The notes under the pieces: generated by a model
Seen by the model: the letters and a program-made list of their open reading frames with translations, nothing else
Database searches by the model: none
What the model was told of the DNA's origin: nothing
Translations under genes and position numbers: made by a program
Source: Helicobacteraceae bacterium
GTDB lineage: Bacteria; Campylobacterota; Campylobacteria; Campylobacterales; Helicobacteraceae
Direction: 5' to 3'
Assembly (NCBI GenBank): GCA_017508245.1
Contig: JAFVZI010000014.1
Span: 1-64,000 of the forward strand
DNA: 64,000 nucleotides
Part shown: positions 1-64,000 of the stretch, piece after piece
How positions within the stretch are numbered: position 1 is the first letter of the stretch
Layout: every line of letters begins with the position of its first letter

Positions 1-1
1 T

Positions 2-211
2 TACAGATTGAACATTGCTTTTATATAGAGCATTTCCTATACTTGAGCTTGTATCAACTCCAATTCTAAAGTAGTTTCCATTTTGTTCTAAATAATATAA
101 TGGACTTTGAGTGCTAAGATGTGAAAATAGGTTTGTGATATCACACTTATTTTATTCATCGGTATTTCTAAAATAAAACTTTACATCAAAAACCGAATAA
201 ACAATCAAATT
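2..211 (-). pseudogene. possible remnant of a decayed gene
   Basis: Fifty codons are open on the minus strand from 151 down to 2 and continue beyond the left edge of the window. No ATG, GTG or TTG start lies in this frame. The same frame continues upstream past a single TAA (152-154) for another 19 codons, to a second stop at 212-214. The translation is protein-like, for example YYLEQNGNYFRIGVDTSS. I therefore read it as part of a gene broken by stop codons rather than plain intergenic DNA. I cannot assign a family. It could equally be chance, because only one window edge is visible. Confidence 0.3.
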
Positions 212-283
212 TTATGTTATAACCTGGGCTATTTCAATCACTGCAAAGGGTAAATCAAGGTATGAATCTAAAATTATTGCAAA

Positions 284-1987
284 ATGGGGGGGGGCAGCAA
301 CTATATAGCACTCATTCCAGCCTATAAACCTTCTTTAGAGCTAATTGATATAACAAATTCTCTACTTAAAAATAACATTATCGTCGTAGTGGTAAATGAT
401 GGTTCAGGAGAATCCTTTGATGATGTATTTTTGCGATTAGACAAAAAAGTCGTAGTATTAAAAAATGCGGTCAATCTAGGAAAAGGTGCTGCCTTAAAGC
501 ACGGAATAAATCACATTATTAATAATTATAAAAATGCAGAATCTATCATTACCCTTGATTGCGATGGACAACATAAAATACAAGATGTGCTGAATCTAAA
601 AGATAAATTTTCCTCACACAAAAATGCCGATTTAGCAATTGGAGTAAGAAAATTTGATGGTAAAGTACCATTTAGGAGTAGCATTGGCAATAAAGCCACA
701 AGAGTGATTTTTAAAATGATGTTTGGCAAAAAGATTCTAGATACACAAAGTGGGCTTAGAATCTTCAGCCTAGATTTTGCAAAGCTCATTCTTAGCATAC
801 CATACAATGGATATGAATTTGAAATGCAGATGCTAATCCTAGCGTGCAATAAAAATAAGACTATCTTGCAAGTTCCTATTGAAACAATCTACATAAATAA
901 CAACGCCAATTCAAATTTTAATCCTATATTTGATTCTCTTAGCATTTATTTTGTGCTATTTAGACATATTGGTAATTCGCTAGTTACTGCGGCAATTGAT
1001 TATATAGTCTTTGTGATAGCATTTAGTCTTGGATATAGTCTTTTATCTTGTATGATAGCAGGAAGAGTTATTGCAGGTAGCTTTAATTTTTTTGTCGGGA
1101 AAATGGTCGTTTTTAAAACGAAAGCAAATCTAAAATTTGAAATCACTTCGTATATAGCTTTAACAATCATATTAATGCTAATTTCTATGCAAGGCATAAA
1201 GTTTATATCACAGCAAAGCGGAATTAGCGAGATTATCATCAAACCAATTTGCGAAGTGATGATATTTGCCATCAGCTTTTTAATACAGAGATTTTTTATA
1301 TTTATTTCCAAAGATGACATTATTGGGGGGGGGATTGATGAAAAAGCCACAGATTGGGAATCTTATTATGCTGCCAATGCGAGAAAAATTCACATATCTA
1401 GTATCACAAGAAAAATTAGCCAAATGATTATTTTAAAACTTTTAAAAAGATTTGCTCAACAAAATAAAATATCTATGATTTGTGAATTTGGTGGAGGAGA
1501 TAGCTGCTTTTATGAAGGATTTAGAAACGTATATGACAAAGCATATTATAAAGTGCTGGATAATTCCCCAAATGGTGTCAATTTATTTAATACCAAGTAC
1601 AAAAATATTGCACCATTTATGCAAGAAGCACAAATATGCAATCTACTTTTACCAAATACAGAATCTAATGAGAAATTTGACATAGTTTTTAGTGCCGGAC
1701 TAATAGAGCATTTTGATAGACACAATACAAAGGCGATGATAAAAAGACATTTTGATTTTGCTAAACAAAATGGAATCGTGCTTATCACCTACCCTACTCC
1801 CACTTTGCTTTATATAATCATTAGAAAATCTGCAGAGATTCTAAAAGTGTGGAGCTTCTACGATGAAAGACCATTGATGTTTGAGGAAGTACACGATAGC
1901 GCAAAAGAATATGGGGAATTACTAGCAAGAAAATTAAATCTAGCCATAGGACTTACGCAAGAAATACTTGTTTATAAAAAAATATAA
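284..1987 (+). CDS. three-domain surface-glycan protein: GT2 glycosyltransferase, GtrA-like membrane domain, SAM methyltransferase
   Basis: Three modules sit in one 567-residue frame. Residues 7-225 are a GT2 domain of the polyprenyl-phosphate sugar synthase (DPM1/GtrB) type, with NDG at 38-40, DCDGQH at 92-97 and DTQSGLRIF near 153. Residues 226-345 form four hydrophobic segments like GtrA, the putative flippase partner of such enzymes. Residues 352-567 are a class I methyltransferase with EFGGGDS at 401-407 and AGLIEHF at 471. The inferred role is to load, flip and modify a sugar for surface glycans. A G9 tract lies at the start codon and another exactly between GtrA and the methyltransferase. 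The start is uncertain: ATG 262 has a weak upstream AAAGGG but is out of frame at the present tract length. The next gene follows after 10 bp. Confidence 0.8.
   Translation: MGGGSNYIALIPAYKPSLELIDITNSLLKNNIIVVVVNDGSGESFDDVFLRLDKKVVVLKNAVNLGKGAALKHGINHIINNYKNAESIITLDCDGQHKIQDVLNLKDKFSSHKNADLAIGVRKFDGKVPFRSSIGNKATRVIFKMMFGKKILDTQSGLRIFSLDFAKLILSIPYNGYEFEMQMLILACNKNKTILQVPIETIYINNNANSNFNPIFDSLSIYFVLFRHIGNSLVTAAIDYIVFVIAFSLGYSLLSCMIAGRVIAGSFNFFVGKMVVFKTKANLKFEITSYIALTIILMLISMQGIKFISQQSGISEIIIKPICEVMIFAISFLIQRFFIFISKDDIIGGGIDEKATDWESYYAANARKIHISSITRKISQMIILKLLKRFAQQNKISMICEFGGGDSCFYEGFRNVYDKAYYKVLDNSPNGVNLFNTKYKNIAPFMQEAQICNLLLPNTESNEKFDIVFSAGLIEHFDRHNTKAMIKRHFDFAKQNGIVLITYPTPTLLYIIIRKSAEILKVWSFYDERPLMFEEVHDSAKEYGELLARKLNLAIGLTQEILVYKKI
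286..294 (+). repeat. G9 homopolymer at the start of the GT2-GtrA-methyltransferase gene
   Basis: Nine consecutive G residues; the first is the G of the ATG at 284-286. An upstream ATG at 262-264 enters the glycosyltransferase frame only if the tract has 8 (or 11) G. With the 9 G seen here it stops after 21 codons, and only the ATG abutting the tract stays open. With 10 G both starts are out of frame. Long G tracts of this type are the usual site of slipped-strand phase variation in Campylobacterota. Confidence 0.85.
1325..1333 (+). repeat. G9 homopolymer between the GtrA and methyltransferase domains
   Basis: This is an in-frame GGG GGG GGG (three glycines, residues 348-350) at the boundary between the membrane domain and the methyltransferase. 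Adding one G makes the next codons GAT TGA, so the protein would end at once as a GT2-GtrA product. Losing one G gives a short out-of-frame tail of about 30 codons. In either case the methyltransferase is lost, while the first two domains stay intact. Confidence 0.85.
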
Positions 1988-1997
1988 AGGAAGAGAT

Positions 1998-3722
1998 ATG
2001 AATTTGGTTTTGGCGATATTATCATTTTTTGGGGCAGTTTTGCTACCTGGGGCGATTTTACAAAAGATTTTCATAAAAGAAAAGTTTGTCATATCAAGTT
2101 TTGTTATTTATAGTTTTATTTTTAGTTTATGCTTTAACTTTGTGCTTATATCTTTTCTAATACTTACTAGAATCTATACACAAAATATCGTAGTAAGCAT
2201 TCTTTTCATAGAGTGGATTGTATTTTTATATATTTTTAGAAATGAAATCATATATGGAATCCATACTCCAAAAATCACGCAAATACAAGATAACAATGCA
2301 AAAATATATTTCATACTTGGTACATTGATATCATTGTATATGCTAAATAATATCCTTAAAGTTGATATTTTTTATGCTTGGGATGCAGTTGTTAGCTGGA
2401 ATAGATGGGCAACGGAATTAGCGAGTATGGATTTTGTTCTAAACGATGGAGGCTATCCACAACTCTACCCTATGCTAATTTCACTTGGATATGTAGCAAG
2501 TGGCAAAATATCAAGCTTCCAAGGCATAGGGGTAGCAATTTGGCAATATTTTGCATTTGCTGGAATTGTATGTAGTATATTTTTATTGCCAAAAGATTCT
2601 AAGGATATGGCAAAATGGAGTGCATTTGGATTAATCCTTGGCGTAATCACATATCTAGCTTTTTTCTCTCTAACAAACCAATTTTTTGTTGGATATGTGG
2701 ATATGCCTGTATCAATGATAATTCTAATGTCTAGCTTACTTATGCTAAAAGCTAGTATTTGTCTAGATGAAAACGACAAACAAAATGCGTATAAATATTT
2801 GATTTTAAGTGCGTTTTGTGCTGGAATTAGCTGTCAAATCAAACAAGCTGGATTATTTTATATCGCAGTGTATGCGATATGTTTATTTTATTTGTATTTT
2901 AAATACAAAATATCAAACAAGATTCTGCTACTTTGTATCTTCATCGCGGCTTTGTTTGTTATGCCTTGGGCAATCATTGCTATGTATAAAAAGTTTATCT
3001 TAGATATGGACGCTACAAATGCAAGCTATACGATGAGTGGAATCTATGGCGATAAATCACCTTTAGAGAGGTTGATGAACAATATCTGGAATCCTTTTAG
3101 TTTATTTGCTCTAGCTGGGCTATTTTCTATAATATCAAAAAATGTAATCATTGGCATTTTTGGTATTTTTGGATTCTTGTATTTTATATTTTGGGGTTGT
3201 TTTCTTAGCTATGATTTAAGAAATATGCAAGCTGGAATCCCATTTATGATTATTGCGACAAGCTACCTACTTTACTCATTATTTAGTAAAAAAGATGGCA
3301 TATTTTTATTTTTATATAAAAGAGTGGGATTGTTATTTATTTCATTTATCATAGTAGGGCTGATTATTAGTTTTTTTTCACAAGAAAAGATTTTACAAGG
3401 CGAATACAAAAGAAAAACTACACTAGGTGGAAAAGAAATAAGCAAAATAATCTCTGATACATATAAAAATCGCGGTGAAAAAATGCTTCTTACAGGCAAT
3501 CAACCAATAGCTTATAATCCAAATATAAATCGTGGTTATAAACATTATAATTTCAACATCCAAGATGATAAATTGATACAAGATTTAAATGACTTTAAAA
3601 ATGACAATGGAGCATTTTATATCTTGCTTACAAAAAATGAATACAATATTCACAAAGATATATTAAAAGATTCTATTTATTTAGGCGATGATGGGTATTA
3701 TATACTTTTAGAATTCAACTAG
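1998..3722 (+). CDS. polytopic membrane protein, possibly a GT-C type glycosyltransferase
   Basis: The protein has about 574 residues, with many hydrophobic helices through roughly residue 475 and a soluble C-terminal tail of about 100 residues. After the second helix pair comes an acidic and aromatic loop (YAWDAVVSWNRWA, then GYPQLYPML). That layout recalls GT-C glycosyltransferases, which take sugars from polyprenyl-phosphate donors on the outer face of the membrane. The family assignment is inference; I see no diagnostic motif. The start at ATG 1998 is chosen because AAAGGAAGAG lies just upstream; an in-frame ATG at 1968 would overlap the preceding gene. The pairing with the GT2-GtrA protein fits a donor-synthase, flippase and transferase set. 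Confidence 0.65.
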   Translation: MNLVLAILSFFGAVLLPGAILQKIFIKEKFVISSFVIYSFIFSLCFNFVLISFLILTRIYTQNIVVSILFIEWIVFLYIFRNEIIYGIHTPKITQIQDNNAKIYFILGTLISLYMLNNILKVDIFYAWDAVVSWNRWATELASMDFVLNDGGYPQLYPMLISLGYVASGKISSFQGIGVAIWQYFAFAGIVCSIFLLPKDSKDMAKWSAFGLILGVITYLAFFSLTNQFFVGYVDMPVSMIILMSSLLMLKASICLDENDKQNAYKYLILSAFCAGISCQIKQAGLFYIAVYAICLFYLYFKYKISNKILLLCIFIAALFVMPWAIIAMYKKFILDMDATNASYTMSGIYGDKSPLERLMNNIWNPFSLFALAGLFSIISKNVIIGIFGIFGFLYFIFWGCFLSYDLRNMQAGIPFMIIATSYLLYSLFSKKDGIFLFLYKRVGLLFISFIIVGLIISFFSQEKILQGEYKRKTTLGGKEISKIISDTYKNRGEKMLLTGNQPIAYNPNINRGYKHYNFNIQDDKLIQDLNDFKNDNGAFYILLTKNEYNIHKDILKDSIYLGDDGYYILLEFN

Positions 3723-3740
3723 AATCCTAGCAGATTCTAG
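3719..3740. repeat. inverted repeat at the convergent ends of two genes
   Basis: CTAGAATC at 3719-3726 and GATTCTAG at 3733-3740 flank a 6-nt loop, across the stop codon of the membrane-protein gene and the last codons of hypE. It is built from the abundant GAATC/GATTC motif. No T run follows on either strand, so it is not a canonical terminator, although a weak stop signal is possible. Confidence 0.55.
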
Positions 3741-4725
3741 GCAATATTTCACCCTCTGGATAATTCAAATAAGTCTTGCTTCCCCAAGTATTTTTCATCA
3801 CTACTTTGTTGCCAAGTGTGCCTTGTGCAACATTTCCAATGATTCTAGAATCTTTTCCTAATCTTGTATTTTGAAGCAAAGAAATTGCTCTAGGTGCATC
3901 ATCTTTTGCTATGGTAAAAGCACATACACCCTCGTTTGCTAATAAATATGGCTCGATACCCAGAATCTCACACACTCCACGAACAGAATCTGGCACTAAA
4001 ATATCATCTTGATTAATGAAAATATCTTTTTTTGAAGCATTTGCCCATTCATTCAAAAGTGCTGCGATACCGCCTCTTGTAGCATCACGAATAGCGTGAA
4101 TTTCAATATCATTTTCAATCAATACATTTATCATTTCCCACAAGCTAGCACAATCGCTTTGCAAATCATTTGATAAATTTATATTATTTCTAAGACAATA
4201 AATACAAGCACCGTGCGAACCAATCGGAGCACTTAAAATGATTACATCACCATCTTTTAGATTTTTTGCGCTTAGATTTTTGTATTTTACTTCACCAATT
4301 GCAGTAGTATTTATAAAAATACCATTTATACTGCCTTTATTTACCACTTTTGTATCAGCAGATAGAAGTGTAATATTATTTTTTAGCATTTCATCTTTCA
4401 TTGATTGTGCGATTTTTTTCAAATCATTGATTAAAAATCCTTCTTCGATGATAAATGAAGCACTTAAATAAAGTGGTTTTGCCCCGCCAACTGCCACATC
4501 ATTACAGCTACCACAAATACTAAGCTTGCCTATATCACCACCGGGGAAAAAAATCGGTGTTATAGTATAAGAATCTGTGCTTATTGCAAAATCCTTACCA
4601 CTAAAAAAGCCAGAATCTTCAATGGCAAATTTTGCAATATCTCCAAAAGTTTGGATAAATACATCATTTATCAATCTCGCATTTTCTCTACCACCATTAC
4701 CATAAGAAAGCAATACTCTATCCAC
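3727..4725 (-). CDS. hypE: HypE, hydrogenase maturation thiocarbamate dehydratase
   Basis: HypE converts the carbamoyl group delivered by HypF on its C-terminal cysteine into a thiocyanate, the CN ligand source for [NiFe]-hydrogenase. The 332-residue protein has the AIR-synthase-like ATP fold: YGNGG at 8-12, STDSYTITP, and CGSCNDVAVGGAKPLYL. It ends in the diagnostic PRIC, with Cys as the last residue. The start is GTG 4723-4725 with AGAGGGA upstream. No other hyp or hydrogenase gene is in this window. It converges on the membrane-protein gene with only 4 bp between the stops. Confidence 0.93.
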   Translation of the reverse strand: MDRVLLSYGNGGRENARLINDVFIQTFGDIAKFAIEDSGFFSGKDFAISTDSYTITPIFFPGGDIGKLSICGSCNDVAVGGAKPLYLSASFIIEEGFLINDLKKIAQSMKDEMLKNNITLLSADTKVVNKGSINGIFINTTAIGEVKYKNLSAKNLKDGDVIILSAPIGSHGACIYCLRNNINLSNDLQSDCASLWEMINVLIENDIEIHAIRDATRGGIAALLNEWANASKKDIFINQDDILVPDSVRGVCEILGIEPYLLANEGVCAFTIAKDDAPRAISLLQNTRLGKDSRIIGNVAQGTLGNKVVMKNTWGSKTYLNYPEGEILPRIC

Positions 4726-4781
4726 AAAATCCCTCTTGCTAAAAACATCTTAAATTTAATCCAAAAAGTATATAAATTTTA

Positions 4782-4790
4782 TGTTAAAAT
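4782..4790 (+). promoter_or_regulatory. putative extended -10 promoter of the panD operon
   Basis: TGT TAAAAT lies about 50 bp before the panD start, in an AT-rich tract between divergent hypE and panD. The arrangement (TGn plus TAnAAT, no obvious -35) matches the sigma-80 type promoters of Helicobacter. It would drive the seven- or eight-gene run up to 10459. Confidence 0.4.
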
Positions 4791-4839
4791 TTTTTTAATT
4801 TTTTTAAATCCAAAAAATGCCATTTGAGAGAATATAAAA

Positions 4840-5205
4840 ATGAAAATAGAGATACTTTATAGCAAAATACACAATGCCACGATAACTGACGCAAACCTAA
4901 ACTATAAAGGTTCAATAACGATAGATAAAGCATTGTTAAGAGAATCTAAGCTATTTGTCGGGCAAAAAGTAGAAATCGCAAATTTGAATAATGGAGAGAG
5001 ATTTTCTACATATATCATTGAGGGCAAAGAAAATAGTAAGGTTATATGCCTAAATGGTGCAGCAGCTAGAAAGGTGCAAGTTGGAGATAAAATCATTATT
5101 ATGGCCTATGCAACTTGCGACATAGACAAAGCAGAATCTTTTAAGCCAACAATCATAATGCTAGATGAAGATAACGACATTATAACAACAACTAATAAGG
5201 AATAA
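4840..5205 (+). CDS. panD: aspartate 1-decarboxylase PanD
   Basis: PanD decarboxylates L-aspartate to beta-alanine for pantothenate and coenzyme A synthesis. The 121-residue proenzyme has the self-cleavage site Gly24-Ser25 in YKGSITID, which generates the pyruvoyl cofactor, and the conserved [20 protein letters not shown] segment. It is first in a plus-strand run. panC, the next enzyme needed, lies 6.5 kb away on the other strand. The length and motifs are complete for the family. Confidence 0.96.
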
Positions 5206-5207
5206 TT

Positions 5208-5510
5208 ATGTTTAATCCAAATGACTTAAACAAAATGATAAGCCAGTTTCAAGATACATTTAAAAATATGGAAGAAAAACAAGCAAATACAATCTTTAGC
5301 GCTACAAGTGGCGGTGGATTGGTAAAAGCTAGTGTAAATGGCAAAGGCGAATTGGTAGATTTAATCATCGATAAAAGTTTGCTTGATGATGTGGAATCTC
5401 TGCAGATTCTCATCATTGGTGCGATAAATGAAGCATATAAAAATGTAGATGAAAATAGAAAAAATAGTGCAATGGAGTTATTTGGTGATATTTCGCCATT
5501 TAATAATTAA
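5208..5510 (+). CDS. YbaB/EbfC family nucleoid-associated protein
   Basis: This is a 100-residue protein with the family layout: an N-terminal helix (residues 1-25), the SGGGLVKASVNGKGELVDL strand region at 34-52, and a C-terminal helix with INEAYKN. YbaB proteins are small dimeric DNA-binding proteins associated with the nucleoid. The gene starts 2 bp after panD, an adjacency also found in H. pylori (HP0034/HP0035). Its 3' end overlaps the next gene. Confidence 0.9.
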   Translation: MFNPNDLNKMISQFQDTFKNMEEKQANTIFSATSGGGLVKASVNGKGELVDLIIDKSLLDDVESLQILIIGAINEAYKNVDENRKNSAMELFGDISPFNN

Positions 5511-6501
5511 AATTTGTATTTTATTTCTTGGTGTAAATGTCGCATTTAGCCTAGATTTCAGCAAATGCCAAGAATACTACTTGAAAGCATCAAAAGAATT
5601 TGGTGGGATTTTTGCTTTACATTTAGGAAATGGACTTTATCTAGCATATTCAAGTAAGCAAATACAAAATGATAAGCTCATAAAATCATCGCCACTTCTA
5701 GGGTTGTATCTGTTTAAAGATGATGCTTTGGCTTACAGATTTGACTTAAAAGAGATTCAAGATAATATAAAAGTCGTAGCTATCAATAAAGATTCTATAA
5801 CATATGGAAAAATACAACAAAAACAAAACTCTATCAAAAGCTTAGCAGTATTTAGCAAAAATATACAAGAAAATAGCATAATTAGTGATATTTGCTATCA
5901 AGTGTATGGAATCTCAACCAATGATGATAAATTTATTAGTAAAAAATATATAGATTTGTTTTTAGAAGCTTCTACAAAAGATACGGCTTATTCATATATA
6001 GGAATAGAAACAAATAACAATCTAAAAATAAGCAAAACAAATCCTCTAATCATCAAAAATATAAAAATTGGAGATAAAATTGAAAGCATCAATGATAAAA
6101 AAATAGAATCTAGCAATGATTTCTTTGATAAGACCACAATATCACTACCAAATACAAAGATAAAAATTAGAATAAACAACATTGATTATTTGATTGAGAC
6201 GCTACCTTTAAATACACCATTTGATATGCAAAGCACATATTTAGAGGCTTTGGGCATAGTAATCAATAAAGATTTAACGATAATAAATAATCCAGTAAGT
6301 AATAATTTTAAACAAGGTGATAGAATCTTAAGGATAAATAAAATCGATATCAAAAATATTAGCGATATAGATTCTGCTATAGATTCTACGCTAAAAGATA
6401 GTTTAAATATTTTGGTATCAAGAGATAAATTTGAATTTTTTATAAATATTCAAAAACCACTAAATATAGACAGGAATATAGATGAAAAAGACATTAATTG
6501 A
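5485..6501 (+). CDS. secreted or membrane-anchored PDZ-domain protein of unknown role
   Basis: The start is taken as GTG 5485 because GGAG precedes it at about 8 nt and the product then begins with a good signal peptide (IIKICILFLGVNVAFS). An ATG at 5449 in the same frame is possible. The mature part has an N-terminal domain with paired cysteines and two PDZ-like repeats in the C-terminal half, with IKIGDKIESINDKKI and FKQGDRILRINKIDI as the carboxylate-binding strand regions. No protease domain is visible, so a role as a periplasmic adaptor is only a guess. It overlaps ybaB by 26 bp and ispA by 20 bp. The position equals HP0036 in H. pylori as I recall it. Confidence 0.7.
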   Translation: MIFRHLIIKICILFLGVNVAFSLDFSKCQEYYLKASKEFGGIFALHLGNGLYLAYSSKQIQNDKLIKSSPLLGLYLFKDDALAYRFDLKEIQDNIKVVAINKDSITYGKIQQKQNSIKSLAVFSKNIQENSIISDICYQVYGISTNDDKFISKKYIDLFLEASTKDTAYSYIGIETNNNLKISKTNPLIIKNIKIGDKIESINDKKIESSNDFFDKTTISLPNTKIKIRINNIDYLIETLPLNTPFDMQSTYLEALGIVINKDLTIINNPVSNNFKQGDRILRINKIDIKNISDIDSAIDSTLKDSLNILVSRDKFEFFINIQKPLNIDRNIDEKDIN

Positions 6502-7324
6502 TTTTGAAGATTTTTTAAAATCAAATGATACAAGTATATTTGAGAGTTTTCACCCATATTTTCAAGATGCATTTTGGGAGATGGTTGTAAATGGAGGAAA
6601 GAGATTTAGACCTAGTTTGTTATTTAGTGTAGTTTTGGCACATAGAAAAGAAAAGATAAAAGATTCATTTTATATAGCTTTGGCACTAGAAGTTTTGCAC
6701 ACCTACTCACTAATCCACGATGATTTGCCTGCAATGGATAATTCGCCGCTTAGACGTGGACATACAACTTTGCATATAAAATATGATGAATGTGGAGCGA
6801 TACTAGCTGGAGACGCACTAAATACATACGCATTTCATTTGATTAGTAATTCAAATTTTAGTGATAAAATAAAAGTAGAAATAACAAAATCATTATCATT
6901 TAGTGCTTTAAAAATGCTGCTTGGACAAGCTTGTGATTGTTATTTTGAAAATAAAAAGCTAAGCAAAGACAAAGTCGATTTTATTCATTTAAACAAAACG
7001 GCGGCTCTTATCGCAAGCTCACTTGAAATAGGTGGAATCATCGCTTTGCTAGATGAAAATGCAATAAAAAAACTTAAATTTTTTGGTACAAAACTTGGAT
7101 TATATTTTCAAATAAGAGATGATGTGCTAGATTCTACAAGCGTTGAGAGTATCGAGGGAAAACCAACAAATAATGATACATCTAAAAATAGCTATGTAAA
7201 TCTACTTGGCATAGAGAAAGCAAAAGAAACTAAAGAGAAATTGAAAAATGAATTATTGCTAGAATTGAATACTATGCAAGATAACATACAAAAAAATCTA
7301 AAAGAATTATTGCAATCTTATTGA
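6482..7324 (+). CDS. ispA: farnesyl/polyprenyl diphosphate synthase, short-chain type
   Basis: This enzyme condenses isopentenyl and allylic diphosphates to farnesyl diphosphate, feeding undecaprenyl phosphate and quinone side-chain synthesis. Both aspartate-rich motifs are present: DDLPAMD at 80-86 and DDVLD at 213-217. The GGKRFRP motif is at 38-44. At 280 residues the protein has the usual size of bacterial FPP synthases, and DDxxxxD in the first motif is typical of the short-chain group. The gene overlaps the PDZ gene and precedes surE by 12 bp. Confidence 0.93.
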   Translation: MKKTLIDFEDFLKSNDTSIFESFHPYFQDAFWEMVVNGGKRFRPSLLFSVVLAHRKEKIKDSFYIALALEVLHTYSLIHDDLPAMDNSPLRRGHTTLHIKYDECGAILAGDALNTYAFHLISNSNFSDKIKVEITKSLSFSALKMLLGQACDCYFENKKLSKDKVDFIHLNKTAALIASSLEIGGIIALLDENAIKKLKFFGTKLGLYFQIRDDVLDSTSVESIEGKPTNNDTSKNSYVNLLGIEKAKETKEKLKNELLLELNTMQDNIQKNLKELLQSY

Positions 7325-7336
7325 GGGATACGACTT

Positions 7337-8110
7337 ATGAAAAATATCTTAATTACAAATGATGATGGCTTTGATTCTCCTGCGTTAGAAGCGTTGGTAG
7401 ATGCCATTAAAGACATAGCTAGGATTCTAGTAGTTGCTCCTGCTAGTGAAAAATCAGCTTGCGGACACGGACTTACGCTTACAAAACCATTGAGTTTTAT
7501 AAAGGTAAAAGATGATTTTTATAAACTAGATAATGGGACTCCATCAGATTGCATTTATCTTGCATTAAACACGCTATATGAGACGAAACCTGATTTAATA
7601 ATTTCAGGCATAAATATAGGTTCAAATATGGGTGAAGATGTAACATATTCGGGTACCGTCGCAGGTGCAATGGAAGGTGCAATAAGAGAAATACCAAGTA
7701 TTGCAATATCTCAAGTATTAAGTGATAAAAATGATGTTTTTAGCTTTGATTTCAGCTTAGCAAAACAAGTAACAAGAGAGATTGTAGAAAAAATCTTAAA
7801 TGACACATTCCCGCTAAAAGGAAGAAAATTATTAAATATTAACATTCCGCAGATAAAACAGAAAAATTATAAAGGTATAAAAATAACTCAATTAGGCTAT
7901 AGATTGTATGGAAATGATGCACATCTGCATAGAAATCCACGGGGACAAGAATATTATTGGCTAGGACTTCACCCGTTGGCTTGGGAGGAGAGAAAAGAAG
8001 AAAATTCAGATTTCAAAGCTATTTTTGATGGATATACAAGCATTACCCCAATTTTGCTAGATTTAACAAGTTATGATGATATAAATATGCTTGTGAATTG
8101 GGTAAAATAG
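7337..8110 (+). CDS. surE: 5'-nucleotidase SurE
   Basis: SurE is a metal-dependent nucleoside 5'-monophosphate phosphatase. The metal-site motif NDDG at residues 8-11, the GTPSDC loop, SGIN and the YSGTVAGAMEG segment are all intact in 257 residues. It follows ispA closely; the ispA-surE pair matches H. pylori HP0929-HP0930. Confidence 0.95.
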   Translation: MKNILITNDDGFDSPALEALVDAIKDIARILVVAPASEKSACGHGLTLTKPLSFIKVKDDFYKLDNGTPSDCIYLALNTLYETKPDLIISGINIGSNMGEDVTYSGTVAGAMEGAIREIPSIAISQVLSDKNDVFSFDFSLAKQVTREIVEKILNDTFPLKGRKLLNINIPQIKQKNYKGIKITQLGYRLYGNDAHLHRNPRGQEYYWLGLHPLAWEERKEENSDFKAIFDGYTSITPILLDLTSYDDINMLVNWVK

Positions 8111-8133
8111 AATATTAAAATTTGGAGATAAAT

Positions 8134-8277
8134 ATGAAAGAATTAAATATATGTATGCAAGATGAAGATGAATTTGAAGATGAATTTGGATTTGAAGATG
8201 AAGATGAGGATGTAAGCTATGATTATGATGACGATGATTATGAAATAGGTGATGAGTATGAAGATGAAGAGTATTAA
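8134..8277 (+). CDS. very acidic 47-residue small protein
   Basis: The ATG at 8134 has TTGGAG about 8 nt upstream. The product has 47 residues, of which I count 13 Asp and 13 Glu, in runs such as DEDEFEDEF and DYDDDDY. There is one cysteine near the N-terminus. It lies between surE and aguB on the same strand and overlaps the aguB start. I do not recognise it. Strong acidity could indicate metal binding, a nucleic-acid mimic or simple low complexity. Because the reading frame follows a GATGAA-like repeat, the coding call depends mainly on the ribosome site and the tight fit between genes. Confidence 0.55.
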   Translation: MKELNICMQDEDEFEDEFGFEDEDEDVSYDYDDDDYEIGDEYEDEEY

Positions 8278-9136
8278 TATAGCATTAATACAACATTCAT
8301 TTAAAAAAAACAAACAAGATACGATAAATTGCACTATAGATTTGATAAAAAAAGCCTCTGGCAATGGTGCGGACTTGGTATGCTTACAAGAATTACATAC
8401 AACGGAGTATTTTTGTCAAAGTGAGAATGTAGAGTTTTTCAAATATGCAGAATCTTTTGATAATGATATAGAATATTTTTCAAAGATAGCAAAAGACAAT
8501 AAAATAGTCCTTGTTAGCTCACTATTTGAAAAGCGAGCAAAAGGCTTATATCACAATACTTCTGTTGTATTTGATAAAGATGGGAGAGTTGCAGGAAAAT
8601 ATAGAAAAATGCATATACCAGATGACCCCGGATTCTATGAAAAATTTTATTTTACAATTGGTGATAATGAATTTAAGCCAATAGATACATCGCTTGGCAA
8701 GCTTGGTGTGCTAATTTGCTGGGACCAGTGGTATCCAGAGGCGGCAAGACTTATGACTCTTGGTGGTGCAGAAATACTAATATACCCTACCGCAATAGGA
8801 TTTGATAGGACAGATTCTAAAGAAGAACAACAAAGGCAATTAGAAGCGTGGATTGGAGTTCAAAGAGGACACGCAATAGCAAATGGCGTATTTGTAGCTG
8901 CAATAAATCGTGTTGGCTTTGAATCTTTTGGAGATGATGGGATTATTTTTTGGGGAAACAGCTTTATCTTTGGACCACAAGGTGAGCTGATAGCAAAAGC
9001 TGGGGATAAAGAAGATGAGATAGTCCAAATGACACTAGATATGGATAGAATATCACAAGTTAGAAATATTTGGCCATTTTTACGAGACAGACGAATTGAA
9101 TTTTATAACAATATAATGAAGAGATATATTGATTAA
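8264..9136 (+). CDS. aguB: N-carbamoylputrescine amidase (nitrilase superfamily)
   Basis: The enzyme hydrolyses N-carbamoylputrescine to putrescine in the agmatine route of polyamine synthesis. From ATG 8264 the protein has 290 residues, with the Glu-Lys-Cys catalytic triad at E43 (LQELH), K115 (GKYRKMH) and C152 (LICWDQWYPEA). The substrate-region segments IPDDPGFYEKFYF and AINRVG fit AguB rather than generic nitrilases. In-frame starts at 8249, 8252 and 8258 are possible. ATG 8264 gives the usual family N-terminus and overlaps the acidic ORF by 14 bp. Confidence 0.88.
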   Translation: MKSINIALIQHSFKKNKQDTINCTIDLIKKASGNGADLVCLQELHTTEYFCQSENVEFFKYAESFDNDIEYFSKIAKDNKIVLVSSLFEKRAKGLYHNTSVVFDKDGRVAGKYRKMHIPDDPGFYEKFYFTIGDNEFKPIDTSLGKLGVLICWDQWYPEAARLMTLGGAEILIYPTAIGFDRTDSKEEQQRQLEAWIGVQRGHAIANGVFVAAINRVGFESFGDDGIIFWGNSFIFGPQGELIAKAGDKEDEIVQMTLDMDRISQVRNIWPFLRDRRIEFYNNIMKRYID

Positions 9137-10459
9137 GTGGCTAGTATAAACTTCACAAAACATTATAAAAGAATCCTAAATATAGCTGTACCTTCCGGGT
9201 TAAATTCGTTGTTAGATATTATAAATATTGTAATTGGTATATTTATGGTTGGCAGAATCTCAAGCTATCATATTATTGCAGTTGGACTTGGATTGAATTT
9301 TTTTATGCTAATTTATACTATTACAAATATCTTTTTTGTAGGTACAAGTGCACAAATATCGCGATTATTTGGCAAAAGAGATTTTGAAGGCATAACAAAT
9401 GTGTTATCAAGTATGTTTTTTGGAGCATTGCTTTTATCTATTCCTATTTATTTTCTTGCAAATCTTTCATATTCTACTTATTTTGATTGGATTGGGACAG
9501 ATACTACATCAAAAATTCTAGGAGAAATATTTGTTTGTATAACATTATATGGCATACCAGCACTTATCACAAAAAGTATTTTAATATCGGCTTTTACATC
9601 TATTGGCGATACAAAAACACCTTTTATAATCAAAATAATTACATCCACGACCAACATAGCACTAAATTATGTTTTAATATTTGGAATCATATTTGAGCCA
9701 CTAGATATTGTGGGTATAGCACTTTCAAATCTATTTATAACATATATTGAATTGGTGATTTTACTTGCATTGCTAACCAGAAAAAAAACTATATTGAAGC
9801 TAAAGCTATTTTTTGATTTTAGAATTTTTAAAAACGGTATAAATATCGGAGTACCTGTTGGAATTGAGCGAGGATTTACAATCTTGTCATTGATACTTAT
9901 ATCAAAATTTATAGCGGCATATGGAAGTGATTATCTAGCAGGATTCCAGATTGCAACAAGAATCGAGGCATTTGCATTTATGCCTAGTTTTGGTTTTATG
10001 GTGGCATCTATGGCACTTAGCGGACGCTATCTTGGAGAAAATAATATAAAGAGATTAAGAGAATCTGTATATACAACAATCATATTGGCATCAATTTTTA
10101 TGGGAATAATGGGCTTTATTATGATTGTATTTGGCAAAAATCTAAGCTTATTTTTTAGCACAAAAGATTCTGTATTGTATAGCTCAATCTCATATCTTAC
10201 ATATGTAGGATTATCACAGATTCCACTTGTTTTTATTTTTGTGTTAGATGGAGCATACAGAGGTGCTGGAGCTACAAAAATATCTCTAGCAATAAATCTT
10301 ATTTCAATATGGGGACTTAGAATCCTTCCTATGTATATATGCTATAAAATAACAGCCCCGATAATTAGTATATATATTATTATTTTGATTGAAACATTTA
10401 TTCGTGGATTTATCTTTTTTTATGTATTTAAAAGATATTTCCACAAAATCTTCATCTAA
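9137..10459 (+). CDS. MATE family multidrug exporter
   Basis: This is a 440-residue membrane protein with about twelve hydrophobic helices and the internal two-fold arrangement of MATE exporters. It begins at GTG 9137, directly after the aguB stop codon. Family features include the early IAVPSGLNSLLDIINIVIGIFMVG helix and SFGFMVASMALSGRYLG in the second half. It probably uses an ion gradient to expel cationic compounds; the substrate is unknown. As I recall, H. pylori HP0759 sits next to the aguB homologue HP0757. The stop shares CTAA with the convergent porin gene. Confidence 0.85.
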   Translation: MASINFTKHYKRILNIAVPSGLNSLLDIINIVIGIFMVGRISSYHIIAVGLGLNFFMLIYTITNIFFVGTSAQISRLFGKRDFEGITNVLSSMFFGALLLSIPIYFLANLSYSTYFDWIGTDTTSKILGEIFVCITLYGIPALITKSILISAFTSIGDTKTPFIIKIITSTTNIALNYVLIFGIIFEPLDIVGIALSNLFITYIELVILLALLTRKKTILKLKLFFDFRIFKNGINIGVPVGIERGFTILSLILISKFIAAYGSDYLAGFQIATRIEAFAFMPSFGFMVASMALSGRYLGENNIKRLRESVYTTIILASIFMGIMGFIMIVFGKNLSLFFSTKDSVLYSSISYLTYVGLSQIPLVFIFVLDGAYRGAGATKISLAINLISIWGLRILPMYICYKITAPIISIYIIILIETFIRGFIFFYVFKRYFHKIFI

Positions 10460-11679
10460 AACCCAAGACGAAAAGCGATTCCAGTTTGTGTGAGATTTGG
10501 AATAGAAGCTTTGCCACCGTGTGTATTTAATAAATAAAATATTACATTTGTAGCATCACTTGTCTTCCAATCAAAATATAAATTTAGCTCACCTTGTGAA
10601 TATTTTTTGTAATCTACACTAAGGTTGTTATTCAATGTATTGTATCCATAGGCTGACCATAAGTCATTATTGCCTCTGTATTGGTTTTTATTAAATGTAT
10701 TATATCCATAGACTAAATATGCTTGAATAACATTTGCATCAATACCAAGCTTTCCATAAAATAGATTTACATTCCTTGCAAAATTGAGTGCATCTCCGCC
10801 AAAATAGAAAAATGGCGTTACTGAATTTCCCGTTACCTGCAAGCTACCCATACCTACAGATGAACCAGTCCTTACATATCCTAATTTGGCATAGAAAATA
10901 TTATATTTATATCCAATATCTACATTAAATAATAAACTAGTTTTATCCCTAAATTGACTATTTTTATGCTCAAAACCAGTTAAGATTCCGGCACTAGCAG
11001 TTGCGTGAGATGCATCTAAGGCAACCTTAAATCCAACAAAACTATATAATTGTGGTGTAAGCGCACCATATAATTTCAATTTCAAAAAACTAAGCAAATC
11101 TAAAGTAGCACCCAAATAATATGCACCACCATATTTAGTATCTAATTTTTCAAATCCAGATAATTCTCGTGGCAAAACAGTGCCTTGTTGATTAATCCAA
11201 ATAAAATCTATAAGCAAGAATCCCAAAGATTTATTTTGAAACCAAAGCCCATCAAAATGATTGGTCAATGCATCCGTATCATCTTCTAAGCGACCAGCAC
11301 GAATGCTAGTATCACCATCAAAATATTCTAAGTAGCTTCTTGCAAGCATTGCTTTATTTGTATCCCAAAAATCTCTTGCAGCATCACCTCTACCACCTTG
11401 GAAATTTGATTTTCTACTACCTTGAATAAGCGGGATAGCACCTCTAAAGCCTATATGAGCCCTAAAATACCCATAAAAAGCACTATGATAATACAATCCA
11501 AACGATGTAGCTAAAAAAACATTATCTTGATATTTAGTGCCAGTATAATCGGGACTCGAGCTTGTATAATCAAAAAGCAAATGAATATCGCCCTCTTTTT
11601 CCCCAGATGTTATAGCATCAACGAAGCTATTTGCAAAAACACTACCAACAACAAAAATCATAACAAAAACTATACGCAA
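10456..11679 (-). CDS. outer-membrane porin, Opr/Hof-like
   Basis: The 407-residue protein has a signal peptide (cleavage likely after Ala16, VGSVFA|NSF), many alternating beta-strand segments, and a C-terminal phenylalanine (IAFRLGF), the recognition signal for outer-membrane barrel assembly. The aromatic and glycine pattern, for example RAGRLEDDTDALTNHFDGLW, resembles OprD-like porins of Campylobacterota and the Hof family of H. pylori. A role in nutrient or ion uptake is inferred. It is preceded by AGGAGGA a few bases upstream and separated from panC by 21 bp. Confidence 0.75.
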   Translation of the reverse strand: MRIVFVMIFVVGSVFANSFVDAITSGEKEGDIHLLFDYTSSSPDYTGTKYQDNVFLATSFGLYYHSAFYGYFRAHIGFRGAIPLIQGSRKSNFQGGRGDAARDFWDTNKAMLARSYLEYFDGDTSIRAGRLEDDTDALTNHFDGLWFQNKSLGFLLIDFIWINQQGTVLPRELSGFEKLDTKYGGAYYLGATLDLLSFLKLKLYGALTPQLYSFVGFKVALDASHATASAGILTGFEHKNSQFRDKTSLLFNVDIGYKYNIFYAKLGYVRTGSSVGMGSLQVTGNSVTPFFYFGGDALNFARNVNLFYGKLGIDANVIQAYLVYGYNTFNKNQYRGNNDLWSAYGYNTLNNNLSVDYKKYSQGELNLYFDWKTSDATNVIFYLLNTHGGKASIPNLTQTGIAFRLGF

Positions 11680-11700
11680 AATGTCCTCCTAAAATTTAGA

Positions 11701-12534
11701 TTAAAACCAGCAATTATCCAGTAATCTTACCTTACCAACTCTAGCTGCAATAAGTAGCAATGAATCTCCCTTTTTTATTTCTCGTATCTTTTTTAAATTA
11801 AAATCTACTACATTGCAATAATCAACTTCCAATCCATTCAAACAAGCCATTGCGGTATTTTCTATAATTTTGGATTCTAGTATGTTTGCAGACACAAGAG
11901 ATATAGCCTTGTTTATCGCATTTGGTATTTTTAAAGCCATCTCATAAGAGGCAGAATCTAGATAGATATTTCTTGAACTTAGTGCTAGATTGTTTTTATC
12001 TCGCACAATATCACAAGGAATAATATTTATATCCAAAAACAAATCATTAACCATTTTTTTGATTATCAATAATTGTTGTGCGTCTTTTCTGCCAAAATAC
12101 GCATTTGTAGGTGATATTAGATTGAATAATTTTAAAACCACTCTAAGCACGCCACCAAAATGATTTTCCCTAATAGTGCCTTCAAATACATTTGCCATAT
12201 CTACAGGTGGAGTTAAAATCACTTCATTATCTAATCCATTTGGATACAAGACATCAATCTCTGGCATAAAAACAGCACTCGCACCTGTGCTTTTACATAA
12301 TTCTATATCTTTTTGGTGCGTCCTTGGATAAATATCAAAATCCTCATTTTCCCCAAATTGAGTTGGATTGACAAATATAGAAACAATTGCAATATCATTA
12401 TTTGACACTGCGTTATCAATAAGCGATAAATGTCCCGAATGCAAAGCTCCCATAGTAGGAACAAAACCGATAGTCTTAGATTTGTTATTTTCTTTAAATG
12501 CTTTCAATTCATCGATAGTTTTTATAATCTGCAC
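11701..12534 (-). CDS. panC: pantothenate synthetase PanC
   Basis: PanC ligates pantoate and beta-alanine with ATP. The 277-residue protein has the nucleotidylyl-transferase HxGH motif (H32-S-G-H35, in PTMGALHSGHLSLI), FVNPTQFG, YFGRKDAQQL and the LSSRN motif. The start is GTG 12532-12534, abutting the pyrF stop. The enzyme uses the beta-alanine made by PanD, encoded 6.5 kb away. Confidence 0.95.
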   Translation of the reverse strand: MQIIKTIDELKAFKENNKSKTIGFVPTMGALHSGHLSLIDNAVSNNDIAIVSIFVNPTQFGENEDFDIYPRTHQKDIELCKSTGASAVFMPEIDVLYPNGLDNEVILTPPVDMANVFEGTIRENHFGGVLRVVLKLFNLISPTNAYFGRKDAQQLLIIKKMVNDLFLDINIIPCDIVRDKNNLALSSRNIYLDSASYEMALKIPNAINKAISLVSANILESKIIENTAMACLNGLEVDYCNVVDFNLKKIREIKKGDSLLLIAARVGKVRLLDNCWF

Positions 12535-13263
12535 CTATAAAATCTCCAATATTTTTCTAACTAAAAGCGATGGATTGGTATTTTTATAAATTGGTCTTCC
12601 TATTACTAAAAAATCACTTTTATTTTCAAGTGCCATTTTTATTGAAGCACTTCTATTTTGGTCATCTTTGCTATCATATAAACACAAATTAGTAGAATCT
12701 AAACTATTAAAATCAGACGATAAAGGACGGATTCCGGGTGTGAGAGTAAGCACATCACAACAACTTTTAATCATCTTAGATTCCAATGGAGAGCAAACAA
12801 CGCCACTAATTCCACAATCTTTGCTGAGTTTTGCAAATTTCAATACAGCATTATTTATATTGTCATTATATATTTCATTAAAATCACTATCATTAAAACT
12901 AGTCAATGCACTAACAGCAAATACCAAAGGTGAATTTTTATCTTGCCTTATTAAATCGCCGATACTTCTCAACGCACTTCTACCTGCACTTGTATGAATT
13001 GTAATCATATCTATATCTAGCTTTATGAACTCATTTATAGAATCCAGCATAGTATTTGGAATGTCATATAATTTCAAATCAAGAAAGATTCTAAATCCAA
13101 ATTTTTTAAGCTCATAGATAAAACCTAATCCATCTCTAATAAAACTCCTCAAACCTACCTTTAGATAAATATTACTAATATCATTATTTGCAATTTCCCT
13201 GCATAAATTCAAATTATCATTCTTAGATTCCATATCAAGAGCTATACACAATTTTGCCATCAA
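12535..13263 (-). CDS. pyrF: orotidine 5'-phosphate decarboxylase
   Basis: PyrF makes UMP from OMP. The 242-residue TIM barrel carries the catalytic Lys/Asp signature FLDLKLYDIPNT, the phosphate loop LTPGIRP and the VIGRPIY motif near the C-terminus. The initiating ATG overlaps the nusB stop (ATGA). The pyrF-panC order matches H. pylori HP0005-HP0006. Confidence 0.95.
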   Translation of the reverse strand: MMAKLCIALDMESKNDNLNLCREIANNDISNIYLKVGLRSFIRDGLGFIYELKKFGFRIFLDLKLYDIPNTMLDSINEFIKLDIDMITIHTSAGRSALRSIGDLIRQDKNSPLVFAVSALTSFNDSDFNEIYNDNINNAVLKFAKLSKDCGISGVVCSPLESKMIKSCCDVLTLTPGIRPLSSDFNSLDSTNLCLYDSKDDQNRSASIKMALENKSDFLVIGRPIYKNTNPSLLVRKILEIL

Positions 13264-13688
13264 TCTTTACCTTTAATATATTCATCTCGTGGATAATTCT
13301 TGCCTATTGCATCTAAGATTCCATTTACAAATCTAGCAGTATTATCACTGCCTAATATTTTTGAAATCTCTAAAGCTTCATTAATAATTATTGCAATATC
13401 AAGCTTAGTAAATATAATCTCATACACACCAAGCTTGATAATACATCTATCGATTACACCAATCCTTGAATATTCCCAACTTTTCAACACTGATATTATT
13501 TCTTCATTGATAATTTTGAGATTTGCAATCACACCATCAAATAAATTTAGAGCAAATTCTAATTGTGCATTTTTAATCTTTCTTTGTTCTAAAATACTAA
13601 CCGCAAACTTTCTAATATCTTCATTACCAATATCATAAGCATATAAAAGCGATATGACAGCTTCTCTTGCGTGCGTTCTTGTAGCCAT
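13260..13688 (-). CDS. nusB: transcription antitermination factor NusB
   Basis: This is a 142-residue all-helical RNA-binding protein with the family N-terminus (TRTHAREAVISLLYAYD) and the C-terminal segment INEALEISKILGSDNTARFVNGILD. NusB binds boxA RNA with NusE in rRNA antitermination complexes. Its start overlaps the ribH stop by one base, as in H. pylori HP0001-HP0002. Confidence 0.95.
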   Translation of the reverse strand: MATRTHAREAVISLLYAYDIGNEDIRKFAVSILEQRKIKNAQLEFALNLFDGVIANLKIINEEIISVLKSWEYSRIGVIDRCIIKLGVYEIIFTKLDIAIIINEALEISKILGSDNTARFVNGILDAIGKNYPRDEYIKGKD

Positions 13689-14152
13689 TATATTTTCTTA
13701 TATAAACTCATCATCTCAATTAGCGAATTCATCGCTTCAAAGCCTTTATTACCAGCTTTTGTCCCTGCTCGCTCGATTGCCTGTTCTATTGTATCAGTAG
13801 TCAATAACCCAAAACTAACACAAGCATTGTATTTTAATGCAGAGGTAGCTATTCCTTTTGTAGCCTCTGCACTTACATAATCAAAATGTGGTGTAGCACC
13901 GCGAATAACAGCCCCAAGACAGCATACTCCACTATAAGCACCATCATCCAATATTTTATTTAACACAAATGGAATCTCATAAGCCCCTGGAACTAACACT
14001 AAATCCAAATTTTCATCAGTTCCACCGTGTCGTAAAAAACTATCCCTAGCACCTTCAATTAATTTATCTGTTATTAAATGATTGAATCTTGAAGCAACAA
14101 TTGCAACTCGTTCAACTCCATCAAGCCTTAAATCACCTTCTATTTTATTCAT
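13688..14152 (-). CDS. ribH: 6,7-dimethyl-8-ribityllumazine synthase
   Basis: RibH catalyses the penultimate step of riboflavin synthesis. The 154-residue protein has [15 protein letters not shown] at 21-35, the substrate loop [22 protein letters not shown] with the catalytic histidine, and the [23 protein letters not shown] region. It assembles into icosahedral or pentameric particles in known examples. Three bases separate it from kdsA. Confidence 0.96.
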
Positions 14153-14155
14153 ATC

Positions 14156-14968
14156 TTATTCTCCATTAGAAATACTTAAAATCTCAATTAATTTACTTAC
14201 CATAGATTCTACATCTTTTGAATTTACCATATTTGCACCATCACTTAAAGCATTTTTTGGGTCATTATGGGTTTCTAAGAAAAATCCATCTACGCCAACA
14301 GCTGCTGCAGCCTTTGCTAGTGGAAATACAAAGGAACTATCTCCGGAGCTTTTTCCACCACCAAGACCGGGCATTTGCACACTATGCGTAGCATCAAAAA
14401 TGACAGGTGCAAATTTTCGCATGATAACCAAACTTCTCATATCAACCACAAGATTCCCATAGCCAAAGCTACTCCCTCGCTCCGTAGCCCATATTTTCAA
14501 TTTACTTGATACATCATAATTGGCACTCTCGCCACCTCTAGTCTTTATGGCCTTAAGTAATGCATACTGCATATCAAGCGGATTTAAAAATTGCCCTTTT
14601 TTGATATTTACAATTTTATCACTTTTTGCTGCTTCTATTATCAAATCTGTTTGCCTGCAAAGCAAAGCGGGAATTTGAATAATATCTGCGACTTCTGCGA
14701 CACTCTCTACTTGATTGCACTCATGAATATCTGTAATTATCTTATAGCCATATTCTTTTTTTATATCACCAAGAATCTTTAAACCTTCTTTCATGCCTAT
14801 ACCGCGATAATTCTCTAGGCTAGTCCTATTTGCTTTATCAAAGCTTGCTTTAAAATAAAAATCTATATTTTGATTTTTTGACAATCCCCTTAAATCATCT
14901 GCGATAATTTTAAGTTTATCATATCCCTCAATCGCACATGGTCCTGCCATCAGTATTATTTTTTTCAT
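14156..14968 (-). CDS. kdsA: KDO-8-phosphate synthase
   Basis: KdsA condenses phosphoenolpyruvate with arabinose 5-phosphate to give KDO-8-phosphate for the lipopolysaccharide inner core. The 270-residue protein has AGPCAIEG at the N-terminus, [26 protein letters not shown], the GQFLNP segment, and [11 protein letters not shown] before LETHNDP near the end. It is typical in length, and all segments expected for the family are present. Confidence 0.96.
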
Positions 14969-14971
14969 AGC

Positions 14972-15637
14972 CTAACCTTTAGTATAATTTGAGCTTAAAT
15001 TAATTGCCTTAAACTCTCTTTTAATCATATTGTAATTTAGAATCTCGCCTGTTTCTATGATGTAATACCAGCCATAGACTCTAAGCAATCCAGAATCAAA
15101 CTTTTCTTCAACAAATGGATAGGTCATAAGATTTTCTAACTGATATTCGATATTGATTTGTTCTGTTAGCCAAATACGTTTTGCCTTTGAATTTGGCTTC
15201 AATGCATCGACTTTTTCTTTTACAGGCTTTAATAATTCAAGCCATTTGCTTACATATGGGGTAGTTGCTAATTTTTCTTTATCTTCATACATATAATGGC
15301 AAGCTCCGCAATTGCTATGACCACATATAATGATATTTTCAATATTTAAAATATTTAATGCATATTCAATAGCAGAAGTGGTAGCTAAATATCCGCTTCT
15401 CATATTATCTTTGCCCTCTTTATATGGTGGCACAATATTGCCAACATTTCTTATTACAAACAAATCACCAGGAAGTGTATTTGTTATCAAATTTGGCACA
15501 ACCCTAGAATCTACGCACGATATAAAAAGCGTATGAGGGTCTTGTTTTTTCTTTAGATTTTCATATAACTTCTTGTGATTTAGATAATCTTCTTCTCTAA
15601 ATTTCAACGCACCTTCAAATAATTCTCGCAATATCAA
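14972..15637 (-). CDS. beta-class carbonic anhydrase
   Basis: This enzyme interconverts CO2 and bicarbonate. The 221-residue protein has the zinc-site motifs CVDSRVVPNL (Cys, Asp, Arg) and CGHSNCGAC (His, Cys) of the beta class. No secretion signal is seen, so it should be cytoplasmic. The first in-frame codon is TTG 15635-15637, but the TTG at 15629-15631 has GAGAGG at better spacing and may be the true start. The position next to kdsA equals HP0004 of H. pylori. Confidence 0.92.
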   Translation of the reverse strand: MILRELFEGALKFREEDYLNHKKLYENLKKKQDPHTLFISCVDSRVVPNLITNTLPGDLFVIRNVGNIVPPYKEGKDNMRSGYLATTSAIEYALNILNIENIIICGHSNCGACHYMYEDKEKLATTPYVSKWLELLKPVKEKVDALKPNSKAKRIWLTEQINIEYQLENLMTYPFVEEKFDSGLLRVYGWYYIIETGEILNYNMIKREFKAINLSSNYTKG

Positions 15638-15643
15638 CCTCTC

Positions 15644-16432
15644 TTAATTTTGTATTTTATTTATAATATCTCTTGCTTGTTGTTTGTTATTTGCACTATC
15701 ACCTACAAAACTAAAATGTATATCAACTCTTCTATTTTGTGCCCTACCAAAATCAGTATCGTTTGAAGCTATAGGATTAAACTCTCCATCCCCGCCAACT
15801 TGCATAATATTTGATGGCACACCAAATGAAATAAGAGAATCTGCAATACTCAAAGCCCTATTATTTGATAAATCCCAATTATCAATCTTGCTACCTAATT
15901 TATATTGAACATTATCAGTATTTCCTATAATCCTTAATTTAAAAGTATTTTTATAAGAATCCAACTCCATAGATAATCTTTGCAAAAATAGCTTTCCTTT
16001 ATCATTTTTCAATACCGCACTAGCTGTATCAAACAATAAATCATCTGGGATTCTAATAATAAATCCATCTTGTGATTCTTCTAGGTTTATACCCGGACCA
16101 TCAGCTATCTTTGTCATTTCATTGTATTCGGAGATAAGGGCTGCAAAAGCATTTATAGTATCTTGTGTTGGATCATCTCTAGGGATAGGCGTAGCTTGCA
16201 CTTTGTTTGGTGGCGTTACTTCTGTCTCAACTCCATTTTCTAGTATTGATAAAGCACCTTGCAAAGAGCCAATCGCCGCTTCGACCTTTTGATGGTCAAA
16301 TGTAGCCATTGATAAGAGAAGAATAAAAAAAGTCAAAAGCAAACTCATCAAATCGCCAAATGTTCCAAGCCATAATGGAAGCCCTTTTGGTTTATCTTTT
16401 TGATATAATCTTTTTTTTCTGCTCAAATGCAA
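15644..16432 (-). CDS. MotB-like stator protein with OmpA peptidoglycan-binding domain
   Basis: The 262-residue protein has the MotB layout: a short basic cytoplasmic start, one transmembrane helix holding the proton-binding Asp27 (LGTFGDLMSLLLTFFILLLSM), a linker, and a C-terminal OmpA-like domain with NNRALSIADSLISFGVP and GRAQNRRVDIHF. The helix resembles the PomB/LafU type more than the main epsilon MotB (PYADFLSLLLALFIALWAIS, from memory). No motA is adjacent. It might be a second stator, or a cell-wall anchored protein of another ion-driven motor. The start is TTG; a second TTG two codons later is better spaced from AAAGG. Confidence 0.75.
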   Translation of the reverse strand: MHLSRKKRLYQKDKPKGLPLWLGTFGDLMSLLLTFFILLLSMATFDHQKVEAAIGSLQGALSILENGVETEVTPPNKVQATPIPRDDPTQDTINAFAALISEYNEMTKIADGPGINLEESQDGFIIRIPDDLLFDTASAVLKNDKGKLFLQRLSMELDSYKNTFKLRIIGNTDNVQYKLGSKIDNWDLSNNRALSIADSLISFGVPSNIMQVGGDGEFNPIASNDTDFGRAQNRRVDIHFSFVGDSANNKQQARDIINKIQN

Positions 16433-16512
16433 GCCTTTTATGGATTTAAAATGAATTATAGCATTTTAAATGTCTTGTATTGGCGTATATAAAATTTAAA
16501 AATGAGGAATAA

Positions 16513-17181
16513 ATGGCAGATATTGTAAATTTTGTAGTTGATATAGTTGGCAATCTTGGCTATATTGGAATCTTTTTTATGATGTTTTTAGAATCTAGTT
16601 TCTTTCCATTTCCATCAGAGGTCGTTATGATTCCAGCAGGATATTTAGCATATAAAGGCGAGATGAATATATATATTGCGATTTTTATGGGAATCTTAGG
16701 CTCACTTGTCGGTGCATTATTTAACTACATATTAGCATTAAAATTCGGCAGGACTTTTGTGCTAAAGTTTGGCAAATATTTCTTTTTTAATGAAAGTTCA
16801 ATGGAGAAAATGGAAATTTTTTTCAAAAATCACGGCGAGATTAGCACATTTGTTGGCAGATTAATTCCCGCTGTAAGACAATATATATCTCTGCCTGCAG
16901 GACTTGCAAAGATGAATCTAACAAAATTTTGTTTTTACACAAGCTTTGGGGCAGGAATATGGGTAATAATCCTAACTATCATAGGATATTATGTTGGTGC
17001 GATATTTAGTGGTGGTATGGATATTAACGATATAATCAATACTTTTACATCAAAAGAATTGACAAAAGAAGAATTACAAATCAAAGCCTATGTAACACAA
17101 GCAATAATATTTACTTTACTTAGCGCTATTCTTGTAGCGGCAGTATATATTGTGTATAAAGCAAAATTAACTAAGAAATAA
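16513..17181 (+). CDS. DedA family membrane protein
   Basis: This is a 222-residue inner-membrane protein with the DedA signatures [20 protein letters not shown] near residue 27 and [22 protein letters not shown] near 116, plus four to five hydrophobic segments. DedA proteins are needed for membrane homeostasis, and several flip undecaprenyl phosphate or phospholipids. GAGGA lies 7 nt before the ATG. It is divergent from the MotB-like gene and directly upstream of tRNA-Ala. Confidence 0.88.
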
Positions 17182-17194
17182 TATTTTAGCTTTA

Positions 17195-17203
17195 TGCTAG
17201 AAT
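17195..17203 (+). promoter_or_regulatory. extended -10 promoter of tRNA-Ala
   Basis: TGC TAGAAT ends 16 bp before the mature tRNA, so a transcript start at about 17210 would leave a 10-nt leader. The same TATGCTAGAAT string occurs on the minus strand upstream of the nfu gene, which strengthens the promoter reading. Confidence 0.55.
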
Positions 17204-17219
17204 CTGGCACATCTTTTTT

Positions 17220-17295
17220 GGGGTGTTAGTTCAGTTGGGAGAACGCAACGCTGGCAGCGTTGAGGTCAGGGGTTCGAATCCCCTACACTCCACCA
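17220..17295 (+). tRNA. tRNA-Ala (anticodon GGC)
   Basis: This is a full 76-nt cloverleaf. The acceptor strands are GGGGTGT (17220-17226) and ACACTCC (17285-17291), with the G3:U70 pair that identifies alanine tRNAs. The anticodon stem CAACG/CGTTG encloses loop CTGGCAG with anticodon GGC. The T arm is AGGGG TTCGAAT CCCCT, and A-CCA is encoded at 17292-17295. It reads GCC and GCU codons. Confidence 0.96.
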
Positions 17296-17300
17296 TTTAT

Positions 17301-17330
17301 AAAAAGAGGATGTCTCTATTCTCTTTTTTT
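17301..17330 (+). terminator. terminator after tRNA-Ala
   Basis: AAAAAGAG (17301-17308) pairs with CTCTTTTT (17321-17328) around a 12-nt loop, and the T run reaches 17330. It lies 6 bp after the tRNA CCA end. The stem is AT-rich but correctly placed for tRNA termination. Confidence 0.55.
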
Positions 17331-17408
17331 ATGCCTTGATGAGGGCGAGAAAGCTTAAGTAGTTGCGGGGTTTGTGAGATTCGGTGTTTCATTTATGATG
17401 TGAGCATT

Positions 17409-17537
17409 TCACCCAACGCCAGCACAATTTTTACAAATTTTATGAAAAATAGATACTTTTGGATTGACCTCGTCCAAAACAAAAAACGCATAATTTGAGG
17501 GGTTTTCTTTATCCCCAACCTCGCACCCTATATCCAT
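17409..17537 (-). CDS. possible 42-residue small ORF or fragment with a CxxC pair
   Basis: The ATG at 17535-17537 reads 42 codons to a TGA at 17409. The frame is also open for about 15 codons upstream. The product begins MDIGCEVGDKENPSNYAFF and ends ICKNCAGVG, with a CxxC. Local DNA is richer in G and C than its surroundings. No good ribosome site is visible. It may be the tail of a transferred gene or a dispersed repeat rather than a functional gene. The remainder of 17331-17587 shows no other gene. Confidence 0.25.
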   Translation of the reverse strand: MDIGCEVGDKENPSNYAFFVLDEVNPKVSIFHKICKNCAGVG

Positions 17538-17587
17538 GACCAGACTACAGTTGCGAACTAAAGGCCACTTGGGGGATGAGCTTAAAA

Positions 17588-18400
17588 CTAATTAGAACAT
17601 TTTAATGTATAAACAAAGTTTTCATCTTTGAAACGTCTGTTCCATTGGCACAGAAAAATATTTTCAAATTTTGAGGAGAATAAGTATTTTTTTAATGAAT
17701 TGGTAAAATGACAATAATTACCTGTTGAAACATCAGATATATATACCAGAAGGAAACATTTATCACATTTTTTAAGGTAATTACTAATTTTTTTATTTTT
17801 ACTATCAATTGTTTCTTGAAGTTCATCAAGCGGATCTTCTTTACTATAACCCTCATTATTAACCGCACAATCAAATTTACTATTCATATTGGGGAAAGTT
17901 GTAATTGTGATATTAAAATATTCATCCTGGACTTGAATTGTTTCTTTAATAAGATGTGGCCACTGTTTTAACTTTTCGACATTTCTATCAATAATTCGTT
18001 CTATACCTGATTTAATTTCATTTTTATTATAAATATCCCAAAACCCAGGATTATAAATAACATCTAAGAATTCTTGGCGTGTTCGAGCACACCATTTTCT
18101 TTTATCCCGTTTGTCAATTAAAACAGATATGTTAAGATTATGCTTCTTTTGCGCATATGCACATGTTTGATTGCCAATACTCATAAGGTGTTGAAGAGCT
18201 TGTCCATGTTTACTTTTAACAATGAACTTCGTTATTTCTAATCCGATTATATGATTGTCTTCTGTAGTAAAAACAAAATCAGGATGTTCAGTCTCTATGT
18301 GTGACTTTATTTTATTTTCTTTATACCACTTTTTCCCCACATCTGAGGCTAAAAAATAATTTAAATATTCCCGTTCTTCAGCTTTCTTATCTTGTGCCAT
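17588..18400 (-). CDS. unknown protein, possible PD-(D/E)XK-type nuclease
   Basis: The protein has 270 residues; I do not recognise a named family. The N-terminal half has HPDFVF followed by IIGLEITKF (near residues 39-60), a P-D...E-x-T arrangement seen in some restriction-endonuclease-like folds. Next comes a basic, tryptophan-bearing segment (IDKRDKRKWCARTRQEF). The C-terminal half has a predicted strand (KCFLLVYIS) that follows a DSKNKKISNYLKKCDKC segment. Codon choice (for example TGG, CGT and AAG-rich stretches) differs from neighbouring genes, and it sits just after a tRNA, suggesting transfer. A defence or restriction role is a guess. No methylase or partner gene is adjacent on its strand. 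Confidence 0.55.
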   Translation of the reverse strand: MAQDKKAEEREYLNYFLASDVGKKWYKENKIKSHIETEHPDFVFTTEDNHIIGLEITKFIVKSKHGQALQHLMSIGNQTCAYAQKKHNLNISVLIDKRDKRKWCARTRQEFLDVIYNPGFWDIYNKNEIKSGIERIIDRNVEKLKQWPHLIKETIQVQDEYFNITITTFPNMNSKFDCAVNNEGYSKEDPLDELQETIDSKNKKISNYLKKCDKCFLLVYISDVSTGNYCHFTNSLKKYLFSSKFENIFLCQWNRRFKDENFVYTLKCSN

Positions 18401-18480
18401 GATATTTTCACTTTTTCCCTAAAGCATAGATACAGTTACATACAAAAGCAAGAAAAGATAGAAAATTTGCAATTTTAACG

Positions 18481-18525
18481 AAAAACTACAGATTATGTGA
18501 AAAAATCATATAATCTGTAGTTTTT
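18481..18525. repeat. long perfect hairpin in a divergent intergenic region
   Basis: A 16-nt arm (18481-18496, AAAAACTACAGATTAT) is exactly complementary to 18510-18525. Pairing continues four more positions, one of them G:T, around an AAAAA loop. The stem therefore has about 20 pairs, with an A run on its left and a T run (to 18527) on its right, so it would look like an intrinsic terminator on either strand. It lies between the starts of two divergent genes (18400 minus, 18623 plus), where a terminator is unexpected. Confidence 0.7.
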
Positions 18526-18622
18526 TTACTCAAATTCGGGATTTTTTCAAAATATATGTTTCTTTCACTGGACTTCTTCGCTTTTCCAAGCATTCATTGT
18601 CTTGTAAACAAAGGAGTTCATT

Positions 18623-18937
18623 ATGGAAACAGTTAAAGTTTATATGGTGCGAAAACCTTCGGATTTTGAAGAAGTAAAAACTTTATGCAAAAAGTACGCA
18701 CATAAGGCCGAAGAGGTCTTGATTAAAGAAACTGTCAACCTACCATCAACTTGGTATAAGGCACTTTGCCAATGCCCATTAGATAACTACATTTTCTTAT
18801 CCGGCAAAGGCAGTTATGATGATTTTGGCCACCGCAAAGTAGTTGCTATAAAAAGCCAGGGCAAGCCAACACTCTATGTTGATCCTTCCGGTTCAAGCTA
18901 TTGCCGATATATGGGAGTGGAAAATGAAAAATTATGA
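18623..18937 (+). CDS. unknown 104-residue protein in the tRNA-adjacent region
   Basis: The ATG at 18623 is preceded by AAAGGAG at about 7 nt. The soluble product has four cysteines and a C-terminal segment GKPTLYVDPSGSSYCRYMG. Codon use (AAG, GCC and GGC more frequent) is unlike the flanking Helicobacter-type genes. I do not recognise the family. The small size, divergence from the nuclease-like gene, and a short second ORF whose ATG overlaps its 3' end suggest the front of a two-gene cassette whose second member is truncated. Confidence 0.6.
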   Translation: METVKVYMVRKPSDFEEVKTLCKKYAHKAEEVLIKETVNLPSTWYKALCQCPLDNYIFLSGKGSYDDFGHRKVVAIKSQGKPTLYVDPSGSSYCRYMGVENEKL

Positions 18938-18983
18938 TGACATTCCACCAAATTACAAAATCAGCAATTTCTTAGAATCCTAA
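18924..18983 (+). pseudogene. truncated 19-codon reading frame overlapping the 104-residue gene
   Basis: An ATG at 18924 lies inside the 3' end of the preceding gene. It starts MKNYDDIPPNYKISNF and stops at TAA 18981. The tight overlap is typical of translationally coupled partners, but the product ends after 19 residues and the following DNA is not open in any frame for long. I read it as the 5' stub of a lost gene. Confidence 0.3.
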
Positions 18984-19430
18984 GCCTCTCAAATCATATA
19001 AAAAGATATAAAGGAGCGATAGTGGATTGGAAATTTTGTGCAAAATTGGTAAAATCAAATGGCCATGGAAGCAATGGAGTAAGCAAAATCAAGAATAGAA
19101 CATCATCAAGATTGCAATAGTATTTGGACTAAAAGAAATTATATACATCACACAAAGACATTAGAAGGATTCTTAGAGGATGAGCAAAATCCAAAATGGA
19201 TGTATACAAAATTATGGATAGAAACAAAAGTAAAGATGCTCTAGGTTTAAGTTGCCAATAAATATGAATAATCTAAATGGATGCAATAACCCACTATTTT
19301 ATATTTCTAGAATCCCTTATAAAATCGATTAGATTTTTATTTATACCTCATAAATTCTATCTTTTTTTTAGATTCTCTTTCAAACAATAAACTCGCATCA
19401 CTCACTTTTTTGACCTAAACAATAGCGTAT
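18984..19430. other. degenerate stretch downstream of the accessory genes
   Basis: No intact gene is seen. AAAGGAG at 19011-19017 precedes a GTG at 19022 that reads only 32 codons. In another plus-strand frame, about 55 codons after a TAG near 19083 read protein-like (RNYIHHTKTLEGFLEDEQNP, then KWMYTKLWIETK) and end at a TAG near 19243. This looks like the remains of one or two genes. The part from 19250 to 19430 is AT-rich, with a T8 run near 19372, and holds nothing I can name. Confidence 0.35.
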
Positions 19431-20738
19431 TTAATTTTTATAAAAATTCTCCACTTCAATCTTATCGCTAAATGGTATCTTGTCTTCGCCTATGATTTGA
19501 TAGGTTTCGTCACCTTTGCCAAGTATAAGCAAAATTTCATCATTGTTTAGCTCGCTTAGTGCTAGGGCAATCGCCTCTGCTCTATCTGTCTTTACTACGA
19601 CTTTATCTTTATTTTTTATACCAGCTAAAATATCATCTATAATTTTTTCTTTTTTCTCACTTCGTGGATTATCGCTTGTTAGATAAATTTTACTTGCAAA
19701 AATCTCAGCCATCTCACCCATTTTTGGACGCTTTGTTTTATCTCTATCTCCACCTGCTCCAAAAAGGACTTTTATCTTTTGTCCAATAAATGCTTCAAAA
19801 ATATTTTTCATACCATCTGTGGTATGTGCAAAATCTACAATTACAGTCGGATTTGTATTCACCACTTGCATTCTGCCTTCCACTCCACCAAAATCATCTA
19901 GTGCATTTGCTATAGATTCTAAGCTAATATCTCTATTTAATATTTTTACTGCGGCAATGGAAGCCAAAATGTTATAAAGATTATATTTGCCAACCAAAGT
20001 AGAAAAAAATACACTCTCCTCTTTTATTTTATTTTTAAAATCATTCCAAATAATATGCCCACTTATAGAATCTTTTAGACTATATGCACTAGGAGTGAGA
20101 TTTGCCATATTTTCAATACCATAAGTCCAAGCATTAATAACATTAAATCTCGCATTTGTAGAATCTTTATTGATAAGTTTCACACTCTCATCGCTAAAAA
20201 ATGAATTTTTCACTTTTTCATATTCTTCTATACTTTTGTGAAAATCTAGATGGTCAGCAGTGATATTTGTAAGAATCTTTAGAGCAAAGTCCAAACCTTC
20301 GATTCTACTTTGTGCTATTGCATGAGAGCTTACCTCTATCACAAAATATTCACAATCATAATCTAATGCAATTTTTATATCATTATACAATTCCAATAAA
20401 GTCGGTGTTGTAAGCCCTTTTGGTAAAATTTGCTTATCATTTATAAAAAAGCCTCTAGTGCCGAGCAATGCACTCTTAAAGCCAAGTGAAAGCAAAAGTG
20501 AATAAATACAGCACGCAGTAGTAGTTTTGCCATTTGTACCAGTGATACCTACTATCTTTGGCATTTTTTTAAAATGCGATTTTAGCTCAAGTGGGGTGAT
20601 GATTTTTGCACCACTTTTTGATACCTCATCTATATATTTTTCATTTAACTTTGTTTTAACAAAAATACAAGAATCTATATTCTCTAAAACTTCCCTACTA
20701 TCATCGCTAAAAATAATACCATCAATCTCAATTCTCAT
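19431..20738 (-). CDS. murE: UDP-MurNAc-tripeptide synthetase (meso-DAP adding) MurE
   Basis: MurE adds meso-diaminopimelate to UDP-MurNAc-L-Ala-D-Glu in peptidoglycan synthesis. The 435-residue protein has the ATP loop GTNGKTT, EVSSHAIAQSR, ITADHLDFH, GVEGRMQVV and the DAP-specific TSDNPR signature. It is slightly short at the N-terminus compared with E. coli MurE, as is usual in this group. Its start overlaps the TPR gene by 11 bp. Confidence 0.95.
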   Translation of the reverse strand: MRIEIDGIIFSDDSREVLENIDSCIFVKTKLNEKYIDEVSKSGAKIITPLELKSHFKKMPKIVGITGTNGKTTTACCIYSLLLSLGFKSALLGTRGFFINDKQILPKGLTTPTLLELYNDIKIALDYDCEYFVIEVSSHAIAQSRIEGLDFALKILTNITADHLDFHKSIEEYEKVKNSFFSDESVKLINKDSTNARFNVINAWTYGIENMANLTPSAYSLKDSISGHIIWNDFKNKIKEESVFFSTLVGKYNLYNILASIAAVKILNRDISLESIANALDDFGGVEGRMQVVNTNPTVIVDFAHTTDGMKNIFEAFIGQKIKVLFGAGGDRDKTKRPKMGEMAEIFASKIYLTSDNPRSEKKEKIIDDILAGIKNKDKVVVKTDRAEAIALALSELNNDEILLILGKGDETYQIIGEDKIPFSDKIEVENFYKN

Positions 20739-21306
20739 TTGTTTTTAATGCCTTTTTTATGATTTTTTGCATTTCATTATCACTTATTGTATCGCTATTT
20801 AGATTCTCAATGTATTGCATAGAAATGTTACTAAGACCATTATCAATTAGTAAATTTAAAAATTCATAAAAATCGCTTTTCTTTGTAAAAATAATCTTTG
20901 TGCTAAACATAGCGTATTCAAAAATCCTCTTAAAATCATTTTTATCATCTAATAATTTTTTAAAATCCGAATACAAAATACCATCAATATCATTAATCTG
21001 TGCTTCTTCATATTCATTTAAGAGTGAAACAAAATAATTCGTATTTTTATCCAAAATATTTATTAGATTTAAGATTCCATCTTCTGCATTAGCGACTTTT
21101 TGTATTTTTGTAAGCTGATAATATTCAAAGATTTTGCGTGCTTGCTCTTCATTGTCATTTGCCATATCACACAATAAAATCCCAAGTTTTGCTTCTTTGT
21201 TATCTGGATTCTCAATTATAATATCATTAAATAATTGCATGGCAATGTCATATTTTTTTGATAAAAATGCTCTCTTTGCTTTTTGTAATACAAATCGTGG
21301 TTTCAA
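20728..21306 (-). CDS. TPR-like helical protein between nfu and murE
   Basis: The 192-residue helical protein opens with one clear TPR-like helical hairpin (LSKKYDIAMQLFNDIIIENPDNKEAKLG). No signal peptide is apparent. The position corresponds to HP1493 of H. pylori. Function is unknown; conserved linkage to murE and nfu is the only clue. It lies 8 bp downstream of nfu and overlaps murE. Confidence 0.75.
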   Translation of the reverse strand: MKPRFVLQKAKRAFLSKKYDIAMQLFNDIIIENPDNKEAKLGILLCDMANDNEEQARKIFEYYQLTKIQKVANAEDGILNLINILDKNTNYFVSLLNEYEEAQINDIDGILYSDFKKLLDDKNDFKRIFEYAMFSTKIIFTKKSDFYEFLNLLIDNGLSNISMQYIENLNSDTISDNEMQKIIKKALKTNEN

Positions 21307-21314
21307 ATATCTTC

Positions 21315-21560
21315 CTAATTAATGCTAATTACTTCTAAATCTGGATGTATATCTAATCGTAATTGCCTCTCTACTCCATTTTTAAGAGTTAAATTGCTAC
21401 TTGGACAACCCTTACAAGCACCTTCTAATCTAACATAAACCTTGCCATTTTCGATTTTTATTAGTGTAATATTTCCGCCATCAAGCATAATAGAAGGTCT
21501 AAGCTTATCCAACACTGCTTCTACCGGTTCATTTAGTTCATCATCGCTAAACGGTAACAT
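21315..21560 (-). CDS. NifU-like Fe-S scaffold/carrier protein (Nfu domain)
   Basis: This is an 81-residue stand-alone Nfu domain. The cluster-binding CxxC is in GACKGCPSSNLTLKNGVE, and IMLDGGNITLIKIENGKVYVRL is the usual preceding strand region. It carries or assembles Fe-S clusters for target proteins; complex I encoded in this window is one heavy user. ATG 21560 is chosen because AAGGA is 6-7 nt upstream; an ATG at 21566 would directly abut it. H. pylori HP1492 is the equivalent. Confidence 0.88.
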   Translation of the reverse strand: MLPFSDDELNEPVEAVLDKLRPSIMLDGGNITLIKIENGKVYVRLEGACKGCPSSNLTLKNGVERQLRLDIHPDLEVISIN

Positions 21561-21586
21561 AATCATTCCTTTTTTGTTATGGGTCG

Positions 21587-21595
21587 TATTCTAGC
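21587..21595 (-). promoter_or_regulatory. extended -10 promoter of the nfu-TPR-murE run
   Basis: On the minus strand TGC TAGAAT ends at 21587, giving a predicted start near 21580, about 20 nt before the nfu start codon. The same core string occurs upstream of tRNA-Ala. Confidence 0.45.
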
Positions 21596-21664
21596 ATAAA
21601 TATAAAATCCCTATACCTAAGGACTTGCAGGTATTGTAAAGAAAAAGCCCGTAAAAAACCTTCT

Positions 21665-21970
21665 CTATACCTCTATGTCAAGCAGCTTAGAATCCGAATA
21701 AACATTTTGCCTTATTTTATGTTCTTTTTGTTGTTTTTCCTCTTCTTCATAATCTTGTGCATCTTTGTTTGAATTTAATGAATCCTTACTAACTTTTTCT
21801 ATTTCTTCGGTTTTAGGCACCTCTTTATTTTCGTCTCTTTGCTCTATAAATTCTTCGATATTGATTGCAGCTTGTAAATTTATTTGACTTTGAATATTTG
21901 CCTGAAACTGTGCCCCTAATTGCGTATTTTGATTTATATGTGCAATATTGCCAACTTGAGATATAGCCAT
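21665..21970 (-). CDS. small hydrophilic protein of unknown function
   Basis: The 101-residue protein begins MAISQVGNIAHINQNTQLG, is rich in Gln and Asn in the first third, and has an acidic/basic Lys-Glu-rich middle (residues 45-85) likely to be helical or disordered. It has no signal peptide and no cysteines. AAGGAT lies 7 nt upstream of the ATG. I do not recognise the family. It follows the NFACT gene region in a head-to-tail arrangement but is separated from nfu by about 100 bp containing a promoter. Confidence 0.6.
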   Translation of the reverse strand: MAISQVGNIAHINQNTQLGAQFQANIQSQINLQAAINIEEFIEQRDENKEVPKTEEIEKVSKDSLNSNKDAQDYEEEEKQQKEHKIRQNVYSDSKLLDIEV

Positions 21971-21983
21971 AATAAATCCTTTT

Positions 21984-23309
21984 TTATTTTTTTATAGTTA
22001 TTGTAAAATGGTTTGAATATACGACATTTGAACCTTCTTTGATTTTTACAAATCTCCTTCTAGTACAATCGACATAAAACGTGCCAGTCTTAATAGGGCA
22101 AAATGATACTAGAATCTCACAAGCTTTATTTATTGTCTCCTCTCTTATGTGATTTTTAGAACAATGAATTATCAAATGTGATGATGGAATATCCCTTATG
22201 TGCATCCACATATCATTTGCTCTTGCATCTTTTAGTAATGCTATATTTTGACTTTTATTTTTTCCAATTGAAATCTTGATGCCTTCTATAAAAAAACTTT
22301 CATATTGTAGTTTTGTAACATTATTATTATGATTTTGTATATTTTTTGGATTAATTATTTTAATATCACTAATATTTTTTGCATTTCTAACAAACTCAAT
22401 CTTAGAATCTAAAAACTCTATATTATTTCTCAAATTTTCCTCTTGTAAGGCAATATTTTTTGATTTTAGATTTAGTTTTTTTGACTTTGCAAAGCATTCA
22501 TTAATAAGCGATGAAGCACTTCTTGAAGTAAAATCATCAAGATTTAACACAATCTCACTTCCATCATAATCACGCATTAAAATAGGCTTTTTATTAAAAT
22601 CGATACTCATATTATTTTGCACAATATTGCCAATATTTGAATAGTATTTTGACCTATTCAAAAGCTCATCTTTGCTTGGTAGATTATTCAAAAGATTTGT
22701 TAATTTATCTCTTTTTGATTTTAGAGATGAAATAGTATGAATTTTATGAGATTCTAGATTTTCATTTAGAATCTTTTTATATGAAGAATAAAGATATTTA
22801 AGAATATCGCCTCCAAAATCAATTTCTTTTGTAGTGAAATTTTCTTGTTGTGGGAGCTGTGCAAGCTTTATGCCATTTTTTACTATCCTAATATTTTGAG
22901 AAACTTTCCGTAAAGATTCTAGGATAATATCATTAGAATCCAGAATGATTGCATTTGTGTATTTCCCTGTAAATTCTAATTGCAAAGTGCAAAAAATCTC
23001 TTTGTAATCAAGCCTTTTATACAATTTTAAAAGCAAGATTCTATTATTCCCATCAATATTACAATCAAGAATATTTGCCTTGAGACAATATTTTTGCAAT
23101 GCAAAATCAAATGGAGCTTTATAATTTTTGCTTCCTACAAAGCCATCATCAAAACAAAAAATTATACTTTTAGATTTTTCCAAACTAATAAAAAATATTT
23201 GATTATCAAGGCATAATTTTATTAGATTATCATCAATTCGTCCAATATAATTTACTTTTTTATGAGATTTAAACAAGTGTGAAACTTGTTTTAAAATATA
23301 TAGATTCAT
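21984..23309 (-). CDS. NFACT family protein (RqcH/Rqc2-like ribosome quality control factor)
   Basis: The 441-residue protein has an NFACT-N domain (residues 1-190), a central coiled coil (about 190-320) and a C-terminal NFACT-R domain with LKDARANDMWMHIRDIPSSHLII. Bacterial RqcH homologues bind stalled 50S-peptidyl-tRNA and add C-terminal alanine tails; older annotations call them fibronectin-binding proteins. The NFACT-N DxR-type motif was not checked residue by residue. It overlaps recN by 4 bp, as in HP1392-HP1393. Confidence 0.85.
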   Translation of the reverse strand: MNLYILKQVSHLFKSHKKVNYIGRIDDNLIKLCLDNQIFFISLEKSKSIIFCFDDGFVGSKNYKAPFDFALQKYCLKANILDCNIDGNNRILLLKLYKRLDYKEIFCTLQLEFTGKYTNAIILDSNDIILESLRKVSQNIRIVKNGIKLAQLPQQENFTTKEIDFGGDILKYLYSSYKKILNENLESHKIHTISSLKSKRDKLTNLLNNLPSKDELLNRSKYYSNIGNIVQNNMSIDFNKKPILMRDYDGSEIVLNLDDFTSRSASSLINECFAKSKKLNLKSKNIALQEENLRNNIEFLDSKIEFVRNAKNISDIKIINPKNIQNHNNNVTKLQYESFFIEGIKISIGKNKSQNIALLKDARANDMWMHIRDIPSSHLIIHCSKNHIREETINKACEILVSFCPIKTGTFYVDCTRRRFVKIKEGSNVVYSNHFTITIKK

Positions 23310-24829
23310 TTTATATGTTGTAATTTTTCTCTAGCAAATAATATCGCTTCATTTGTGATTGTTTTGCCGCTTATCATTCTTGCAATTTCTTCTATTCTAC
23401 CTTCTTTGTCAAGCAAAATAATATCGCTTTTTTCATCGCTCTTTTTGACTAAATAATGATTATCTGCAAAACTTGGCATATGTGCTTGATGGCTGATTGA
23501 AAATATTTGATATGAGCTTGACAAGATAGAAAGCACCTTAGCTACGCCATCACTCTCGCTGCCACTTAAATTAGCATCAATTTCATCAAGAATAATAATG
23601 CCACTTTTATTGCTACACTCAATACCAATGCAAAGCAATGCCAGTTTCAATCTATTAAATTCCCCAGAGCTAAGTGTGGAAATAGCAGAATCTCCTAGCT
23701 TTAGCTCCAAAAGATCTACACCATCATTACTAAAATCTTTGCTAAATAAAGAAATATTTGCTTTATTTAACATCAAACATTCGCAATAATAATTCACCCT
23801 CTCTTTAAAAAAATCCAAATATTTTAAGCGAATCTTTGAAATCTCTTTTGCCTCATCTCTTAGCAAAATAGACAATTTTTCTAGTTTAGATTCCAGCTTC
23901 TGCTTATTAAAACTAATATTTTCATAATATTCTAATTCTTGCTTCTTTCTGTCCAAATACTCCAAACTCTCGCCTATCGAGCCATATTTGTATATAAGCT
24001 TGCTTAGAATCTCTATTCTATTTAAAATGCCCTCAATATCATCTACTTCAAGCAAAAGTAATCTGTCCTCTTCGTCTCTTATAATCGCATCAATCTCTCT
24101 TAAAGCCTCGCTATAATGCGATGTATTTGGTATATTTTCAAGCAAAGATATAAGGTTGGCAAATCCATCAACAGTGCATTTTGCCAAAGATATTTTCCCT
24201 AGCATTTTTTCTCTTTTTGACAAATCTTTTTTTAGCTCAATTAGATTCTCATACTCACCTATTTTTGGATTTATCGATTGGATTTGATTAATTTCAAAAG
24301 ATATTAATTCTTTTAGCTCATTTACTCTTTTTTCATCATCTACCAATTTATTTAATTCATTTTTAGAGCTTATAAAATCGACATAAGAATCTTTGTAAGA
24401 TTTAAGCAAGCCTGCGAAATCAGAATCCAATTTTGAAATTATCAAATCAAATAAATACAAAATATCATCCAACTCTGTTGTAGAACTAGAATGAACATAA
24501 TGCAAATAATGGCTAAAAATCTCTTTTATTCTTTTTTTGGAAGATGATTGGTTGTTTATAAAATATTTTATTTTGTCTTTTTTTACCACACTTAGCACTA
24601 TGTCTTCATCACCTAAGATTCCATAATCTTCCAAAGAAATACCGCTTATTTCGCACTCAATTAATCTTGCATTGCTATCTTTAAATCCAAACAAAGCAAG
24701 GATAGATTCCATTAACACTGATTTCCCGCTACCACTCACACCGCTAATTACATTAAAACCTTTATGCGGATAAAATATGGCTTCTTTAAAAGATGGGGAA
24801 TCTTTAATCAAAATACGATTTAATACCAA
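23306..24829 (-). CDS. recN: DNA repair ATPase RecN
   Basis: RecN is an SMC-like ATPase acting in double-strand-break repair. The 507-residue protein has Walker A GVSGSGKSVLMES near residue 33, a long central coiled-coil region, the ABC-type signature STLSSGEFNRLKLAL, Walker B GIIILDEIDANLSGSES and the D/H loops (ISHQAHMPSFA). It is close to the 524-residue H. pylori protein. It is the middle of a nadK-recN-NFACT cluster, with 1 bp separating it from nadK. Confidence 0.94.
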   Translation of the reverse strand: MVLNRILIKDSPSFKEAIFYPHKGFNVISGVSGSGKSVLMESILALFGFKDSNARLIECEISGISLEDYGILGDEDIVLSVVKKDKIKYFINNQSSSKKRIKEIFSHYLHYVHSSSTTELDDILYLFDLIISKLDSDFAGLLKSYKDSYVDFISSKNELNKLVDDEKRVNELKELISFEINQIQSINPKIGEYENLIELKKDLSKREKMLGKISLAKCTVDGFANLISLLENIPNTSHYSEALREIDAIIRDEEDRLLLLEVDDIEGILNRIEILSKLIYKYGSIGESLEYLDRKKQELEYYENISFNKQKLESKLEKLSILLRDEAKEISKIRLKYLDFFKERVNYYCECLMLNKANISLFSKDFSNDGVDLLELKLGDSAISTLSSGEFNRLKLALLCIGIECSNKSGIIILDEIDANLSGSESDGVAKVLSILSSSYQIFSISHQAHMPSFADNHYLVKKSDEKSDIILLDKEGRIEEIARMISGKTITNEAILFAREKLQHIK

Positions 24830-24830
24830 A

Positions 24831-25670
24831 TCACACGCCCCAGTTAAATTTATCTCTTAAGATTCCAAAATAATCCCTATTTTTATCATAAATCAAACTA
24901 GCACTATATGAAGATACAAAAACCCTAAAGCTATCATTTTGACAAAATGGTAATATTTCTTGTCCATCAATGACGATATTTCCATTTGAATCTTGCAATT
25001 CAAAATCCAGCGTAAATTCATCATTTAGAACAAGTGGTCGCTGTGTCAAAGAATGAGCACAAATCGGTGTTAATAAGATATTTTTATTGTATGGATAGAT
25101 TATCGCACCGCCAGCAGATACATTATGTGCAGTCGAGCCAGCCGGTGTGCCAATAATAAGTCCATCGCTAAAATAGGTATTAAAATGCTTTCCATTAATT
25201 TTTGCGACAATTTTTATCATACCCGATATATCTCTTTTTGATATTAAAAATTCATTTGCACAATAAAGTTTTTTATCATTATTTAGCTTACCTTCAAGCA
25301 GAATCTGTGATTTTACGATGTAATCGCCATTTTTTAATTTTAATATAAAATTTCCTATCTCATTTATATTGATTGCAGTTAAAAACCCAAGTCTTCCGGT
25401 ATTAATCCCAAGTATAGGCTTAGAATACAAAAACGCCTTTCTAATAGTAGAAATCAAAGTCCCATCGCCACCAAGCGTAATCAATATATCACACCATTTA
25501 CACAAATCACCAAAATCGATTCCATTCACGCCAATCATTTGTGCACTAATGCTATCAATTTGGACTTCTATACTATTTTTTTCTGCAATCTCTTTTAAAG
25601 AGCAATATAAACTGCTTAATTGTGGGGTAGATGGGCGAAGACAGATTCCAACTTTGCTTATTTTAATCAT
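24831..25670 (-). CDS. nadK: NAD kinase
   Basis: This enzyme phosphorylates NAD to NADP. The 279-residue protein has the GGDGT motif (LGGDGTLISTIRKAF), NTGRLGFLT, NEFLISKRD and the TPAGSTAHNVSAGG substrate loop. It is complete, at the usual length. It follows the repeat-bearing membrane-protein gene by 21 bp. Confidence 0.95.
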   Translation of the reverse strand: MIKISKVGICLRPSTPQLSSLYCSLKEIAEKNSIEVQIDSISAQMIGVNGIDFGDLCKWCDILITLGGDGTLISTIRKAFLYSKPILGINTGRLGFLTAININEIGNFILKLKNGDYIVKSQILLEGKLNNDKKLYCANEFLISKRDISGMIKIVAKINGKHFNTYFSDGLIIGTPAGSTAHNVSAGGAIIYPYNKNILLTPICAHSLTQRPLVLNDEFTLDFELQDSNGNIVIDGQEILPFCQNDSFRVFVSSYSASLIYDKNRDYFGILRDKFNWGV

Positions 25671-25691
25671 AATCTATCACGCTTAAGCATA

Positions 25692-26471
25692 TTAATTTTG
25701 CAAATAATATGCCTTTACTTCAAAGCCTCTTTTATTTGGTGCTTGAATACTCAAACCTTCAAATACAGCAACATTAGAAAACTCTCTAGTAATAATGCCT
25801 ATTACCTCTCTAGCTCTAAATGATGCTAAGCCTTCTTGTTTTAATTCTGCACTTGGTCCTGAATACGGACTATTATCAACTATACCACTTACTTCAATGG
25901 CAATAATATCACTATTTGCACTAACCAATTTTTTGATAGCACTCAATACATCATCTCTACACGAATCAGGCACATTCCATCTACCATTTCTCATTGTATT
26001 GCAAGATGTTATATTTTTATCAAGAGGTTTGATTGCATATTTTAATTGACTAATAGCCGGTGCATTCTCAACATTTTGTGCTATCGCTTTCAAACTAGGC
26101 TCGCTAGTCACCATTTTATCATTTGTAACATTTGCATTATCTACTTGATTTGCTTCTGGTGCGGTAGGATATGTCGTTTCTACTTCTTGACTTATTTGAG
26201 TGTCATTTTGAGGTTCTTGCACTACTTCTGGTGCGGTAGGATATGTCGTTTCTACTCCTTGACTTATTTGAGTGTCACTTTGAGGTTCTTGCACTACTTC
26301 TGGTATTGCAAAATCAATATTATCATCATAGTTGTTAGAATCTCTATTATAAAAAAAATAAGTAACAACAACCAAAACAGCTATCACAATGACAACAAAC
26401 CCAAGAGCAAAGATTGTTTTTTTACTACTATCATTCTGCATTGCATCTTTCATTGCTTCAACTATGCCCAT
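25692..26471 (-). CDS. single-span membrane protein with tandem linker repeats and an OmpA-like tail
   Basis: The 259-residue protein has a cytoplasmic start, one transmembrane helix (about residues 20-42, TIFALGFVVIVIAVLVVVTYFFY) and a Pro/Glu/Gln-rich linker holding two near-identical 24-residue repeats (EVVQEPQ.DTQISQ.VETTYPTAP). The C-terminal domain has a Cys pair and strands like OmpA-family peptidoglycan-binding folds (AIEVSGIVDNSPYSGPSAEL, ASFRAREVIGII). It probably spans the periplasm and contacts the cell wall; that is inference. The upstream J-domain gene may be cotranscribed. Confidence 0.65.
   Translation of the reverse strand: MGIVEAMKDAMQNDSSKKTIFALGFVVIVIAVLVVVTYFFYNRDSNNYDDNIDFAIPEVVQEPQSDTQISQGVETTYPTAPEVVQEPQNDTQISQEVETTYPTAPEANQVDNANVTNDKMVTSEPSLKAIAQNVENAPAISQLKYAIKPLDKNITSCNTMRNGRWNVPDSCRDDVLSAIKKLVSANSDIIAIEVSGIVDNSPYSGPSAELKQEGLASFRAREVIGIITREFSNVAVFEGLSIQAPNKRGFEVKAYYLQN
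26153..26300. repeat. 72-bp tandem repeat, two copies plus partial third
   Basis: GCGGTAGGAT recurs at 26161 and 26233, a 72-bp period (24 codons), and the following sequence repeats with only a few base changes. ACTACTTCTGGT begins a third partial unit at 26293. It lies wholly within the linker of the membrane-protein gene, so copy-number change would keep the frame. Confidence 0.85.
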
Positions 26472-26516
26472 AATCTCTTCCCTTAAAATCAGACTAAAAA
26501 AAATTATACTACATTA

Positions 26517-27320
26517 TTATACATTTTCAAAACTAAGCTTAATAATATCAAATGCCTCTTTAATCTCGATAAATTTTAGATTATAAAACTGCACAATACT
26601 CTTTTCTTTTCCATAAACTTTATCTGGGTGATATTCTTTTATAAGCTCAAAATATTTTGATTTTATATCAAAAAAACTATCTGTATTTTTACAACCAAGT
26701 GTAGTATAGGCATTTTTTAACTTTATTTCACTTTGTGTAAGATACGAAGATTTAAAGCTTTTTTTGCCAAATCCATTCATCTTAAAACTATCATAATCAA
26801 ACTCAAGTTTTACATTGTGAATGATTTTGTTGCCTATGATTTGCATTAAAAAATGCCAAAAATCTACTTTACTAGAATCTAAATAGATGTGCGTCAAATC
26901 ACTACTTATAACTATTTGTGAAAGCAAAGCACTAATGTATCTTTTGGCAACATGATTTGGTCTATCCAAAATCAAAACTGCCCTATTTGCTCCAAGCATT
27001 CTAAATGATATATTGACACATTCAAGTAATGAATTTGGAGAAACAATTTTTATTCTAATTGGCAGATAACTTGCTTTGAGTAGGGTTTCTAATGCCATAT
27101 TATTATCATCTATCAAATGCTTTTGCATTGCTAAATGATAAGTCCAATTAATCAAATAATTTTTTTTAAATCTCTCTCCATCATCTAAAATCAAGATTGA
27201 GCTTGATAAATGATGCTGGTTTTGAAAATATTTAGTAGCATATTTTAATATTTTAGGCAAAGCTTCATCTTGCCTCGCAATACTAATTTGCACAAATTTA
27301 CTAAATATTTCAACTCTCAA
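26517..27320 (-). CDS. protein with C-terminal J domain
   Basis: The 267-residue protein has a J domain in its last 65 residues (AYTTLGC..., with HPD in LIKEYHPDKVYG), so it should stimulate a DnaK-type chaperone. The N-terminal 190 residues are not a known DnaJ module; they include a basic segment and hydrophobic strands. C. jejuni has a protein of this architecture next to unrelated genes (Cj0954c, from memory). No zinc or glycine-rich domain is present, so it is not DnaJ itself. Confidence 0.8.
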   Translation of the reverse strand: MRVEIFSKFVQISIARQDEALPKILKYATKYFQNQHHLSSSILILDDGERFKKNYLINWTYHLAMQKHLIDDNNMALETLLKASYLPIRIKIVSPNSLLECVNISFRMLGANRAVLILDRPNHVAKRYISALLSQIVISSDLTHIYLDSSKVDFWHFLMQIIGNKIIHNVKLEFDYDSFKMNGFGKKSFKSSYLTQSEIKLKNAYTTLGCKNTDSFFDIKSKYFELIKEYHPDKVYGKEKSIVQFYNLKFIEIKEAFDIIKLSFENV

Positions 27321-27398
27321 ATTTCATATCCGTTTAAAATAGATTCTATCAGTGATTATACTATATCAAATATTTTAAATCACAATGCATTTTTAAGA

Positions 27399-27404
27399 TA
27401 GAAT
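27399..27404 (+). promoter_or_regulatory. putative -10 of the TauE/SafE permease gene
   Basis: TAGAAT ends 35 bp before the ATG at 27440, with TAAGG as ribosome site in between. It lies in the divergent intergenic region shared with the J-domain gene, which has TATAAT on the other strand at 27355-27360. Confidence 0.35.
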
Positions 27405-27439
27405 TAGAATCTAGATTTTGCGATATTTAAGGTCTTGAG

Positions 27440-28183
27440 ATGGATATTGTAATACTTGCTATTTATGGCACTACTGCTGGGATTCTAGCTGGGATTTTTG
27501 GGATTGGTGGTGGAACAATAATCGTTCCTGCGATGATGCTTTTTGGCTTTGATATAAAAAATGCCATTGGAATCTCTGCAATGCAAATGATTTTTTCATC
27601 AGTATATGGAACCTACCTAAATATAAAAGCAAAAATATTAAATTTTAAAATAGCAAAATTTGTAGCATTTGGTGGATTATGTGGAGCTACATTTAGCGGT
27701 TTTATCGTCCATTCATTGCAACCCATATATCTTGAAATCGCATTTATTTTAATTTGTATTTATTCACTATTTAAAAACATAAAACAAAAAAGCGAAATAA
27801 AATCCACAAAAAATAATATCCCTAAAGAGTTTATATTGTTTATCGTAGGTTTTGTTACTGGAATCTTTGCTATATCTCTTGGAATTGGCGGAGGGCTTAT
27901 AATAGTACCGGTAGTTGCATATTATCTTAATATTCCGACAAAACAAGTAGTGCCAATATCGCTATTTTTTGTCATATTTTCATCACTTTCTGGAACTATA
28001 AGCCTCGCAATAAATGGCTATGCTAATTACAAAGAAGGGTTTATTGTTGGTATATTTTCTCTTTTTGGTGTATATATAGGCACACAAATAAACAAAAAAA
28101 TGTCAAATAGATTTCATAAAAATGCTGTAACCATACTATATCTAATAGTGCTTGCTGTAATGATAAAAAATATCATAAGTTAG
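27440..28183 (+). CDS. TauE/SafE (UPF0721) family membrane permease
   Basis: The 247-residue membrane protein has two homologous halves, each beginning with a glycine-rich helix: IFGIGGGTIIVPAMM near residue 20 and SLGIGGGLIIVPVVAYYL near residue 147. This is the family hallmark. Members export or import small anions such as sulfite, sulfoacetate or organic acids; the substrate cannot be inferred here. It is divergent from the J-domain gene and followed by uvrA. Confidence 0.85.
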   Translation: MDIVILAIYGTTAGILAGIFGIGGGTIIVPAMMLFGFDIKNAIGISAMQMIFSSVYGTYLNIKAKILNFKIAKFVAFGGLCGATFSGFIVHSLQPIYLEIAFILICIYSLFKNIKQKSEIKSTKNNIPKEFILFIVGFVTGIFAISLGIGGGLIIVPVVAYYLNIPTKQVVPISLFFVIFSSLSGTISLAINGYANYKEGFIVGIFSLFGVYIGTQINKKMSNRFHKNAVTILYLIVLAVMIKNIIS

Positions 28184-28234
28184 ATACAATTCCTAGTTTA
28201 TTTTTATCCCTTATAAAAAATAATGGAGAATGTT

Positions 28235-31051
28235 TTGGAAAATATCAAAATTATTGGAGCAAAAGAAAATAATTTAAATAATATCAATCTTTCGATTCCA
28301 AAAAATAAGTTAGTAGTTTTTACAGGGCTTAGTGGAAGCGGGAAAAGCACTCTTGCATTTGATACACTATATGCAGAAGGACAAAGAAGATATTTAGAAT
28401 CTTTATCTAGTTATGCGAGGCAATTCCTAGATCAAATTGGCAAACCAAATGTAGAAAAGATAGAAGGGCTTATGCCTGCTATTGCAATCGACCAAAAAAC
28501 AACCTCAAAAAATCCTCGCTCAACAGTCGGCACGATAACAGAAATATATGATTATCTAAGACTGCTTTATACAAGAGTTGGCGTACAACACTGCCATAAA
28601 TGCAACAAACCAATATCCCATATGACTAGTAGTGATATTGTAAATCAAGTATTATCACTGCAAGAAGGCACAAAAATCTTAATCCTTGCTCCAATCTTTA
28701 AAGAAAAGAAAGGGACTTTTAGTGATATATTAGACAATTTGAGGCAAAAAGGCTATCTTAGAGTGATGATTGACGGTGTATTAAGTCGTCTTGATGAACA
28801 AATAGAGCTATCAAAAAATAAAAAACATACACTAAAAATCGTAGTAGATAGAGTTGTAATAAATGAAGAAAACAAAGCGAGAATCGCACACGCAACAGAA
28901 TTGGCACTAAAAGAATCTTATGGCGAAGTTGAGATACTAAAAAATGATGAAAAAAAGCCATTGCATTATAGTGAGCATTTTGCCTGTTTTGATTGCAAGG
29001 TAAGCTTTGAGGAATTAGAGCCGCTTAGCTTTTCTTTTAATTCACCAAAAGGTGCTTGTCCTAGCTGCAACGGACTTGGGCTGAATTATAGAATTGATAC
29101 AAAAAAGATAATAAATCCACATTTACCACTATGTAAAGGTGGTATCAAAATAATTTATGGATTCAACAAAGGCTATTACAGCGAATTATTTAAAGGATTT
29201 GCAAATAGTGAAAATATTGACATAAATGAATGTTTTGAGAATCTAAGCAAAGAGCAGCAAAAACAGATTCTATATGGAAGCACAAAAGAATTTAAAATTC
29301 AATGGAAAAATAGCTCTATTACTCGCATTTGGGAAGGGATTTTAAAAATAGCATATGATATGTTTAAAGACGAAAGAGATGGACTTGATGATTATATGAG
29401 TGAAAAAATATGCGATACCTGCAATGGAAATAGATTGAAAGTAGAATCTCTAAGCGTAAAAGTGGCAAATTATGGAATTGGTGAAATAATAAATATGTCT
29501 ATTGAAGATGTATATGCAATATTTAATAATGATGATAATTTTGCATATCTAAGCGAGCAGCAAAAATTTATCGCGAAAGGTATTTTAAAGGAGATTAAAG
29601 AGAGGCTTTATTTTTTATATGATGTTGGACTTGGATATTTGACACTAGGACGAGATAGTAGAACAATAAGTGGTGGCGAAAATCAACGAATAAGAATTGC
29701 AAGTCAAATTGGTAGTGGATTAACAGGCGTCTTATATGTGCTTGATGAACCAAGCATAGGGCTACACGAAAGAGACACTCTAAGACTTATAAAAACATTG
29801 CAAAATTTGCAAAAAAAAGGAAATACTCTAGTTGTGGTAGAACACGATAAAGAGACAATAAAAAAAGCTGATTATATTGTAGATATAGGACCAGGTGCTG
29901 GGAAAAATGGTGGAAATGTGATATTTAGCGGGAATCTAAAAGATATGATGAAAGCAAAAACACTAACCGCCGAATACATAAGCGGCAAGAAAAAAATTGA
30001 ATATTTTTATAGGAGAAAACAAGAAAAATGGCTTACTATCAAAAATATCAATATTAACAATATAAAAAATCTTGATGTGAAGATTCCGCTATTTAATTTC
30101 GTATGTTTTAGCGGTGTAAGCGGTAGTGGCAAAAGCTCAATTGTCTTACAAACTTTACTGCCAAATGCAAAAGAGATTCTAAATAATGCCAAAAAAATAA
30201 ATAAAGTGGATAATGTAACTATAGAGGGATTGGAATATTTGGATAAAGTCATATACATAGACCAAAGTCCAATTGGAAGAACTCCACGAAGCAATCCAGC
30301 AACTTATACTTGCGTAATGGATGATATAAGAGATTTATTTTCACAAACGAAAGAGGCAAAAATACGAGGATATAATATAGGACGATTTAGCTTCAATGTC
30401 AAAGGTGGCAGGTGTGAGCGATGTTTTGGTGAAGGTGAAATAAAGATTGAAATGCACTTTTTACCAGACATTCTTGTAAAATGCGATGTATGTGGTGGAA
30501 AAAAATATAACGAACAAACACTAGAAATAAAATACAATGGGAAAAATATCGCTGATGTGCTAGATTTAAGCGTAGATGAAGCACTAGAATTTTTCAAAAA
30601 GATTCCAAAAATCACTCAAAAACTAACAAGACTTCAAGAAATAGGACTTGGATATATCAAACTAGGACAAAACGCACTCTCACTAAGTGGCGGTGAAGCC
30701 CAAAGAATAAAAATAGCAAAAGAATTATGCAAAAAAGATACGGGGAAAACTCTATATATATTAGATGAGCCAACAACAGGACTACATTTTGATGATATTA
30801 ATAAACTCACGAAAGTGCTTCATCATCTAACTAGTCTTGGAAATAGCGTAGTTGTAATAGAGCATAATCTTGATGTAATAAAAAATGCTGATTATATTAT
30901 AGATATTGGTCCAGAAGGTGGAAGCAGAGGTGGTAAAATAGTTGATTGTGGCTCACCAGAAGATTTAATCAAAAATATAAAAAAATCAAAAAGCTACACA
31001 GCACAATTCCTTGCTCTTGAATTAGGTGATAAAAATAAATCTATCATCTAA
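28235..31051 (+). CDS. uvrA: excinuclease ABC subunit A
   Basis: UvrA is the damage-recognition ATPase of nucleotide excision repair. The start is set at TTG 28235 because GGAG lies 6 nt upstream and the product then begins ENIKIIGAKENNLNNI, the conserved UvrA N-terminus; the ATG at 28223 has no ribosome site. The 938-residue protein has two ABC modules (GLSGSGKSTLAFDTLYAEG and GVSGSGKSSIV), signatures SGGENQRIRIA and SGGEAQRIKIA, and zinc modules with CxxC pairs (CFDC/CPSC and CERC/CDVC). It ends sharing CTAA with pflA. Confidence 0.96.
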   Translation: MENIKIIGAKENNLNNINLSIPKNKLVVFTGLSGSGKSTLAFDTLYAEGQRRYLESLSSYARQFLDQIGKPNVEKIEGLMPAIAIDQKTTSKNPRSTVGTITEIYDYLRLLYTRVGVQHCHKCNKPISHMTSSDIVNQVLSLQEGTKILILAPIFKEKKGTFSDILDNLRQKGYLRVMIDGVLSRLDEQIELSKNKKHTLKIVVDRVVINEENKARIAHATELALKESYGEVEILKNDEKKPLHYSEHFACFDCKVSFEELEPLSFSFNSPKGACPSCNGLGLNYRIDTKKIINPHLPLCKGGIKIIYGFNKGYYSELFKGFANSENIDINECFENLSKEQQKQILYGSTKEFKIQWKNSSITRIWEGILKIAYDMFKDERDGLDDYMSEKICDTCNGNRLKVESLSVKVANYGIGEIINMSIEDVYAIFNNDDNFAYLSEQQKFIAKGILKEIKERLYFLYDVGLGYLTLGRDSRTISGGENQRIRIASQIGSGLTGVLYVLDEPSIGLHERDTLRLIKTLQNLQKKGNTLVVVEHDKETIKKADYIVDIGPGAGKNGGNVIFSGNLKDMMKAKTLTAEYISGKKKIEYFYRRKQEKWLTIKNININNIKNLDVKIPLFNFVCFSGVSGSGKSSIVLQTLLPNAKEILNNAKKINKVDNVTIEGLEYLDKVIYIDQSPIGRTPRSNPATYTCVMDDIRDLFSQTKEAKIRGYNIGRFSFNVKGGRCERCFGEGEIKIEMHFLPDILVKCDVCGGKKYNEQTLEIKYNGKNIADVLDLSVDEALEFFKKIPKITQKLTRLQEIGLGYIKLGQNALSLSGGEAQRIKIAKELCKKDTGKTLYILDEPTTGLHFDDINKLTKVLHHLTSLGNSVVVIEHNLDVIKNADYIIDIGPEGGSRGGKIVDCGSPEDLIKNIKKSKSYTAQFLALELGDKNKSII

Positions 31052-33375
31052 TTTAGCAAATCCAAAGCATCGCTACACAATCTACCAAAAGAATCTCTAG
31101 CATTTATATCTAAACATTTGTCAAATTCTATTTTTGCATTTGAACTCTCACCTAGCTCGCTATAAGCTACGCCTCTTAGATAATACACTTTTTGCAACTC
31201 ATCATCGCTTAACTCAATAGATTCTATATTTTTTAATATATCTAGCATTTGAGTATATCTATAATCGCTAAATAGCACATCCGCATAAGTTAATTCTACA
31301 AATGGCGAATATTCATACATTTTTAGTGAGTTTTGAAGTTTGATTAAATCTTTTGCATATCTTTCTATTGCAATATTGTCATTAGATTCTATCGACCATT
31401 TAAGCATATAATAATAAACATCTAACATCTCTTTTGAATTAGAAAATAATCTTGACAATTCATCAAATAATGCAATTGCCTCATTTTTGCGATTTAAATT
31501 TGCAAGTGATAAAAATAACACAATCCCAGAATCTTGATATTCTCCTAATTCCTTTGCGATATTAAAAGCATCTCTACTCGAATGTGCTGCATTATTATAA
31601 TCTTGCAAAGCAAAAAAACTCCGCGATGCATTATAAAGCCAAATAAGTTTATCTTTACTATTTAAAGAGCCACTAAGCACTAGATTTGATAAATCTTTTG
31701 TTTGATTAAATAATGAAGATTCAAACAAACAGCCAAAAACTCGATTTGCATTACTTGTTAGTAAAATATCGTTTTGCTCTAAATAATAGTCAAGAATCTC
31801 CTTGCAACTTTTAGAATCTTCAATAATTTTGATATATGATTTTTTTATATTTTCATCATCACTTTTTAGATTTGCCTTTAGAGCCAAAACATCTTTGTAT
31901 AAACCCATATCAAACAATGCCTTTGCTTTTTTCTCATATGCCATACTTGACTGTGGGGTGTTTGGATATGTAGTGATGATATAATTATATTGTTCTATTT
32001 GTTTTTCTAAATCGCCTTCATTTAGGTGAAATAATAGATTGTCATCTCTTTGTTTGATTAATGCTACATTAGTAGAATCTTTAAATAAATTTAAAAATTC
32101 ACTATTTATTCTATGGGCATCTTGAATCTTAGAATCTAGCTCATACCATAAACTCACATCTATCATCAATCTTTCTTTAAATTCATCATTGCTTAAATAA
32201 TTTAAAATGCTATTCCCTGCTTTTGCTGCTATACCATATAGCTTTAAATCCGCCCATTTATGAAAGTCTTTGTAGCTAGAATCTAAATCATTTAAAAAGT
32301 ATTTTGGATTTGAATTTATAATCCTAGAAAATAATATTGCGGCATTGTTAATATCCTCATTTTCTAATTCAAAATTACCCCAATTATATATCACATATGA
32401 TGCCGTATCTAAATCTTTTGATTCTTCGTATGCTTGTGCATATAGTGCTTCTAGTCTTTTTTTATCACCATTTTTAGCAAGATTCTTGGCAATACCAACA
32501 AGTGCATATTGAGCATATTTTGAAGATTGATATTCATCTATAATCCTATCAAAATAATACCTGGCTTCATTATATATTTTCATCTTGCTATAACTATCTG
32601 CCACAATAAATAATACCTCGGGAACACCTACATCCGCTGGATATGCCCTAAGCCATTCTTTTGCAAGCTGCAATACATCATCTGAAGTATAATTAATACT
32701 ATGCATTGATTTAATCTTATATAACAAAATATCTCTTTTAAATAAACTATTTGGATATTCATTTAGCATTTCATCAGCAAGTCTAATAACTTCTTGGTAT
32801 TTTTTATTATCATAGGTCGAACGAATATTTAAAAACAAATTCAAATCTGGACCAATATCATATGTTAGTGGCGAAGCATCGATATTGAGTTCTTTTATGC
32901 TAGGAAGTGAAGAATTTGCGATAGAAATCGGAAAATTTATCCCTCTATATGTTTTATTTGATAAAAATGGCATTTCGCTATCATATCCGATAATCTGCCA
33001 AATTTTTGAAGTTTTTGGACGCTCAACAGGAATAGGAATATCACTTTTTAAATCAAGAAAAGTTGCAAATAAACTTTGCTCTTTTAATGGCTTTATAAAC
33101 AAATAAAATTTATTACCATTTATTTTTGAATATATTTCAAAAAACTCTGTTTTACTTCTTGGAAAACTAGAAATAGGCGTACCATCTACCACACACTCAA
33201 TCATAATATTTTTATTATTAATATCTCTATTTTCTTTGCAAGGAAATCTTTTATGGTGTTTTAGAGTGACGATTGAAAATCGTTTATTATTTTCAACACC
33301 ATAATCGACTTCTATATCAAAAGCAAAGGCAACATTAAAGATAAAAATAAAGATAAAAAATTTGTAGAATCCCAC
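31048..33375 (-). CDS. pflA: PflA-like flagellar motor TPR protein
   Basis: The 775-residue protein has a signal peptide (FKF-rich start, cleavage near AFA|FDIE), an N-terminal beta-rich domain up to about residue 170, and then a long array of TPR-like helical pairs. Length, architecture and position directly after nuoN match H. pylori HP1274 and C. jejuni PflA. PflA is a periplasmic scaffold (medial disk spokes) needed for stator assembly and motility. Assignment rests on architecture and synteny. Confidence 0.8.
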   Translation of the reverse strand: MGFYKFFIFIFIFNVAFAFDIEVDYGVENNKRFSIVTLKHHKRFPCKENRDINNKNIMIECVVDGTPISSFPRSKTEFFEIYSKINGNKFYLFIKPLKEQSLFATFLDLKSDIPIPVERPKTSKIWQIIGYDSEMPFLSNKTYRGINFPISIANSSLPSIKELNIDASPLTYDIGPDLNLFLNIRSTYDNKKYQEVIRLADEMLNEYPNSLFKRDILLYKIKSMHSINYTSDDVLQLAKEWLRAYPADVGVPEVLFIVADSYSKMKIYNEARYYFDRIIDEYQSSKYAQYALVGIAKNLAKNGDKKRLEALYAQAYEESKDLDTASYVIYNWGNFELENEDINNAAILFSRIINSNPKYFLNDLDSSYKDFHKWADLKLYGIAAKAGNSILNYLSNDEFKERLMIDVSLWYELDSKIQDAHRINSEFLNLFKDSTNVALIKQRDDNLLFHLNEGDLEKQIEQYNYIITTYPNTPQSSMAYEKKAKALFDMGLYKDVLALKANLKSDDENIKKSYIKIIEDSKSCKEILDYYLEQNDILLTSNANRVFGCLFESSLFNQTKDLSNLVLSGSLNSKDKLIWLYNASRSFFALQDYNNAAHSSRDAFNIAKELGEYQDSGIVLFLSLANLNRKNEAIALFDELSRLFSNSKEMLDVYYYMLKWSIESNDNIAIERYAKDLIKLQNSLKMYEYSPFVELTYADVLFSDYRYTQMLDILKNIESIELSDDELQKVYYLRGVAYSELGESSNAKIEFDKCLDINARDSFGRLCSDALDLLN

Positions 33376-33386
33376 TTATGACTTCT

Positions 33387-34862
33387 TTAAAAATTAAAAA
33401 GATAGCTATAAATTATATCAATAAAACCTTCTACAAAAAATATTCCAAATATAGATACAAATAACGCAATTACGATCACGCCAACCATAGGATAGGATAT
33501 ATTTTGTATATATATCTTAGAATCTTGTGCGATTGGCTCTTTTAAAAACATATAAATAATAAGCTTCATATAATAATAAATAGCAATTGCACTATTTAAA
33601 AGAAGTATCAAAGCCAATATATTATATCCTGCACTAATAGATGAACTAATTAAATACATTTTGCCCCAAAATAATCCAAATGGTGGTATCCCGCCAAGCG
33701 AAAGCATAAATATCGCAAAACTAACAGCAAGCAATGGTGATAATCTCACTAATCCGCTAAATTTGATAAAAGGATAAGAATATCTACTATCCCACTGTTT
33801 ATCTTTATTATGACTTAGCCAAAGCATTCCAAATGCACCAAGATTACTAAATAAAAATAACACCCAATATAAAAATAATGCAACTAAACTTTGCGTAGTA
33901 TCAATAAATATGCAAGCAAGAACAAATCCGGCTTGCGATATGGAGCTATAGGCTAGCATTCTTTGAACATCATTTTGCAATAATGCAATAATGTTTGGTA
34001 TCGTTGTGCCAATTACTACAAATGCAAATAATATATATCTAATAATAGGAATATCTACATACATAAATGCAGAACAAACTCTAATAAGAACAACAAAAGC
34101 GGCAATTTTTGTAACAATTGACATATAAAATGCAAGTGGGGATGATGAGCCTTCATATACATCTGGAACCCAAGTGTGAAATGGAACAAAAGATAATTTA
34201 AATCCAATTGCTACAAATAAGAAAATAAAACCAAGCAAAACAAAATATTCTCCATCACTATGCATATTTACAAGCAATATGCTATTTATTATATCGCTGA
34301 TATTTAAACTGCCGCTCCCTGCATACACAAATAACAATCCAAATGCAAAGATTCCGCTTCCAAATGCACCAAGTGTAAAATATTTGATGCCTGCTTCTAG
34401 TGATTTTTCATTTTTGGCTAATGCAATAAGGGCGTATAAAGCAAGTGATGAACTCTCCAATCCCAAAAATATTAATATTAAATTATTACTCGATACCATA
34501 AATTGATAAGAAGCAATCATAAATAAAAACAATATATAAAATTCACTGCATTCAAATTCACCAAATTTATCTTTAGAAATAGCTAAAAATATAAAAAATA
34601 ACGAAGCTATAAGTATAATCATTTGTGATAATACAGATAAGCCATCGATACTAATAAGCGAGTAGAATCCAATAGTAGTATTTTCTAAATCTAGTATAGA
34701 CAAAAAACTAAGTGCAATAGAAATGGAGCTTATGCCGATACATAGTGTCTTATTAAATTTATTCAAAATAATATCTACGATTAAAATTAAGATTCCACCA
34801 CCTACAATTAAACACATTGGTAATATGCTTAAAATGTTTAGCGAACTAAAAGATAATGCCAT
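33387..34862 (-). CDS. nuoN: NADH-quinone oxidoreductase-type complex I subunit NuoN
   Basis: The 491-residue antiporter-like membrane subunit has about 14 hydrophobic helices. The conserved proton-channel lysines lie in the helix regions FTLGAFGSGI and VPFHTWVPDVYEGSS, with a following MLAYSSISQAGFV. It is the last gene of the nuo operon, 1 bp after nuoM. It takes part in proton pumping in the inner membrane. Confidence 0.95.
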   Translation of the reverse strand: MALSFSSLNILSILPMCLIVGGGILILIVDIILNKFNKTLCIGISSISIALSFLSILDLENTTIGFYSLISIDGLSVLSQMIILIASLFFIFLAISKDKFGEFECSEFYILFLFMIASYQFMVSSNNLILIFLGLESSSLALYALIALAKNEKSLEAGIKYFTLGAFGSGIFAFGLLFVYAGSGSLNISDIINSILLVNMHSDGEYFVLLGFIFLFVAIGFKLSFVPFHTWVPDVYEGSSSPLAFYMSIVTKIAAFVVLIRVCSAFMYVDIPIIRYILFAFVVIGTTIPNIIALLQNDVQRMLAYSSISQAGFVLACIFIDTTQSLVALFLYWVLFLFSNLGAFGMLWLSHNKDKQWDSRYSYPFIKFSGLVRLSPLLAVSFAIFMLSLGGIPPFGLFWGKMYLISSSISAGYNILALILLLNSAIAIYYYMKLIIYMFLKEPIAQDSKIYIQNISYPMVGVIVIALFVSIFGIFFVEGFIDIIYSYLFNF

Positions 34863-34863
34863 C

Positions 34864-36396
34864 TTAATCTCTCCTATTTACTTGTGATATAAAATCTTTA
34901 TTCTCACTTAAAATTGCCCTATCATACATGATGGCAACCACTTCATTTACTGCTATATCAATCTTATCAAGGACCACTTTTGGGTAGATTCCAAGCCAAA
35001 CAATAATCAAGGCAAGTGGGATTAATGCTATTTTTTCTCTAAAATCTATATCCTGTAATTCTTTATTTTTAGGATTTGTGACAGCACCCAAAAAAACATT
35101 TCTAAATAAATTTAGCATATATACAGCACCAACTATTATGCTACTTCCAGCAAGCAATGTAATGATTACATTGACATTAAAAAATCCTAATAAACTAAGA
35201 AACTCACCAACAAATCCCATAGTAAGAGGAAGTCCGATGCTTCCCATTAAAGCTATTACAAAAATTATTGTAAATCTAGGCATAACACTAGCAATACCAC
35301 CATAATCCTTAATCAACTTTGTATGCGTCCTATCATACAAGATTCCAACCATCATAAACAATGCTCCACTAATAATCCCGTGGCTTAGCATAAAAAATAC
35401 AGAACCGCTAATCCCTTCAATATTTAAAGAAAATGTCCCAAGCACTATAACACCCATATGGGCGATAGAACTATATGCGATTACTTGCTTCATATCATCT
35501 TGCACATATGCTATCATTGATGTATAAACCACCATAATCACACATAAAATTGCAATAGGAAATATAAAAGAAATAGTCGCGTCTGGAAAAAGGGGAAGCG
35601 AGAATCTAATAAACGCATATGAACCCATTTTAAGGAGTATTGAAGCAAGGATAATAGAGCCTACACTTGGGGCTTGTCCGTGTGCATATGGAAGCCAAGT
35701 GTGAAATGGAAACATAGGAACTTTTACCGCAATACCAATAAAAAATGCAATGAATAATACCTGCTGCTTATCAAGACCTAGATTTAAAAAATTATACCAA
35801 TCAATAATGCTAAAGCTCCATCTACCAGTCAAACTATAATGCAAATAGGCACAACATAATATTCCAAATAACATAATAAGAGAAGCACTAAATGTATATA
35901 AGAAAAATTTTATTGACGCATAGAGTTTTCTTTCACCGCCCCAAGCACCAATAATATATAACATTGGAATGAGAGAAAACTCCCAAAATATATAAAACAA
36001 CATAACATCAAGAGCGATAAATACTCCAATCATAACACTCTCTAATACAAGTAATGAGACTAAAAAATGCTTGATATTATCAACACTATTTAAATATATT
36101 ATAGAAATAAGTGTCATAAATGCACTTAATAAAACTAAAAATAATGAGATTCCATCAACTCCTACAAAATAACTAAATCCAATATTAGAGATGATATCTA
36201 TTTGACTAACAAACCTAAATCCATCTTCCATATTAGAAGCATCAAATAGATACCACATCAAAAGAACTAAAATAAGTTCAATAATCGATACCACAATAGC
36301 ATAAGTTTTAGCAAAACTTATATTAATGATATTGCTACACAACAACAAAGCTGACAATAATGGTAAAAACAAAATAATATTTAATAAATTCTCCAT
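34864..36396 (-). CDS. nuoM: complex I subunit NuoM
   Basis: The 510-residue antiporter-like membrane subunit has the conserved glutamate helix (LLVLESVMIGVF), KVPMFPFHTWLPYAHGQAP with the key lysine, and AYSSIAHMGVIVLG. It is one of the three Mrp-related proton channels of the complex. Ten bases separate it from nuoL. Confidence 0.96.
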   Translation of the reverse strand: MENLLNIILFLPLLSALLLCSNIINISFAKTYAIVVSIIELILVLLMWYLFDASNMEDGFRFVSQIDIISNIGFSYFVGVDGISLFLVLLSAFMTLISIIYLNSVDNIKHFLVSLLVLESVMIGVFIALDVMLFYIFWEFSLIPMLYIIGAWGGERKLYASIKFFLYTFSASLIMLFGILCCAYLHYSLTGRWSFSIIDWYNFLNLGLDKQQVLFIAFFIGIAVKVPMFPFHTWLPYAHGQAPSVGSIILASILLKMGSYAFIRFSLPLFPDATISFIFPIAILCVIMVVYTSMIAYVQDDMKQVIAYSSIAHMGVIVLGTFSLNIEGISGSVFFMLSHGIISGALFMMVGILYDRTHTKLIKDYGGIASVMPRFTIIFVIALMGSIGLPLTMGFVGEFLSLLGFFNVNVIITLLAGSSIIVGAVYMLNLFRNVFLGAVTNPKNKELQDIDFREKIALIPLALIIVWLGIYPKVVLDKIDIAVNEVVAIMYDRAILSENKDFISQVNRRD

Positions 36397-36406
36397 CTAC
36401 AAATCC

Positions 36407-38239
36407 CTATAAAAATAACAACACTGCAAAAAGTAAAATAAACAATCCAAGTGCGATTAAAAATAACGAAGATGAGAGATTGCCATCTTGCATAAAACGA
36501 GCCTTACCTCCACACCATAGACTTATATTAGCGACTAAATCCACCATAAAATCAATAATCCTAATATCAACTTCTTTCCATAAAAACTTAGAAAGCATGT
36601 AGTATGGCTTAATAATTACAATATCATACAAATGTGGAATATAATATTGATTTATAAGTAGCTTATAGATTCTAGAATCTTCTTTTATAAACTTAATTCC
36701 CATTTTGTATATAAATATCGCAAGAAGCACGCCACAAATAGCACATAGCAAAGCAATGGCAATCAACATATATAAAACAGAATCTGAGACATTTAAAATA
36801 CCTTTTGGCAAATAAGATTCCAAATAATGCTCTAATGGATGCTCTAAAAATCCAGCAAATATTGCTAATATCGCAAGCGGAATCATAGGCAAAATCATAA
36901 TTTTTGATGATTCGTGTGGGTGTTCATTGTGATTTTTTGGCACAAAAAATACAAGCATTAACAATCTAAAACTATAAAATGCCGTACAAAATGCAGCAAT
37001 CAAAAGAATAATCCAGATACAGTAATGATTGCTTACAAAAGCAACCTCAAGTATTTTATCTTTTGAGAAAAAGCCAGCAAATGGGTAGATTCCAGATAGC
37101 GAAACTGAAGCTATCATCATCAAAATTGCTGTTTTTTTAAGATGCTTGAACAACCCACCCATCTTTGTAATATCCAACTTGTCATTCATAGCGTGCATCA
37201 CATTTCCCGCACCAAGGAAAAGCAAGGATTTGAAAAATGCGTGTGTTGCTAAGTGAAACAATGCAATATAATAGTATCCAAGTCCAGCAGCAACAAACAT
37301 ATATCCAAGTTGAGAAAGTGTCGAAAAGGCAATAATTCTCTTTAAATCCTTATTGACAAGAGCCATACTTGCTGCAAAAAGTGCAACAAATGACCCAAGA
37401 TATGCAATAAAGATTCCAACGTCAATATTATAATTATAAACAGGATTTGCCCTAATCACCAAATACACACCCGCTGTTACCATCGTAGCAGCGTGAATCA
37501 GAGCAGATACAGGAGTAGGTCCCTCCATCGCATCAGCAAGCCAGGTATGCAATGGGAATTGAGCAGATTTTCCCATAGCACCAATAAATAACAAAATAGA
37601 AATCCAATATAACGCAGAATGTGAAACATCCCCAACACTCAAGAATACATCGCTATATTTTAAGCTACCAAATGAACAAAAAATAAGAAAAATACCAAGA
37701 AGCATTGCGAGGTCTGCTATACGATTGATTATAAATGCTTCATTTGCAGCAAACGAAGCACTATCTTTCTTATACCAAAAACCAATAAGAAGCCAAGAAC
37801 AAAGCCCAACACCTTCCCAGCCGATAAATAGACCCAAGAAATTATCACTCATTACAAGCACGAGCATGGAAAAAACAAAAGCACTAAGAAATGCAAAAAA
37901 TTTGTTGAATCCCTCATCATGTTCCATATAGCCAATAGAATAGATAAAAACAAGAAGTGAGACGATTAATACCACAAAAATCATCACCATTGTAATTCCA
38001 TCTATCATAAAACCAAAGCTAGAAGAAAATGCTCCAGCCACTATCCAGTTACTTATATTTATGATTTCTATGTTTCCACTTACTATACTTGGAGCAATGA
38101 TAATTGCACACAATAATGAAACACAAAGTGAAGCTATTGGAATAACAGCTGCAATGATATTTTTTTTACCAAGAGAAAAAAAACTAGAAAATAACGCACC
38201 AAATAATGGAGCAAACAATATTAAGGCAACTAACATCAA
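36407..38239 (-). CDS. nuoL: complex I subunit NuoL
   Basis: The 610-residue distal antiporter-like subunit includes FIGWEGVGLCSWLLIGFW, GKSAQFPLHTWLADAMEGPTP and AFSTLSQLGYMF, plus the C-terminal lateral helix region. A T8 run near 38160-38167 lies in the coding sequence but in frame. The order L-M-N is standard. Confidence 0.96.
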   Translation of the reverse strand: MMLVALILFAPLFGALFSSFFSLGKKNIIAAVIPIASLCVSLLCAIIIAPSIVSGNIEIINISNWIVAGAFSSSFGFMIDGITMVMIFVVLIVSLLVFIYSIGYMEHDEGFNKFFAFLSAFVFSMLVLVMSDNFLGLFIGWEGVGLCSWLLIGFWYKKDSASFAANEAFIINRIADLAMLLGIFLIFCSFGSLKYSDVFLSVGDVSHSALYWISILLFIGAMGKSAQFPLHTWLADAMEGPTPVSALIHAATMVTAGVYLVIRANPVYNYNIDVGIFIAYLGSFVALFAASMALVNKDLKRIIAFSTLSQLGYMFVAAGLGYYYIALFHLATHAFFKSLLFLGAGNVMHAMNDKLDITKMGGLFKHLKKTAILMMIASVSLSGIYPFAGFFSKDKILEVAFVSNHYCIWIILLIAAFCTAFYSFRLLMLVFFVPKNHNEHPHESSKIMILPMIPLAILAIFAGFLEHPLEHYLESYLPKGILNVSDSVLYMLIAIALLCAICGVLLAIFIYKMGIKFIKEDSRIYKLLINQYYIPHLYDIVIIKPYYMLSKFLWKEVDIRIIDFMVDLVANISLWCGGKARFMQDGNLSSSLFLIALGLFILLFAVLLFL

Positions 38240-38248
38240 CGACCTCCG

Positions 38249-38554
38249 CTAACCACGCATCAAATTCATATCATCTAAATCCAAATTCTTACGTTTTCTA
38301 TACCAAAGGATAAGAAGTCCAAGCCCGACAGCAACTTCAGATGCGGCAATTGCGATGATAAAAAATGCTACGATTTCACCACTAATATCACCATAATATC
38401 TACCAACACTGACAAGTCCAATATTTGCTGCATTTAAGATGATTTCTGTTGAAAAAAATATCATCAAAAGATTCTTTCTTCTCAAGATTCCAATAAGCCC
38501 AATTGTAAAAATAATAACACTTAATAACAAATAGTGATTTAGGGTTAGAATCAT
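38249..38554 (-). CDS. nuoK: complex I subunit NuoK
   Basis: This small membrane subunit (101 residues, three helices) has STEIILNAANIGLV and IAIAASEVAVGLGLLI, containing the two conserved glutamates of the NuoK proton path. It overlaps nuoJ by 4 bp. Confidence 0.96.
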   Translation of the reverse strand: MILTLNHYLLLSVIIFTIGLIGILRRKNLLMIFFSTEIILNAANIGLVSVGRYYGDISGEIVAFFIIAIAASEVAVGLGLLILWYRKRKNLDLDDMNLMRG

Positions 38555-39111
38555 AAATTATCCTTTATATTATCAAGTTTTGTGTCATCAAACTTCCCAC
38601 CTATATTTTTACTAACAAGTGCAATGCCTGCAATAAGAGCGACAAGAAGCATCAGTGCTGCTAACTCAAATACTATTAAATAATTTGTAAATAATCCAAT
38701 ACCGATACTCTCGACATTTCCACTTATATTCATAGATTCTATTAAATCATTAACTTCATTGTTTTCTATACTAAGCAATCTAGGAAGCGATACAATAATT
38801 ACGAGCATCAATGCCACGCCAAAGCTAAGCAAACACACAATTTTTACGCTTTTATGCTTTTCTTTAATATCTTTTGCACTATCAAAAAACATCATACCAA
38901 ATGCATACATAGCCATAACAGCACCTGTATATACAGAAATCTGAACTACGCCTAAAAATTCAGCACCAATATTAAAAAAGATTCCAGCTATAAAAATCAT
39001 TCCACTTGCAAGAGCAGTCATGGCATAAAGAACATTTGCAGTAAAGACAACGACGCTAAAACAAAATATGATTAATACACTAAATAAATAAAACGAAATG
39101 ACCTCAAGCAT
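38551..39111 (-). CDS. nuoJ: complex I subunit NuoJ
   Basis: The 186-residue membrane subunit has five predicted helices; helix 3 holds the conserved VVQISVYTGAVMAMYAFGMM segment near the quinone-coupling region. It lies 3 bp after nuoI. Confidence 0.94.
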   Translation of the reverse strand: MLEVISFYLFSVLIIFCFSVVVFTANVLYAMTALASGMIFIAGIFFNIGAEFLGVVQISVYTGAVMAMYAFGMMFFDSAKDIKEKHKSVKIVCLLSFGVALMLVIIVSLPRLLSIENNEVNDLIESMNISGNVESIGIGLFTNYLIVFELAALMLLVALIAGIALVSKNIGGKFDDTKLDNIKDNL

Positions 39112-39114
39112 GAA

Positions 39115-39699
39115 TCAACCTATCTCATCATTGCTTAGCGGAGTTGGTTTTATATTATTATCAGCATTAGGACTTACGCTACCATATCCGCTATATTCAT
39201 CAATATGTCCATTTTTAGCTAAAGCAGTAGATACTAATAAATCATCTTTTAGCTTAAAGTGTGCTCTTTGCTCACTTGCATTCTCGTATCTATTACCATG
39301 GACAATAGCAAGCTCTGGACATACTTCCGCACAAAGCCCACAATAAATACATCTTCCAAAATTAATACTATAAGATTCTATATTTTTTCTACCATCAGCA
39401 CCATATTTGGTATCAATTTTTATGCAGTTGCTAACACATATTTTCTCACACAATCCACAGCCTATACATCTCTCATTTCCGGATTCTAGCAATCTCATCA
39501 AACTATGCACAGCCCTATATCTAGGAGATAATGGAATCTTTTCAAGTGGATATTTTACAGTTACTATTGTGCTTGGTTTAAACAACTCAAATAAAGTCAG
39601 TTTAAGCCCTTTTAGCAAATCTAGTGAAAATGTGCGTTTTAAAAATCTCTTAAAACTTGGTGGTGGAGTTTGTGCTACCAATTTGTATTCTATTTTCAT
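39115..39699 (-). CDS. nuoI: complex I Fe-S subunit NuoI
   Basis: The 194-residue peripheral subunit has two [4Fe-4S] motifs: [16 protein letters not shown] and [13 protein letters not shown] (clusters N6a and N6b). These pass electrons toward NuoB. The C-terminal tail after about residue 150 is poorly conserved and hydrophilic. Confidence 0.96.
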
Positions 39700-39708
39700 A
39701 TCAATCCT

Positions 39709-40689
39709 TTATACTAAAACAATACCTGTTACTAAGATATTTATAACGGCTACTGGCATTAATACTTTCCAACAAATAGACATTAGCTGGTCTGGTCTCA
39801 CATGTGGAAATGTAGCCCTAACCCAAACAAATAAAAATATAAAAAACGCAACTTTTAGTAAAATTGCTATACCACCTGGAATAAAACCGATGCTATTAAA
39901 ACCGCCAAAAAATACGATACTAATTATGAATGAAATACTAAACATATTAGCATATTCACCAATAAAAAACATACCCCATTTTAAACCACTATATTCTGTA
40001 ATATAGCCAGATACAATCTCTGCTTCGTGTTCGAGCAAATCAAATGGCGTCCTATTTGTCTCTGCAAAACCAGCAATCAAAAACAATAAAAATGCCATAG
40101 GTTGAGAAAAAATAAGCCAATCAAATACAGAATCGCCTTGATAATTATTAATATCAACCAAAGATAATGAACCAACAATCATAATTGGTGCTAAGATGGA
40201 TAATCCGCTTACCACTTCAAAACTAAGCAATTGGGATACAGCTCTTGCGGCCCCTAAAAGCGAATATTTATTATTAGAACTCATACCTGCTAAAAGCGGT
40301 CCATACATACCAATAGCACCGACACTCAACACAAATAATAATCCAACATTAATATCAGAAATAATTGGTCTAATAGTCTCACCAAATAAAGTAAATTCTG
40401 GCAAAAAAGGAATTGGAGCCATAGCGATAAAGGCGGTGGCAACAGCAATAATAGGTGCTAAAATAAAAATAATTTTATTTGCATTTTTAGGAATAATATC
40501 CTCTTTTAAAAACAGCTTAATACCATCGGCTACTATCTGCAATAATCCCCAAGGTCCAACATGTGTAGGCCCAAGTCGCTTTTGTATAAGTCCTAAAAAT
40601 TTTCTATCTAAGTACGTGCCAAATCCAGCCAAAGCAGAAAAAACAACAAGCAATATAACAATCTTTATGATAACTTCCAAAAAACTCAC
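39709..40689 (-). CDS. nuoH: complex I subunit NuoH
   Basis: The 326-residue membrane subunit forms the quinone chamber with NuoB and NuoD. It includes RLGPTHVGPWGLLQIVADGIKLF and the conserved loop FAETNRTPFDLLEHEAEIVSGY. It overlaps nuoG by 4 bp. Confidence 0.97.
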   Translation of the reverse strand: MSFLEVIIKIVILLVVFSALAGFGTYLDRKFLGLIQKRLGPTHVGPWGLLQIVADGIKLFLKEDIIPKNANKIIFILAPIIAVATAFIAMAPIPFLPEFTLFGETIRPIISDINVGLLFVLSVGAIGMYGPLLAGMSSNNKYSLLGAARAVSQLLSFEVVSGLSILAPIMIVGSLSLVDINNYQGDSVFDWLIFSQPMAFLLFLIAGFAETNRTPFDLLEHEAEIVSGYITEYSGLKWGMFFIGEYANMFSISFIISIVFFGGFNSIGFIPGGIAILLKVAFFIFLFVWVRATFPHVRPDQLMSICWKVLMPVAVINILVTGIVLV

Positions 40690-42944
40690 GATGCAACCCC
40701 TGCTTTAATATATTTTGTTTTTCCAAAAAACTCATCTACATTATTAATTTGTGGAGATATGGCAAAATATTCTCCCTCCATATCAAAGTCAATATATATA
40801 TTTGCTTCTATCCTGCCATATTTGGATTCAATCTTTATAACATCGCCTTCACTGTAATTTAATTTTTCTAAATATTCTTTTGAAACATAGATTCCAATAC
40901 TATAATCTAGATTCTTGCTATATTTGGTATATGGATAAAAATGCACACCAAAATCCCTCATATAAGCATTAAAATCTACATAATCGAGCTTAACAAACTT
41001 AATATCATCTACATAATTAGAAATTATTGGGGCTGTTTTTATGCCTCGCAAATCAGTTCCATCATTGCCATATTTATTGTTTAATACAATTTCATCAATC
41101 TCAAAATCAAATCCTAAATATCTTGATAACTGATACAAATAATCCATCTTATCATTTACCGGATAAAGTGGCAAAATCTTATAATCTATATTTGTTATAC
41201 TGTCTTCTAGCTGACTAAAATATGGCAGTGCAAAATCATAATCAACACTATCAAATACATAGTCACCCTTCGCCCTAAAACCAACTCTATAGCCATCTAT
41301 TTCATCATCAAAATCGATGACATTGCAGATTCCATTTGCATTTGATGTAGGAGGGATGAAAATCACACTGATTTTATCATCTCTTTGTAATACTGATAGA
41401 ATATTTGCTAAATAAGCAGCATTTGGATGGGCGTATAGATCGCTTCCAATTATTATAAGTGGCTTTTGGACAAGATTGGATTCTAGTTTCAAAAAGGTTT
41501 CATAATCCAATTTTGCTTTTATGTATAAATCATAATATTCCACATCTAAAGTTTTTTCTTCACCATCTTGCACTATTTTATGATTGATATTTATCTTAGA
41601 ATCTTCTAATACATTTAATAACGAATTATTAGAATCCAAAATATTTAAGATAGCAAGAAGTGCTACATCATCACTATTTGCAGCCAAGTTTATCGTAGTT
41701 ACATTCTTTGAGAGTTTTGAAATAAGCTTATCGCTAAGTGGATGAATATAAATAAAACGAGAATCTTTTTTTAGCTTTAGCATATTATTGATTTTATATC
41801 TAAGCAACGGATTCTCATTTTTCAAGCTAGAGCCAATTGAAACAATTACTTTATGATTAGATATATCATTTATCGTAGCACTTCTAGCACCGCTTCCATA
41901 GTAGATACTAATAAAATCTTTATATTGTTTTAAGATATTATTTACGAGTTTTACACCAAATTTATTTTTTAATGATGCTAAAAATTTTGCCTCATTATTT
42001 GTCGTATTTCCGCCGACAAAAATACTTTTTGCTTTTTTTATTGCATCTACTGCTAAATCAAAACTATTGAAATCTAATCGTGGTGATATATCATACACAA
42101 AACGACCCGCTCCACATATAGGATTGAAATTAAAATCATTTGTAACACGATAAATGCTATATTTATTTTTAGAATCTTTTTTGCCTTCATATGTGATTTT
42201 ACATCCACTTGGACATAGATTACAAGTAGAATCAACTTTCTTTAATTCCCACGCATTGCTTGTATATTGAAAGCTTTTTAAGCCAAGTGCCCCAACTGGA
42301 CACACGCTAACACATTCACTACAATCTACACAAGGATTCTCACCTACAAATCCTATAATGCTTTTTTGCTTCCTATTCCAAACGCTAAATGCATCTTTTG
42401 GCATTCTCTCCTTCCAATATGTCGCATCAGGAGTTGGAGAATCTACCTTTATTGCTTTGATATTAGATTCGCCTAAATTGTCTTTACAAGTTGTTACACA
42501 TCGCTCACACAATATACAAAGGCTAGGGTCATACTTTACATGCGACCAAGAAGCAAAAGCATTAAAAGATGGTGAGATAAACAAATCTTGAGAATCTACG
42601 CCCATTAAAAGCGTATAATCTTGCAATTCACACTCTCCACTTTTATCACATACACCACATTCTAGTGGGTGATTTACTACATAACTTTTCATTATAGCTT
42701 TTCGCTCAATCTCTATTTCTTCTGTGCTTGTGATAATATTCATACCATCTTTTACTTTTGTATTACAAGCATATGAACGTTTTCCATCAATATCAACCAT
42801 ACAAAGTTTGCAAGCAAGAGTGGGCGAACAATTACTCAAATAACAAATTGCTGGAATAAAAATATTATTCTTTCGTGCAACCTCAAGAATATATTCACCC
42901 TCATTTGCTTCTAAATTAATATTATTAATAGTTATCTTTGCCAT
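40686..42944 (-). CDS. nuoG: complex I Fe-S subunit NuoG
   Basis: The 752-residue peripheral subunit has an N-terminal [2Fe-2S] ferredoxin-like domain (LACKLCMVDIDGKRSYAC), HPLECGVCDKSGECELQDY, the cluster sets CILCERCVTTC and CVDCSECVSVCP, then CNLCPSGC leading into a degenerate molybdopterin-oxidoreductase-like domain. It is shorter than the roughly 840-residue H. pylori protein. In this lineage it must take electrons from a donor other than a NuoF flavin site, because nuoE and nuoF are absent. Confidence 0.93.
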   Translation of the reverse strand: MAKITINNINLEANEGEYILEVARKNNIFIPAICYLSNCSPTLACKLCMVDIDGKRSYACNTKVKDGMNIITSTEEIEIERKAIMKSYVVNHPLECGVCDKSGECELQDYTLLMGVDSQDLFISPSFNAFASWSHVKYDPSLCILCERCVTTCKDNLGESNIKAIKVDSPTPDATYWKERMPKDAFSVWNRKQKSIIGFVGENPCVDCSECVSVCPVGALGLKSFQYTSNAWELKKVDSTCNLCPSGCKITYEGKKDSKNKYSIYRVTNDFNFNPICGAGRFVYDISPRLDFNSFDLAVDAIKKAKSIFVGGNTTNNEAKFLASLKNKFGVKLVNNILKQYKDFISIYYGSGARSATINDISNHKVIVSIGSSLKNENPLLRYKINNMLKLKKDSRFIYIHPLSDKLISKLSKNVTTINLAANSDDVALLAILNILDSNNSLLNVLEDSKININHKIVQDGEEKTLDVEYYDLYIKAKLDYETFLKLESNLVQKPLIIIGSDLYAHPNAAYLANILSVLQRDDKISVIFIPPTSNANGICNVIDFDDEIDGYRVGFRAKGDYVFDSVDYDFALPYFSQLEDSITNIDYKILPLYPVNDKMDYLYQLSRYLGFDFEIDEIVLNNKYGNDGTDLRGIKTAPIISNYVDDIKFVKLDYVDFNAYMRDFGVHFYPYTKYSKNLDYSIGIYVSKEYLEKLNYSEGDVIKIESKYGRIEANIYIDFDMEGEYFAISPQINNVDEFFGKTKYIKAGVAS

Positions 42945-42952
42945 ATATCACC

Positions 42953-43708
42953 TTAACTGACTTTATTTATCACAACTCTTTTATATCTATATCCGCAATC
43001 TATATTTTCATTTGTACTTAGGATTCCTATCACACCACTTAGGTTGGAATCTAGCAAGCTTACAGCCTTTATCTTAAAATCATCAAAACAAATTTCAATG
43101 CAATCATTATCATTTATTCTCCAAGCTTTTGCAAACTCCCTAGAGAATCTTAAAAATGGCTTTTGAGTGGATAATACAGAATCCACATACACTATACAGC
43201 CATTATTTTCAGGAAGATTGCTAATTTGCTCTATATTTGAGATTCTGGTTTTTATAGTATAGATTTCATTTATATCACTTGATAAAAATGCGATGTTAAT
43301 AGATTCTGCTAGATTAGAAAAAATATTTAATATATTTTTTCTTCTTTGATGCGAATAAAAATTATCACCAATCAACAATAATGGCTTTTTATGCGAATAA
43401 AAACATGTTTTTATTTCTTGCATTTCTTCTTCAGTAATATTTGTTTCAGACGTCAAATACCCATAATCCAATGCTTCTATATAATCTTTTAGATTTAAAT
43501 TTTTATAAAAATCGTGTAAAAATAGTGCGGCTACGCCCTCTTCTGTGCCAGCTTCGTATCTTATGTACTGCTTTGTTTGCATATCTAATATAGGATTGAT
43601 ACAAATATCACTGGTAATATTTTTAGCACAAATACCAAGCGTTATCATAAAATCAAAGTTACTCAAATATTTGGTATCAAACCTAGAATCTATATAATCT
43701 ATTGTCAT
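42953..43708 (-). CDS. epsilon-specific complex I subunit in the nuoF position (HP1265-like)
   Basis: The 251-residue protein has no FMN or NADH motif and no Fe-S cysteine pattern, so it is not NuoF. It lies where nuoF would be, overlapping the preceding small gene by 4 bp. Helicobacter and Campylobacter carry a gene of this kind here (HP1265), proposed to help a flavodoxin or ferredoxin donate electrons. It includes EEGVAALFLHDFYKN and LLIGDNFYSHQRRKN. Function is inferred from position. Confidence 0.85.
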   Translation of the reverse strand: MTIDYIDSRFDTKYLSNFDFMITLGICAKNITSDICINPILDMQTKQYIRYEAGTEEGVAALFLHDFYKNLNLKDYIEALDYGYLTSETNITEEEMQEIKTCFYSHKKPLLLIGDNFYSHQRRKNILNIFSNLAESINIAFLSSDINEIYTIKTRISNIEQISNLPENNGCIVYVDSVLSTQKPFLRFSREFAKAWRINDNDCIEICFDDFKIKAVSLLDSNLSGVIGILSTNENIDCGYRYKRVVINKVS

Positions 43709-43962
43709 AATGCTTCTTCTTTGAAATCTTGTATTTTTTCTTTTTTAACTACAATGCTCCAATCTACTTCATTAAATCTAATAGAATTCAAAAGGCGGTA
43801 TCCAAGTGATTTGATAGAATTATTCGCTATTTTTACAATACCTCCATCGCCAATTTCAAATATAAAAATACCAACTTCACCATCATGCAACTCATCTTTT
43901 ATGATTTCATTCATTCTATGTATAAAATCATCTTTATATTGTCTTAAATCATATCTTTTCAT
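43705..43962 (-). CDS. epsilon-specific complex I subunit in the nuoE position (HP1264-like)
   Basis: The 85-residue protein begins KRYDLRQYKDDFIHRMNEII and lacks the [2Fe-2S] cysteines of NuoE. It occupies the nuoE position between nuoD and the HP1265-like gene. It is known from the same place in Helicobacter and Campylobacter operons and is probably an accessory subunit for the alternative electron input. Confidence 0.85.
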   Translation of the reverse strand: MKRYDLRQYKDDFIHRMNEIIKDELHDGEVGIFIFEIGDGGIVKIANNSIKSLGYRLLNSIRFNEVDWSIVVKKEKIQDFKEEAL

Positions 43963-43980
43963 AAAATTCCACCTAAAATC

Positions 43981-45210
43981 TTATCTATCAATCTCGCCAA
44001 ATATGATATTTGCAGAACCAATTATAGTAACAACATCGGCTAGATAATGCCCCGGAAGCAAGTCTTGCAATAAACCTGTATGAAAAAAACTAGGTGTTCT
44101 TATCTTTAGTCTATATGGATATGGCTCACCAGTGGAATTGATAAAAAATCCCAACTCACCTTTTGGGGTTTCTGTAGGGGCATATACTTCACCAATAGGT
44201 GGTCTCATACCCTGTGTAACTAAAACAAAATGCTGCATCAATGAATAATTTTGAGTCATCAACTGCTCTTTTGGTGCAGAAATATATGCTGGCGAATCTG
44301 CCATAATTTGCGGTGGCGTATCTTTATACATTTTTATTAATTGACGCAAGATTTTACTTGATTGCCTTATTTCTTCCATATAAAGCAAATATCTAGCATA
44401 GCTATCACCATCTGTGGCATATGGCACATCAAATTCTACTTCATTATATAACTCATAAGGTTCTTCTCTTCTAATATCCCATTTATATCCGCAACATCGA
44501 AGCATTACACCACTTAAAGCCCATTTTTTTGCTAAATCTTTTGTAACAACTCCAACATTTTCCAATCTTGCACGCCAGATTCTATTTTCATTCAATAGTT
44601 TTTCTATTAAACCTATCTCTTTTGGCAATCTATCAAGAAATATGCTTAGATTCTCGCACCAATTTGGTGGTAAATCAAGAGGCACACCACCTATTCTAAT
44701 GCTGGAATGTGTAAGCCTAGCCCCACAATAATCCTCTATCAAATCAAGTGCATATTCCCTTTCTTTGAATCCATAAAGCATAATAGACAAAGCGCCTATA
44801 TCCATACCATGAACGGAGATGAAAAATATATGTGAAATAATTCTATTTAGTTCTAAAAGCATCATTCTAATGATTTGCGCCCTTCGTGGCACTTCTAGTC
44901 CTACTAATCTCTCTACACTAAGTGCGAAAGCATAATTATTCGATGAAGCATTAATATAATCTAACCTATCAGTGGTAGGTAAAAATTCATTATATATCAT
45001 ATTTTCTGCCATCTTCTCCACGCCTCTATGCAAATAACCAATATCTGGTGTAGCCTTTGTTATTAGCTCACCATCTAATTCTAATATCAACCTTAGCTGT
45101 CCGTGTGCCGATGGGTGCTGTGGTCCAAAGTTTAATATCATTTTATCATCATCGCGTTCAAATGCGATATTTTCAAATTGTGGTTTTAATCTAGTATAAA
45201 TTTGTGCCAT
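43981..45210 (-). CDS. nuoD: complex I subunit NuoD
   Basis: The 409-residue 49-kDa homologue has [38 protein letters not shown] and the C-terminal [27 protein letters not shown]. With NuoB it builds the quinone-reducing site; the HPSAH loop histidine is present. Confidence 0.97.
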
Positions 45211-45219
45211 ATCTGCCTC

Positions 45220-45975
45220 TTAGCGTCTTTCTGTAAGCTCTTTTGATTTATCAAACTTTGTAACTACAAACACGCCATTGCTTTCTTGATAAGTAATATT
45301 GTGTGGAATATTTGAAGGTTGCATCCCTTTTGCTACCTCAAATCCCATATGGGAGAAATTAAATGTATCCTTTGGATCAATATATGAAGAATCTCTATTT
45401 TCAGGACCTACTATATCTCTATATCCTTCTCCAAAAATTCTATCGATTTCATACCATTGTGCTTTTAAATCTCCGTGCAATGGATAATCTTTCCTCAATG
45501 GATGCCCAGTCCAATCATCTGGCATCAAGATTCTCTTTAGTGCTTCGTGATTATTAAACTTGACACCAAACATATCATAGGCTTCTCTCTCACTCCAAAG
45601 TGCGTTTCTATAAATATGTGATATAGAATCTACACAATCTTTCGTATGTGTTTTTACTCGTAAGCGAAGTTTTCTATCCATAGATAACAATTGATAAAAT
45701 ACTTCAAAACTATCATCACTTAGATGAATAGCACTCATCTCACTTAGTATATCAAAGCCAATTTCCTTTAAAAATAAAAATGTATTTAACACTTCGATTT
45801 TATCTATAAAAATCACTAAATTATCGAGTTCAACATATGATTTTATTATACTGACTCTAGATTTTATTAAACCAAAAACATCACTAAATTTTGTCTCATC
45901 TGGATTTTGTTTTAAAGTATGTGGTGCTTGGTAGAATCTATTTTTATGATAAACTTTTTTTTGTATATCTTGCAT
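45220..45975 (-). CDS. nuoC: complex I subunit NuoC
   Basis: The 251-residue 30-kDa homologue has the signature YRNALWSEREAYDMFGVKF and DDWTGHPLRKDYPL. It is a separate gene, not fused to nuoD. The C-terminal extension after about residue 190 is typical of this lineage. Confidence 0.96.
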   Translation of the reverse strand: MQDIQKKVYHKNRFYQAPHTLKQNPDETKFSDVFGLIKSRVSIIKSYVELDNLVIFIDKIEVLNTFLFLKEIGFDILSEMSAIHLSDDSFEVFYQLLSMDRKLRLRVKTHTKDCVDSISHIYRNALWSEREAYDMFGVKFNNHEALKRILMPDDWTGHPLRKDYPLHGDLKAQWYEIDRIFGEGYRDIVGPENRDSSYIDPKDTFNFSHMGFEVAKGMQPSNIPHNITYQESNGVFVVTKFDKSKELTERR

Positions 45976-45985
45976 ATATTCCCTC

Positions 45986-46495
45986 TTAAATTAAACGTTT
46001 TTTTGTTGGGCTTTGTATCGCTTTTTTACTTCTTATGTATTGCTGTAAAACCATAACTGCATATTGCAACGTCTCTGGTCTAGGAGCACAACCTGGAAGA
46101 TAGATATCAACAGGTATGATTCTATCGACCCCTTGAACTGTTGCATATGTATTAAACATTCCACCAGTATTTGCACAGCTACCCATAGAAATCACCCATT
46201 TTGGTTCTGGCATCTGGTCATATAATCTTCGGACAAATTCAGCGTGTTTTTTTGTAACCGTGCCTGCTACAATCATAACATCACTTTGTCTTGGACTTGC
46301 CCTAAAAATTGTACCAAATCTATCAAAATCATATCTTGAAGCACCGCTTGCCATCATTTCAATCGCACAACAAGCAAGCCCATAAGTCATAGCCCAAAGC
46401 GAATTGCTAGTGCCCCAATTAAGAAGCTTATCAAGACTTGTTAAAGTTACTGGTATATTATTATTTTTTACATAATTTACTTCAAACTTTGCCAT
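45986..46495 (-). CDS. nuoB: complex I Fe-S subunit NuoB
   Basis: The 169-residue subunit carries cluster N2: [11 protein letters not shown] with the tandem cysteines, then [12 protein letters not shown] and [13 protein letters not shown] 46495 is chosen because AAAGGGG lies 8 nt upstream; a GTG at 46516 in the same frame has no better site. It overlaps nuoA by 19 bp. Confidence 0.95.
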
Positions 46496-46866
46496 TGTAA
46501 TGCCCCTTTTCTCCACGCATAAATAAAACCAATAGATAATAAAAATATAAATATAAGCATTTCTGCAAATCCAAACATCCCTAGAATCTTAAAATCCACA
46601 GCCCAAGGAAACATAAAAATAATCTCAACATCAAACAAAATAAATAGTAACGCCATTATGTAATACCTAGATGAGATTCTATTTTGCTGTTTATTTGGAA
46701 TGACACCGCATTCATATTGTGCAAGCTTCAGTTTCTCTCTGCTCTTGCTTGCAAATCTTGTGCTTAGTTTTCTTTGTATAAAAAGCGTCATACTAAAAGC
46801 TATAAATGTGATAACAAATAGCATAAAGACACCAAAATAAGGATGTGCGAACATAGAATGCGACAT
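46477..46866 (-). CDS. nuoA: complex I subunit NuoA
   Basis: The 129-residue, three-helix membrane subunit has YECGVIPN and [25 protein letters not shown], the conserved family core. It is the first gene of the 14-gene operon, with TGGAG upstream of the ATG. Confidence 0.96.
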
Positions 46867-46901
46867 TTAGAAACTCCACAAAAATTTTAAAAATGTTTCA
46901 A

Positions 46902-46907
46902 ATTGTA
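46902..46907 (-). promoter_or_regulatory. putative -10 of the nuo operon
   Basis: On the minus strand TACAAT lies about 36 bp before the nuoA ATG in an AT-rich spacer between nuoA and the DUF2130 gene. It is the only good hexamer in the 113-bp gap I noted; no -35 element is evident. Confidence 0.3.
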
Positions 46908-46979
46908 GGATAAAAAACTTAATAAAACTTTTTTTCAATAAATAAATTTTCTTTTTTAGGTTTTTTATATGTCTAAAAG

Positions 46980-48263
46980 TTATTTTTGGTGGCGAATTTC
47001 ATCAAACTTTGCTTTCATTGTTGGATTATCCTTTGTAAGTCGCTTTATGCTTAAATCTTCTGCTTTGTTATTTGCTAATCGTAGATTATTTTCAGATGAA
47101 AGCAATGCTTCTTTTGTTTTTTGTAAATGAGTGATTGTTTTGTCAATTTCATCAATCGCTTTTTGAAATTTCTCACTTGCAAGGCGATAATTCCTAGAAA
47201 ATTGGTCTTTAAAATCATTCATCTTATTTTCAAAATTAGCAATATCGATATTTTGATTTTTAATTAATTTTAATTCTTTTTTGACTTGCAAAGAATTTAG
47301 TGCCGCATTTCTTAAAAGTGTGATTATCGGGATAAAAAACTGCGGACGAATGACATACATCTTTTCATAGCGATGTGAAACATCAACTATGCCAGAATTA
47401 TATAGTTCATTTTCAGGCTCTAGCATAGATACTAAAACTGCATATTCACAATTTTTATCTTTCCTATCTTTATCTAGCTCTTTTAAAAAATCCTCATTTT
47501 TCTTTTTTGTAGTAGTATAATCTGCTTCATTTTTCATCTCAAACATAATTGATATAAATTCTCCAGCCTCTTTGTCACAACAACGAAAGATATAATCCCC
47601 TTTGCTACCAGATTTGACATCATTATCTTTTTCAAAATAAGCATCTTGGAAGCCTGTCGCACGAAGTTTATTAAACTCTATCTCACAATGCTGCTCCAAA
47701 CTCTCACCTATCATTTTTGTAGATAATCTTGCCTTATATTCTTTAATCTTTGCGATTTCTTCATCTTTGAATCTAAGATCTGCTTCATACTTTTCTTTTA
47801 AAGCTTGTTCTTTTAGCTGATATTGATCATTTAATTTTTGAATATGATTTTCTTTTGCTAGAAGTTCAGAATCTTTCTTGCCAACAATCTTGCTAATTTC
47901 CAATTCTTTATCTTTGCTAAAAGATTCTAATCTATTTTTAAGCTCTAAGATTTCTTTGTCTTTTTGCAAGGCAATCTCTGTCATTGCATTTTGTTTTGAT
48001 AACTGCTCTGTTGCAATTAAAGATTCTAATCTTGCAATTTTGGAATCTTTTTTGCCCAGCTCCTCACTAAAATGATTTTTAGATTCTAGTTTTGCCAGCT
48101 CAATTGCATTTTGTTTTTCTTTTTCAAATTGGTTTTCAAAAGCTTTCAATTCTTTTTCAAATTCTTTATCTTTAATCTGCTTTAATATAGCCGCATAGCC
48201 AGATTCATCTACCTTAAAAATTTCGCTACATTTTGGACATTTTATCTCTTTTGCATTATTCAT
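46980..48263 (-). CDS. DUF2130 family coiled-coil protein
   Basis: The 427-residue protein begins with a small CxxC segment ([12 protein letters not shown]), followed by a long charged coiled coil (about 30-180). The conserved DUF2130 core covers 180-350, including [26 protein letters not shown] and [18 protein letters not shown], and a second coiled coil ends the protein. The core includes a GDYIFR...FEMKNE arrangement reminiscent of PD-(D/E)XK nucleases. Function is unknown. Confidence 0.8.
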
Positions 48264-48932
48264 ATCTTTGCTCTATGTTCATTTTTACTACTTTTATTAC
48301 CTTGTTTGTCATCTATCCAAGTGCTATTAATATTTAAATTCTTTACCAATGCCTTTTGTATTCATTTAAATATTATTTTTAAATTAAATCTACCTTCTTC
48401 AATCCTAAAAAATTTTACTAAAAGATGATTTAAATTCAAAAGGAAAATCAACAAATTTACTAGAAGTTCTAAAATCATCAAAAAAATAATTGATACATTA
48501 TAAATCCTGGAATCTTCACCTATTTTGTGTTTTATCAACTTTATTTTTGTATTTTATCCATCCAAATATAACAATGATAAGCATATATTTCTTGCATACA
48601 ATGAGGAATTAAATCATCAAGATATTAATTTATATCCTCATAATTCAAGAATCTCATAAGCTCTAGTTACTCATCTTTTTTTGTATCGGTTTCATAAATT
48701 TTGACAAAGTTTCAAAAGAAAGCATCTAAATTCAAAGAACCGATATGAAGTAATGAAAAGATAAAATACGCAATAGCTACGAGACACCTAAGCCCCAAGG
48801 ACGCTCCTAAGCTAGTAGCACTCATAGCGATACCCAAATAGAGTTATATCTTAAAATCACTGCATAGCTTTTCTTAGTTTTATCTCATAGCTATCTTTTA
48901 GATGAAGTAGAACTTTTATATCAAATAAAAAA
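48264..48932. other. gene-free, apparently decayed stretch
   Basis: No intact gene is visible. One minus-strand frame (48712-48825, 37 codons from an ATG) reads like a membrane helix, with MSATSLGASLGLRCLVAIAY followed by FIFSLL, and may be the remnant of a lost membrane-protein gene. The stretch 48780-48830 is relatively G+C-rich. The rest is AT-rich with many stops in all frames. Confidence 0.3.
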
Positions 48933-49745
48933 TCAATGCTTCACTTTATGTAGAAAATCTAGCAATCTCTTGCTTGTTGGATTATTAAAAAATTCGCTTC
49001 CACTGCCCTTTTCTACTATCTTTCCATCTTCCATGAAAATTGCTTTTGTAGCTATATTTTTTGCAAATCTCATCTCGTGTGTTACACAAATCATAGTCAT
49101 TCCATCATTTGCAAGCTCTGCAATAAGTTCTAACACTTCGCCTACCATCTCTGGGTCAAGCGCACTTGTAGGCTCATCAAAAAGCAATACATCTGGCTTG
49201 TTCATCAAAGCTCTTGCAATTGCTACTCTTTGTTTTTGCCCACCAGATAGATACGATGGAAATTCATCTTTTTTATTACTTAATCCAATTTTATCCAGCA
49301 ATATTAAAGCCTCATTTGTCGCTTCTTCTTTTGTCATTCTTTTTAGTTTTGTGGGAGCTAAAATAAGATTATCTAAGACATTTAGATTGTTAAAAAGATT
49401 GAAATGCTGAAAAACCATACCCATTTTTACCCTAGCAGAATCTAGATTCCACTTATATTTACTATCAAGTTCTTTTATCTTTGATTTCAATACACTTTTT
49501 TTAAGTCCTTTTAAATCATCATATAAATTTATGTCAATATCCGAAATACGCTTATTTTCAAACCATACCTCACCACTACTTGGAATCTCAAGAAGATTCA
49601 TACACCGAAGCAAAGTTGATTTGCCACTTCCACTTGGTCCAATGATGACAACTCTCTCTTTACTAAAAATATCCAGATTTATATCATCAAGCACTAATTT
49701 ATTATTAAAAATTTTACTCAAACTTCTAATACTTATCACTTGCAC
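48933..49745 (-). CDS. polar amino-acid ABC transporter ATPase (GlnQ/HisP type)
   Basis: The ATPase of an uptake system has Walker A GPSGSGKST, Q-loop VFQHFNLF, signature LSGGQKQRVAIARAL, Walker B VLLFDEPTSALDPE and the H-loop CVTHEM. A charged insertion of about 30 residues (LKGLKKSVLKSKIKELDSK) lies before the Q-loop, longer than in typical GlnQ. The start is taken as GTG 49745, with AAAGGAAA at 5-6 nt; GTG 49739 and TTG 49760 are alternatives. It overlaps the permease gene by 20 bp. Confidence 0.9.
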   Translation of the reverse strand: MQVISIRSLSKIFNNKLVLDDINLDIFSKERVVIIGPSGSGKSTLLRCMNLLEIPSSGEVWFENKRISDIDINLYDDLKGLKKSVLKSKIKELDSKYKWNLDSARVKMGMVFQHFNLFNNLNVLDNLILAPTKLKRMTKEEATNEALILLDKIGLSNKKDEFPSYLSGGQKQRVAIARALMNKPDVLLFDEPTSALDPEMVGEVLELIAELANDGMTMICVTHEMRFAKNIATKAIFMEDGKIVEKGSGSEFFNNPTSKRLLDFLHKVKH

Positions 49746-50427
49746 GCAATTTCCTTTCAAAGATTCTCACAAAATATGTAGCAACCAAAACAAGAATCAA
49801 ATAACTAAATGCCAAAAACAAATAAGGTATCATAAATTCATAACTGGCACTTCCAATAGACCTAAATGCATAAGTCAAATCATGCACAGTGATATAATTT
49901 GCAACCGATGTTTCTTTTAGCAATGCAATAAATTCATTGCAAAGTGGGGGTAGTGAATTTTTTAATGCCTGTGGAAATACAACAAATTGCATGGCTTGTT
50001 TTTCTTTTAACCCCAAAGCTCTAGCGGCTTCATTTTGCCCTATATCAATGCTCAATATCCCACTACGTACGATTTCACTTACGTATGCACCACTATTTAA
50101 TCCAAATATAAATACCGCCACAAGCAATGCACTTCCACCGCCTAAACCAAACAAAGGTAAAATAACAAAATAGATAAATAATAATTGCACTACAATTGGT
50201 GTCCCTCTAAAAAATCCAACATAGCATTTTGCTATATAAACTAGAATCTTATGAGTTATTGATTTGTCTTTTTTTGTCATCAAAATTGCAACCAAAGTCC
50301 CTACAATAAGCCCAATAAAAAGTGCGCAAATGCTCAAAATTATCGTTACGCCAAGCCCTTCTAATACCAGTTTATAACCATCTTTTAAAATAAATTGATT
50401 ATAAAAAATCTCTATTTTATCAACCAA
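49726..50427 (-). CDS. polar amino-acid ABC transporter permease
   Basis: The 233-residue inner-membrane permease of the HisM/GlnP type has five or so hydrophobic helices, GFFRGTPIVVQLLFIYF, and the coupling-helix EAA loop NEAARALGLKEKQAMQFVVFPQALKNSLP. It is translated just before the ATPase. Only one permease gene is present, so it likely works as a homodimer. The likely binding protein is encoded divergently at 51170, beyond the ferritin gene. Confidence 0.92.
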   Translation of the reverse strand: MVDKIEIFYNQFILKDGYKLVLEGLGVTIILSICALFIGLIVGTLVAILMTKKDKSITHKILVYIAKCYVGFFRGTPIVVQLLFIYFVILPLFGLGGGSALLVAVFIFGLNSGAYVSEIVRSGILSIDIGQNEAARALGLKEKQAMQFVVFPQALKNSLPPLCNEFIALLKETSVANYITVHDLTYAFRSIGSASYEFMIPYLFLAFSYLILVLVATYFVRIFERKLRASDKY

Positions 50428-50519
50428 ATAGCAACCTTATTAATGGAGGTAATCCTAAAGTAAAAATGCGATTGTATAAAATTATATTTGAAAATATTAA
50501 ATAATGCAGATTCTAAGTA

Positions 50520-50552
50520 GAATCCATTGAGATTTTGAATCTCAATGGATTC
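50520..50552. repeat. perfect 15-bp stem-loop downstream of ferritin
   Basis: GAATCCATTGAGATT (50520-50534) and AATCTCAATGGATTC (50538-50552) pair exactly around TTG. It lies 10 bp past the ferritin stop. The T run is on the gene side (TTTTTT before the stem on the minus strand), so it is not a textbook terminator, but such a stem would protect or end the transcript. A second motif pair, GATTCTA...TAGAATC, adjoins it at 50509-50524. Confidence 0.75.
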
Positions 50553-50561
50553 AAAAAAGTG

Positions 50562-51056
50562 TTATTTTCCTGTGAGACCTTTTATATATTCGTCAATTAG
50601 ATATAGGCTAGTATCGCTATTACCCGCCAAGCTAATCTTGTCTTTGATGCCCCTAAAGAGTGTTTCTTCTTCGTGCTGTTCTGATACATACCATTGTAAA
50701 AAGTTAAATGTAGAATAATCCTTCATATTTAATGCAAGCTCAACTAACTCATTTATCGATTTTGTAACTTTTAATTCGTGTTCGTATGTTTTCTCAAACA
50801 CATCAAGCAATGACTTGAAATCAGATTCTGGTTTTTCAATAGATTCCAATACAAGAAGCGAATCTGTCTCGTTTAAATAAGTAATCAACTTTGTCGCGTG
50901 AGAACTTTCTTCCTTTGCGTGTTCAAACAAAAATATTCCAGCTCCATCATATCTATGTGTATAGCACCAAGAACTCATATTCAAATATAAATTAGATGCA
51001 TACATTTCCTTTACTACTTGCTCATTTAGCTTTTTGATAATCTCATTTGAAAGCAT
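50562..51056 (-). CDS. pfr: non-haem ferritin
   Basis: The 164-residue iron-storage ferritin begins MLSNEIIKKLNEQVVKEMYASNLY, with the ferroxidase residues in VKEMYAS, EHAKEESSHA and the STFNFLQWYVSEQHEEE segment. ATG 51056 is chosen because AGGAGA lies 7 nt upstream; an ATG at 51062 directly abuts it. It is closely similar in layout to H. pylori Pfr (HP0653). Genes of this type are usually Fur-regulated; no operator was identified here. Confidence 0.93.
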   Translation of the reverse strand: MLSNEIIKKLNEQVVKEMYASNLYLNMSSWCYTHRYDGAGIFLFEHAKEESSHATKLITYLNETDSLLVLESIEKPESDFKSLLDVFEKTYEHELKVTKSINELVELALNMKDYSTFNFLQWYVSEQHEEETLFRGIKDKISLAGNSDTSLYLIDEYIKGLTGK

Positions 51057-51131
51057 CACCATCTCCTTTTATTTTGATTTTTTCAATTTATATCACAACA
51101 AACTTAAACTACAAAAAAAGTAAAAAATTTG

Positions 51132-51137
51132 TAGAAT
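51132..51137 (+). promoter_or_regulatory. putative -10 of the amino-acid binding protein gene
   Basis: TAGAAT lies 32 bp before ATG 51170 in the 107-bp divergent spacer shared with ferritin; AAGG at 51159 is the ribosome site. On the opposite strand TATAAA (51087-51092) may serve ferritin. Confidence 0.35.
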
Positions 51138-51169
51138 CCAAATTAGCAAATTTATAGTAAGGTTGATTG

Positions 51170-51946
51170 ATGAAAATAGCTTTATTTTTTTTATCAATAG
51201 TTGGAATTGTATTTAGTGGTTGCAAAAGTGATAAATTGACGATGGCAACGGCTGCAAATTTTGCTCCATTTGAGTATATAAGTGGCGGTGAATTTCAAGG
51301 AATTGATATTGATGTAGCAAAAATTATCGCAAGTGAATTAGGAAAGGAATTAGTGATTTATGATATGGAGTTTGATTCGGTTGTACAATCTGTCGCTTCA
51401 AAAAATGCTGATATAGCATTATCCGGATTAACTATAAATAAAACAAGAAAGCAAGTAATAGATTTTAGTGATACATATTTTAATGCGGCACAAATGTTGA
51501 TAATAAAAGAAAATGATGAAAGATTTAAGAATCTAAAAACAAAAGAAGATGTAATAAAAGCAGTAAATAAAGCAAAAAGCTTAAAAATCGGTGTTCAAGC
51601 AGGAACAACAGGAGAATTTTATTCAAAAGGTGATAAAGATTGGGGATTTGATGGTTTTAAAAATGCAGAAACTATTAGTTTTGCAAATGGTGCTATGGCG
51701 GTAACTGCTATGCTAAATAATCAATTAGATGTAGTAATCATAGATGAGATGCCAGCAAGAGTATTGACAAAAACAAATAGTGGAGTTGAACTAGTAGATA
51801 TAGCACTAACTGATGAAGAATATGCTATTGCTGTAAGCAAAGGAAATGAAGAGCTACTAAATAAAATCAATGAGATTCTAAGAACAATCAAACAAGATGG
51901 TAGGATGCAAGATATAATCAACAAATACTATGTGCAACAAAAATAA
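51170..51946 (+). CDS. amino-acid ABC transporter substrate-binding lipoprotein
   Basis: The 258-residue protein has a lipoprotein signal (SIVGIVFSGC, Cys18 as the lipidation site) and an SBP type-3 fold: MATAANFAPFEYI, FQGIDIDVAKIIASELGKEL, DIALSGLTINKTRKQVIDFSDTY, and VQAGTTGEFYSK. The arginine in the NKTRK segment contacts the ligand carboxylate in this family. It probably delivers a polar amino acid to the permease/ATPase at 48933-50427. The start is ATG 51170, with AAGG at 7 nt. Confidence 0.9.
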   Translation: MKIALFFLSIVGIVFSGCKSDKLTMATAANFAPFEYISGGEFQGIDIDVAKIIASELGKELVIYDMEFDSVVQSVASKNADIALSGLTINKTRKQVIDFSDTYFNAAQMLIIKENDERFKNLKTKEDVIKAVNKAKSLKIGVQAGTTGEFYSKGDKDWGFDGFKNAETISFANGAMAVTAMLNNQLDVVIIDEMPARVLTKTNSGVELVDIALTDEEYAIAVSKGNEELLNKINEILRTIKQDGRMQDIINKYYVQQK

Positions 51947-51981
51947 ATTTTATAGTTACTTTTTGTAACTATAAAATTTAT
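51943..51981. terminator. bidirectional terminator-like hairpin between convergent genes
   Basis: A 17-bp perfect AT-rich stem (51943-51959 with 51965-51981) surrounds a TTTTT loop. It includes the stop codon of the binding-protein gene on one side and reaches the stop of the phosphate permease on the other, so both transcripts would form it. Confidence 0.75.
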
Positions 51982-53549
51982 CAAAAACTATCTGCAAAAT
52001 GATTAACAACAAAAAAGCAAATAGCTGAAAATATAGCAGACACAGGGACAGTAACAATCCACGCCATAACGATTTTTGTAAAAGCACTTCTTTTTACAAT
52101 CTCATTTTTTATACTCTTTTTTAATGCCTTCTTCTCTTTTTTATTCAATATTGCATTATTTTTATCTTCAGATTTTAGATTTTTTAGAATCTCTTGTTTT
52201 CTTTTTATAGATGATTTTCTAAAATCATTCAAAAAGTTTTCTACGATTGTTGCATCTCTACCTTTATGTGCTTGTATAATTTCCTGCTCCATTTTGTTGT
52301 AATTACTCTTTAGGTATTCTCTTAAAAAACCTATGCCAAAGATAGCACCAATAGCTATGTGAGTAGAACTCACAGGGAGTCCCAAAGCAGAAGCGACCAA
52401 AACCGTAATAGAAGCAGACAATGCTATACAAAATGCTCTTATTCTATCTATCTCTGTTATCTCACTGCCAACAGTTTTTATTAGTTTTGGTCCATACAAT
52501 GCAAGACCAAGCGAGATTCCAAGTCCGCCAAGTATCATAATCCAAATATGAACACTCGACTTTGAATCTATTACACCACTTATAGCTTGATTTATAGCAG
52601 CAAGAGGGCCTATTGCATTTGCAACATCATTTGCACCATGTGCAAAACTAAGCAATGCAGCAGCAAAAATAAGTGGGATAGTAAATAAATCACCTATTGC
52701 ATCTTTTGTATTTTGCAATGTATCTGCTTTTTTTGAAATGAGAGGTTTTGTCGTGATAAAAATCAATATAGCAACTATAGTAGATATTAGAATCTGTGAT
52801 AATGAATTTAAATGGATTACTTTTGATAGTCCTTTTTGCAAAAGATAAAAACAAAAAGACCAAGACATTATAAATATTAAAATTGGTATTACCCGTTTTG
52901 CTGCCAATCTTTTATCGTTTTGATATGTGATAGTCCGTTTTACAATATACAAAAATATAACAGCTACAATGCCGCCTATCACAGGTGATACAACCCAACT
53001 TAGGACTATTTCTAACATCACACTCCAATTAATAATCCCAAGACCACCTGCGGCAATTGATGACCCTATCAATCCACCTACAATAGAATGTGTGGTAGAA
53101 ACAGGTGCTCCAATAAAAGTAGCAAGATTTAGCCATAGAGCACCAGAAATAAGTGCGGCCAGCATCACAGCAATAAAAGTATTTATATCGCTAAAAGCAT
53201 CTTGTGATACGATTCCAGAACGTATAGTATCTACAACATCACCACCTGCAATGATAGCTCCGGCTGCTTCAAATATAGCTGCAATAAATATCGCAAAGCC
53301 TAGACTCATAGTATTTGACCCCACTGCAGGACCGACATTGTTGGCTACATCATTAGCACCAATATTCATAGCCATATACATACCAAAAATGGTGCTAATC
53401 ATTATCAACATATTGTTCGTGCCATCGTTAAAAATAATAGAAGTAATACAAGCAATGCATATAAATACCAATGCTATGGTGATTTTTCTAGCATCACTTA
53501 CGCCTACTTGCATACCTTGCTCTATTTTATTAAAACTTTTCATATCCAT
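51981..53549 (-). CDS. PiT family inorganic phosphate transporter
   Basis: The 522-residue membrane protein has the duplicated PiT signature: GANDVANNVGPAVGSN near residue 63 and HGANDVANAIGPLAA near residue 304. The conserved GAPVSTTHSIVGGLIG and LPVSSTHIAIGAIFG helices are also present. A charged cytoplasmic loop (NYNKMEQEIIQAHKGRD to LKKSIKNEIVKRSA) precedes the last helix. It matches HP1491 in type; in H. pylori that gene is next to nfu, here it is 30 kb away. Confidence 0.93.
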   Translation of the reverse strand: MDMKSFNKIEQGMQVGVSDARKITIALVFICIACITSIIFNDGTNNMLIMISTIFGMYMAMNIGANDVANNVGPAVGSNTMSLGFAIFIAAIFEAAGAIIAGGDVVDTIRSGIVSQDAFSDINTFIAVMLAALISGALWLNLATFIGAPVSTTHSIVGGLIGSSIAAGGLGIINWSVMLEIVLSWVVSPVIGGIVAVIFLYIVKRTITYQNDKRLAAKRVIPILIFIMSWSFCFYLLQKGLSKVIHLNSLSQILISTIVAILIFITTKPLISKKADTLQNTKDAIGDLFTIPLIFAAALLSFAHGANDVANAIGPLAAINQAISGVIDSKSSVHIWIMILGGLGISLGLALYGPKLIKTVGSEITEIDRIRAFCIALSASITVLVASALGLPVSSTHIAIGAIFGIGFLREYLKSNYNKMEQEIIQAHKGRDATIVENFLNDFRKSSIKRKQEILKNLKSEDKNNAILNKKEKKALKKSIKNEIVKRSAFTKIVMAWIVTVPVSAIFSAICFFVVNHFADSF

Positions 53550-53663
53550 AATGAAAACCCCTTTATATTTACAAATAGTATTATAGTCAAAATGGCTATT
53601 GTAATATGACTTTAATATGAAAGAATGTAGAATGAATTCTATTTTACACCTGAAGGATAGTGT

Positions 53664-55319
53664 ATGATGTCTGTCATCAAAGACAATGTAATATTGTATT
53701 TTATGGTTTTAAATCTTCTTGCTTCACTGTATCTAATTGTAAATCAACACATATTAGTTGGAATATTTGTAACAATAATTACAGCCATCATTGTTACAAT
53801 GCAATACAAGCAAAGCAAAGAAAATAAAATAAAAAATGATGATATAGATTTAAAACATATAGTCGGTTTAGTGCCGTATATGCCAATTCATACAACAATC
53901 ACCGATATATATAATAATCAAATAATATCAAATGTGCCGCATAGAGAGATTCTAGAAACAATCGATATAAATGATATTTTTAAGAATCCAGATTCTGCCA
54001 ATATTAGATTATTTAGAAATGGCGAAAAAATTATAAAAGTCAAAACAAATAACAAGGCAAAATATTATTGCACAATCAACAATGAAATCAATGACAAAAA
54101 TGGCAATATCATAGGATACATAGAATCTGAATTTGATTTAACAAATATCATAGAATATCAACAGCAATTACCAGAAAGAAACAAAACACTTGAATTTCTA
54201 GAAGCAAGGCTAGAGAAACAAATCGATGATGAAACAAAAGACAAATTTGACAATAAAAGAGATTTTCAAGATATATTAGATAACAATAATGATGGAATCT
54301 TGATATTTTCATACAATACCAAAGAAAATAGAGTTCTTGGATTTATATATTCTAATTTCGTTGCAAGAAATTTAATACAACAGCAAGGCTTAGAGTTAAG
54401 AAATGTAGATATATATGATTTATTTCATAGCAGCGAAAAGGACAGAGTTGAAAAAATATTGAGAAATATGATAAGCAATAAGCCTATATTATTTGAAACT
54501 CTAATGATGTTTAATAATATAATAGTGCCTGTGGAAATCAATGCCCATTTGTGCAGGACTTACAATAAAGATGCGGTATATCTAAGCATTAGAGATATTA
54601 GACTGAGAAAAGAACTTGAAGCAAAGAGAGACAAAAATAGACTAATTTCGATCAAAGATAACAAATTAGACTTTTTAATACAAACTCTATCTATCATATT
54701 TACAAAAATTACACATCAAACAAAGAAAATTACAGAACAAATAACGATTTTGAATAATAATTTCAACTTAAATAATGAGACAAAAGAAATTTTGCAAAGC
54801 TCCAAAAATATTGACCAGACGATAAAAGATATGATTTCTATATACACTCCAACAAATATCAAATCTTATATAAACATAAAAAACCTAGTAGAATCAATCA
54901 AAGATAAAATATTTTTCAAAGAGATAATAAATAATACAGAAATACAGATAATGCAAAAAGGCGACATAAAAGATATTTATTGCGATGAAGACGCTTTAAA
55001 ATATGTGATATTATCAATAATCAACTTCTCGCTTGAAAATATAAATATCAATAAAGGTACGAATTTTTATGGAAAGATAAATATAACATTACAGGAATTA
55101 AATAACAACTACATTTTACTAAGCATAGAAGATAATGCAGGTGGAATTGATAATGACACTCTAAGTAGAATCTTTGATATTTTTTATCAAACAAAAATTA
55201 GCTCTAGTGGGCTTGAACTGCCTACTTGTAAAGCAATCGTAGAAGAAGTGCTTCTTGGACATATGCAAATATCCAACATTGATAATGGAAGCAAAATAGA
55301 CATACAAATAAGCAAATAG
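53664..55319 (+). CDS. orphan PAS sensor-kinase-like protein with atypical catalytic motifs
   Basis: The 551-residue protein has two N-terminal transmembrane segments (8-48), a PAS-like region (195-320, with LSIRDIRLRKELEAKRD at its end), a dimerisation helix with FTKITHQTKK (candidate phospho-His351) and a C-terminal ATPase domain. The N box (IINFSLENI) and G1 box (IEDNAGGI at 488) are recognisable. The G2 box reads SSGLELP instead of a GxGLGL pattern, and the H box is divergent. No response regulator is adjacent. It may be an active kinase with relaxed motifs or a pseudokinase. Confidence 0.7.
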   Translation: MMSVIKDNVILYFMVLNLLASLYLIVNQHILVGIFVTIITAIIVTMQYKQSKENKIKNDDIDLKHIVGLVPYMPIHTTITDIYNNQIISNVPHREILETIDINDIFKNPDSANIRLFRNGEKIIKVKTNNKAKYYCTINNEINDKNGNIIGYIESEFDLTNIIEYQQQLPERNKTLEFLEARLEKQIDDETKDKFDNKRDFQDILDNNNDGILIFSYNTKENRVLGFIYSNFVARNLIQQQGLELRNVDIYDLFHSSEKDRVEKILRNMISNKPILFETLMMFNNIIVPVEINAHLCRTYNKDAVYLSIRDIRLRKELEAKRDKNRLISIKDNKLDFLIQTLSIIFTKITHQTKKITEQITILNNNFNLNNETKEILQSSKNIDQTIKDMISIYTPTNIKSYINIKNLVESIKDKIFFKEIINNTEIQIMQKGDIKDIYCDEDALKYVILSIINFSLENININKGTNFYGKINITLQELNNNYILLSIEDNAGGIDNDTLSRIFDIFYQTKISSSGLELPTCKAIVEEVLLGHMQISNIDNGSKIDIQISK

Positions 55320-55325
55320 GAAAAT

Positions 55326-55988
55326 ATGAATATTACTCTTGATACATATATCATTTCTGATACACATTTTGGGCAAGATTCTATAACTAAAAAAGAAAGA
55401 ATGCGAAATCTTATAGCAAATAATTTAGGCTATAAAAATCACTTTGATTTAATCGTTGATAATTGGAATAAAGAAGTCAGCCAAAAAGATGGAATCTTGC
55501 ATTTAGGCGATGTTTATTTTAAAGATGGATTATCATATCTAAAAAAATTAAATGGCAAAAAAATGCTAATAATTGGCAACAACGATATAAACAAGCTAGA
55601 TAAACTAGAAAAGATGAATTTTGAGATGAAAAACAAGGTCATCTTAAAGATACCGCAAAAAGAAAAAATAAGAGAGAAAATAAAACAAAAATATGGAAAA
55701 ATACAAGAAAAAATATATCTAAATGGCATTATAATAGATATTGGTGGAGAGAGAATCTTATTTAGTCATTTCCCTGTTTTTAACAGGAAACCAAATGATA
55801 AATTTTGTGCTATTAGGGATGTATTAGATGATTATTTTAGATTTAGTGATTGTTCGCTAAATATACACGGACATACACATTCAAAAGAAACAAATAATCC
55901 ATTTTGTATCAATGTATCAGTAGAACAAACGATGCTCTCACCAATAAAATTAAAAAAAATCTTGAAAAACTACAGGAGGTCATTGTGA
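55326..55988 (+). CDS. calcineurin-like metallophosphoesterase
   Basis: The 220-residue cytoplasmic protein has the five metal motifs in order: ISDTHFG (D12, H14), HLGDVYF, GNND, a histidine in FSHFPVF and HGHTH. The substrate is unknown; small bacterial members act on cyclic nucleotides or phosphoesters. It starts 6 bp after the sensor-kinase-like gene and overlaps the next gene by 4 bp (GTGA), suggesting cotranscription. Confidence 0.85.
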   Translation: MNITLDTYIISDTHFGQDSITKKERMRNLIANNLGYKNHFDLIVDNWNKEVSQKDGILHLGDVYFKDGLSYLKKLNGKKMLIIGNNDINKLDKLEKMNFEMKNKVILKIPQKEKIREKIKQKYGKIQEKIYLNGIIIDIGGERILFSHFPVFNRKPNDKFCAIRDVLDDYFRFSDCSLNIHGHTHSKETNNPFCINVSVEQTMLSPIKLKKILKNYRRSL

Positions 55989-56536
55989 ATATTTTAGTTC
56001 CAATAATGCAAGGCTTTGAAGAAATAGAATTAGTAAGCATAATAGACACGCTAAGAAGAGCAGATATAAATACAATCATCGCTAGAGATTCTAGTAATGA
56101 TGATGAAATGGTATCTGGGGCACATAATATTTCTATAAAATCAATGTGCAAAATATCACAAGTTGATATAGGTGGCTTGGACGGTATCGCTCTTGCAGGT
56201 GGATTTGAGGGAATGCTAAATCTAAAAAATAGCAAAGAAATAATAGAAATCATACAAAAATTAGATAAGCAAAATAAGCTTGTAGCTGCTATTTGTGCTT
56301 CGCCTATTGTGCTTGGAACTGCAGGGGTATTAAAAAATGAATTCACTTGTTATCCGAGCTGCGAGAATGAGATAAAAACAGCAGCAAAATATACAAAACA
56401 ATCTACTTGTATAGATGAAAACATCATCACTGCAAATGGTCCAGCAAGTGGTATCTTATTTGCCCTTGAAATTATAAAAAAGCTAAAAGGCAAGGAAAAA
56501 TACGATGAGATAAAGAATGCAATGCTTGTGATATAG
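55985..56536 (+). CDS. DJ-1/PfpI family protein
   Basis: The start is GTG 55985, with AGGAGG at 5 nt, giving NILVPIMQGFEEIELVSIID, the family N-terminus. The 183-residue protein has the conserved Glu (FEEIE, residues 11-15) and the nucleophile-elbow cysteine C104 in AAICASPIVLG. Members act as chaperones, deglycases or glyoxalases (YajL/DJ-1 type); which applies is not resolved. A longer frame from 55904 lacks a ribosome site. Confidence 0.85.
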   Translation: MNILVPIMQGFEEIELVSIIDTLRRADINTIIARDSSNDDEMVSGAHNISIKSMCKISQVDIGGLDGIALAGGFEGMLNLKNSKEIIEIIQKLDKQNKLVAAICASPIVLGTAGVLKNEFTCYPSCENEIKTAAKYTKQSTCIDENIITANGPASGILFALEIIKKLKGKEKYDEIKNAMLVI

Positions 56537-56553
56537 AATCTTATAGATTCTAT
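56533..56553. repeat. motif-derived stem-loop at the end of the DJ-1 gene
   Basis: ATAGAATCT (56533-56541) and AGATTCTAT (56545-56553) pair around TAT and overlap the stop codon of the DJ-1 gene. The following TTATTTAAG is only weakly T-rich, so it is a possible weak terminator. It is an inverted pair of the abundant AGAATCT heptamer. Confidence 0.6.
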
Positions 56554-57458
56554 TATTTAAGATTATATTTATTGATTGCAAACATCAATCATATGTTTTA
56601 TGGCTACATTGTCAAAGTGCCTAAATATTGATTTGCAATTCCACTACCATTAGCACGTCTATAGTATAGAATCCTGCCACCAATAAATTCTATATGCAAA
56701 GCTAAATATTATTTGATGCAATGCGACCATTCATATTGTCATTTTCATAGGATATTTCTATCTATTTTGCGAGCTAATTGGATATGTTACAAATCATTAA
56801 TCTATCATTACCACCTCTGATACTATTAAATCATCTACATTAATAATAAAACTTATTGTTATCCCTTATTTCTTGGCAAGGGCTAGTTCTCTTAAATCAT
56901 CTACTAATAACAAAACCAAGATGAAAAAATACAAAATATCTATCGCTATGCATCTTCCAAAACTTATAATTTAAACAAAATATCTATTTTAAATATTCAC
57001 AAAATTCTATAATTTTATCAATAACTAATCGATTTATATTATACAATATACATCCGTTGGATTTTGGTATTGACACATCAAGACAGGCTTCATATTGCTA
57101 AATACAATTTGCATTTATAAAATTCCCATTTAGGTGATGCCACTTTGCTATGTCTTACATATCATCACTTTTATAAGAGAATCTGCTTTTGACTGCTACC
57201 ATTGTATAACATTCTTCCACAACTTATATTTACATACTTATGATATTGATTACATCGATGTTTACAAAGCTTATCAAAAACTAGCCTCTTTTTTATTGGT
57301 ATCTTCACAAAAAAATATCTAAGCAATAATATATTTTCTAAATAATATTTCTTAGTTATTTTTTGTTGTTTTATGATAGGCCAGAATCTCAAAATTCACA
57401 TTTCTTGATATTTTAGTAGATACTAAAGATTCTAGCTTTCTATAATCCAAAACGTAAA
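56554..57458. other. 905-bp gene-free region with signs of gene decay
   Basis: No intact gene is seen on either strand. Several minus-strand segments read like protein but are cut by stops and change frame: GGRILYYRRANGSGIANQYL near 56620-56700, FRHFDNVAIKHMIDVCNQ ending near 56575, and YENDNMNGRIASNN near 56720-56760. A 73-codon open frame (57171-57392 minus) has no ribosome site. I read the stretch as one or two old pseudogenes between the DJ-1 gene and nusA. Confidence 0.35.
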
Positions 57459-58607
57459 TTATGATTTAAATAAAGATTCTAGTAGCTGTTTTCCACTTTC
57501 TTTTATATCATTTTGTTGCTTTTCTGCTTCTTTTATATTTTGCATATTTAACACATTAGGATTTATGCCTAAATCTTCTATCTCTAGTTCCATTCCAAGC
57601 AACATAGATGTAAGTCTTATATTTACACCTTCTTTGCCTATTGCTTTGGATTTTTGGTCGCTGTAAAGAGATATGATAGCTTTGTTTTCCAACATTTTTA
57701 CACCTACGATTTTTGCAGGTGAAAGTGCATTTGAAATAAATACTTCTGGCACACTAGAATACTCTACACAATCTATGCTTTCTCCACATATTTTTTTGCT
57801 AACTGCATTAATCCTCACACCCTTTACCCCAACGGTCGCACCAACTGGGTCAATTCTAGCTGTATTTGATGATACTGCGACTTTTGAACGAACCCCCGGT
57901 ATCCTAGAACATTTCATAATGCTTACTTCACCATCTGCTATTTCTGGCACTTCTAACTTTAATAACTCTTCTAAAAACTTTGGTGCTGTCCTACTGAGCT
58001 CTATTTGTATCCCGTATCTATTATCGATATAAATTCGCTTCAATATGCAAGAAATGCTTTGCCCTACTTTAAATACTTCGCCCTTTATTCTATTTTTTCT
58101 AGGAAGCCTAGCTCTAATAGAATCTATTTCAACAATAGTATCCTCACTTTTTGAATCGATATATACAACCATTCCATTTACGATTTTATCTACACTATTT
58201 TTTAGATTCTCAAATATCTGGTTTTCTATATTTTTTTCAATACTATTTTCTAAATCCCTTAAAAGATTGCTAATTATATTTCTATTTAATTCCAAATTAT
58301 CAATATTTAATTCAAATAAAATCTCATCACCAATTGACACATTGCCGTTTTTGCGAGCTTGAGAAATTTTTATCAATTTTTTAGAATCCTCTTTTGAAAT
58401 CTCAAAATCATCATCTACAACTTTTAATTTATGAAATAATTTAATCATTTTGTCTTTTTTGTCAAAATCAACAACAAAATTCATATCATTATCAATGCCA
58501 TTTTTTGCAAGTTTCAAAATCTCATTTTTCACTATATTTTGAATGACTTCAATTTGCAATCCTTTTTCATATGCGATAATTTCGATAATATCTAAAATTT
58601 TATCCAA
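57459..58607 (-). CDS. nusA: transcription elongation/termination factor NusA
   Basis: The 382-residue protein has an N-terminal RNA-polymerase-binding domain (1-125), an S1 domain (about 130-195, MVVYIDSKSEDTIVEID) and two KH domains with FLEELLKLEVPEIADGEVSI, RIPGVRSKVAVSS, DPVGATVGVKGVRI and AIGKEGVNIRLTSML. It lacks the C-terminal repeat domains of E. coli NusA, as usual in this group. NusA and NusB (13260) act together in rRNA antitermination. Confidence 0.95.
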   Translation of the reverse strand: MDKILDIIEIIAYEKGLQIEVIQNIVKNEILKLAKNGIDNDMNFVVDFDKKDKMIKLFHKLKVVDDDFEISKEDSKKLIKISQARKNGNVSIGDEILFELNIDNLELNRNIISNLLRDLENSIEKNIENQIFENLKNSVDKIVNGMVVYIDSKSEDTIVEIDSIRARLPRKNRIKGEVFKVGQSISCILKRIYIDNRYGIQIELSRTAPKFLEELLKLEVPEIADGEVSIMKCSRIPGVRSKVAVSSNTARIDPVGATVGVKGVRINAVSKKICGESIDCVEYSSVPEVFISNALSPAKIVGVKMLENKAIISLYSDQKSKAIGKEGVNIRLTSMLLGMELEIEDLGINPNVLNMQNIKEAEKQQNDIKESGKQLLESLFKS

Positions 58608-58694
58608 GATTTGAATCCTTAAAAATCGAGTAAAATATTTTAAAAAACGCTTTGATTATATCAAATTAGACTTAAAGTTTTAAGCTAAATTTGA

Positions 58695-58700
58695 TAGAAT
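58695..58700 (+). promoter_or_regulatory. putative -10 of the HP0268-like/miaB operon
   Basis: TAGAAT preceded by TTGA lies 36 bp before the first ATG, with TTAAGGA as ribosome site. It is in the 129-bp divergent gap to nusA. Confidence 0.45.
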
Positions 58701-58736
58701 ACAATCCTTGCAAAATGCCAATTTAAGGAATAATAA

Positions 58737-58985
58737 ATGAATTTAAAACTAGCTAAAATAGATTTAAATGATAAACCAAGAACAATAACAATAGAAGAAA
58801 TAGAAAAACAAGTAAAAGAAAAAGGAAATGCTGCATTCTACTTTGATAAAGACAATTCATTAAAAGATTTGGAAAAAATGTGTGCTCATTTTGCAAAGAG
58901 TGCAAAATCGACCCATTTTCACGAACTAAGATTTGGGCTTGATAAAGATTGCATCCTTTATGAATTGCATATCATAGATTATTGA
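58737..58985 (+). CDS. HP0268-like small nuclease-fold protein
   Basis: The 82-residue protein resembles H. pylori HP0268 in length, in linkage to miaB and in its C-terminus (ILYELHIIDY versus a DFLYELHII ending, from memory). HP0268 has been described as a small nicking nuclease with ribonuclease activity; whether this homologue shares it is inference. It is 13 bp upstream of miaB. Confidence 0.75.
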   Translation: MNLKLAKIDLNDKPRTITIEEIEKQVKEKGNAAFYFDKDNSLKDLEKMCAHFAKSAKSTHFHELRFGLDKDCILYELHIIDY

Positions 58986-58998
58986 TTGAGATAATAAA

Positions 58999-60291
58999 TT
59001 GACTAAAAAATTATTTATCAAAACATTTGGTTGTGCTATGAATACACGTGATAGCGACCACATCATTGCTGAATTGAAAGAAAAAGCAAACTACAATCTA
59101 ACCCAAGATGCAAAAGAAGCCGACTTAATCATACTAAATACTTGCAGTGTTAGAGAAAAGCCAGAAAAAAAACTATTTAGCGAGATTGGAAGTTACGCTG
59201 CGATAAAAAAAATAGATGCAAAGATTGGAATCTGTGGTTGTACTGCAAGTGCTCTTGGTGAAGAGATAATAAAAAAAGCTCCAAGTGTTGATTTTGTTTT
59301 AGGTGCGAGAAATGTGTCAAAAATATCAAGCATTATTCACAAAGAAAAAGCTGTAGAAATCGAAATAAATCACGACGAATCGAATTATGAATTTTGCAAT
59401 AATATAGAATCTAACATAAGAGCGTTGATAAATATCTCTATTGGTTGTGATAAAAAATGTTCGTATTGCATAGTGCCATTTACAAGAGGAAAAGAAATCT
59501 CAATTCCTACTAATCTTATACTAAAAGAAGCGAAAGCAAGGGTAGAAAATGGTGCAAAAGAAATCATTCTACTTGGACAAAATGTAAATAATTATGGTAC
59601 TAGATTCTCTATTCCGCACGAAAAAATAAACTTTACAAAATTATTGCAAGAAGTAAGCAAGATTGATGGAATTGAACGAATAAAATTCGTATCTCCACAT
59701 CCATTGCATATGGATGATGAATTTATAGAAGAATTCGCAAGCAATAAAAAAATATCAAAATACATACATATGCCTATGCAAAGTGGCTCAAATGCTGTCT
59801 TAAAGGATATGAAAAGAGGATATACAAGAGAGTGGTTTTTAAATAGAGTAAATAAAATAAAATCACTTTGCCCTGATGTAGGCATAGGCACAGATATCAT
59901 AGTAGCATTTCCAAGCGAAAAAGAAGAAGATTTTTATGATACGTTAGATATGGTAAAAAATATAGAATTTGATACTATGTATAGCTTTATTTATTCCCCT
60001 AGAAAAGGTACATTAGCCTTTAATATGAAAGAGATAGATTCTAGTATCGCAAATATGAGATTGGAAATATTGCAGAATCTTCATAAGCAAATACTAAATA
60101 AAAAAGCAAAAAATGAAATCAATAAAACACATAGGGTTATGATTGAAAATGTGAGTGATAAAGGAAGTGAAGGCAGGAGCGATAATGGCAGGCTAATAAA
60201 GATAGACGGCACAAAGCTTTCTATTGGCAACTTCTATGATGTAGTCATCACAAAAAATGAAAATGGAAGCCTATTTGGTAAAACAATTTAA
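58999..60291 (+). CDS. miaB: tRNA-2-methylthio-N6-dimethylallyladenosine synthase MiaB
   Basis: This radical-SAM methylthiotransferase modifies A37 of tRNAs reading UNN codons. The 430-residue protein has the N-terminal cluster cysteines (FGCAMNTRDSDH, LNTCSVREKPEKK, GICGCTA), the radical-SAM motif IGCDKKCSYCIVPFTRG and a C-terminal TRAM domain. The start is TTG 58999 with TTGAG upstream. Its stop shares TAATG with the next gene. Confidence 0.96.
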   Translation: MTKKLFIKTFGCAMNTRDSDHIIAELKEKANYNLTQDAKEADLIILNTCSVREKPEKKLFSEIGSYAAIKKIDAKIGICGCTASALGEEIIKKAPSVDFVLGARNVSKISSIIHKEKAVEIEINHDESNYEFCNNIESNIRALINISIGCDKKCSYCIVPFTRGKEISIPTNLILKEAKARVENGAKEIILLGQNVNNYGTRFSIPHEKINFTKLLQEVSKIDGIERIKFVSPHPLHMDDEFIEEFASNKKISKYIHMPMQSGSNAVLKDMKRGYTREWFLNRVNKIKSLCPDVGIGTDIIVAFPSEKEEDFYDTLDMVKNIEFDTMYSFIYSPRKGTLAFNMKEIDSSIANMRLEILQNLHKQILNKKAKNEINKTHRVMIENVSDKGSEGRSDNGRLIKIDGTKLSIGNFYDVVITKNENGSLFGKTI

Positions 60292-60971
60292 TGATATTTG
60301 ATAAAGATTCTAGAAGAAAATTTAAACGCAAAGTTATGCTTTTATTTGCTCCACGACTTGTTTGGCTATTTCTTTGGATTTTATATTTGAGCTGTAAAAA
60401 TAAATTTTATATTCACGATGATATAAAAAAGAGCAATGCCATACTTGCTTTTTGGCACGGTGAGTTTTTGATGCTTCCATTTTTGTATAGAAAAATGAGA
60501 GATACGCCAAAAATATTTGTAATCTCAAGCGAACATTTTGATGGCGAATTGATAGTAAAACTATATGGATATTTTGGATTTAAAACTATTCGAGGCTCTA
60601 GCACTAGAGGTGGAAGAAGGGTTTTGATACAAGCATTTAATAAGCTAAAAGATGGATATGATATTGCAATAACACCTGATGGACCAAAAGGGCCTTATCA
60701 CAGCATAGCAGATGGCGTTGTAGCGATGAGTCAAAAGACAAATATTGCAATAGTGCCTGTTAGAACTATGCCGGATAGATTTTATGAATTAAAAACTTGG
60801 GATAAATTTAGAATCCCAAAACTATTTTCTAGCATAATATACATTTCAATGCCAAGTTTTAATATACCAAGAGATTTAAGCATAGAAGATGCAAAAAAGT
60901 TAGTATATGAGCAAATGACAAAAGACCCAAATGTAATTTTTAAATGTGAGGATTTTAAAGATATAGTTTAG
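60291..60971 (+). CDS. DUF374 lysophospholipid acyltransferase-like protein
   Basis: The 226-residue membrane-associated protein has an N-terminal hydrophobic helix and the acyltransferase-type motifs AFWHGEFLMLPFL (in place of HxxxxD), RGSSTRGGRRVL and TPDGPKGPYHSIADGVV. It is equivalent to HP0270 next to miaB. It probably acylates a lipid A or phospholipid intermediate; the substrate is not determined. Confidence 0.85.
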   Translation: MIFDKDSRRKFKRKVMLLFAPRLVWLFLWILYLSCKNKFYIHDDIKKSNAILAFWHGEFLMLPFLYRKMRDTPKIFVISSEHFDGELIVKLYGYFGFKTIRGSSTRGGRRVLIQAFNKLKDGYDIAITPDGPKGPYHSIADGVVAMSQKTNIAIVPVRTMPDRFYELKTWDKFRIPKLFSSIIYISMPSFNIPRDLSIEDAKKLVYEQMTKDPNVIFKCEDFKDIV

Positions 60972-61034
60972 TAATTTTATAAGTTTAAGATTGTAGAATC
61001 TTGTGGTTAAATATTTATTTTTAAAGGCTATTTA

Positions 61035-61952
61035 TTGTCATTATTTAGCAGAATATATCAAAAAGTTATTGTTTCAATTGACTTATACGAAAAGACTTGC
61101 AAAATTAGAATATCTAATAATAAAAATACGCAACAAGAAGAAAAAACATATAAAACCATTAATGCAAATTTTCCTATAGAAGCAGCAAAATACATACAAA
61201 AGATACAAAATCAATATCCGCATACATATACATCTGCTATGATTAGAACAGAAAATCAAGGGCTATTAAATGGTAAAAATATCGATGTATTTGATAAATT
61301 TGGGCTTGATATAAATTCTTTAAAAATAATGCTAGTAAATAAGCAATGGTTTATTTATGTAGGCAAAAAAAATTTGCAAGAATACAAAAATAAATTTAGT
61401 AAGATAAATGGATTGGACTTTGTTTTTTCACCATTTATCATCATTTATGAAAAAATAAAAGACAGATTAGATAGTGCAAAAAAGCTATACATATTACAAG
61501 AAAAAGGCTCTACTAGCTTGCTTATTGCAGACAGAGATAATATATATTTTGGAAATCACATAGTATTTGAACAAGATAGATTCGTAGATGAAAACAAGGA
61601 AGATAAAAAAAAGAATGATGATATGATAGAGTTTGATGTTATAGATGAAATAGATGAAAATATCATTATCAAAGATTTCGATAAAGGCAGTTATGACCTA
61701 TCATCAAATAGCCTTAGTGAATTATCTATTGCAAACCATATGATAGAACTAATCACAAAAACTTTGAATAACTTTTATCAAGATAATAGATATGCCAGTG
61801 ATTTTATAGATGAACTTTTAATACTTGATGGATATGGGATAAGTGATAATGCAATATCATATCTAAAAAATAATACCATGCTTGAAACTCAATTTATACG
61901 AATAGATGTATGTAAAGAAGTAGAAAAACTAACGAAAATGGAATTAACATAA
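61035..61952 (+). CDS. PilM-like protein of a type IV pilus/competence-type assembly platform
   Basis: The 305-residue soluble protein starts at TTG 61035, with AAAGG at 7 nt. The N-terminal strand VIVSIDLYEKTCKIRI and the later YILQEKGSTSLLIADRDNIYFG recall the actin-like fold of PilM or GspL cytoplasmic domains. The C-terminal part carries FIDELLILDGYGIS. Similarity is weak, and the call rests on the two following genes. In C. jejuni, cts genes for DNA uptake lie in comparable modules. Confidence 0.5.
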   Translation: MSLFSRIYQKVIVSIDLYEKTCKIRISNNKNTQQEEKTYKTINANFPIEAAKYIQKIQNQYPHTYTSAMIRTENQGLLNGKNIDVFDKFGLDINSLKIMLVNKQWFIYVGKKNLQEYKNKFSKINGLDFVFSPFIIIYEKIKDRLDSAKKLYILQEKGSTSLLIADRDNIYFGNHIVFEQDRFVDENKEDKKKNDDMIEFDVIDEIDENIIIKDFDKGSYDLSSNSLSELSIANHMIELITKTLNNFYQDNRYASDFIDELLILDGYGISDNAISYLKNNTMLETQFIRIDVCKEVEKLTKMELT

Positions 61953-61962
61953 AGGGATAATA

Positions 61963-62481
61963 ATGGCTGTAAGATATAGCTTTACAACTCCACAACCAAA
62001 ATACATAGTATCAAAGCTAACAAAAATTTGGATATTTTATGTGATAGTTAGCGTTATTATTGTGTATTTTGGTGGAATCTATCTAAAAATAGAAGTCAAT
62101 ATGTTAAACAATAATGCACAAATTGTAGAAAACAATATGAATATTCAAGATAAAAAAATAGCCCTTATAAATAAAAATATAGAGCGTCTGAAATATGAAG
62201 CGAACCTAGATAATATAAATAAAAACTACAATAATGAGGTGCAACAATCATTATTAAATTTATTTGCATTGATACCCGACCAAATAACAATAACACAAAT
62301 AAAGCTTGAGGAAGAAAAACTAACACTAAAGGGTATCACACCGACTAGAGAATTGTATTCTTTTTTGCTACAAGCACCACTAAGGTCAATCTTTACGACA
62401 AGTAGAGTTGATTTTTTTCCACTACCAAATGGGTGGTTTAACTTCACATCAATTAGCGTATTGAATAAAGAGGCGAAATGA
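61963..62481 (+). CDS. PilN-like bitopic membrane protein
   Basis: The 172-residue protein has a short cytoplasmic start, one transmembrane helix (about 25-45, IWIFYVIVSVIIVYFGGIYL), a coiled coil (50-95) and a C-terminal ferredoxin-like domain with LFALIPDQITITQIKLEEEK, a typical PilN segment. It lies 10 bp after the PilM-like gene and overlaps the next by 4 bp. Confidence 0.6.
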   Translation: MAVRYSFTTPQPKYIVSKLTKIWIFYVIVSVIIVYFGGIYLKIEVNMLNNNAQIVENNMNIQDKKIALINKNIERLKYEANLDNINKNYNNEVQQSLLNLFALIPDQITITQIKLEEEKLTLKGITPTRELYSFLLQAPLRSIFTTSRVDFFPLPNGWFNFTSISVLNKEAK

Positions 62482-63008
62482 AATTTTTTAATTTTTTAAA
62501 TGATATTGATTGGAGTAAAAACACCATATTGTTTATAATATATATATTGGTTATATTATTTTGCCTAGCATTTTATTTTATACCAATTATGCAAAATCAT
62601 AAAATTCAAACACTAGATTACAAACGAATACAAAATCTTAATACTGCAATTGCTCAAAATGAAAATAGCTTACAGCAAAGTATGGATTCTGTATTAAAAG
62701 AAAATGCTCATCAAAATATAAGAAATAAAGTTGATATGCAAGAACTAGAAAACTACATAAAAAAATATATAAATGATGTAGCAATCATTGATAATGGAAT
62801 ACAAGATTCTACCAATAATATAAAAATACAAAATATAGCTATACAAGGATATACAAAAGATACAAAAAAGATTATAGATTTTATAAACAACCTAGGAAGC
62901 CTCAATAGTAGCATAAGGATAGGATTACCAATCGATATAACAAAACAAGGCAATAACCTAAAAGTGAATCTTTATATTAATATTTATTATAGTGATTATG
63001 AATTATAA
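62478..63008 (+). CDS. PilO-like bitopic membrane protein
   Basis: The 176-residue protein has one transmembrane helix (about 16-38), a coiled coil (48-95) and a small periplasmic domain with IQNIAIQGYTKDTKKIIDFI, resembling PilO/GspM. Together with the PilN-like and PilM-like genes it suggests an inner-membrane platform for a transformation pseudopilus. No pilin, ATPase or secretin gene lies nearby in the window. Confidence 0.55.
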   Translation: MKFFNFLNDIDWSKNTILFIIYILVILFCLAFYFIPIMQNHKIQTLDYKRIQNLNTAIAQNENSLQQSMDSVLKENAHQNIRNKVDMQELENYIKKYINDVAIIDNGIQDSTNNIKIQNIAIQGYTKDTKKIIDFINNLGSLNSSIRIGLPIDITKQGNNLKVNLYINIYYSDYEL

Positions 63009-63062
63009 TTATTTTAGTTCAGACCAACGTTTGCCTACACTAATGCCACATTTAAGTGGCAC

Positions 63063-64000
63063 TCAAAGCGTGTAAATATTATTCATAATCTCTAGTATTT
63101 CTTTGCTTACGCTATCTACTTGGGTGTCTTTTACTTCAAATATCAATTCATCATGCACTTGCAATAATAGCTTTATGTCTCTATCTTTAAATCTATCAAA
63201 ACATTTATTCATTGACAGTTTTATCAAATCGGCCGCACTACCTTGAAATATAGAATTTATACCTTCTCTAAGAAATGCTAATTTTTCATATTCTGCAACA
63301 TTATTAAAATCAAAATTCCTAGACCTGCCAAGCAAGGTAAGAGCATATCCATTATCTAAAATAAAATTTTCCTCTTTTTGGAGATAATCTCGCACTGTTG
63401 GGAAACTCTCAAAATAACTATCTATATATTCTTTGCTTTTAGATTGTGATATTTTTAGGGTTTGAGCAAGTTTTTTTGCACCCATTCCATAAATCAAACC
63501 AAAATTAATACTTTTTGCAATATTTCTTTTTTCTTTGGCTTCTGCTTCACCAAATATTTTTATTGCAGTTTCTAAATGTATATCCTTATCATTTATGAAA
63601 GATTCTAATAGATTTGAATCTTGTGAAAAATGCGCCAGCAATCGCAACTCAATCTGTGAATAATCCGCAGAAATGAAGCTATATCCATCTCGCACAACAA
63701 AGCCATATCGAATCCTTCTTCCAACAGAAGTTTTAATAGGAATATTTTGCAAGTTTGGATTTCGTGAGCTAAGACGACCCGTGCTAGTTCCTGTTTGTAT
63801 AAACGAAGTGTAGATTCTATTATTTTTATTTAAATTTATGATTGGTATTACATAGGTATTTAGGAGTTTATTTAATTCGCGATGTTCTAATATACAAGGA
63901 ATAATAGGATGAGAATCTATTAAAGATTCTAATGTTTTTTCATCAGTGCTATATCCACTTTTTAAGATTCTGCCTTTTTTTAGATTAAGCTGATTAAATA
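63063..64000 (-). CDS. polA: DNA polymerase I (C-terminal part; 5' end outside the window), truncated by TGA
   Basis: This is the polymerase domain of PolA: TSTGRLSSRNPNLQNIP, motif A DYSQIELRLLAHF, motif B KRNIAKSINFGLIYG, and motif C LQVHDELIFEV. The gene runs off the right edge. It ends at TGA 63063-63065 after MNNIYTL. Directly beyond this stop the same frame continues VPLKCGISVGKRWSELK to TAA 63014-63016, which is exactly the conserved PolA C-terminus. The annotated product therefore lacks its final strand. This may be a real nonsense mutation, a sequencing error or readthrough. Confidence 0.9.
   Translation of the reverse strand, partial: FNQLNLKKGRILKSGYSTDEKTLESLIDSHPIIPCILEHRELNKLLNTYVIPIINLNKNNRIYTSFIQTGTSTGRLSSRNPNLQNIPIKTSVGRRIRYGFVVRDGYSFISADYSQIELRLLAHFSQDSNLLESFINDKDIHLETAIKIFGEAEAKEKRNIAKSINFGLIYGMGAKKLAQTLKISQSKSKEYIDSYFESFPTVRDYLQKEENFILDNGYALTLLGRSRNFDFNNVAEYEKLAFLREGINSIFQGSAADLIKLSMNKCFDRFKDRDIKLLLQVHDELIFEVKDTQVDSVSKEILEIMNNIYTL

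Follow-up and report, generated by a model that had tools for sequence, protein, structure and literature searches.

Most phase-variable genes are one-bit switches. The gene described here carries two runs of nine G residues, one at its start codon and one between two of its domains, and we ask whether it is switched twice over, once for its expression and once for the make-up of its protein. It lies in a 64-kb stretch of DNA with a G + C content of 31%, which was analysed as a whole and is called the window; all positions refer to it. Literature searches for this very gene found no report. We consider it likely that this is a two-bit contingency gene, in which tract 1 gates the synthesis of the GT2-GtrA enzyme and tract 2 gates its methyltransferase (MTase) C-terminus, with a variable surface glycan as the outcome.

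Gene structure

The open reading frame at 284–1987 encodes 567 amino acids and joins a GT2, a GtrA and a class I MTase domain in a single frame (Table 1). In the window protein, Pfam Glycos_transf_2 matched residues 10–132 (E 1e-11) and GtrA_DPMS_TM residues 233–340 (E 5e-9); both matches are above cut-off and make up the domain set of a DPMS/GtrB-type synthase. The best PDB profile match of the GT2-GtrA part was the DPM synthase 5mlz, and the PpgS and AglJ models matched below cut-off; a PDB search with the single GT2-GtrA sequence gave no match, whereas profile searches did. By these matches the GT2-GtrA part resembles dolichyl- and polyprenyl-phosphate sugar synthases, which is its predicted activity. 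Methyltransf_23 matched residues 384–515 (E 1e-5) with 25.4 bits, just under the 27-bit cut-off, and some orthologs exceed the Pfam cut-offs for this domain. The AlphaFold model of the domain (pLDDT 82) matches class I SAM methyltransferases in Foldseek (E 1e-11), and on this model its fold is that of a class I SAM methyltransferase.

Table 1. Features of the two-tract gene and its surroundings in the window.
Feature	Position	Strand	Evidence
GT2 polyprenyl-phosphate sugar synthase-like domain (DPMS/PpgS-like)	308..950	+	Pfam PF00535; NCBIfam PpgS below cut-off; PDB 5mlz DPM synthase via profile
GtrA / DPMS transmembrane domain, about four helices	965..1306	+	Pfam PF04138; hydropathy
Class I SAM-dependent methyltransferase domain	1349..1987	+	Pfam; AlphaFold pLDDT 82; Foldseek match with class I MTases (E 1e-11)
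Downstream membrane protein, GT-C (GtrC)-like, 574 aa	1998..3722	+	Weak Pfam TMEM260-like O-mannosyltransferase match below cut-off; synteny
Tract 1, G9, predicted ON/OFF switch	286..294	+	Orthologs have 8–11 G in the equivalent place
Tract 2, G9, predicted fusion/split switch	1325..1333	+	10–12 G at this boundary in five further species; missing from G060
AAAGGG, probable ribosome-binding site of ATG 262	246..251	+	Sequence; motif conserved 10 nt ahead of the corresponding ATG in G002; AAAGG(G)CTTTT-ATG in G001 and G111
Likely start codon ATG	262..264	+	Reads into the gene's frame when tract 1 has 8 or 11 G
Alternative ATG, overlaps tract 1	284..286	+	Reads into the gene's frame when tract 1 has 9 G; lacks a visible ribosome-binding site
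ATG reading into the methyltransferase at 10 G in tract 2, possible restart	1314..1316	+	Frame analysis

Frame states of the two tracts

Besides the two G9 runs, the window has no run of six or more G or C. A chance origin of the tracts was rejected: the window holds four G8 matches against 0.11 expected from dinucleotide shuffling, and all 13 runs of eight or more G in 29.6 kb of ortholog loci sit at the two tract positions. About 25 comparable G tracts occur in the genome to which the window belongs.

Tract 1 determines which start codon opens the gene. With 8 G, ATG 262 is in frame; with 9 G, only ATG 284; 10 G closes both, and at other lengths the frame arithmetic gives short peptides. The start is probably ATG 262 rather than ATG 284, because AAAGGG lies 10 nt upstream of the former and is conserved in the sister species G002, and the latter has no such site; on this basis, the ON allele would be that with 8 G, and the deposited one with 9 G is probably weak or OFF. 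At tract 2, 9 G gives the fused protein and 10 G gives GGG-Asp-stop, and 8 G also truncates the protein, adding a frameshifted tail of about 30 residues. The length of the internal tract thus sets the C-terminus. A sequence-only reading of this DNA had proposed the three-domain gene, the position of both runs and the consequences of their lengths. The domains and positions were found as proposed, and the tract-2 arithmetic was confirmed and extended by the truncation at 8 G; the three frames given for tract 1 also stand, with the start now placed at ATG 262.

Under the favoured two-bit reading, slippage at tract 1 beside the start codon would set whether the GT2-GtrA enzyme is produced, and slippage at tract 2, in the linker that follows the final membrane helix, would set whether a cytosolic SAM methyltransferase domain forms the C-terminus. 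With approximately four membrane helices, both GT2 and MTase would face the cytosol, the compartment that contains SAM. The tethered methyltransferase would act on the lipid-linked sugar, and the downstream GT-C-like protein, as a GtrC-type transferase, would pass the sugar on to a surface glycan, so that glycans lacking the sugar, bearing it or bearing a methylated form of it would coexist in a population. The slippage within a strain, the enzyme activities, the methylated sugar and the loss of methylation in the split state are what we infer here.

Orthologs and conservation of the tracts

Orthologs were found in seven of 121 genomes of the family, spread over five genera, and none outside the family in an order-wide sample of 399 genomes. 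With one genome per species, they are those of G000 (the window's genome), G001, G111, G060, G002, G056 and G092; all are draft assemblies, in which assembled tract lengths can be consensus errors. In this order, tract 1 measures 9, 9, 10, 11, 8, 10 and 10 G, and tract 2 measures 9, 10, 12, none, 10, 12 and 12 G. Tract 1 is therefore present in all seven orthologs (8–11 G) and tract 2 in six (9–12 G), invariably placed after the last helix of GtrA and ahead of the MTase, the boundary at which the sequence-only reading had placed it. Lengths fixed at nine or interrupted tracts in relatives with the same protein would be at odds with switching; the lengths vary among the seven species as given, and none of the tracts is interrupted. 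The distance from tract to domain ranges from 6 to 153 nt, and flanks, linkers and N-terminal lengths differ among orthologs. As distances and flanking sequences vary while the tracts stay at the boundaries, it is their position that is kept and not the surrounding sequence. The locus shares with poly-G contingency loci a run of at least 8 near the 5' end, a frame shift leading to an early stop and lengths that differ between relatives.

Translated into predicted states, G111 is ON/fused, G002 is ON/split and G092 is probably the same, G001 is OFF/fused (as is G000 when read from ATG 262), and G056 is OFF/split. Each of the four predicted two-bit states is present in at least one species; these tract-1 calls hinge on the choice of start codon and are uncertain in G000 and G092, where two starts overlap in different frames. 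At tract 2, three of the two-tract species are fused and three are split. On these predicted states the two tracts are independent at the between-species level, and the two-tract domain gating that had earlier been offered as an inference gains support from the four frame-state combinations together with the conservation of the tracts.

G060 is OFF at tract 1 and permanently fused. Its fusion is clean, and its linker resembles that of G001 (ILDSINTES), except that the tract and a few codons next to it are missing. It lost or never had tract 2, which is thus not essential, and it constitutes a natural locked control.

Alternative explanations

Tract 2 could instead determine whether the gene yields a single fused protein or GT2-GtrA and a restarted MTase as separate proteins, in which case methylation would continue, untethered from the membrane. 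At 10 G, ATG 1314 is in the MTase frame and the stop of GT2-GtrA ends 26 nt after it, an arrangement with an equivalent in the observed split state of G002, and HCAN_0660/0661 of H. canadensis have been proposed to behave in this way (PMC2823697). With such a possible restart, 10 G need not abolish the MTase. ATG 1314 has no ribosome-binding site, however, and no such start precedes the MTase in the split G056 and G092, nor at either split length in G001, and we regard this explanation as unlikely.

The split orthologs could also result from gene decay or faulty assembly, with tract 2 as a functionless mutational hotspot. The genomes are drafts (the window's own assembly is 57% complete) and homopolymers are error-prone, but the MTase frame in the three split species has no stop or other frameshift and retains its conserved motifs. 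Its pN/pS is about 0.4 among these species (0.40–0.44, with pS near saturation), compared with 0.28–0.36 for GT2-GtrA in the same pairs; for G000 and G002 the MTase value is 0.24. The absence of stops and this pN/pS indicate that the MTase in split species is not decaying, and pseudogene decay was rejected on these grounds. Moreover, tract 2 lies at the same boundary in five of the seven orthologs besides the window's own while the flanks change. Decay or error is accordingly very improbable, and the sequences of the split species fit a gene caught in its MTase-less state rather than a pseudogene. The MTase domain is confined to the same seven of the 121 family genomes and never occurs without its GT2-GtrA partner.

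Long homopolymers can cause RNA polymerase or the ribosome to slip. The tracts might in this way yield several products in fixed proportions from a single DNA sequence, with no heritable switching, but the tract lengths in the DNA differ between species and land in different frames, and sequencing reads of H. canadensis show length variation in comparable G tracts (PMC2823697), which leaves this explanation little room. That selection at the protein level preserves the G runs as glycine linkers, as their location in interdomain linkers and their reading as Gly-Gly-Gly might suggest, is scarcely credible and was rejected on codon usage, since GGG is the rarest glycine codon of the window (11%) and GGG-GGG-GGG is thus not ordinary linker coding; in addition, tract 2 puts three of the six orthologs that have both tracts out of frame, G060 lacks it, the pure G runs persist as the frame changes, and no relative was found to use mixed Gly codons there.

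Relation to known systems

The closest precedent for the two-bit reading is found in H. pylori, where the Type IIG enzymes JHP1272 and HP1353-HP1354 have an ON/OFF tract and a tract for the C-terminal domain, and where frame correction and SMRT sequencing were used to test the switching (PMC3936762). In both cases there are two homopolymeric tracts per gene, the first an ON/OFF switch at the 5' end and the second adding or removing a C-terminal domain, which alters activity in the H. pylori enzymes. Those are DNA restriction-modification enzymes that gain a recognition domain, whereas the gene of the window, known from its sequence, encodes a predicted membrane glycosylation enzyme with a catalytic methyltransferase domain. 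Its domains (GT2, GtrA and a class I MTase of the small-molecule type) are not those of a Type IIG restriction-modification enzyme, so that it would work like JHP1272 without belonging to that enzyme family.

Late poly-G tracts that switch a C-terminus or join two reading frames have been described in H. canadensis (PMC2823697) and N. gonorrhoeae (PMC5320596). There the variation mostly concerns a few residues or uncharacterized proteins, in contrast to a whole enzyme domain combined with a 5' ON/OFF tract across genera. A homopolymer also decides between fused and separate halves in NgoAV hsdS1/hsdS2 (poly-G; PMC9577141) and in N. meningitidis pglB2 (poly-A, as cited in PMC5320596), the latter likewise a glycosylation gene; as described in these accounts, a single tract has the fusion role and is not paired with a 5' ON/OFF tract. 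Salmonella gtr operons share the phase variation of a GtrA/GtrB/GtrC-type sugar modification, but their GtrA and GtrB are separate proteins, they have no methyltransferase domain, and they switch through DNA methylation (PMC2909390). The two-switch principle is therefore known from JHP1272 and HP1353-1354; the enzyme class, predicted to act on surface sugars, the gating of a whole catalytic domain and the conservation across genera are new.

The cross-genus comparison indicates that a second, domain-gating bit in a surface-sugar enzyme is maintained by selection. Such a bit would let the presence of an enzyme and its chemistry vary separately. Frameshift splits that are annotated as two genes or as pseudogenes in such genomes can be one gene in another state, and the four states together with the tract-2-free fusion of G060 form a natural series for probing the role of the MTase.

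Genomic context

In each of the seven species, a large membrane protein is encoded directly 3' of the gene, at a distance of –4 to 22 nt. The weak, below-cut-off TMEM260-like match of the window's own copy is given in Table 1. On the simplest reading, the locus is a putative gtr-like cassette whose products attach a sugar to a surface glycan. G002 has no gap: its MTase frame and the start of the GT-C-like gene 3' of it share 4 nt (ATGA; L034 around 3217), which suggests translational coupling of the two; elsewhere the gaps are 9–22 nt.

In G000 and G002 the cassette is found at the 3' end of hypE and convergent with it, and G001 has it there in the opposite orientation (window 3723–3727; L081, L082, L083, L084). 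It is absent beside hypE in G003 and G004 and has other neighbours in other genera. Between G000 and G111, identity is 68% for GT2-GtrA versus 52% for HypE. This cross-genus identity hints at a lateral spread of the cassette. The fullest version of the two-bit reading, a selected switch in a mobile glycosylation cassette of at least four genera, in which independent tracts would set the sugar and its decoration by a tethered MTase and so draw three surface chemistries from one gene, we hold to be slightly favoured.

In the window's genus, runs of eight or more G share the 3' flank CAGCA(G/A)CAA, often with AATA/ATTA at the 5' edge (window 286–299; G000 C3, C6 and C12; L091–L110). The sequence GGGGGGGGCAGCA was counted 7 times in G000, 9 times in G001 and 13 times in G002, and 0 times in the reversed control. 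That this sequence is read in different frames suggests seeding of the tracts from a common DNA element and not retention at the protein level. Contig C3 of G000 (L073, 5742 bases) has five G8–G9 runs on one strand; at least one of them splits two long reading frames, and one is near a methyltransferase stretch that is distantly like the MTase of the window (31%).
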